Of a stretch of 32,695 bases of DNA, positions 1 to 32,695 are shown in pieces. The translations under genes and the position numbers were made by a program. This DNA is from Patescibacteria group bacterium (GTDB lineage Bacteria; Patescibacteriota; Microgenomatia; Levybacterales; UBA12049). The notes under the pieces were generated by a model. It did no database searches. It saw nothing but the letters and a program-made list of their open reading frames with translations, and had not been told where the DNA came from. Every line of letters starts with the position of its first letter. The stretch's first letter is position 1. Where the stretch lies: positions 1 through 32,695 of the forward strand of contig JAMCZC010000019.1 in assembly GCA_023485865.1 (NCBI GenBank). Direction: 5' to 3'.

Positions 1-1
1 T

Positions 2-994
2 ACAAACTACGAAGGATTTTCCAATGAAGAGAGAGAAGCAGTAATTTTAATTACCAAAAAAAATAATTACTTATTAACAGATAGGAGATATTTAAGTGAA
101 TTGAATTACTTGAAGAATTTTAAACTTGAAGAAATTTCCGTTGAAAATCCCTTATTAAAGATTCTTACAAGAATAGCAAAAGAAAACAATTTGACAACGA
201 CGGGTTTTGAAGAAAACAATATAACCTTTAGTGAATATAGGAAATTTAGAAAAGTTTTTAAGAATTTTAAATCTTTTGAGGATCTAATTGAAGAATTAAG
301 AGAAATAAAAACCAAGAAACAAATAGAGAAAATTAAAAAATCCTGTAAACTTTCCGATCTGGGCTTTAACTTTATTTTAGAGCATATCAAGGAAAACGTT
401 ACGGAACAGGAACTCGCAATAAAACTTGAAATATTCCTGAAAAACAAACACGCGGATACATCTTTTAAGCCTATTATTGCTTTTGGAAAAAACTCTGCAG
501 TTCCCCACCATTTGAATTCCCAAGTTAAACTGCAAAAGGGAAATATTGTACTTCTTGATATTGGCGCAAAATTTGAAGGCTACTGTTCGGATATGACGAG
601 GACAGTTTTTTTCGGCTCCCCTACCCCGGAATTTAAAAGAATGTACGAAACAGTTCTCAACGCTCAAAAGTTAGCAATTCAGCAATTTAACAATTCAGCA
701 ATAAATGAAATAAAAGCTTCAGCTGTTGATAAAGCCGCCCGCGAATATATTATTCAAAAAGGTTATGAAACAATCCCCCATAGTTTGGGACACGGAGTAG
801 GAATAGAGGTTCATGAAAAACCAAGTCTTTCTCCCAAATCCAAAAGCATTTTAAAAAGCGGAATGGTGTTTTCAATGGAACCAGGAATTTATCTAAGCGG
901 CTGGGGCGGAGTTAGAATTGAAGATCTTTTCCTACTGAAAGGAAACTCTTTGGAAAAAATTACCCATTCCACTTCTGAAATTATTAGTCTATAA
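2..994 (+). CDS. pepP: Xaa-Pro aminopeptidase / M24 family metallopeptidase, 5'-truncated by the window edge
   Basis: Frame is open upstream of the listed M (TNYEGFSNEEREAVILITKKNNYLLTDRRYLSEL, creatinase-N like). M24 motifs GHGVGIEVHEKPS, DIGAKFEGYCSDMTRT and SMEPGIYL are present. Confidence 0.9.
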   Translation, partial: TNYEGFSNEEREAVILITKKNNYLLTDRRYLSELNYLKNFKLEEISVENPLLKILTRIAKENNLTTTGFEENNITFSEYRKFRKVFKNFKSFEDLIEELREIKTKKQIEKIKKSCKLSDLGFNFILEHIKENVTEQELAIKLEIFLKNKHADTSFKPIIAFGKNSAVPHHLNSQVKLQKGNIVLLDIGAKFEGYCSDMTRTVFFGSPTPEFKRMYETVLNAQKLAIQQFNNSAINEIKASAVDKAAREYIIQKGYETIPHSLGHGVGIEVHEKPSLSPKSKSILKSGMVFSMEPGIYLSGWGGVRIEDLFLLKGNSLEKITHSTSEIISL

Positions 995-1001
995 TAAAAT
1001 T

Positions 1002-2018
1002 ATGATAGACGAATTTAAAAAAGAACTGACCTCGCTTAGGCTTTTGGCGATTCTTTTAACCATTGCCGTTTCTCTTTATCTTTTTCAAATTGCCTGGCAG
1101 GTTTTGGGCAACTTCTCCGACGTGATAGTAATTATGGTCTGTGCGTGGCTTTTAAGCTTTATTTTAGAACCGGCAGCTTTTAAAATCTCACAAATTGCAA
1201 AGCTTTCAATGGTGTGGTCCGCTTTAATAGTTTATATTATTATTGCGGCTATTTTTACGGTTGCAACGATTATATTTATTCCAACCGTAATCGCACAACT
1301 TCAAACTTTATCCACAATCGCTCCCGTATATCTTTCCTATGCCCCAAAGGCAGTTCAAAGCTGGAACTATAATTTTGCCTCCGCTTTTGACAATTTTTTA
1401 AACTACGTCCCATCCGTTGCGCAATCCCTTGTTTCGATATTGATGATTCTAATTCTTTCTTTTTATTTTATAGTCGATAAAGAAAGAATTAACGCCGAAA
1501 TCTATAACCTGGCGCCTAAAAAATGGCACGAAAATTTAAAGTTTATCCAAAAAGTAATCGACGACACTTTTGCTTCGTTTTTACGAGTCCAAGTGCTGTT
1601 TGGGATTTTGGCCGGCATATCAACGTGGACAGTTTTAACTATTTTCGGGATTAATTTTGCCGCCTCAACCTCTTTAATCGCAGGAATATTAAATATAATT
1701 CCTCTTATCGGACCACTTTTAGGAATAATTCCGGCCGTATTAGTAGTTTTGGTTTCTGATCCGGCTAATCCGACGAAAGCTCTGCTTGTTTTTGTAATTC
1801 TGCTTCTTATCCAGCAAATTACCTTTAACGCTATCGGTCCAAAAATTATGGGAAAAGCCTTTAAACTTCATCCTATTATTATTCTTCTTTCGTTTGCTAT
1901 CGGAGCAAAAATTGCCGGACCCCTGGGTGCCGTATTTGCAATTCCCGTTCTTGGTATTATCGGCATAATTTTTAGGGAACTCGGCCACTACTTTATAAAT
2001 CCTACAAAATCCTCATAG
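1002..2018 (+). CDS. AI-2E family transporter (PerM/YdiK-like permease)
   Basis: Multi-TM protein with the typical C-terminal pattern LIAGILNIIPLIGPLLGIIPAVLV...GPKIMGKAFKLHPIIILLSFAIGAKIAGPLGAVFAIPV. Confidence 0.85.
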   Translation: MIDEFKKELTSLRLLAILLTIAVSLYLFQIAWQVLGNFSDVIVIMVCAWLLSFILEPAAFKISQIAKLSMVWSALIVYIIIAAIFTVATIIFIPTVIAQLQTLSTIAPVYLSYAPKAVQSWNYNFASAFDNFLNYVPSVAQSLVSILMILILSFYFIVDKERINAEIYNLAPKKWHENLKFIQKVIDDTFASFLRVQVLFGILAGISTWTVLTIFGINFAASTSLIAGILNIIPLIGPLLGIIPAVLVVLVSDPANPTKALLVFVILLLIQQITFNAIGPKIMGKAFKLHPIIILLSFAIGAKIAGPLGAVFAIPVLGIIGIIFRELGHYFINPTKSS

Positions 2019-2140
2019 CATTATTTACCACTTATCATTTACCATTTATCATTCATTTAACAATTCAGCAATTTAACAATAAAACAATTCTTTAATTTTT
2101 AATCCTTAATCTTTACTCTTTTTTGTGGTACCATAAGCTT

Positions 2141-3355
2141 ATGATAAAAGCTCAAACCCTTAAGGGTTTTCGTGATTTTTTGCCAAAAGACGCAAAAAAG
2201 CGTGAGTACGTAATAAACGCTTTAAAGAAAGTGTTTGAGTCCTATGGTTTTGAACCATTGGAAACCCCCAGCCTTGAATACGAAGAAATTTTAGCAGGAA
2301 AATATGGGACTGAAGGCGATAAATTAATGTATAAGTTTGAAGACAACGGCAAAAGAAAGATTGCTTTAAGATATGACCAAACAGTCCCTTTGGCAAGAGT
2401 TGTTGCGGAGTATCAAAATGACTTGCCAATGCCTTTTAAAAGGTACCAAATCCAAAATGTCTGGCGGGCGGAAAATACGCAAAAAGGCAGATACCGAGAG
2501 TTTATGCAATGCGATATCGATACTGTCGGCTCCCCCTCTCTTTCGGCAGATGCGGAAATAATTTCTTGCGCTTTGGAAACAGTTAGGAAATTAGGATTTA
2601 AAAATGTTAAAGTTTTAGTAAACGACCGTTCTGTTTTTTACTTCAAAACTAGTTTTGATATCTCTTCTGATAAAATATCTTTTGTTATAAGAACAATAGA
2701 TAAACTCAAAAAAATTGGTGATGATGGTGTTCTTTCAGAACTCAAAAAGGGCGGTTTCGCTAAAGAAGAGGCTGAAGAAATTTTAAACGGAATAAAAAAC
2801 ATCAAAGAAACTAATTCAATAAGCAATATCCGTACTCTCTTAAAAGATGCGGGTGTAGATGAATCTTTAATAGAATTTTCACCAAGCCTAGCAAGAGGAT
2901 TAGATTATTATACGGGTATTATTTTTGAAATTGTTTCCGAAGATTACCCTTATGGTTCCGTTGCCGGCGGAGGAAGGTATGATAATTTAATCGGAGTTTT
3001 TTCAGGCAAGCAAATTCCCGCAGTTGGAATCTCTTTTGGGTTTGATAGGGTTATTGAGGCTATGGATGAATTAAACTTATTTCCCGCAGGCCTTTCGGTT
3101 ACCAAAGTTTTGATAACAAATACTAATGAGAAAAAAGCTTTAGAAGTAGGAAAAACTTTAAGAGAAAATAATATTAATACGGAAATTTATTTAGAGGAAA
3201 AAGATTTGGAAAAACAATTAAAATACGCGGATAAAAAAGACATTCCTTTTGCAATAATTTTTGACAAAGATAAATTAATTCTCAAAGATATGATAAGGCG
3301 AACCCAGGAAACTTTAACAATTGAGGAGATACTTACAGAATTAAAAAAACCCTAA
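2141..3355 (+). CDS. hisS: Histidyl-tRNA synthetase (start moved to MIKAQTLKGFRDFLP)
   Basis: Class II aaRS motifs (KGFRDFLP, LRYDQTVPLARVVA, RYQIQNVWRAENTQKGRYREFMQCDID, ARGLDYYTGIIFE, GGRYDNLI). The upstream listed start (2123) would overlap the putative -10 element at 2129-2134. Confidence 0.93.
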   Translation: MIKAQTLKGFRDFLPKDAKKREYVINALKKVFESYGFEPLETPSLEYEEILAGKYGTEGDKLMYKFEDNGKRKIALRYDQTVPLARVVAEYQNDLPMPFKRYQIQNVWRAENTQKGRYREFMQCDIDTVGSPSLSADAEIISCALETVRKLGFKNVKVLVNDRSVFYFKTSFDISSDKISFVIRTIDKLKKIGDDGVLSELKKGGFAKEEAEEILNGIKNIKETNSISNIRTLLKDAGVDESLIEFSPSLARGLDYYTGIIFEIVSEDYPYGSVAGGGRYDNLIGVFSGKQIPAVGISFGFDRVIEAMDELNLFPAGLSVTKVLITNTNEKKALEVGKTLRENNINTEIYLEEKDLEKQLKYADKKDIPFAIIFDKDKLILKDMIRRTQETLTIEEILTELKKP

Positions 3356-4297
3356 ATGCCCTTTAGAAATTTTTTAATATCACAAAACAAAACAAAACTG
3401 GCAATTTTTGCACTTATTTTTGCAAATATTATTTGGGGCGCCGGTCTTCCTATTTATAAATGGACACTTCAGGTTATTCCCCCATTTACTTTTGCTTTTC
3501 TAAGATTTTTCTTGGGAGCAGTTATTCTTATTCCGTTTATTTTTAAAAATTTCAAGTTTGCAAAAGAAGACATACCGCAGCTTTTCTTTGTATCAATAAT
3601 TTCCATTACTTTTCAAATTCCCCTTCTTTTCTTCGGATTAAAACTTGCCCCAAGTATTAATGCTCCGATTATAATTTCCGCAGGCCCCATAATCCTCTTA
3701 GGAGCTTCGATAATTTTTTTTAAAGAAAAAATATCGGCAAAATTACTAACAGGAACCCTCATTAGTCTTTTGGGCGTTTTAATATTAATTTTTAAACCTG
3801 CCCTGGAAGCCGGATTTTCAGGCGGAGTTTTGGGAAATTTTCTTATTTTTCTTGCAACCATCTGCAGCGTAATCCAAGCACTTATTGTTAAAAAGATAAT
3901 GAAAAGAAACGGGCCTCTTATAACCGTATTTCTTACTTTTCTCATAGGGTCTGTTTCACTTTTACCTGCAGTTTTAATTGAGTATAATTCGGTAGGTTTT
4001 TTTGTATTAAGTACCCAAGCTGTTTTAGGCATTGTTTACGCAATAATGTTTTCTTCTGTTTTGGGTTATTTTTTCTTTTATTTTGGTTTAAAAAATATAA
4101 AAGTGTCTGAAACCGGAATTTTTACATACGTTGATCCTATTGCCACAATTTTAGTTGCGGTTCCATTACTAAATGAGGTTATTACGCCGTCTTACGCCAT
4201 CGCAGCATTTCTTGTATTCTCGGGTATTTATATTGCGGAAGGAAGAATTCATTACCACCCTTTCCATCTTCTAAAAAAACAGGCTTCGGAATTTTAA
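3356..4297 (+). CDS. EamA/DMT-family transporter
   Basis: Ten-TM pattern with two EamA-type halves (ANIIWGAGLPIYKWTL...; VSETGIFTYVDPIATILVAVPLLNE). Confidence 0.85.
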   Translation: MPFRNFLISQNKTKLAIFALIFANIIWGAGLPIYKWTLQVIPPFTFAFLRFFLGAVILIPFIFKNFKFAKEDIPQLFFVSIISITFQIPLLFFGLKLAPSINAPIIISAGPIILLGASIIFFKEKISAKLLTGTLISLLGVLILIFKPALEAGFSGGVLGNFLIFLATICSVIQALIVKKIMKRNGPLITVFLTFLIGSVSLLPAVLIEYNSVGFFVLSTQAVLGIVYAIMFSSVLGYFFFYFGLKNIKVSETGIFTYVDPIATILVAVPLLNEVITPSYAIAAFLVFSGIYIAEGRIHYHPFHLLKKQASEF

Positions 4298-4305
4298 AAA
4301 GCCAG

Positions 4306-5100
4306 TTAATTAAATTCCAGAAATAAAGGCAGATGGTCGGAAACCTCGTCCTGCAAAACCTTAAAACCTAAGACTTTTATGTCTTTTGAAACCAAGATAT
4401 AGTCTGCAAATTTATCCTTTCTGGTATGCAGATTACTTCTTGTGCTTTTTACTTTATACTTTTTAACTAAATTAACCATATTTTTTTCCAAGATCAGCAT
4501 ACTCTTTGTATCCGGGTTTAGGTTAAAATCCCCGCAAAGAATTTTTCTATGTTTATATGAACGCAGGAATTTTATTATTCTATCCGATTGTTCGAATCTT
4601 TCCGGTGTATCTTCCTTTGATTCGGATATCCAAAATCCATGCAGATTAGCTATCAAAGTTTTTTTTACTTGTCTTGAGCCCGCCGAAGGATTCTCTATGT
4701 CAACAAAATGAATATTCCTTGGAAAGTCCATAAAATTACCATCTCTTACGGGTTTTGTGCGCTCCTGGCCATATGAGCCATAAACAAAAATATCTCCCTC
4801 AGATAAAATCTTTATTGAATTCTTAACAAAAGTGGCCTGTCCAAAAAGAAGTTCGAAATCAACCTTTTCTTTGGTATCGTGTCCTGCAAACATGGGGGCA
4901 AAATAACCGTTATAATCTTTTAAGATCTTGGCAATGTCGGAATAAACATTCGTCTTTATACGATTATGAAAAATATTTCTGTCGGATTTGAATACTTCCT
5001 GAAAACAAAATACATCAACGATTTTACTCTGTTTTTTTAAAAAATTTATCAACGGTTCGTAAACCTGCCCTCCCCAAATATTTAACGCAATTAATTTCAT
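4306..5100 (-). CDS. Endonuclease/exonuclease/phosphatase (EEP) family protein
   Basis: LIALNIWGG, CFQEV, LCGDFNLNPD and SDHLPLFLEF motifs. Confidence 0.85.
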   Translation of the reverse strand: MKLIALNIWGGQVYEPLINFLKKQSKIVDVFCFQEVFKSDRNIFHNRIKTNVYSDIAKILKDYNGYFAPMFAGHDTKEKVDFELLFGQATFVKNSIKILSEGDIFVYGSYGQERTKPVRDGNFMDFPRNIHFVDIENPSAGSRQVKKTLIANLHGFWISESKEDTPERFEQSDRIIKFLRSYKHRKILCGDFNLNPDTKSMLILEKNMVNLVKKYKVKSTRSNLHTRKDKFADYILVSKDIKVLGFKVLQDEVSDHLPLFLEFN

Positions 5101-5145
5101 TTAAACATTATATCACGGGAAAAATTAAAACTAAATAAAAAAATA

Positions 5146-5226
5146 GATTACTGCAGGTATACTAGTATACTTACAATAAAAAGACTATGTAGTGATGTAT
5201 CAATACAGTAAGACATATCTAATTAA
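5146..5226 (+). repeat. 81-bp direct repeat, copy A (two hairpin-forming segments)
   Basis: About 86% identity (11 mismatches by eye over 81 nt) to 6606-6686, including an identical 32-nt core TATGTAGTGATGTATCAATACAGTAAGACATA. Confidence 0.9.
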
Positions 5227-5263
5227 TAAATGTCCGGGGAAAAATTCCACGGTAAAACTATCG

Positions 5264-5518
5264 TTACGCGGTAATCGCGGTTAAATCCGCAAGTTCAGAT
5301 TTGTATTCATACGGTAAGCTATTCCAAATAATTGTGTGCGCCAGAACCGCCCCTTCTTTTTCCCGTTCGGCTAGAGAATCATAAGAAAGCTGTCTTTCCA
5401 GAATAAGCAAGCATGACAGGGCGCTTCTGATTTGACCGTCAGACGAAACTCTGCAATAATCTCTTTTGCTTGGAACCTCTCCGATAATCTCGATTTGTAC
5501 CGGTTGTTTTTCCGCCAT
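5264..5518 (-). CDS. Hypothetical protein, 84 aa
   Basis: ORF with TATAAT-ACCGTA-ATG immediately upstream. No family recognised. Confidence 0.6.
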   Translation of the reverse strand: MAEKQPVQIEIIGEVPSKRDYCRVSSDGQIRSALSCLLILERQLSYDSLAEREKEGAVLAHTIIWNSLPYEYKSELADLTAITA

Positions 5519-5590
5519 TACGGTATTATATTATTTATTATAGGATATTTCAAATGATGATAGGGATTAGCGGGAGAAATTGGGAGATGT

Positions 5591-5887
5591 TTATTGAATT
5601 GGGATTCCCTCGTCTGTCCTCCAGTTGGGGTTAGGACCTTTAGGTTCCCATGGAGCTTTCCATGCGGAGCTGGAAAAAAAGAAGCTTACCCTTTGTGCAT
5701 CTGCTTGTTTTTTTGTGAGATTTATAAAAACTCCGCCTTCTTCCCTTTCTATCGCTTTTTCTGCTTCACGGATTGTTTGTTCATCGGTTCCAAATATAGT
5801 GTATAGAGTTTCGACACTGTCTCCTACTCTCCTGGACATCTCTGGTATAAAAATCGCTGCTTCTGTTTTGTTTTCTTGATGTGACAT
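5591..5887 (-). CDS. Hypothetical protein, 98 aa, Trp/Pro-rich C terminus
   Basis: ORF with TATAAT-TGCCGA-ATG immediately upstream. No family recognised. Confidence 0.6.
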   Translation of the reverse strand: MSHQENKTEAAIFIPEMSRRVGDSVETLYTIFGTDEQTIREAEKAIEREEGGVFINLTKKQADAQRVSFFFSSSAWKAPWEPKGPNPNWRTDEGIPIQ

Positions 5888-5992
5888 TCGGCAATTATAT
5901 CACCGGAAGCGAGATAATCAAATTCGTGGGGAAAATTGGTTTTGCTAATCATAAATTTAGGTATATAATAAAATTAAAGGAGGTGATTTGAA

Positions 5993-6175
5993 ATGCCAAG
6001 AGAAACAGGAGAAATTCCGACTGTTCCGCCGCCCAACGAGGTTTCTAGAAAAACTCCCAAGCCTGGAGATACGCAGGCAATTTCTAACCCAGATTTATTA
6101 GATAGGCTACAATCAGAAGCGGCTAGGACACGTGGAGCAAAACAAGCCGGACAAATCGGCAATTCTCATACTTAA
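5993..6175 (+). CDS. Small hypothetical protein (60 aa), Pro/Arg/Thr-rich, probably disordered
   Basis: Strong Shine-Dalgarno AAAGGAGGTGATTTGAAATG, plus TTTGCT-17-TATAAT upstream. Confidence 0.6.
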   Translation: MPRETGEIPTVPPPNEVSRKTPKPGDTQAISNPDLLDRLQSEAARTRGAKQAGQIGNSHT

Positions 6176-6220
6176 ACCTTGAGCAGATTATACTGCGGGA
6201 AAATTTGCGGGGGAAAAAAT

Positions 6221-6565
6221 TTATATTTTCATTTTATCTTTTATTTTTTCAAGTCCTGCGTTAGTCATTTTCCCTTCTTTTATTAATTTTTTTATTCTTT
6301 GTTTATTGCTCTCCTGTAAATTGCTTTTTTGTTTTCTTGGGGTAAATCTGCCTGTAAATCTTTCTTTGTCAATCCCCTTTTCTATGCTATCTATCCAGTC
6401 AAAGCAAAGAGCCTCTTCAACCGCGTCGTTATAAGAAATTGTTGGTTTTCCTGTTGTTTTCTTGTAATAGATAAGCCAAATTTCTTTTTCTTTATCGAAG
6501 TTTTTGGAAAGCCAATCCCTCCACTCTTTTCTATTTTTTATATAAAGAGTTTTCCCAATATTCAT
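6221..6565 (-). CDS. YdeI/OmpD-associated-like family protein, short form
   Basis: LYIKNRKEWRDWLSKN...EIWLIYYKK...YNDAVEEALCFDWIDS...RFTPRKQKSNLQESNKQRIKKLIKEGKM matches the family pattern. TATAAT-TGGTTT-ATG upstream. Confidence 0.8.
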   Translation of the reverse strand: MNIGKTLYIKNRKEWRDWLSKNFDKEKEIWLIYYKKTTGKPTISYNDAVEEALCFDWIDSIEKGIDKERFTGRFTPRKQKSNLQESNKQRIKKLIKEGKMTNAGLEKIKDKMKI

Positions 6566-6605
6566 AAACCAATTATACCACGGGAAATCTGAAGCTAAAA
6601 AAAAT

Positions 6606-6686
6606 GATTATCACAGGTATACAAGTATACTTGTGATAAAAAGATTATGTAGTGATGTATCAATACAGTAAGACATAATCAATTAA
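6606..6686 (+). repeat. 81-bp direct repeat, copy B (more complete hairpins)
   Basis: See copy A. Contains TATCACAGGTATAC-AA-GTATACTTGTGATA and GATTATGT...ACATAATC. Confidence 0.9.
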
Positions 6687-6696
6687 GTTGCGAGGC

Positions 6697-6713
6697 TCAA
6701 CCCCGGGGGTTGA
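6697..6713. other. Perfect palindrome TCAACCCC-G-GGGGTTGA in a divergent intergenic region
   Basis: 8-bp stem, 1-nt centre, between the YdeI-like gene (-) and rpmE (+). Confidence 0.8.
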
Positions 6714-6810
6714 CGCTGGAGAAATTCGAAGATTGAGCGGGAAATTTGCGCCCTCTGAAACTCTCAAAAAAGCCTTGTATTGAGTTCGTGTTTGCGGTAT
6801 AATATTCCCT

Positions 6811-7098
6811 ATGAAACAGCAAATTCACCCGCAATATTTTGATAATGCGCAGGTTATTTGTGCCTGCGGAAACAGATTTACAACTGGAAGCACCCAGGAA
6901 ATAATCCGCGTGGAACTCTGCGGCAAATGCCATCCTTTTTATACAGGGGAACAAAGATTCGTCGATTCGGGTTCTAAAATCCAAAAATTCCAGGCTAAAC
7001 AGGAAGCCGCCAAAGCTTATGTTGCCAAGAAAAAAGAAGCTAAAAAAGACACCACCGGACCGCAGACGCTTCGCGAAATGCTGGAAGCCATAAAGTAG
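6811..7098 (+). CDS. rpmE: 50S ribosomal protein L31
   Basis: [61 protein letters not shown], with an extended C terminus. Confidence 0.95.
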
Positions 7099-7131
7099 CC
7101 CTCCTTTACCAAGGCTTCGGAAGGACAAGCT

Positions 7132-8037
7132 ATGGATTATAGAAAAATACAACTTCAGGAACTCGATAAAAAAATTGAAGAAACAAAAACCCTTCTTTCC
7201 GACCCTTTTTTGACCGAAATGGCAAAAACAGAAATAGAAAATTTAGAACTTCAAAAGACGGAGATTTTAAAAACTTTTGAAACCAACAGAGAAGAAGCAG
7301 ACGATTCTTTTGATACAAGAAATGTAATTATCGAAGTTTCGGGTGCGGCCGGCGGCGAAGAAGCAAAAATCTGGGGACAGAATCTTTTGAGAATGTATAA
7401 ACGCTTTGCCGAAATCAAAGGATTTAGGGTTGAGGCTTTGGATGAAAATGTAGTTAAGGTGGAGGGTAACGGAGCCTTCGAATTATTTAAATATGAAGCA
7501 GGAGTTCATAGAGTACAAAGAACTCCCGAAACCGAAAAACGGGGCAGAATTCACACCTCTACCGCAACCGTTTCTGTTTTGCCAGAGCTTGAAGACATTG
7601 ATTTACACATTAACCCCGACGATATTACTTTTGAAGCCTTTAGAAGCGGCGGACACGGCGGGCAAAACGTCAACAAAGTCTCTACTGCCGTTAGGCTGAT
7701 ACATAAACCCACAGGCATTGTTGTAAATTGTCAAACCCAAAGGTTTCAGGCGCAAAACCGGGAATTGGCAATGGAAATGCTAAGGGCCAAGCTTTGGGAA
7801 GCGGAAGTTGAAAAACAACACGGGGAAATAGCAGGTTTAAAGGCAACGCAGGTTGGCAGAGGTATGAGAGCGGAAAAAATAAGGACTTATAACTTCCCGC
7901 AGGACAGGCTCACCGACCACAGAATTAATAAATCCTGGCATAATTTAGAGGGAATTCTGGAGGGAAACTTAAACCAGGTTATTGAAGATATGCAGGTTTT
8001 GGAAACTACTTCAAATACTCCAAATCCTTCTGTTTAA
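7132..8037 (+). CDS. prfA: Peptide chain release factor 1
   Basis: GGQ motif [28 protein letters not shown] and [27 protein letters not shown] (RF1-type). Short N-terminal domain. Confidence 0.9.
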
Positions 8038-9694
8038 GCTTTTCTATCTTTTCCCAATCTTCCTCGACCAGCATTTTTGCAATATGCATTCCTCCTGCCA
8101 AGTGGGGTAAAATGACATAGTCCGCCTTTGCTCTATAAAGAAGTTTTGCGTCGTAACCATCTAAAGCCATAACCACAACTTTTGCTTTTCTGTTTTCGTG
8201 TCTTAATTCTTTTAAAAGCAAAAGGTTGTCTTCAACGTCCGGTATCGTTGAGATAACCAGCTTCGCATTGTCAATTTGTGCCCTTTCCTGGATATCCAAA
8301 TCGGAAATATCCCCGAAAAGCCTGTGCACTTTCTGCGTAACGAGCTTTTGCACAACCGTCGGGTCAAAATCTATAACTACGACTTCGTCTCCCGAATCAC
8401 TAAGCGCGTCCAAAATGCTCTGGCCCATCTGGTCTCCCCCCACTACAACCACGTGGTCTTTTAGATTTTCCAGTCCATCCGTTGCAACAATTTCATCCTT
8501 CTTATTATGTTTTCTTTCCAGGAAATTAATTTTTTTGCCAAACGACAAATACAGCTTGTTGCCTTGTAAAATAAGATAGCTGGAAAAAGCAAAAGTAATA
8601 ATCGCTACCAGAGTTGTTAAAGAAACGACGCTATCCGAAACGTGCCCCAATTTATTACCTAAAAATATAATAATCAAAGAAAATTCCGAAATTTGCGAGT
8701 GGGTTATACCGGTTAAAAAAGAAGTTCTTTTTCTGTAACCCGTAAGGCCTAAGATAATCATTATTATTAAGGGCTTTACTGCTAAAACAAATATCGATAT
8801 TATTATTGCCGGAATTAGCACTTTTGAAAAATTAACAAAATTCATTTGAGCGCCCAAAAGAACAAAGAAAATTACAATAAAAAAATCTCTTAAAATTTTG
8901 GCTTTGGCAATTATCTGGTAATTTACAATGGAATTTGCCAGCGCAAGACCCGCTAAAAATCCTCCGATTTCGGTTGAAAATCCAACATATGGCGAACTTA
9001 CAAGCGCGGTTAACCCAAAAACCCAGGCCATACTGACCAAAAATAAAGTTTCCGAACTCCTGGCGATAAGTTCAAAAAGCTTAGGGAAAATATTGATGCT
9101 TAAATACCAAACACCAGTAAAAAGAACTATTCCTTTTATAGCAATTAGGAAAAATTGAGCTAAGGGCAGAGCTCCTCCCGTTTGCTGGCTAAAGCCGGAA
9201 AGAAACATTAAAAGGAGTATTGCCAGTAAATCCTGGGCCAGCAAAATTACCAGGGAAATTTTTGCATAAAGGCTGTGAAGGTCACGCTTGTCAGATAGGA
9301 TTTTGACAACAATAACAGTCGTTGAAAAAGTAAGCGCAATGGCGATGTAAAAGCTCGGCAAAATGGCAAAATTAAGTAAACTGGCAAGGACAAAGCCTAA
9401 GGAAAAAGTGACAAGAATCTGCCCCAGAGCAACAGCCAAAAGAGATTTTCCAAGAGTAAAAAGGTCCGATACTCTAATTTCTAGCCCAACCATAAATAAC
9501 AGTAGGGTTATTCCAAGCTGGGACATTGTCTGAAGAATATCCTGATTTGCGGACCTGAAAACTATCAAAGGACCAATGATAATTCCGGTAAGGATATAGG
9601 CTAAGATTTCAGGCTGTTTTAATAATCTGAAAATTAAAGACAGACCCGCCGCAAGACAAATAATAACAGTTATGTCAAGGAAAAGATTACCCAT
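8006..9694 (-). CDS. CPA2 (Kef-type) cation/proton antiporter with C-terminal TrkA-N/RCK domain
   Basis: N-terminal multi-TM exchanger ([24 protein letters not shown]) plus [32 protein letters not shown] Rossmann motif. Confidence 0.9.
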
Positions 9695-9732
9695 TAGATT
9701 ATTTATACTATATTATCCTGTTAAATTGCAAA

Positions 9733-9749
9733 GCCGAGTTTGACTCGGC
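9733..9749. other. Perfect hairpin GCCGAGT-TTG-ACTCGGC in a divergent intergenic region
   Basis: 7-bp stem between the divergent Kef antiporter and FNR-like genes. Confidence 0.75.
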
Positions 9750-9806
9750 AAAGCACGATTTGACAGAGTGAAAGTTGACGCTTTATCAATGTGATAATAT
9801 ATAGAG

Positions 9807-10493
9807 ATGGAATTAACGCTTATTGAAAAAAAGCCCGAAACTTTGGATGCTATCTCGTTTTTTTTCAAACCTGCTATTCCTGTTTTATGGACACCCGGAC
9901 AGTTTTTAATTTATACTCTTGACCATAAAAATCCCGACGTGAGGGGAAAAATGCGGTTTTTCACGATATCGTCCGCGCCTTTTGAAAACCATATCGCAAT
10001 TACTACCAAAATTGACGATAAGTCCCCCAGCAGTTTTAAAAAAGCGTTGAACGAAATGCCTATCGGCGGAAAGATTGTAGGAAAAGGACCTGACGGGAAT
10101 TTTGTTGTTGAAGATGTATTCGCAGAATATGTTTTCATTGCGGGCGGAATAGGTATTACGCCGTTTAGGCCGATTATCCTTGATCTTACAAAAGACAAAT
10201 CCCCGATAAAAATTACGCTTTTATATGCAAATAAAAATGACGATATTCTTTTTAAGAACGGGCTTGAAGAAATTACCAAATCAAATCCAAACATTAAAAT
10301 ACACTACTTTGTAAGCCCAGTTCACATTGACGGAGATTCTATTAAGAAGCTTGTCTCCGATTTGAAAAAACCTTTATATTATATTTCCGGACCAAATGAT
10401 ATGGTTGAAGATATGCTGAATATATTAAAAAACCTAAAGGTTGAAGACAGGAAAATCAAAAGCGACTATTTCGGCGGTTACAAAGCAATTTAA
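9807..10493 (+). CDS. FAD/NAD(P)-binding ferredoxin-reductase-like oxidoreductase
   Basis: MRFFTISSAP, FIAGGIGITPFRPII and YYISGPNDMVEDM motifs. No 2Fe-2S domain. Confidence 0.85.
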   Translation: MELTLIEKKPETLDAISFFFKPAIPVLWTPGQFLIYTLDHKNPDVRGKMRFFTISSAPFENHIAITTKIDDKSPSSFKKALNEMPIGGKIVGKGPDGNFVVEDVFAEYVFIAGGIGITPFRPIILDLTKDKSPIKITLLYANKNDDILFKNGLEEITKSNPNIKIHYFVSPVHIDGDSIKKLVSDLKKPLYYISGPNDMVEDMLNILKNLKVEDRKIKSDYFGGYKAI

Positions 10494-10750
10494 TTATTGC
10501 TTCCTGTTTTTACCTGCCCTCCGGTTAAAGCCAGAATCTTTCCAAGCTCGGTTGTAAACTTTTTTGCCTGTTCCCTGCTCATACCAATTCTTGCGACAAC
10601 CCTAACCTGATTTGTGTTTGCCAAACGCTGAGTAACGTCCAAAACTACGCCATCGGGATTAACCGTAATTATGACGTTATCTGTATATAAAATCGGAGTC
10701 GTATCTAAATTAATGTTAACTGCCAATTCTTGTTTCTTCTTTTCATCCAT
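10490..10750 (-). CDS. DUF3467 family protein
   Basis: YTDNVIITVNPDGVVLDVTQ...RVVARIGMSREQAKKFTTELGKIL. SD-like GAGGTGATT upstream. Confidence 0.75.
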   Translation of the reverse strand: MDEKKKQELAVNINLDTTPILYTDNVIITVNPDGVVLDVTQRLANTNQVRVVARIGMSREQAKKFTTELGKILALTGGQVKTGSNN

Positions 10751-10828
10751 TCTTAATCACCTCTCAATCCGCCGCTAAAACGCTCCGTGAGCCGTATTCG
10801 AACAGAATTGAAAAGGCGAACGGTAAGT

Positions 10829-11785
10829 TTAGGCGGACCCTAAATACATTATTTCTTCTTCGAGTTCTATGCCGAATTTTTCTAAAACCGCGGCTTTTGC
10901 AAAAGCAATTAATGCTTTAACATCGTTGGAAGCCGCATTGCCTAGGTTGACAATAAAATTAGGGTGTTTTTCGGAAATTTGCGCATTACCTATTCTTTTG
11001 CCCTTAACGTTTGCCAAAAAAAGCAATTTGGCAGAGGGAATTACGGGAAACGGATCATTTTTTATATATTGAGTGAGTTCTTTTTTCCAATTTTCCGGAA
11101 CAGCTTCTACCTTTACATTTTTAAAAGTACTGCCGATGTTTGGATACTCCATCGGATGCTTTGCGTTTCTGTAATCTATTTTTTCCTGTATTGAGTTTCT
11201 AATTGTTTCTTTATCACCATTTTTTAAACTAAGAACTACCGATAGAATAATCTCATTTTTCCCCTGCTCCGATTTAAAGAAACTGAAACGGTAATCAAAA
11301 AGACATTCAAGCTTTGCTCTTTTCTTTTCTTCAAGCGTATCAAGATTTAGACTTGTTACTTCTTTTACATTATCTTTTGTCTCTCCGGAAAAAGCGCCTG
11401 CGTTCCCCCTAACAGCCCCCCCTACTGTACCCGGTAAGCCCCCCGCCCATTCAAAACCGGATAATTGATTTTCGATACAATAACTTAAAATTTGCGAAAC
11501 CAGAACTCCGGACCCGATAACTAAATCCTCTCCCCTTCTTTCTATCCCCGGGATGTTATTGTGAATAATAAGGCCGTTAAATCCTTTGTCGCTAATTAAA
11601 ATATTTGTGCCTTTTCCCAATACAAAAATGTTTTTTTTATCTTTCGGAAAACTTGACGAAATCCCCTGCCACTCTTTTAAACCCTGCAGTAACTCTTCCC
11701 TTGTAGAAACTTCTAGAAAATAAGCTGCAGGTCCGCCTATTTTATAATTACTGTAATCTTTAAGAGGAACGTCTCGTCTAATCAT
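10829..11785 (-). CDS. murB: UDP-N-acetylenolpyruvoylglucosamine reductase
   Basis: DYSNYKIGGPA, VLGKGTNILISDKGFNG, GLPGTVGGAVRGNAGA, NIGSTFKN. Confidence 0.93.
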   Translation of the reverse strand: MIRRDVPLKDYSNYKIGGPAAYFLEVSTREELLQGLKEWQGISSSFPKDKKNIFVLGKGTNILISDKGFNGLIIHNNIPGIERRGEDLVIGSGVLVSQILSYCIENQLSGFEWAGGLPGTVGGAVRGNAGAFSGETKDNVKEVTSLNLDTLEEKKRAKLECLFDYRFSFFKSEQGKNEIILSVVLSLKNGDKETIRNSIQEKIDYRNAKHPMEYPNIGSTFKNVKVEAVPENWKKELTQYIKNDPFPVIPSAKLLFLANVKGKRIGNAQISEKHPNFIVNLGNAASNDVKALIAFAKAAVLEKFGIELEEEIMYLGSA

Positions 11786-11901
11786 ATTCTGATTCTACCA
11801 CAAAGATAATGACTAATGATAAATGACTAATAAGCAAATGAATATTTAAATGATTTAATGATTAATTCATTAATTTGAAATTTGCTTATTTGCTTATTGG
11901 G

Positions 11902-13050
11902 TTATTGATTTGGGGCTGTTGTTAATGTTGCCTTAAAATCAAGAGTCTTGCTATTTCTCCAAACAGTAATTGAAATCGTGTCGCCTGCTTTTTTATCCGC
12001 AATTAAACCGGCCAATTCGCCGGTGTCTGGTAAAACTGCCTTATCATCCAGCTTAACAATTATATCGCCTGTGGCAATTCCCGCTTTTTCCGCAGGAGAG
12101 GAAGTAACCACACTTTGAACGTAAGCTCCGGCGGCAACATTATTTAGAAGTGCCACGTCTTTAGTTATCATTTTATAGGCAACTCCAAGATATGGTCTGT
12201 TAAATTGTCCGTGCTTGTTAAAACTTACCAAAGAGTCTTTAAGAAGGTTTATTGGTAAGGCAAAACCGATATTTTGTCCGTTTTGGGCGATTGCGGAAGT
12301 TATGCCAATAACCTTTCCGGATGAATCAACCAGCGGTCCGCCTGAATTCCCAGGGTTTATCGCAGCGTCTGTCTGTATAACGTTGTCTAATCTTTCTACA
12401 AAACCCTGGAATTCATTTCCCGCGGTTACTCCCCTGCCAAGCCCTGAAATAACACCGGTTGTCACCGTATTCCTAAATTGACCAAGCGCTGTTCCGATTG
12501 CCACCACAAATTGCCCGACTTCAAGATTAGAGGAATTACCTAGGATTGCAGGCCGGAGAGTCTGATTAGAATTCTCCCCGGGATTAACTTTTAGAAGAGC
12601 AATATCATTTAAAGGATCCCTGTAAATTTGCTGTACGGCATATTTTTTATTATTACTTGTAATAACGTTATATTTCGCCCCAATGTCAGCTACAACGTGC
12701 TTGTTGGTAACGATTAACCCGTCCGCCGAGACTACAAAACCCGATCCGATGCTTGCAGGAGACGGTGTCTGGTTAGGCTCAGGCTGAGGAAGCCCAAAAA
12801 TCTGAAAAGGGCTTTGGTTAAAAGGTAAATTATTCCTCTCGGGCAAAGCCTCTTTTTCGACAGTTACCACCGAAGGGCCAATTTGCTTAACGTCATTTAT
12901 AACAACTGACTCCTCTGTTACGACTTTTACGGCTTCTTTGGGTTTAGCGCCATTTATACCCTGCAACGTTACGGGTAAATAAGAGGATGCTATATTCCAA
13001 ATGCCTAAAAATGCTAAAAGTATTATAACTAAAATAATAAGTTTTCTCAT
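11902..13050 (-). CDS. HtrA/Deg-type trypsin-like serine protease with PDZ domain
   Basis: GSGFVVSADGLIVTNKHVV, NDIALLKV, TDAAINPGNSGGPLVDSSGKVIGI; C-terminal PDZ; N-terminal TM. Confidence 0.93.
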   Translation of the reverse strand: MRKLIILVIILLAFLGIWNIASSYLPVTLQGINGAKPKEAVKVVTEESVVINDVKQIGPSVVTVEKEALPERNNLPFNQSPFQIFGLPQPEPNQTPSPASIGSGFVVSADGLIVTNKHVVADIGAKYNVITSNNKKYAVQQIYRDPLNDIALLKVNPGENSNQTLRPAILGNSSNLEVGQFVVAIGTALGQFRNTVTTGVISGLGRGVTAGNEFQGFVERLDNVIQTDAAINPGNSGGPLVDSSGKVIGITSAIAQNGQNIGFALPINLLKDSLVSFNKHGQFNRPYLGVAYKMITKDVALLNNVAAGAYVQSVVTSSPAEKAGIATGDIIVKLDDKAVLPDTGELAGLIADKKAGDTISITVWRNSKTLDFKATLTTAPNQ

Positions 13051-13057
13051 AGAGGTT

Positions 13058-14338
13058 TTATTTTACCAGCACTTCTATCGCTTTTTCAAGTTGGGTATCT
13101 TCGCTTGGATCTTTTGGATTTGAGTTAACAGACACATCAGGCGCTAAACCTTTTCCGTTAACCCAAGTACCGTTGGGAGTAAGCCATTTTGCAATTGTTA
13201 CATGCAGCCCCGCTCCTCCTCCTAAGTCCTCCGCCTCCTGAATGGTCCCTTTGCCAAAAGAGGTTTCCCCAACCAGCTTTGCCCTGTTATTATCCCTTAA
13301 AGCTCCGGCGACTATTTCGCTTGCCGAAGCACTTCCTTTATTAATAAGTACCACTATCGGAAGATTTACAAATGTCCCCCGCCTTTCTGCGTAAAGGGTT
13401 TTTTTGTCTCCCGGGATTCCGTCTTCTTGTGAAACTACAGGCAATCCTTGGCTTACAAATTCCGAAGCAATAAAAGTAGCATCCGTTAAATAACCGCCGG
13501 GATTATTTCTCAAATCCAAAATTAAACCTTTTACATTTTTACCCGACTTTACTTGAGCGTTTAGCTTGTTAACAAGAGCTAACCATTCCTGATTGGTGTT
13601 GTCGCCAAATTGGGACAGCCTTATGTAGACGATTTCACTGGAATTTGTTTTGGCTTTTGACAAATCAACTGCTACGCATTTATTGCTGCAATCAACCGGC
13701 TTGACCCAGCCGTCAACGCTTTTAACCGTTATCGTGTCTCTGGTGATTTTTATTTCCTTGGGAGCGTTCTCATCTTTATGTAAAATTGTTAAGCTAACCT
13801 GCGTGCCTTTCGGACCTCTTATTTTTTCTACCGCCTGGTTTAGGCTCCAGCCGTTAGTTGACTCTCCGTTAACTCCAAGTATTGAATCCCCCGGTTTTAT
13901 TCCCGCTTTTTCCGCGGGACTTCCGGTTAAAGGAGCAATGACAATGATTTGCTTGTCTTTTGTTCCAAGTTCTGCTCCGATTCCGGAGAATTGTCCGGCC
14001 AAGCCCTGCTTGAAATTATTATTTTGAATCGGGGGAAGATAAATAGTGAACGGATCGCCTAACGCCCCGACCATCCCCGTAATTGCGCCGTTTAGCATTT
14101 TTTGGGTATCAAGCTTTGACTTGTCATAATAATTAGTCTGGAGCTTTTCCCAAACCGCCCAGAAAGGCGTTGCGTCAATTGCAATGACACCCGTCGGAGG
14201 CTCTTTGCTTATAATCTGAAACTGTGGTTTGTAGTTTTTCCACTCAACATTTACTTTATTAACCCCAAAGAAATAACCGGCCAAAACTGATATCGCGATT
14301 ATCAAAACTATTTGCAGTTTAAAAATTCTGTTTTTCAT
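13058..14338 (-). CDS. S41 family C-terminal processing peptidase with PDZ domain
   Basis: KGLILDLRNNPGGYL, LINKGSASASEIVAGALRDNNRAKLVGETSFGKGTIQ. Confidence 0.93.
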   Translation of the reverse strand: MKNRIFKLQIVLIIAISVLAGYFFGVNKVNVEWKNYKPQFQIISKEPPTGVIAIDATPFWAVWEKLQTNYYDKSKLDTQKMLNGAITGMVGALGDPFTIYLPPIQNNNFKQGLAGQFSGIGAELGTKDKQIIVIAPLTGSPAEKAGIKPGDSILGVNGESTNGWSLNQAVEKIRGPKGTQVSLTILHKDENAPKEIKITRDTITVKSVDGWVKPVDCSNKCVAVDLSKAKTNSSEIVYIRLSQFGDNTNQEWLALVNKLNAQVKSGKNVKGLILDLRNNPGGYLTDATFIASEFVSQGLPVVSQEDGIPGDKKTLYAERRGTFVNLPIVVLINKGSASASEIVAGALRDNNRAKLVGETSFGKGTIQEAEDLGGGAGLHVTIAKWLTPNGTWVNGKGLAPDVSVNSNPKDPSEDTQLEKAIEVLVK

Positions 14339-15093
14339 AAAACAACTATCGATTTGTTTTCCGGGTCTAGATAAACCTGCCCTTTTTTATGTTTTGCCAA
14401 TTTTAAAAAGTCTTTTTCTTCTATTTGAAAAACTGGTGATTTTATTCCTTTTTCTTCCAAATCCTCAAAATCACTTTCCCTTATTTCTACTCCTATTACC
14501 CCTAACGCTCCAAGGCCCAAAGCTTTAAAAATCGAACCTTTTTCGAACTTTCCTCCTAAAACTATTTTCTTTGCTACCTCTTTTGGTACCTCACTAAAAT
14601 CTATATCTTTATCCTCTATTACAAATAGCTGTCCTCTTGCTTCTTCTCCGACAGCTTTTTCTGCAACGAGAGTCTCCTTGTCGGTTTTTACGACGATTTT
14701 ATCATTATTACAGAAATCAACAGTTCCATCAACAGGGGAAATAAGCGTGATTAAATTCTTATCTTTTGACCCTGTATGAATTAGAACATCGCCGTTTTCT
14801 TCATCTATCCTAATTATAGTCCCCGAAAATTCGCTGATAATTTTTTTTGCGCCCAAGCCCAAGCGTCCCTTTTTAACCGCCAAAACATCTCCTTTGGAAA
14901 CGCTGTCTCCCAAATTTTTCCTTAGGGTTTTTGCCATATGCTTTGGAGAAATAGCAAAAATCTGGGAAACGTGAATAACCTCTTCTATCCCCTTTTGGGA
15001 TTTTTCTGCAATAATCTGGCCTGCCGTTAACTTATCATTCACGGATACTTTCGTGGTAAAGCCTTCTGGAAGAAGAATAGGCAGCAAAGTCAT
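14335..15093 (-). CDS. Conserved-looking protein with barrel-sandwich (lipoyl/biotinyl-like) segments
   Basis: Repeated short patterns such as GDSVSKGDVLAVKKG and SEFSGTIIRIDEENGDVLIHTG. Stop overlaps the ATG of the S41 peptidase (ATGA). Confidence 0.5.
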   Translation of the reverse strand: MTLLPILLPEGFTTKVSVNDKLTAGQIIAEKSQKGIEEVIHVSQIFAISPKHMAKTLRKNLGDSVSKGDVLAVKKGRLGLGAKKIISEFSGTIIRIDEENGDVLIHTGSKDKNLITLISPVDGTVDFCNNDKIVVKTDKETLVAEKAVGEEARGQLFVIEDKDIDFSEVPKEVAKKIVLGGKFEKGSIFKALGLGALGVIGVEIRESDFEDLEEKGIKSPVFQIEEKDFLKLAKHKKGQVYLDPENKSIVVL

Positions 15094-15101
15094 TGTTTTA
15101 A

Positions 15102-15344
15102 TTACCTTACTATAAAAGGCAAAAGAGCTAAATGCCTTGCGTGTTTTACTGCAATCCCTAAAGCTTTTTGATGCTTAGAGCAAAGTCCCGACCTTGACCT
15201 TGGAATAATTTTCCCTCTTTCGGTAATAAATCTTTGCAAAACTGCCGTGTCTGCGAACGTCGGTTCTTTTTTCTCATCGCAAAAATAGCACTTTTTAGGG
15301 GCGTTTGTTTTTTGAATTCTTCGTTTTGGTTTTGATTTTGCCAT
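15102..15344 (-). CDS. rpsR: 30S ribosomal protein S18
   Basis: CYFCDEKKEPTFADTAVLQRFITERGKIIPRSRSGLCSKHQKALGIAVKHARHLALLPF, keeping a CxxC...C..H metal-binding pattern. Confidence 0.93.
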   Translation of the reverse strand: MAKSKPKRRIQKTNAPKKCYFCDEKKEPTFADTAVLQRFITERGKIIPRSRSGLCSKHQKALGIAVKHARHLALLPFIVR

Positions 15345-15424
15345 AATCCTACTTTTAGTCGCAAATCCGAAATCCTAATATCGAAATCCGAAATTTTCGA
15401 ATTTCGAGTTTCGTGCTTCGAATT

Positions 15425-15931
15425 TTAGAACGGTATATCGTCAGGAACTATTTCTTCCTCTTCCGGAGATTCTTTAGACTCCTCTGCTTTCTCTTCTTTT
15501 TTAGTTTTAGAACTTTGTTTTGCAGGAGTTTTTTCCTCTTCTTTTTCGGAATGTTCCGGTTCCGGTGATTCCGAAACCTGATTAGGAGCGTCTGGTCTTT
15601 TGGAATCGAGTAAAATCATATCCGAAATTACAATTTCGGTTGTCTGCTTTTGGTTTCCGTCCTGAGCCGTCCAGGACCTAGTTGTAAGTCTTCCCTCAAC
15701 AAATACTTTTCTTCCTTTTACCAAAAATTGTGAGCATAATTCGGCCAGCTTATTCCAGGCAATAATTCTATGGAACTCAACCTCTTCTTTTTTCTCGCCC
15801 GTATCGGTTGTCCAGCTTCTGTTTGTCGCAATAGAAAAAGAACAAACCGCAGTGCCTTGCGGCGTGTACCTTAATTCCGGGTCTCTGGTTAAATTTCCAA
15901 TTAATTGAACTCTGTTTAAACTTCGTGCCAT
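15425..15931 (-). CDS. ssb: Single-stranded DNA-binding protein
   Basis: SLNRVQLIGNLTRDPELRYTPQGTAVCSFSIATNRSW...; acidic C terminus ending DDIPF. Confidence 0.95.
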   Translation of the reverse strand: MARSLNRVQLIGNLTRDPELRYTPQGTAVCSFSIATNRSWTTDTGEKKEEVEFHRIIAWNKLAELCSQFLVKGRKVFVEGRLTTRSWTAQDGNQKQTTEIVISDMILLDSKRPDAPNQVSESPEPEHSEKEEEKTPAKQSSKTKKEEKAEESKESPEEEEIVPDDIPF

Positions 15932-16028
15932 ACCTTATTAATTTTAAATTTTTAATTTCTAATTTTCAATCAATGATTCAATGTTCAAATGAAAATTCAA
16001 TGAAAATTGAAAATTGTTACTTGAAAAT

Positions 16029-16304
16029 TCATCTTCTTAAAAAAAGATGTCTAAGGATTTCCTCTTGTGCCATAAGTTTTTTCTCAAAATCCAAAGGGGG
16101 AACATCTTTTGCTTCTAACAGATAATTAAGATAAAAACCCGCCGTTTCTTTTTTTATAGAATGAGCTAAGGGTTTTTGTCCCCATTCTTCTTCCTTTGCT
16201 ATTTTAACATCTTTTAGCCAAGTTTTAATGGTTGCTAACAGTTTTTTTCTTTGAATTTCCGACAAAGACGCCCTTAGAACTAGTACCAATTGATAATTTC
16301 TCAT
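16029..16304 (-). CDS. rpsF: 30S ribosomal protein S6
   Basis: MRNYQLVLVLRASL...GQKPLAHSIKKETAGFYLNYLLEA, followed by ssb and rpsR. Confidence 0.9.
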   Translation of the reverse strand: MRNYQLVLVLRASLSEIQRKKLLATIKTWLKDVKIAKEEEWGQKPLAHSIKKETAGFYLNYLLEAKDVPPLDFEKKLMAQEEILRHLFLRR

Positions 16305-16311
16305 TGTTTAC

Positions 16312-16326
16312 TCACGTTTGACGTGA
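16312..16326 (-). promoter_or_regulatory. Hairpin TCACGT-CAA-ACGTGA in the short rpsF leader
   Basis: Minus strand: TTGCTT-17-TAGGAT promoter, then a 6-bp hairpin at the predicted mRNA 5' end, 7 nt before ATG. Confidence 0.5.
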
Positions 16327-16437
16327 TGCCTTTTATCCTACCATATGAAAGATTCTAAAGCAAGACCAAAATGAAAGCTTTTTGTACGGTTTGACCTCAT
16401 GGCGAATTGCTGATAGAATAACTCCAACGTCCTTGGT

Positions 16438-17865
16438 ATGGTAGAATCAACAGCCAGGTCTATTTCTTTACCCCTACGAACCGTAGGAGGCCTAACGACG
16501 GAAGTTCATCATTCATCCGACCCCGCAATCAGAAAACTTCACGAGCTTACTCAAGCAGAAACCCGGGGAATACCAACGTTCAGCTTTCTAAACGATGTCC
16601 AGAAAACTACGGACCCAGTAATCGAGGCTTTCTATGGTCCTCTACACACAGACAGGCTCGCAAAAGTGCAATTCAACTCCGATCCCGTAAGCCTCATCCA
16701 AGTTCCAGGAGCCGAAGCAGGAGGAGAATCAGGCTTCATGCTTGTCCAGGCAAATACCTGGGGAGCAGATATAAGAAGAACACATAGGTATGAAGGAAAA
16801 CTAAACGAAGACGCAACTCTTGTGGCGCCTTTTGGATACGGCAGGCTTTTAGCTGTTATGCTTGATGGCGCTAGCAGCCGAAGACCAATAAGCGGACTCG
16901 CCGAATTTGGAGTAACAGGATCATGGTATATTTCCCATATTGCTTCCTTGAAATTTCCATATTCAAAAGAATACATAGCGTTACTGACTGCGCCCGACAT
17001 AACCGCAAAAGATGTTATGATAAGTCTTAACGGTTGGTTAAAGAATGAGCTTGAAAAAATAGAAGGAGTTAACTATAGCGATGTTCTATCGATTCCGGGA
17101 ATGGCGGCAACTATCGCACTCGTTGATTACAATAGGCGGATAGTAAGTATTGCCCATGTGGCAGATACAATGGCTGTGGCAGAATATGATACGGATTTTG
17201 CAGTTTTGACAGACGATAAAAACTACCAATGGGATGAAAGAAAACGAAGACTGATAGATGATGTAGTTGCGGAAAGTGAAAAACTGGGTACTCACACTAC
17301 AAGAGTCACAGCAAAAGAAGATCCAAGGGTAAAAACCCATTTAGAAGAAACTTTTAGAGCCAAGATTAATACTCTTCCAATAGGCACGGGGATACTTAAC
17401 GGTCAGCCGGAATTAGTGCAAAACGACTTAATTTACTCCGACACCATAGAAATTCCAGCTGAAGGCGGATTAAAACTTCATTTGATGACAGACGGCGTTT
17501 ACACGATTTGGATGGGCCGGGGAGGCCAAGACAGCTTAAGAATTAGTGCAAGAAAATTATTGGGCGCATTAGACAATCCCTACAATTATCCCGGAAATAC
17601 TTTATCCGAAGTTGCCCAAAGAATATCCCTAGACCCTGATGGCCTAGTTTTAGCAAGAGCTAATGATGACTCAAGTAGGATATCTTTGGTGATACGAGAA
17701 GGGAAAGACTCGGTTGAGGCGGAAAATTTTAGAAACGAAAACGTGAGGCTCCTTTTGAGAGACAGCGATGAACTAGTTAAAGCTCGTGTAATTGCCGAAG
17801 AAATGATGCATCGGCCACAACCACAAACATTATTTCCCGACCCCAAAATACAAATTCAATACTAA
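16438..17865 (+). CDS. Divergent PP2C/PPM-like protein phosphatase
   Basis: PPM motif order: NEDATLVAPFGYGRLLAVMLDGASS, GMAATIALVDYNRRIVSIAHVADTMAVAEYD, LKLHLMTDGVYT, DDSSRISLVIRE. Promoter TTGACC-17-TAGAAT upstream. Confidence 0.65.
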   Translation: MVESTARSISLPLRTVGGLTTEVHHSSDPAIRKLHELTQAETRGIPTFSFLNDVQKTTDPVIEAFYGPLHTDRLAKVQFNSDPVSLIQVPGAEAGGESGFMLVQANTWGADIRRTHRYEGKLNEDATLVAPFGYGRLLAVMLDGASSRRPISGLAEFGVTGSWYISHIASLKFPYSKEYIALLTAPDITAKDVMISLNGWLKNELEKIEGVNYSDVLSIPGMAATIALVDYNRRIVSIAHVADTMAVAEYDTDFAVLTDDKNYQWDERKRRLIDDVVAESEKLGTHTTRVTAKEDPRVKTHLEETFRAKINTLPIGTGILNGQPELVQNDLIYSDTIEIPAEGGLKLHLMTDGVYTIWMGRGGQDSLRISARKLLGALDNPYNYPGNTLSEVAQRISLDPDGLVLARANDDSSRISLVIREGKDSVEAENFRNENVRLLLRDSDELVKARVIAEEMMHRPQPQTLFPDPKIQIQY

Positions 17866-17913
17866 AATTTTTGAACTTGACAAGAATGCTATTGACGGGA
17901 TAGAATCTGTTGG

Positions 17914-18240
17914 ATGTCAGCGGAAATCCCAAGAAGTCAGGACAAAGTCGAGGCTCAAGCAACAAAAATGCAAAGATTAGGATACTTCCTTGCATCTGTC
18001 GGAGTAGTTTTAATCGGCCGCGCTCTTATCGTAAACAATGACGTAGATTTTATAAGAGGAGTGGAAGTCGTAGGAGGCACTCTTAGCCTGGCATCCAGCC
18101 TATTGTCCTTTGAAGAAGCTAAATTTTTTAGGGGACAAGTAGAAATGAGACGCACTATAGATGCGCTGGAGAAACGTCTGGATCCTTACGGGTTCCGAGA
18201 TACATCCAGTCCGCCAGTGGGAATGACAACAGAATATTAA
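17914..18240 (+). CDS. Small membrane protein (108 aa, about two TM helices) with C-terminal helical tail
   Basis: LGYFLASVGVVLIGRALIV and GVEVVGGTLSLASSLLSF hydrophobic segments. TTGACA-18-TAGAAT-7nt-ATG upstream. Confidence 0.6.
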   Translation: MSAEIPRSQDKVEAQATKMQRLGYFLASVGVVLIGRALIVNNDVDFIRGVEVVGGTLSLASSLLSFEEAKFFRGQVEMRRTIDALEKRLDPYGFRDTSSPPVGMTTEY

Positions 18241-19343
18241 TTCCCGATTTTAAACTCTATTACGTCTCCATCTCTTACAATATAATCCCGGCCTTCAAGC
18301 CTGTCTTTTCCGTGTTCCCTGCTCCCTTTCCAGCCGTTGTATTGAACAAAATCTGGAAAGCTGACAACTTCCGCTTTAATAAATTTTTTCATAAAATCGG
18401 TATGGATTTCGCCGCTGGCCAAAAGCGCATTTGCACCCTTTTTGATAGTCCATGCCCTGACCTCTTTCTCTCCCGCCGTAAGAAATGAAATTAAACCAAG
18501 CTCCTCGTAGGCTTTTTTGATAAGTCTTTCCAAGCCCGATGTTTCAAAACCCAGATCTTTTAGGTACTGTTTTTGTTCATCTTCCGATAAAACCGCTAAA
18601 TCAGCCTCTATTTTGGCACAAATTACAACTATTTTCTCTTTCTTAATTCCTAATATATTAGTATACTTGTATACTAGTGGTTCTATATTATCTTTTAAGT
18701 ACTGGTCTTCCGAAACATTTAAGACAACAATTTCTTGTTTTGCGGTTAAGAAATTAAGCTCTTTTATTGCTTCCTTCTCCTGTTCATCAAGCACCATGTC
18801 TGAAATCGAAATTCCCTGATTTAGTTTTTGCTCAATCAAATCCAAGAAATTTTGATTTTTGAGTTGCATTTTTGCCTTTTGAGTTTTGAGTTTTGAGTTT
18901 TGGATAGTTTGCAAATCGGCAATTTGCAACTCTGTCCTGATTGTATCGTAGTCGCTTTTTGGGTCAACCGCCCCTTCTTTCAAGATATTTTCATCCTCAA
19001 ACGCCCTGACAACGTGGGCAATAACACTAACTTCGCGAATGTGCGACAAAAATTTATTACCCAATCCCGCACCCTCGCTTGCACCCTTAACAAGCCCCGC
19101 AATATCAACAAAATTGACAACCGCCGGCTTTATGGGCGGTTTCAATCCGCGCGAATCCGATTCCTGAACAATCTGCGCTAATCTTTCCAATCTTTCGTCC
19201 GGAACAGGAACTATCCCGACATTCGGCTCAATAGTGGCAAAGGGATAATTAGCAACAAACGCCTGCTGCTTCTTCAACAGCGCATTAAAAAGAGTAGATT
19301 TGCCAACATTCGGAAGTCCTATAATACCAATCGAGAGCGACAT
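18237..19343 (-). CDS. ychF: Redox-regulated ATPase YchF (OBG-family GTPase)
   Basis: GLPNVGKSTLFNALL, FVDIAGLVKGASEGAGLGNKFLSHIREV, C-terminal TGS-like HTDFMKKFIKAEVVSFPDF. Confidence 0.95.
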   Translation of the reverse strand: MSLSIGIIGLPNVGKSTLFNALLKKQQAFVANYPFATIEPNVGIVPVPDERLERLAQIVQESDSRGLKPPIKPAVVNFVDIAGLVKGASEGAGLGNKFLSHIREVSVIAHVVRAFEDENILKEGAVDPKSDYDTIRTELQIADLQTIQNSKLKTQKAKMQLKNQNFLDLIEQKLNQGISISDMVLDEQEKEAIKELNFLTAKQEIVVLNVSEDQYLKDNIEPLVYKYTNILGIKKEKIVVICAKIEADLAVLSEDEQKQYLKDLGFETSGLERLIKKAYEELGLISFLTAGEKEVRAWTIKKGANALLASGEIHTDFMKKFIKAEVVSFPDFVQYNGWKGSREHGKDRLEGRDYIVRDGDVIEFKIGN

Positions 19344-19388
19344 ATTTTAATATTATAACACGAGAGGTAGCTCTATAAAGATAAATTT

Positions 19389-19643
19389 TTATCTACTTAC
19401 AAAACGATGAAGTATCGAACTTACTAATGTTTGATAAGGGATACCTGTTTCAATTGCCTTTGTCTTCAGTTTTAAGACGTCCTTTTCAGATAAACGAATG
19501 TTAATATTTTTTGTTTTATTTAATGTTGCAGCAGCATATGCTTGATATTGCTTTATTTTATTTTTACCGATAGAAACAAGCTCTCCCCTCTCAAAGTCTT
19601 CAAGTAATTGTTTCTCTTCCTTATCTAAATCAAAATATTTCAT
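19389..19643 (-). CDS. RHH (CopG/BrnA-like) antitoxin
   Basis: KNINIRLSEKDVLKLKTKAIETGIPYQTLVSSILHRFVSR. SD GGAGGGG upstream. Adjacent to the BrnT-like gene. Confidence 0.75.
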   Translation of the reverse strand: MKYFDLDKEEKQLLEDFERGELVSIGKNKIKQYQAYAAATLNKTKNINIRLSEKDVLKLKTKAIETGIPYQTLVSSILHRFVSR

Positions 19644-19928
19644 TTATTTTCCCCTCCTTTCTATAATATATTGTTTTGTTGCTTTTCTACTTGGAATAAT
19701 TGTCTTTAAGAAAATTTTTTCTTCATCTTCAACAAATGGCACTAAATATGCATAATCATTAATAGTAACGATAAAAATCTTTTGATTTGGATATCGATTT
19801 TTGTTTGGATGTTCGACGATATCTAACAAGTTACTTTCTTCTATTGCATTTAGTATGTCCTCAAATGAAATTTCTCTTTCTTGTTTTAGTTGCTCATTCT
19901 TCTTCTCATCCCAATCGATATATTTCAT
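19644..19928 (-). CDS. BrnT-like toxin (start moved to MKYIDWDEKKN)
   Basis: YIDWDEKKNEQLKQEREISFEDILNAI...YLVPFVEDEEKIFLKTIIPSRKATKQY. The listed TTG start (19964) lies inside the predicted -35 element. Confidence 0.7.
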   Translation of the reverse strand: MKYIDWDEKKNEQLKQEREISFEDILNAIEESNLLDIVEHPNKNRYPNQKIFIVTINDYAYLVPFVEDEEKIFLKTIIPSRKATKQYIIERRGK

Positions 19929-19935
19929 TACGCCT

Positions 19936-19964
19936 ATAATATGACATTTCATATGAAATGTCAA
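19936..19964 (-). promoter_or_regulatory. TA-operon promoter with a 22-bp perfect palindromic operator in its spacer
   Basis: Minus strand TTGACA-17-TATTAT-7nt-ATG. TGACATTTCATATGAAATGTCA (19942-19963) covers most of the -35 and the whole spacer. Confidence 0.8.
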
Positions 19965-20125
19965 TAGGCTACTTTTATAAGCGCCGTCAAGATGCCGCTG
20001 AATGAACTATCTTTCCCCATTGATCTCTTTCTATAATTTCTCTTTCTTTTCGTGGTTTTGGGAGTTTTACTTTAATTTCAAAGGGGAAATGTCGTGTTGT
20101 ATTCGTGCTATCTCAATACTTAAAT

Positions 20126-20914
20126 TCATATTTTTGAAAGAATATTAACTAATTCCTGATGAAGCGATAAGCCATTACTGGCAATGTTTCTTCCAACAGA
20201 TAAATTTTCTATTCCCATACCACTCCAATCGGTAACCTTTGCTCCTGCTTCTTTTGCTATAAATGCCCCCGGTATGGCATCGTATTCGTTTGTTTCATCA
20301 TTTAGCATTGCTTCAATTTCCCCCTCAGCCAACAAGCAATAATAATAGATTCCGCACCAATCATCTAGCTTTCTGCGGATGCGTAAATCGTATAGCGCTT
20401 TATCAATTTTGTTCCTTATATCCGAGGGGGTGTTATACGAATAGTTTGTATGAACGTTGCTTCGATTAACATCGTTGTTACTATTCACTTTAATTTGCTG
20501 TCCATTTTTAAAAGCGCCCTTCCCTTCTACTGCGTAGTACGTTACATCTGTTATCGGGTTATAAACCATGGAAAAAAGACATTTTTCTTTATCAGCCAGC
20601 GCAATTGCGATTACAAAAACAGGAATGTTTAATGTAAAATTTGAAGTTCCTTCAAGAGGGTCAACAATAAAGCGGTAAGCGCTATTTGTTCTTTTGTCTG
20701 ATTTTTCTTCGGAATAAATATCGACATCTGGATACTTTTCTCTTAATTTGGAAACAATAATATTGTTGCTTTCTAAATCGGCTTTTGTAAGCAAATCTCT
20801 AACGCTCGTTTTTTCTTTAAAATCCACCCTGCTTTTAAAATGCCTTAAAAGCACTTTACCCGCTGACTTAAGAATACTTTCAATATAATCTATATCTTCT
20901 TTGCTTATACTCAT
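20126..20914 (-). CDS. Inositol monophosphatase family protein
   Basis: DLLTKADLESNNIIVSKLREKYPDVDIYSEE, FIVDPLEGTSNFTLNIPVFVIAIAL. IMPase motif 1 partly changed (DPLEGTSNF). Confidence 0.88.
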   Translation of the reverse strand: MSISKEDIDYIESILKSAGKVLLRHFKSRVDFKEKTSVRDLLTKADLESNNIIVSKLREKYPDVDIYSEEKSDKRTNSAYRFIVDPLEGTSNFTLNIPVFVIAIALADKEKCLFSMVYNPITDVTYYAVEGKGAFKNGQQIKVNSNNDVNRSNVHTNYSYNTPSDIRNKIDKALYDLRIRRKLDDWCGIYYYCLLAEGEIEAMLNDETNEYDAIPGAFIAKEAGAKVTDWSGMGIENLSVGRNIASNGLSLHQELVNILSKI

Positions 20915-20953
20915 GAAAAGATTATAGCAGAATCCCCTTTTTGCCTGTTGTCA

Positions 20954-20972
20954 ACTCCGATTCAATCGGAGT
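20954..20972. other. Perfect hairpin ACTCCGATT-C-AATCGGAGT in a divergent intergenic region
   Basis: 9-bp stem directly upstream of TGGTATAAT for the surface-protein gene. Confidence 0.8.
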
Positions 20973-20995
20973 CAATTGCGTGGTATAATTTTGTT

Positions 20996-22321
20996 ATGAA
21001 ATTTAAACTGCCAAAATTTCCTAAATTTACCCGCTTACCCCGATTTAATATAGAACCGGTAAGAAAAATAATGGCTTTTCTGATTAAACATAAAATTCCG
21101 GCCACAGGCTTAGTTTTTGTGATTGCCTTTATTGCGGTGGCGCTGTGGTACCGCGGTTATCTTATTTCTAAGATGAATGCTGTACCGGACAATGCCAGCA
21201 GTGAAAGTTCCTATTCCTTAAAGTCTGACAGTCCGCTCCCGACCAATTCTACTTCCCCAACCCCCTCTGACACTCCTGATACTACCGATGTCTTAGGTAC
21301 TTCCACTAAAAATTCCGCTTCTTATAACAATGTACCGTTAACATTACCGACGCCTTTTCCGACTTTTGCTCCTCTGCCGACAATCGCCCCCTTGCCAATC
21401 ACAACCACAACAAATACTTCTTCCGGCAATAACACCCCTGCAAATCCTAACTGCACCACCGGCGCGGGTGTACCAAATTCCTGGTACTCCGATGTCTATC
21501 CAAATCCTTCGGCTTCATCGACCAATACCGGCTCTATAACTTTGTACGTCTACATCCGCGACTGCAATAAAAATACAGCCCCGGTGTCAGACAAACTGAA
21601 CATTTCTTTAAGTTCCGGTGATTCCAACACGCAAATTAATGAACACAGTCTTCCTTATTCCGTAACTACGCAAAACGGGATAGCTTCCTTTACCGTCAGC
21701 TCTCAAGTTTCCGGAATCGTCACTTTAGTAGTACAAGACGCCACCAGTAACTTTACCGTAACCAATATTTATAATAATAATCCCAGCATCACGTTTACCA
21801 ATACCACGGTTTCGGGAAATTCTACCGGTAATTCCAACTGCACCACCGCTTCGGGCGTTGCGAATTTTTGGTATTCCGAGGTTTCTCCTGCATCTCCCAT
21901 TCCGGCCAACACCGGCTCGACGGTAATACTGACAGTTAATATAAAAGACTGTAACAAAAACAATGTCTCGTCCGATAATTTAACTTTTTCCCAAACTTCA
22001 AACGATTCGAGCCTGACTGTTAACGGGCATGCTCCGCCAATTACTGTTCAAGCCCAAAACGGAGTGGCGACTTTTAATGTTACCTCCCAAAATGCCGGAA
22101 CAGACACTTTTACCATTCAGGATACTACCAGTAATTTTACTGTCACCGACGCCAACAACCATAATCCGAGCATTGTTTTTAGCGGTTCGTCACCAATACC
22201 GACTCCCGCACCGAGCGCTACTCCAACCCCGAGTCCGAGCGGTTCGCCCACACCCACACCGTCGCCGTCTGGTACCCCCACTCCCACCCCAAGTCCATCC
22301 GCTACCCCTACTCCAACATAA
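20996..22321 (+). CDS. Membrane-anchored surface protein: N-terminal TM, two Ig-like repeats, Pro/Thr/Ser-rich tail
   Basis: Start moved to MKFKLPKF (TATAAT-TTTGTT-ATG). Two homologous ~115-aa repeats beginning NCTT(G/A).GV..(S/F)WYS(D/E)V. The tail is repeats of PTPSPSG.PTPT. Confidence 0.8.
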   Translation: MKFKLPKFPKFTRLPRFNIEPVRKIMAFLIKHKIPATGLVFVIAFIAVALWYRGYLISKMNAVPDNASSESSYSLKSDSPLPTNSTSPTPSDTPDTTDVLGTSTKNSASYNNVPLTLPTPFPTFAPLPTIAPLPITTTTNTSSGNNTPANPNCTTGAGVPNSWYSDVYPNPSASSTNTGSITLYVYIRDCNKNTAPVSDKLNISLSSGDSNTQINEHSLPYSVTTQNGIASFTVSSQVSGIVTLVVQDATSNFTVTNIYNNNPSITFTNTTVSGNSTGNSNCTTASGVANFWYSEVSPASPIPANTGSTVILTVNIKDCNKNNVSSDNLTFSQTSNDSSLTVNGHAPPITVQAQNGVATFNVTSQNAGTDTFTIQDTTSNFTVTDANNHNPSIVFSGSSPIPTPAPSATPTPSPSGSPTPTPSPSGTPTPTPSPSATPTPT

Positions 22322-22409
22322 ACATTCCTTGCTGTTCCTCCCTTCCTCTTGTCAAATGAGGATTGATTATTACTTAAAATAAGTTATAATTTTCTCAACT
22401 GCTCTTTCT

Positions 22410-23141
22410 ATGAAACAGCAACGTCCTGCCTTAAGACTTATCTTTTTTTACGGAAAGGGCGGCGCGGGGAAAGATACCGAAGCAGAAAGAATTGTCAGGG
22501 ATAACCCCGGCTGGGCAATTATTTCAACCGGTGACAGAATCAAACAAGCCCGCAATCCTAATGACGAACTTCACTCGGTTATTGCACCTTACGAATATTT
22601 AATTGACCAGGGGATAAATCTTCCGATGACGGTGATAATTAACCCTGAGGTTCCTGAAAAAAGTATAATTCCCTCATTTATCGCGGGCGAAATAGAAAAA
22701 GGTATATCCGCAATTATCTCTACGGGATTTCCGAGGACTCACGAACAGCTGGATGCACTTGATGCGTATCTAAAAAAACTTGGCCAACAAGGTTACGACG
22801 TTACTGACGAACATTTTTATTTTGATGTTAGCGATGAAACATCTTTAAAAAGAATACTTGGCAGACCCGCAGAATATGCTGCGCTTGGAAAATCCGTGCG
22901 AAGTGATGATACCGAAACGGCGGCACGAAAAAGATTGGAAGTATTTATTTCGGATACCTTACCTGTTGTTGATGAGCTAAGGGCAAGAGGAAGAATTTTG
23001 GAAATCTCCGGGGAAGGAACAAAAGACCAAACGCATAGCTTGGTTGAAGAAGCTCTTTTTCCAAAATCTGCGCTGGAAATTTCTTCCCTTGGCGCCGGAG
23101 AGTCTTATCCAATAGGCAGACTTCCCGGAGAAAGAAGATAG
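22410..23141 (+). CDS. Adenylate-kinase-like nucleoside monophosphate kinase, divergent P-loop
   Basis: FFYGKGGAGKDTEAERI, ISTGDRIKQA, GFPRTHEQLDALD, RSDDTETAARKRLEVF. Confidence 0.75.
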   Translation: MKQQRPALRLIFFYGKGGAGKDTEAERIVRDNPGWAIISTGDRIKQARNPNDELHSVIAPYEYLIDQGINLPMTVIINPEVPEKSIIPSFIAGEIEKGISAIISTGFPRTHEQLDALDAYLKKLGQQGYDVTDEHFYFDVSDETSLKRILGRPAEYAALGKSVRSDDTETAARKRLEVFISDTLPVVDELRARGRILEISGEGTKDQTHSLVEEALFPKSALEISSLGAGESYPIGRLPGERR

Positions 23142-23194
23142 TCCCTCTCCCCTTTGTCAATTTTATTTTTGCGGAAAAATGTTATATTAGTTTA

Positions 23195-23581
23195 ATGAAA
23201 CCCTTGTTTACGTTCCGGGGGAAAGTTAAAAAAGGAAAAGAAAGAGGAAAAGTCTTAGGTTTTCCAACGGCAAATATTGCTCTTCGCAAAAACATTCCTG
23301 AAGGAATTTATGCCTCTATTGTAAAAATTGACAATAAAGAATACTTTGCCGCAACATTTATCGGTTCTGCGAAAACTTTTAACGAGACCGATTACAAAGC
23401 GGAAAGTTATATTTTAGACTTTGATAAAAACATCTACGGAAAGCCTATCACCGTAACGCTTTTTAAATTTCTTCGGGGAAATAAAAAATTTAACTCGGAA
23501 GAGAAACTTATTAGCCAAATGAAGCAAGATATATTGGCTGTAAGAAAATTCTTCAACTCCTCCTCTTATCGTGTTTTATAA
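23195..23581 (+). CDS. Stand-alone riboflavin kinase (RibF C-terminal-like domain)
   Basis: FRGKVKKGKERGKVLGFPTANI...IPEGIYASIVKIDNKEYFAATFIG...ESYILDFDKNIYGKPITVTLFKFLR. No FAD synthetase domain. Confidence 0.85.
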   Translation: MKPLFTFRGKVKKGKERGKVLGFPTANIALRKNIPEGIYASIVKIDNKEYFAATFIGSAKTFNETDYKAESYILDFDKNIYGKPITVTLFKFLRGNKKFNSEEKLISQMKQDILAVRKFFNSSSYRVL

Positions 23582-23596
23582 TGCTATACTTAAAAT

Positions 23597-23815
23597 ATGA
23601 AGATAAACGTTATAGCCCATCCTAATTCAAAGAAGCCAAAAATTGAAAAGGACCTTTTAGGAACTTTACATGTTTACGTGAGCCAGCCGCCTTTGGAAGG
23701 AAAAGCAAACAAGGCAATAGTTGAGGCTTTGGCTGAACATTTTAAGGTAAAGAAAAGCTCCGTGGTGTTTATTTCAGGGGAAAAATCAAGAAATAAACTA
23801 TTTGAAATTAGCTAA
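23597..23815 (+). CDS. DUF167 (YggU-like) family protein
   Basis: IAHPNSKKPKIEKD...LHVYVSQPPLEGKANKAIVEALAEHFKVKKSSVVFISGEKSRNKLFEI. Confidence 0.88.
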   Translation: MKINVIAHPNSKKPKIEKDLLGTLHVYVSQPPLEGKANKAIVEALAEHFKVKKSSVVFISGEKSRNKLFEIS

Positions 23816-23820
23816 AGCGG

Positions 23821-24345
23821 TTATTTTACTTGTGAATCGGATATAATAACGGCACCGGTAATGTCCCCCTTAGCGTTTTTTACCGGCACGACAATTTCTA
23901 AAATGCCGTTTGGATAGTCCGCACTTCTTTCCTCAAACGAACGTGTCTGTCCGTCTTCAATAGTCATTTTGACCTCATTATTAGTATCATAACCGTAATT
24001 TCTTCCGTTGTTTACCGGAATTGTATCCGCCAAAATTTTATCAGATTTGTCAATTACAACGATGTCTCTTTTTAACTGTTTGGAAAGAGCTGTGACATAA
24101 TTTTGTAACCCGACGGACGGAATATCCGAAACAGATTGAGCAATAATCACGCCGTAATCACTAATCTGTCCCGTTGGCTTTCCTTGGGAATTCATCCAAA
24201 TAGTAGACTGGGTGTATTTTACCAAAGACCACTTAAGATGAGCATATTTAACGCCTAAAACGGCAAGAAGAATAAGCAAAATTACGATGGCAATTTGGTA
24301 AATATGGACCGTAAAAGCATGGACACTAATCTTTTTTCTTTCCAT
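23821..24345 (-). CDS. Single-TM protein with extracytoplasmic Cache/PAS-like sensor domain and no output domain
   Basis: N-terminal TM, then LQNYVTALSKQLKRDIVVIDKSDKILAD...ILEIVVPVKNAKGDITGAVIISD. Confidence 0.55.
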   Translation of the reverse strand: MERKKISVHAFTVHIYQIAIVILLILLAVLGVKYAHLKWSLVKYTQSTIWMNSQGKPTGQISDYGVIIAQSVSDIPSVGLQNYVTALSKQLKRDIVVIDKSDKILADTIPVNNGRNYGYDTNNEVKMTIEDGQTRSFEERSADYPNGILEIVVPVKNAKGDITGAVIISDSQVK

Positions 24346-24417
24346 ACTCTATTATAAGCATAATAAGAAGTATTTTGTCAAATCCGCGCTGAAAATTTCC
24401 TGAAAATAGGAGAATAA

Positions 24418-26070
24418 TTACCAGTTTACCCTAATGTGGCTCATTGCAAAGTCCATGCTCCCGCCCACCTTTTTGCCGGGGTTAAAAATATTATCGGGGT
24501 CAAAAACACGCTTCGTTTCTTTAAAAAGCTCTACTATTTTCCCCCCGTACATTCCTTCAAGATACGGCGTCCTGATAATTCCGTCGTTATGCTCTCCCGT
24601 TATCGAACCGTGATACTTATTAATAATTCCGTATACTTCTTGGAAAATTTGCGGAATTGCCGTTCTGACTTTTGGATTGGTAATATCAACCAGCGGAATA
24701 ATATGGAAATTTCCATCGCCCACGTGTCCCGCAACGGTAAAAATAAATTCCGGGTGGCGTTTTAAAATCGCAGTTACCTGGGGGATAACTTCTGCAATAT
24801 CTTTTGGATTAATAACAAAGTCGTCAACAAAAGGCGCCGTATGTTTGTCGCGGATCTTGTTTCGCAGGAGGTTAAAACTCTCCCGTCTTACCAGCCAATA
24901 CTTTTTCTCCTGGTCTTCAATTGCAATACGGGTTTTGGGATGGAACGGTTTTAATTTTTCCCTTAAAGCGGCAATTTTTTGTTTTAATTCCTCGGGATCA
25001 TCGCCTGTAAAATCGATTTGTAAAATAAGTTTTGGCAAATGCCCCGTAAACATCTGTAAAAATGCGGGCAAAAATGCCAAGCCCGCCTGGATAAGGCTGC
25101 CAACGCCTAGCTTACGAGCAAATTCCGGAAAATATCTAAGCGCTAACTTAAGCGTGTTGTCATCGTAGCTTTCAAAACTTTCAGGCTTAAGAGGAAGCAC
25201 CGCGTCTATAATTTGCCCCAGGTGGCTCATGTCGCGAAGGAAAATAATTTCCATTTCCCGGTGTTTATGCACCGGCACCAATTGAATGTCCGCCTCAAGA
25301 AGCAGTCCAAGCGTGCCCTGCGCCCCAACCCACAACTTTGTGAGGTCGAAAATACCGGTTTTTTTATCATACACATTCCATAAATAATAACCGGCGGAGT
25401 TTTTACTGACATTTGGTTTTGCATTGATGATCTCGTCGTAATTTTTGGAGACAAGTTCATACATTTTTATATAAATTTCTCCTTCCAATGTTTTTAATTG
25501 CATTTTTTCTTTAAGCTCTTGTTCCGTTAAGGGTTTTATTTCATATTGATTGCCGTCGGAAAGAACAACCCTAACTCTTTTTACGTATTTTTCGGTTTTC
25601 CCGTATTGCAAAGATTTTTCCCCGCCCGAATTATTGTTAACAATTCCTCCCATGGCGCAAATTTCCCGGGATGCAGGATAAGACGGAAAAATAAGACCAT
25701 GTTTTAGAGTTTCTTTTTCAAAATCGCGGTAGAAAACTCCGGGTTGGGTCGTTGCGGTTTCATTTTTGACAGTTGGGGTATGATTGAAATATTTGCCGAA
25801 GGCAACGATTATTGATTCGTTTATTGAACCGCCTCCCATATCCGTCCCCGCGCTTCTTCCGGTTAAGGAAAGCTTTGGATAAGCTTTTTTATGTTTGGCA
25901 ACAAATTTAACTAAAGCTTGAACGTCTTCGCCGTCTTTTGGATACACAACAGCTTGCGGTTTTACTTCAAAAAGCGACGCGTCGTGGCTAAAAGTATTGA
26001 GCGTCTCCTCGTCTGACGCAACATCTCCTTTAACTTGTTTTTTTAATTCATTAAGTAGTCCATCGTCCAT
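24418..26070 (-). CDS. FAD-linked oxidase (GlcD/D-lactate dehydrogenase family)
   Basis: SLTGRSAGTDMGGGSINESIIV, ICAMGGIVNNNSGGEKSLQYGKTEKYV, VAGHVGDGNFHIIP, C-terminal GEHNDGIIRTPYL...FDPDNIFNPGKK. Confidence 0.9.
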   Translation of the reverse strand: MDDGLLNELKKQVKGDVASDEETLNTFSHDASLFEVKPQAVVYPKDGEDVQALVKFVAKHKKAYPKLSLTGRSAGTDMGGGSINESIIVAFGKYFNHTPTVKNETATTQPGVFYRDFEKETLKHGLIFPSYPASREICAMGGIVNNNSGGEKSLQYGKTEKYVKRVRVVLSDGNQYEIKPLTEQELKEKMQLKTLEGEIYIKMYELVSKNYDEIINAKPNVSKNSAGYYLWNVYDKKTGIFDLTKLWVGAQGTLGLLLEADIQLVPVHKHREMEIIFLRDMSHLGQIIDAVLPLKPESFESYDDNTLKLALRYFPEFARKLGVGSLIQAGLAFLPAFLQMFTGHLPKLILQIDFTGDDPEELKQKIAALREKLKPFHPKTRIAIEDQEKKYWLVRRESFNLLRNKIRDKHTAPFVDDFVINPKDIAEVIPQVTAILKRHPEFIFTVAGHVGDGNFHIIPLVDITNPKVRTAIPQIFQEVYGIINKYHGSITGEHNDGIIRTPYLEGMYGGKIVELFKETKRVFDPDNIFNPGKKVGGSMDFAMSHIRVNW

Positions 26071-26174
26071 AAATTAAATAATTTCAAATATGCAAATTTT
26101 AAATGAATTACTTAATGCCTAAATCATTGAATCATTTAATTATTAATTTGCTTATTTAGTATTTGCTTATTTGC

Positions 26175-27164
26175 TTATTTTTTTCTGGTGAGCACTTTTT
26201 TAACTGCTTTTTCAATCGCAACTTCATCCATTCCGTATTTTTTAATTAATTCTAAAGCCTTACCCGATTCTGCAAATGTATCCTGGAGTCCCACAAATTC
26301 CATCGGAAGCGGTTTGTTTCTGGCAAAAAACTCGGATAAAGCACCTCCCAATCCTCCCGTAACCTGATGGTCTTCAACGCTGACAACTGCACCGGTTTTA
26401 GCTAATTCCAGTACGCTTTCCCCGTCCAGCGGTTTTATGCAGGAAACATTTGCAACTAAAACATTTATTCCGTTTTTTTCTAAATTTTTGGCCGCCAAAA
26501 GCGCGTAGTATAAAAGATGTCCGGTTGCAAAAATTGTAACTTCCGGATTATCCGATACCCAGAAGGTTTGGGCTTTCCCAGGCGTATAAGGGGTTTTATC
26601 TGTTGTTATGATTGGTGTTTTGTCTCTTGTGAAACGAAGATAAACAGGCCCCTTGGTTTCTGCCGCTAAAATCGTGGCTTTTTTAGCTTCAATAGCATCG
26701 CAGGGAACAATTACCCGGATTCCGGGCCAGGCTCTGGTTATGGCGATATCTTCTGTTGCCTGGTGCGTTGCTCCGTCAGGGCCGGTTACTATCCCTGAAT
26801 GATGTCCTGCAATTTTTACATTAGCCTCGTTATAAACAATAGTTGTGCGTATTGTTTCCCAATTTTTTCCGGGAGAAAAAGTTGCATATGAAGAAACAAA
26901 AGGAATTTTACCCGTTACTCCCATCCCGGCCGCAATAGCAGCCATATTTTGCTCCGCTACCCCGCATTCAAAAAAACGTTCCGGGAATCTTTTGGCAAAT
27001 TCTTCGCATCTTGTGCTGTCGGATAAATCCGCAGTTAAAACAACAACGTTAGGATTTGTTGTTCCTAAAAAAACCAATCCTTCCCCGTAGCCGTCTCTGG
27101 TTGGCTTAGCCTCCGCCTCTTTGTCAAAAAGCTTGGAATTTAAATGTAAATAAGGATTAAGCAT
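26175..27164 (-). CDS. Transketolase, C-terminal subunit
   Basis: TADLSDSTRCEEFAKRFPERFFECGVAEQNMAAIAAGMG...VYLRFTRDKTP...VEDHQVTGGLG. Confidence 0.93.
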   Translation of the reverse strand: MLNPYLHLNSKLFDKEAEAKPTRDGYGEGLVFLGTTNPNVVVLTADLSDSTRCEEFAKRFPERFFECGVAEQNMAAIAAGMGVTGKIPFVSSYATFSPGKNWETIRTTIVYNEANVKIAGHHSGIVTGPDGATHQATEDIAITRAWPGIRVIVPCDAIEAKKATILAAETKGPVYLRFTRDKTPIITTDKTPYTPGKAQTFWVSDNPEVTIFATGHLLYYALLAAKNLEKNGINVLVANVSCIKPLDGESVLELAKTGAVVSVEDHQVTGGLGGALSEFFARNKPLPMEFVGLQDTFAESGKALELIKKYGMDEVAIEKAVKKVLTRKK

Positions 27165-27225
27165 AAGAGATTAATTTTCAATTTTCAATGAATTCGTAAA
27201 TCATAAATCTTATATCTTAAATCAT

Positions 27226-28086
27226 TTATTGAGACTCACTTTCAATTTTTCCCTCCAACGTTCTTAATTCCGAAAGCGCTTTTTTTGCCTGGTCTTTGTC
27301 GGGCGTTTTTCCATGCCAGGTAAAATCATTTTCCATAAAGTCAACGCCTTTGCCGGGAATTGTATGGGCGATTATAACCGTCGGCTTTTCATGTATGGAT
27401 TTTGCCTGCGCTGAGGCGTCTATAAACGCCCTGATGTTATTTCCGTCAACTTCCAAAACATGCCAGTTAAACGCTTCATATTTTTCTTTAAGAGGCTCTA
27501 AAGGCATTACGTCTTCGGTAAATCCGTCTATCTGGATATTATTTCTGTCAATTATAAGCGTTAGGTTATCCAGTTTTTGTTTTCCGGCAAACATTACCGC
27601 TTCCCAGGTGTTTCCTTCCTGATGCTCCCCGTCTGAAGATACGCAATAGATATGGTATTTTTTCTTATCCAGCCGTGCGGCCAAAGCAATTCCTATGCTT
27701 TGCGATACGCCTTCGCCCAAAGGCCCTGATGTTGTTTCTACCCCCGGAAGCGAAGTCCTGTGGGGATGTCCCTGAAGCCTTGAATTAATCTTCCTTAAAG
27801 TCTTTAATTCTTCGATGGGAAAATATCCTGATAAGGCCATTGCCGCGTATCTTACCGGACAAATATGACCGTTTGATAAAACCAGCCTGTCGCGCTCGTC
27901 CCATTCGGGGTTTTTTGGGTCGTGGTTTAACAGGTGAAAATAAAATGCGGCAAAAATATCAGCCATTCCCAAAGACCCCGCCGAATGTCCGGAACCGGCT
28001 TCAAGCAAACTTGAGATAGTTAGCTCCCTTATCTTATTTGCCTTTTCCTCAAGCTCTATAATTTTTGCGTCGTTTAATTCAAACAT
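27226..28086 (-). CDS. Transketolase, N-terminal (TPP-binding) subunit
   Basis: GSGHSAGSLGMADIFAAFYF, DRLVLSNGHICPVRYAAMAL, SSDGEHQEGNTWEAVMFAGKQKLDNLTLIIDRNNIQIDG. Confidence 0.93.
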   Translation of the reverse strand: MFELNDAKIIELEEKANKIRELTISSLLEAGSGHSAGSLGMADIFAAFYFHLLNHDPKNPEWDERDRLVLSNGHICPVRYAAMALSGYFPIEELKTLRKINSRLQGHPHRTSLPGVETTSGPLGEGVSQSIGIALAARLDKKKYHIYCVSSDGEHQEGNTWEAVMFAGKQKLDNLTLIIDRNNIQIDGFTEDVMPLEPLKEKYEAFNWHVLEVDGNNIRAFIDASAQAKSIHEKPTVIIAHTIPGKGVDFMENDFTWHGKTPDKDQAKKALSELRTLEGKIESESQ

Positions 28087-29398
28087 TTGCTTTTAAAACA
28101 ACCATTAAATCCGAAACGTTGGATGCAAGTTTACCTGTAAAAATCCCGTCCCCCGTTTTTTGGAAGAACTCATAACTATTATCATCGCTCAAATATTTTT
28201 GCCGGTCAAGTTTTAGTTTTTGTGCTTTATTGAGAGTTCCCAAGTCTCCTATTGCCCCTGCGAAATGATAAAAATCAACTCCGTCCGAATCAAAAGAAGC
28301 GATAACTGTTTTTTCATCAATAAACGGCAGCGCCGCCAAAACCAAAGTCTGGTTTCTTCCTCCTTTTCCTTTTCCCGCCACTTTTACCGTTGTCTCCCCG
28401 CCTGCCAGAAGAATTCTCTCCATTTTTGCAACTTGAATTAATTGTTTTCCTATTAATTTAGCGTCTCCCTGGAGTCTGTCGGAATACAAATCCGTTTCGT
28501 AGCCCAAGGAACTCGCCTTATCTTTCATTGCCGAAAGCGCGGTTTCGTTACTGATAATTATATTATTGTGAACATTTTTGAAATATTTCTTATCTTTAGG
28601 AAGTTCTGTAAAAAAATCCGGCGAAATAGCAATGTTTTTTTGAAGATCATATTTTTTGATTATCCCGAAAGCATCGTTTAGTGTAGTTTTATCCTGAACT
28701 GTCGGCCCAGAAGCAATTGTTGATAATTCATTGCCCGGAACATCGGAAAAAATTAGGCTCGCAACGGTTGCCGGATATAAATGTTTGGCAAACTGGCCGC
28801 CTTTAACTTTTGACAAATGCTTTCGTACTACGTTCATTTCCGAGATTGTCGCACCGCTTCTTAGCAGTAACTTTGAAATTTTAACTAAGGTCTGAAGGTC
28901 AATTCTAAATGGTGCCTCAAACATCGCGCTTCCCCCACCGCAAATAACTACCAAAACTAAATCTTTTTCGGTAAGGTTTTTTATTTTTGAAAGGACATTT
29001 TCCGTAAACCCTATATTTTCCGCAGACGGCAAGGGATGGCTTCCCGGGGTAAAGTTTATTTTTGAAAATTTTTGCGGGATATTGTCGATAACGTACCCTT
29101 CAGTTAGAAAATCTTGCAGCGTATTTTCAATGATTTTTGAAATCCCCCCCGAACCCTTGCCAAAGCCTACTAGAAATATCCTGTTGTAATCTTTGAGGTT
29201 AAATTCTTTATCTTTTACCGTCACCGATGAACCATCAACTAAGAACGATTTCCTAAGAACTTTTTTGGGCTGTATTGCTTCGAGACCAGCTTCTATTACT
29301 TTTAGGACAATTTCCCGCTTGGGGGTAGTCGCAAGACTCTTGAAATTAGCAATTAACGGCATTAATTTTAGTTTAGTGCGCTTTGGATGATTAGTCAA
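28079..29398 (-). CDS. Glycerate 2-kinase (DUF4147/MOFRL family)
   Basis: LVVICGGGSAMFEAPF, INELNVVRKHLSKVKGG-like MNVVRKHLSKVKGGQFA, SDVPGNELSTIASGPTVQD, LLAGGETTVKVAGKGKGGRNQTLVLAAL, DGVDFYHFAGAIGD. Confidence 0.9.
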   Translation of the reverse strand: MTNHPKRTKLKLMPLIANFKSLATTPKREIVLKVIEAGLEAIQPKKVLRKSFLVDGSSVTVKDKEFNLKDYNRIFLVGFGKGSGGISKIIENTLQDFLTEGYVIDNIPQKFSKINFTPGSHPLPSAENIGFTENVLSKIKNLTEKDLVLVVICGGGSAMFEAPFRIDLQTLVKISKLLLRSGATISEMNVVRKHLSKVKGGQFAKHLYPATVASLIFSDVPGNELSTIASGPTVQDKTTLNDAFGIIKKYDLQKNIAISPDFFTELPKDKKYFKNVHNNIIISNETALSAMKDKASSLGYETDLYSDRLQGDAKLIGKQLIQVAKMERILLAGGETTVKVAGKGKGGRNQTLVLAALPFIDEKTVIASFDSDGVDFYHFAGAIGDLGTLNKAQKLKLDRQKYLSDDNSYEFFQKTGDGIFTGKLASNVSDLMVVLKANV

Positions 29399-29415
29399 TA
29401 AAAATTTGCCCTTTT

Positions 29416-30132
29416 TTACGAACTTGCAGGCTCGCCTTTTTTTGGAGGATTTTTTAAGTATGGGGTAGCAGTGACATAGTCCTTCTTGGTCGATTTTCTG
29501 GCACCGGGCTCCAAGCTAATTCTTCCAGCATTGACTTCTTGCGCTAATACTTCTTCATCTACTTCTGGTTTAATAGTTACTCTACCACTGTTTCTTGCAT
29601 ATCTTCCTAAACTACGCAGCATCTGACCTGCTTCATAAACTGCGACTTCTGGAGATAAACCTCTGGCTAAACTAAACTCGACTATTACTCTTTCTCTTCT
29701 TACAACTTTTCGATGTTTTTCTCTGGACATTGACGCCCTTAAAAGCATTGCGTCGTAAACAATATTTTCTTCTCTTTCAACGTCTGTTAATCTAACGTCG
29801 TCGCCCGATGATTCGACACCTACCCAGTCCTCATATTGTTTGAAAATAGGCATAACTTTCGTGCGTAAAGCTTCCCTTGCGTCTTCATGAGTTTTTAACA
29901 ATGCGTCTTCTTGCTTAAGCTGTATTGCTATTGGCAAAAGCTCGTCGACAGCTGCCACTGGGATGTCTGTAGTGGAATTGGGTTTCATTAGTACAGACAC
30001 TCCTTCGTGTCCAAAAACTTCTCTACTTTCAAAAACACTTCCTCTTCTTTTTCTAACTACTTTTGCTACCTCTGTTCCTTCCACTGGACGAATTGAATGT
30101 GATCTTCTATCTCTTTCCTGTTGTCCTCCCAT
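29416..30132 (-). CDS. Hypothetical protein, 238 aa, charged
   Basis: Long ORF with GGCTATAATTACAGCCTATTATG upstream. No family recognised. Confidence 0.65.
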   Translation of the reverse strand: MGGQQERDRRSHSIRPVEGTEVAKVVRKRRGSVFESREVFGHEGVSVLMKPNSTTDIPVAAVDELLPIAIQLKQEDALLKTHEDAREALRTKVMPIFKQYEDWVGVESSGDDVRLTDVEREENIVYDAMLLRASMSREKHRKVVRRERVIVEFSLARGLSPEVAVYEAGQMLRSLGRYARNSGRVTIKPEVDEEVLAQEVNAGRISLEPGARKSTKKDYVTATPYLKNPPKKGEPASS

Positions 30133-30178
30133 AATAGGCTGTAATTATAGCCTACTTGCCGAATTTCTTCAAGCTGAA

Positions 30179-31093
30179 TTACTTTGCGGTAAAAATTCTG
30201 TAGAAATTGGTGAAGTTTTCACTGATTAAAGACACAGTTTCTTCCCGAGTTTTCGTACCGCTTCTAAAATCCGAAATTGCCTGCCAAAAAACCGTTCTGC
30301 CAACCGCAAAACCAATAACGCCGGTAACGCTTTTTCCCACCTCTAGCCATTCATCGACTTTTTCCTCGTTTTCTCCCCTTCCCAAAATTACCAGACTAAC
30401 GTTACTTCGCCCGTTAGCTCTTGCCGCCTCAATAATTTCTTTATATTCCTCCGCCGTATCAAATCCCTCCAGTTTCCACACATCCGGCTCAACACCGGCA
30501 TTTTGAAGCTCCTTTATCATTTTGACGGTTAAATCGGGGCGCATGGTTTTATCGAATACCTCTTTTGAGCTACTTACGCTTTCTTTCTGCTCTTTAGTTG
30601 CAATAAGCAAAACCTCGAGTAAAAATTTATAACCTTTAACCTGGCAAAAATCCGTTACTAATTTTAACTTTTCCAGCTGGCGGGCTTTTAAATCTTCGCC
30701 GTCTTTTGGGTTATATTTTATTAAAACTTTTACAAACTGCGGGCTATATTTTTCGATATGAGCCGGAAAATCTCCGTTATATTGAAATTCAAACTCCTCC
30801 TGCCCGCTTTTTTCGGTTGTCAAAAGAATTACATACCCTTCTTCTTTAGCGTTTCTTACGATTTCGTCTCCAAACTCTTCATCTATTAAAATTGCCGCAT
30901 TTTCTTTTGGAATTCCTGTCTGAACCGCTTTTTTAAACCCCTCATAAATAATTTGCTTATATTCCGTAATTAGCTGATGCTCCTTGCTGGTTAAATCTGC
31001 TATTGAGTTTTTATTGAAAATTTTTTGCGCAAAGGTAGCTCTGTGATCAAAAGGAAGAATATATAAAGGTTCCGTGTATCCCAAATTTTCCAT
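30179..31093 (-). CDS. DUF2090-like (IolC C-terminal/class I aldolase-like) protein
   Basis: PLYILPFDHRATFAQKIF, AAILIDEEFG, TMRPDLTVKMIKELQNAGVEPDVWKLEGFD, GFAVGRTVFWQAISDF. Confidence 0.8.
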   Translation of the reverse strand: MENLGYTEPLYILPFDHRATFAQKIFNKNSIADLTSKEHQLITEYKQIIYEGFKKAVQTGIPKENAAILIDEEFGDEIVRNAKEEGYVILLTTEKSGQEEFEFQYNGDFPAHIEKYSPQFVKVLIKYNPKDGEDLKARQLEKLKLVTDFCQVKGYKFLLEVLLIATKEQKESVSSSKEVFDKTMRPDLTVKMIKELQNAGVEPDVWKLEGFDTAEEYKEIIEAARANGRSNVSLVILGRGENEEKVDEWLEVGKSVTGVIGFAVGRTVFWQAISDFRSGTKTREETVSLISENFTNFYRIFTAK

Positions 31094-31105
31094 CTAATAT
31101 CTAGC

Positions 31106-32080
31106 TTACCTTGTCTCAAGAAGTCTTGCAACCACCGGTTTGAGGAGATAATCGCCGTTTCCCCTAGCGACAACACTGCGTTGTGCGTCAAAATCCATTG
31201 TTAAACTGGTTGTTTTACCCGCAACAATTGTAAACGGCTGAACTATTCTTACGATATTATTTTTACCAACTATTGTTAATGTTACATTTGTTCCATCGCT
31301 AAGCTTGGCCGTAGCGTTTGAAACATAAAGTCTGACTTGCGTATATTGTCCTGCCGCAAGCTTTGTCAGTCCCAAGGCCGTAACTCCGCCTTTTGCCAAC
31401 TCAACCAAGTCAACCGATGTGGGCGAAGGAACGTTGAGGGTTTCCCAATGGTCAACAGGCGTTCCGCTTGGCTTTGCTCCCGGCGTTGACGAAGGTTTAC
31501 CTGCCTGCGGACTAACGTTAGGTCGCTGACTTCCCGGAGTTCCAAGATATGCCAAGTGAACCTCAACTTTTGTGATTTTGAGTATTAATGACGTTACTGT
31601 TTGGGAACCATTCAATCCTGCCTGCGGGCTAACCGATGGCTGTCCGCCGGAAGGCGAGTTTATCGGACTTGATTTTGGGCACATATCCGAAGTAATGGGC
31701 AGCATGCAAGGCGGAGTAGCATCTAAACAAGCAGGCCTTGGCTGGCAGGTTGGGGTAGGAGAGAGTTTCTTTCCTAAAGCGTTTCCGTAGGGGGGTGTTC
31801 CGCTTGGCTGACCTTGAACAGGATCGGTAACGCTAAAAATAAGCGAGCCTACGCTATCTGGAGCAAGAGAGTTGGAAAAATTACTATACCAGTTTGCAGG
31901 TCCCATAGACCCGTCATAATTTCTTGAATCTGCTACCTTCTCACCTGTATTTATGTTGATGATTTCCGATGCACCCTGCCTGTTTTCCGTGGACTGCCTG
32001 GAGACATTAATCGCCAGAATTGCGCCTACCGCGAGGACTGCTACTACTGCCAATCCGACTTTATTATTAAAGCCTTTCAT
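31106..32080 (-). CDS. DUF4382-like secreted/membrane-anchored protein with Pro-rich insertions
   Basis: N-terminal TM. C-terminal WETLNVPSPTSVDLVELAKGGVTALGLTKLAAGQYTQVRLYVSNA...FDAQRSVVARGNGDYLLKPVVA. Low-complexity SPQAG/PSGTP segments. Confidence 0.7.
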   Translation of the reverse strand: MKGFNNKVGLAVVAVLAVGAILAINVSRQSTENRQGASEIININTGEKVADSRNYDGSMGPANWYSNFSNSLAPDSVGSLIFSVTDPVQGQPSGTPPYGNALGKKLSPTPTCQPRPACLDATPPCMLPITSDMCPKSSPINSPSGGQPSVSPQAGLNGSQTVTSLILKITKVEVHLAYLGTPGSQRPNVSPQAGKPSSTPGAKPSGTPVDHWETLNVPSPTSVDLVELAKGGVTALGLTKLAAGQYTQVRLYVSNATAKLSDGTNVTLTIVGKNNIVRIVQPFTIVAGKTTSLTMDFDAQRSVVARGNGDYLLKPVVARLLETR

Positions 32081-32233
32081 TAATATTAATTTATTTTATA
32101 AGGGAATATTATGGGTTGTCAAGAGATAATCTAAAGCTATTTTCCCCACAAAAAGCAACCCCCCGGCAAGAGTAAAACCCGAGTGCCGCATGGACTGTTT
32201 AATTTTTACCTAACCGCATTAAAACAACAATGC

Positions 32234-32695
32234 TTAATGAACCTGTAAGTTACCACTTGTTATAACAAAATCTCCATCAGGTTTTACTTTGTTGGCAACG
32301 TTGTATTTCGCAGTACTGTAATCTGTGAAGATTCCCCAAATATGATCTACCAAATACGCCGGCTCACCACCGTCGTGATCGGCAACTTGAACCCAATTTC
32401 CGATCCAACTTGGTTGGCTCGCTGATGTTACCAAACCTGCAAAGTAAGCATCTGTTCCATCTACATTGACGTATTGAACATTGGCGTAATACCAATCTCC
32501 ATTGACATCAGAGTAGTAGAAAGTGCCTTTGGCTGTACATCCCGTTACAACAGTAGTAGCGTTGCCTGAAACAGTCCAATCTGAAGCTCCGAATGTTCCA
32601 CCAGTAATTGTTAAGCTCCCATCTGGATTAACTGTTCCAATAACTGTATAGCTATAACTAGTTTCAGCATAAGTAGCCGTAAAAGTAAAAGTATT
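32234..32695 (-). CDS. C-terminal part of a larger extracellular-type protein, truncated by window edge
   Basis: Frame is open to the end of the window (NTFTFTATYAETSYSYTVIGTVNPDGSLTITGGTFGASDWTVSGNATTVVTGCTAKGTFYYSDVNGDWYYANVQYVNVDG...). The listed start is an internal TTG. Confidence 0.7.
   Translation of the reverse strand, partial: NTFTFTATYAETSYSYTVIGTVNPDGSLTITGGTFGASDWTVSGNATTVVTGCTAKGTFYYSDVNGDWYYANVQYVNVDGTDAYFAGLVTSASQPSWIGNWVQVADHDGGEPAYLVDHIWGIFTDYSTAKYNVANKVKPDGDFVITSGNLQVH

What the first reader, a model, noticed from the sequence alone, without database searches (positions are those of the whole stretch)
5146..6686. Two 81-bp direct repeats with covarying hairpins and an invariant 32-nt core bound a block of small orphan genes
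Seen directly: 5146-5226 and 6606-6686 align without gaps with 11 mismatches; TATGTAGTGATGTATCAATACAGTAAGACATA is identical. Hairpin 1 is centred on GTATAC-NN-GTATAC. Between copies, two stem positions change in a compensatory way (G-C to A-T, T-A to C-G), and two A-copy mismatches are paired in copy B, so structure appears conserved rather than primary sequence. The core forms a second hairpin, (GAT)TATGT-AGTGA-TGTA-TCAA-TACA-GTAAG-ACATA(ATC), with a symmetric purine-rich internal loop. On the minus strand each hairpin is followed by a T-run. Inference: a structured RNA, a recombinase/transposase end (IS200/IS605-type hairpins are one analogy) or a cassette boundary. The 1.38 kb between the copies holds four small genes, three without a recognised family.
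Basis: partly seen in the sequence, partly recalled or inferred. Interest (0 to 1): 0.68.

Follow-up and report, generated by a model that had tools for sequence, protein, structure and literature searches.

The report
Paired operator-like palindromes upstream of promoters
Two copies of an 81-base DNA module, each made of two tandem palindromes of kinds that in related ultra-small bacteria bracket genes for TrpR-family DNA-binding proteins, sit just upstream of two promoters and probably act as protein-binding control sites rather than as an RNA or a transposon end.

Summary
In detail: 81 bp, 11 mismatches, identical 32-nt core, and only two full copies in this 680-kb genome. It is not a one-off, because each half belongs to a palindrome family found in related Ca. 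Levybacteria. Hairpin 1 (CAGGTATACNNGTATACYTG) recurs in 9 of 100 relatives and co-occurs with one subclass of TrpR-superfamily protein (p ~2e-6), usually close to that gene. Hairpin 2 fits exactly TGT-N5-TGTAT-YR-ATACA-N5-ACA. That site brackets a YerC/TrpR-like gene at fixed distances in 6 of 6 Levybacteria, with an upstream copy in a Doudnabacteria genome. The same two-palindrome arrangement, plus a third shared palindrome, occurs once in another genus (G014). Both window copies lie at near-equal distance upstream of extended -10 promoters, for an EEP nuclease and a YdeI-like gene. The most likely reading is a composite operator module. Main caveat: no cognate regulator of either subclass was found in the 94%-complete assembly. 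The 1.38-kb block shows no sign of being a mobile cassette. The TrpR-bracketing pattern is the more interesting by-product.

The parts
5146..5226 (.). Repeat copy A: composite of two tandem palindromic sites
6606..6686 (.). Repeat copy B: composite of two tandem palindromic sites
5154..5173 (.). GTATAC-type (class ii) palindrome in copy A, CAGGTATACTAGTATACTTA
   Evidence: same motif in relatives
6614..6633 (.). GTATAC-type (class ii) palindrome in copy B, CAGGTATACAAGTATACTTG
5188..5215 (.). Class-i (YerC-type) site in copy A: TGT-AGTGA-TGTAT-CA-ATACA-GTAAG-ACA
   Evidence: 0 mismatches to the grammar
6648..6675 (.). Class-i (YerC-type) site in copy B, identical to copy A
6691..6716 (.). Third palindrome CGAGGCTCAACCCCGGGGGTTGACGC next to copy B, shared with the G014 element (L187)
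5107..5112 (-). -10 box of an extended -10 promoter (CGTGATATAAT) for 4306-5100; class-ii centre 51.5 bp and class-i centre 89.5 bp upstream of its first T
6572..6577 (-). -10 box of an extended -10 promoter (CGTGGTATAAT) for 6221-6565; class-ii centre 46.5 bp and class-i centre 84.5 bp upstream of its first T
4306..5100 (-). Endonuclease/exonuclease/phosphatase (EEP) family gene downstream of copy A
   Evidence: PF03372 E=6e-12
6221..6565 (-). Small gene downstream of copy B, YdeI/OmdA-like by eye
   Evidence: no Pfam or NCBIfam match over cut-off; YdeI-like from general knowledge only
5264..5518 (-). 84-aa ORF between the copies, no family
5591..5887 (-). 98-aa ORF between the copies, no family; TrpR-likeness tested and not supported
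5993..6175 (+). 60-aa ORF between the copies, no family
18661..18674 (.). Third GTATACNNGTATAC site of the window, inside ychF coding sequence, with no indel relative to orthologues

Best explanation
Each 81-bp repeat is a composite DNA operator module. It holds two palindromic protein-binding sites of TrpR-superfamily type, 38 bp apart centre to centre, placed upstream of a minus-strand extended -10 promoter (class-ii centre about 47-52 bp and class-i centre about 85-90 bp upstream of the first T of the -10 box). Dimeric TrpR/YerC-like helix-turn-helix proteins would bind the two palindromes and set the activity of the two promoters (EEP nuclease gene; YdeI-like gene). The repeat would then be a shared control module that was copied or moved next to a second promoter, with the binding cores kept and the outer stems drifting in a partly compensated way. 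Shown: the repeats, the two palindrome grammars, their association with TrpR-like genes in relatives, the promoter context, and a second occurrence of the composite in another genus. Inferred: binding, the sign of regulation, and which protein binds in this genome.
For: (1) Hairpin 2 fits TGT-N5-TGTAT-YR-ATACA-N5-ACA exactly in both copies. The same grammar, exact or with a few mismatches, brackets a YerC/TrpR-like gene in 6/6 Levybacteria loci (first site starts 37-66 bp before the start codon, second 5-17 bp after the end of the match), with a clean upstream site in a Doudnabacteria locus. Asymmetric 5-bp modules (AGTGA with TTCCA or ATCCA) recur, so the window's AGTGA/CTTAC asymmetry is typical. 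(2) Class-i palindrome against class-i protein over 80 genomes: p=3e-6. (3) Hairpin 1 is the GTATAC palindrome. Over 100 genomes, palindrome and class-ii TrpR-like protein coincide in 6 of 9 palindrome-bearing genomes against 2 of 91 others, p=2e-6, and the palindrome flanks such genes (G049:C3, G043:917 kb, G044, G022, G014). (4) The composite occurs in G000 twice and in G014 once among 374 genomes, same order and orientation, upstream of a minus-strand ORF and followed by a shared third palindrome. (5) Both copies lie upstream of the promoter form CGTGNTATAAT. (6) TrpR and HisR/YerC repressors bind about 20-bp palindromes with lineage-specific sequence, often autoregulating (PMC9413887).
Against: The assembly (94% complete) encodes only one TrpR-superfamily gene, of another subclass, with a different palindrome upstream. 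G014 also lacks the class-i protein. Some GTATAC sites lie in convergent intergenic regions or inside coding sequence, where a promoter operator is not expected. Spacing between the two palindromes differs in G014 (25 bp by reading, against 38 bp). No binding or expression data exist.
Confidence: 0.58

Rival explanations
1. REP/BIME-like mosaic: the palindromes are short dispersed elements that spread in these genomes and accumulate next to one another; the TrpR-like genes bracketed by them resemble REP-transposase units, and the window copies carry no control function.
For: Y1 (RAYT-like) transposase genes in the same genomes are in part bracketed by their own palindromes with similar geometry. 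The own RAYT palindrome CACCTTAGAGGTGG has six copies and abuts a GTATAC palindrome in G000:C27; the same pair is seen in G014:C45. GTATAC sites cluster (6 of 11 within 18 kb in G043) and can lie in convergent gaps. Mosaics of different palindromes occur (L009, L008, L012; by eye).
Against: The window palindromes are low copy (2 and 4 in the genome) and not the palindrome of the resident RAYT. Sites in ychF and mvaD show no inserted length (for ychF; mvaD by eye). Class-i sites keep their position at YerC-like genes across genera and a second lineage.
Confidence: 0.22
2. Structured RNA or intrinsic terminator read from the minus strand: two hairpins, each followed by T-runs.
For: Compensatory changes and G-U-compatible changes on the minus strand; T7-T8 run after hairpin 1; folds -14 and -20 kcal/mol on the minus strand. 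Copy A lies just downstream of the 84-aa minus-strand ORF.
Against: No Rfam match. Copy B has no minus-strand gene upstream, because rpmE is divergent. No T-run in the G014 element. The most conserved parts are the binding-type cores, and the outer stems drift. The same palindromes occur upstream of promoters and bracketing genes in relatives.
Confidence: 0.1
3. Neutral local duplication: one regulatory region was copied 1.46 kb away and both copies are drifting.
For: Only two copies in the genome; the core invariance alone is weak (P=0.03).
Against: The composite recurs in another genus; both cores match families conserved in relatives; both copies sit at near-equal distance from unrelated genes' promoters.
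Confidence: 0.1

Closest known systems
TrpR / HisR (YerC) operators of the TrpR superfamily (PF01371, TIGR02531; PMC9413887)
   Same: Palindromic sites with lineage-specific half-sites, upstream of promoters and of the regulator's own gene; the cognate proteins in relatives match PF01371 and TIGR02531.
   Different: Sequence and length differ (28-bp grammar with 5-bp modules, or GTATAC palindromes); sites flank the gene on both sides; two subclasses' sites are fused in tandem; no cognate regulator found in this genome; the class-i gene lies with thyA, folA and nudix genes, not his or trp genes.
REP elements / BIMEs with RAYT (TnpA_REP) transposases (PMC2817692, PMC8266576)
   Same: Short extragenic palindromes, bracketing of a gene for a DNA-binding protein, mosaics of different palindromes.
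   Different: Very low copy; bracketed protein is TrpR-like with no Y1 domain; the resident RAYT has a different palindrome.
IS200/IS605 subterminal hairpins
   Same: Imperfect hairpins as direct repeats.
   Different: No transposase or accessory gene between the copies.

Membership tests
TrpR-superfamily operator | Palindromic site of about 20-28 bp matching the sites of a TrpR-superfamily subclass | tested here: met
TrpR-superfamily operator | Located upstream of promoters | tested here: met
TrpR-superfamily operator | Cognate regulator encoded in the same genome | tested here: not met
   only a class-iii TrpR-like gene found, with a different palindrome; assembly 94% complete
TrpR-superfamily operator | Binding and regulation shown | not testable with these tools
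   needs DNA-binding and reporter assays
REP/BIME | Many copies per genome | tested here: not met
   two copies of the unit, four GTATAC sites
REP/BIME | Same palindrome flanks a resident Y1 transposase (RAYT) | tested here: not met
   the own RAYT is flanked by CACCTTAGAGGTGG
IS200/IS605 ends | Y1 transposase between the ends | tested here: not met
   ORFs between the copies have no family match
Integron attC cassette boundary | GTTRRRY / RYYYAAC core sites | tested here: not met
   neither copy contains GTT or AAC (read)
Intrinsic terminator | Hairpin plus T-run downstream of a gene on the same strand, in every copy | tested here: not met
   copy A only; copy B has no minus-strand gene upstream, and G014 has no T-run
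Known structured RNA | Match to an Rfam family | tested here: not met
   no match in the window

The most novel reading that the evidence does not exclude
In Ca. Levybacteria and relatives, small TrpR-superfamily proteins of several subclasses form self-contained units: each gene is bracketed by a matched pair of subclass-specific palindromes whose further copies are scattered and combined into mosaics. This would be a REP-like, perhaps selfish or genome-organising system that uses a TrpR-type binder in place of a transposase, and the window repeats would be such a mosaic.
Probability: 0.15. Interest if true: 0.75.

Novelty: new variant of a known kind. Interest (0 to 1): 0.5.

Why it matters
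Transcription control in ultra-small CPR bacteria is almost unstudied. The comparison ties a set of palindromes to specific TrpR-superfamily subclasses by position and co-occurrence, which gives testable protein-site pairs in organisms that cannot be cultured easily, and it suggests a regulon around thymidylate, folate and nucleotide-pool genes. It also shows that hairpins which look like RNA or transposon ends in raw sequence can be explained as DNA-binding sites.

Tried and rejected
Exact core searches in GTDB genomes and IMG/VR found nothing. A structured RNA found no Rfam match. The 98-aa ORF between the copies gave a weak tblastn hit to YerC (E=0.21), but profile comparison (5.5% probability) and a low-confidence model (pLDDT 56) do not support it. 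The ychF site was tested as an insertion; the alignment shows no extra length. A viral origin of the class-ii proteins was tested: none in IMG/VR. The site grammar hits 14 viral contigs among 2.9 million; these were not followed and may be chance. The class-ii alignment was too diverse for a GTDB scan. The G000 motif GGGGAAAATTTGG was looked at and set aside as a separate small family. Promoter-proximal versus convergent placement of GTATAC sites did not separate operator from REP-like readings.

Full report
Observation. The two 81-bp repeats are as described: gapless, 11 mismatches, a 32-nt identical core and two hairpins each. The own genome (680 kb, 41 contigs, 94% complete) has no further full copy. 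The run of 32 matches is only mildly unusual given 11 mismatches (P=0.03), so the interest lies in what the two halves are.

Hairpin 2. A DNA search of 188 relatives showed the 20-mer TGTAGTGATGTATCAATACA at several loci, mostly as a full palindrome next to a 128-144-aa gene matching Trp_repressor (PF01371) and YerC/YecD (TIGR02531). The gene sits among thymidylate synthase, dihydrofolate reductase and nudix genes (product names by eye from the translations). Six of six Levybacteria loci have one site starting 37-66 bp before the start codon and one starting 5-17 bp after the end of the match; a Doudnabacteria locus has a clean upstream site and by eye a weaker downstream one. The sites follow the grammar TGT-N5-TGTAT-YR-ATACA-N5-ACA, some with a few mismatches, with recurring 5-bp modules (AGTGA, TTCCA, ATCCA) that may differ between the two arms. 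Both window copies fit this exactly, with AGTGA and CTTAC (0.00 expected). Class-i palindrome and class-i protein coincide over 80 genomes (p=3e-6).

Hairpin 1. Its centre, CAGGTATACNNGTATACYTG, belongs to a palindrome pattern found in 9 of 100 relatives, at up to about 11 places in one genome, with zero control matches. These palindromes flank a second subclass of about 143-aa TrpR-like protein: on both sides in G049:C3, G043 and G044:C30, and on at least one side in G044:C56, G022 and G014. An unbiased search for that protein over the same 100 genomes gives 6 of 9 palindrome-bearing genomes against 2 of 91 others (p=2e-6). Matching palindromes around TrpR-like genes are general in this group: 25 of 57 genes have an upstream palindrome scoring 9 or more against 1.8% of shuffles, 17 of 57 downstream against 1.7%. 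The short canonical TrpR subclass mostly lacks them.

The composite. Scanning 374 genomes of the class for the two palindromes in tandem found the two window copies and one more, in G014, with the same order and orientation. The G014 element lies just upstream of a minus-strand ORF and is followed by CGAGGCTCAACCCCNGGGGTYGAYGC, which also follows window copy B. Centre spacing differs (38 bp in the window, 25 bp in G014). In the window both copies are upstream of minus-strand extended -10 promoters of the form CGTGNTATAAT; class-ii centres lie 51.5 and 46.5 bp upstream of the first T of the -10 box, class-i centres 89.5 and 84.5 bp. The downstream genes are an EEP-family nuclease and a YdeI-like gene. 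Transcripts would be nearly leaderless (inference).

What is missing. The genome's only TrpR-superfamily gene (C11:13190) belongs to a third subclass with its own upstream palindrome. A tblastn search of the stitched assembly with class-i and class-ii proteins, ThyA and FolA from a relative found none.

Rivals. Several RAYT-like transposase genes in the same genomes are bracketed by their own palindromes, and mosaics of palindromes exist (G000:C27, G014:C45, L008, L009, L012), so a REP-like reading stays open at about 0.2. In its favour are clustering and sites in convergent gaps or coding sequence. Against it are the very low copy number, the different palindrome of the resident RAYT, the lack of inserted length in ychF, and the fixed position of class-i sites across lineages. 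The RNA and terminator readings lack support: no Rfam match, no minus-strand gene ahead of copy B, no T-run in G014.

Verdict. Real feature, most likely a duplicated composite operator module of TrpR-superfamily type. It works like TrpR/HisR operators. Membership is not claimed in full, because the cognate regulator was not found here and binding is untested. The wider pattern, TrpR-like genes bracketed by subclass-specific palindromes in Ca. Levybacteria, was not found described in the papers searched, but that library is partial.

Noticed in passing
G000:C11:13068-13450 (L053): The genome's only TrpR-superfamily gene has a 32-bp perfect palindrome CTTACTACTGTGCTATGTAGCACAGTAGTAAG just upstream and a half-site after its stop; it lies among membrane and glycosyltransferase genes.
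   Followed up: partly
L010, L011, L015, L020, L299: Class-i palindromes and a YerC-like gene sit with thymidylate synthase, DHFR, nudix, deoxyribosyltransferase-like and (Doudnabacteria) RdgB-like genes; a further site in G060 precedes a uracil-DNA-glycosylase-like gene: a possible nucleotide-pool regulon.
   Followed up: partly
G000:C2:15059-15858, C3:5624, C5:11295, C26:3723, C27:669: A low-copy REP family (CACCTTAGAGGTGG, six copies) with its own RAYT-like transposase; one copy abuts a GTATAC palindrome.
   Followed up: partly
L227 (G022:C10): A RAYT unit with its flanking palindromes appears inserted near the 3' end of a class-ii TrpR-like gene; the end of the TrpR reading frame is repeated beyond it.
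   Followed up: no
L018 (G065) and L075 (G022): A reverse-transcriptase gene carries a class-i palindrome in one genome and a GTATAC palindrome in another at the same position in its coding sequence, without length change (by eye).
   Followed up: no
L146:12395 (G049): A 26-bp perfect palindrome TGACCAGTATACATGTATACTGGTCA lies in frame inside a diphosphomevalonate decarboxylase-like gene.
   Followed up: no
G000:C27:562, 725, 2162; C33:24447, 25322; L187:1420 and 1590: A small interspersed motif GGGGAAAATTTGGTTTTGAAGCCCC, partly just upstream of promoters, shared with G014.
   Followed up: no
G000:C36:1111-1449: Three palindromes within 340 bp, two sharing CGTTATAACAATGTTATAACG.
   Followed up: no
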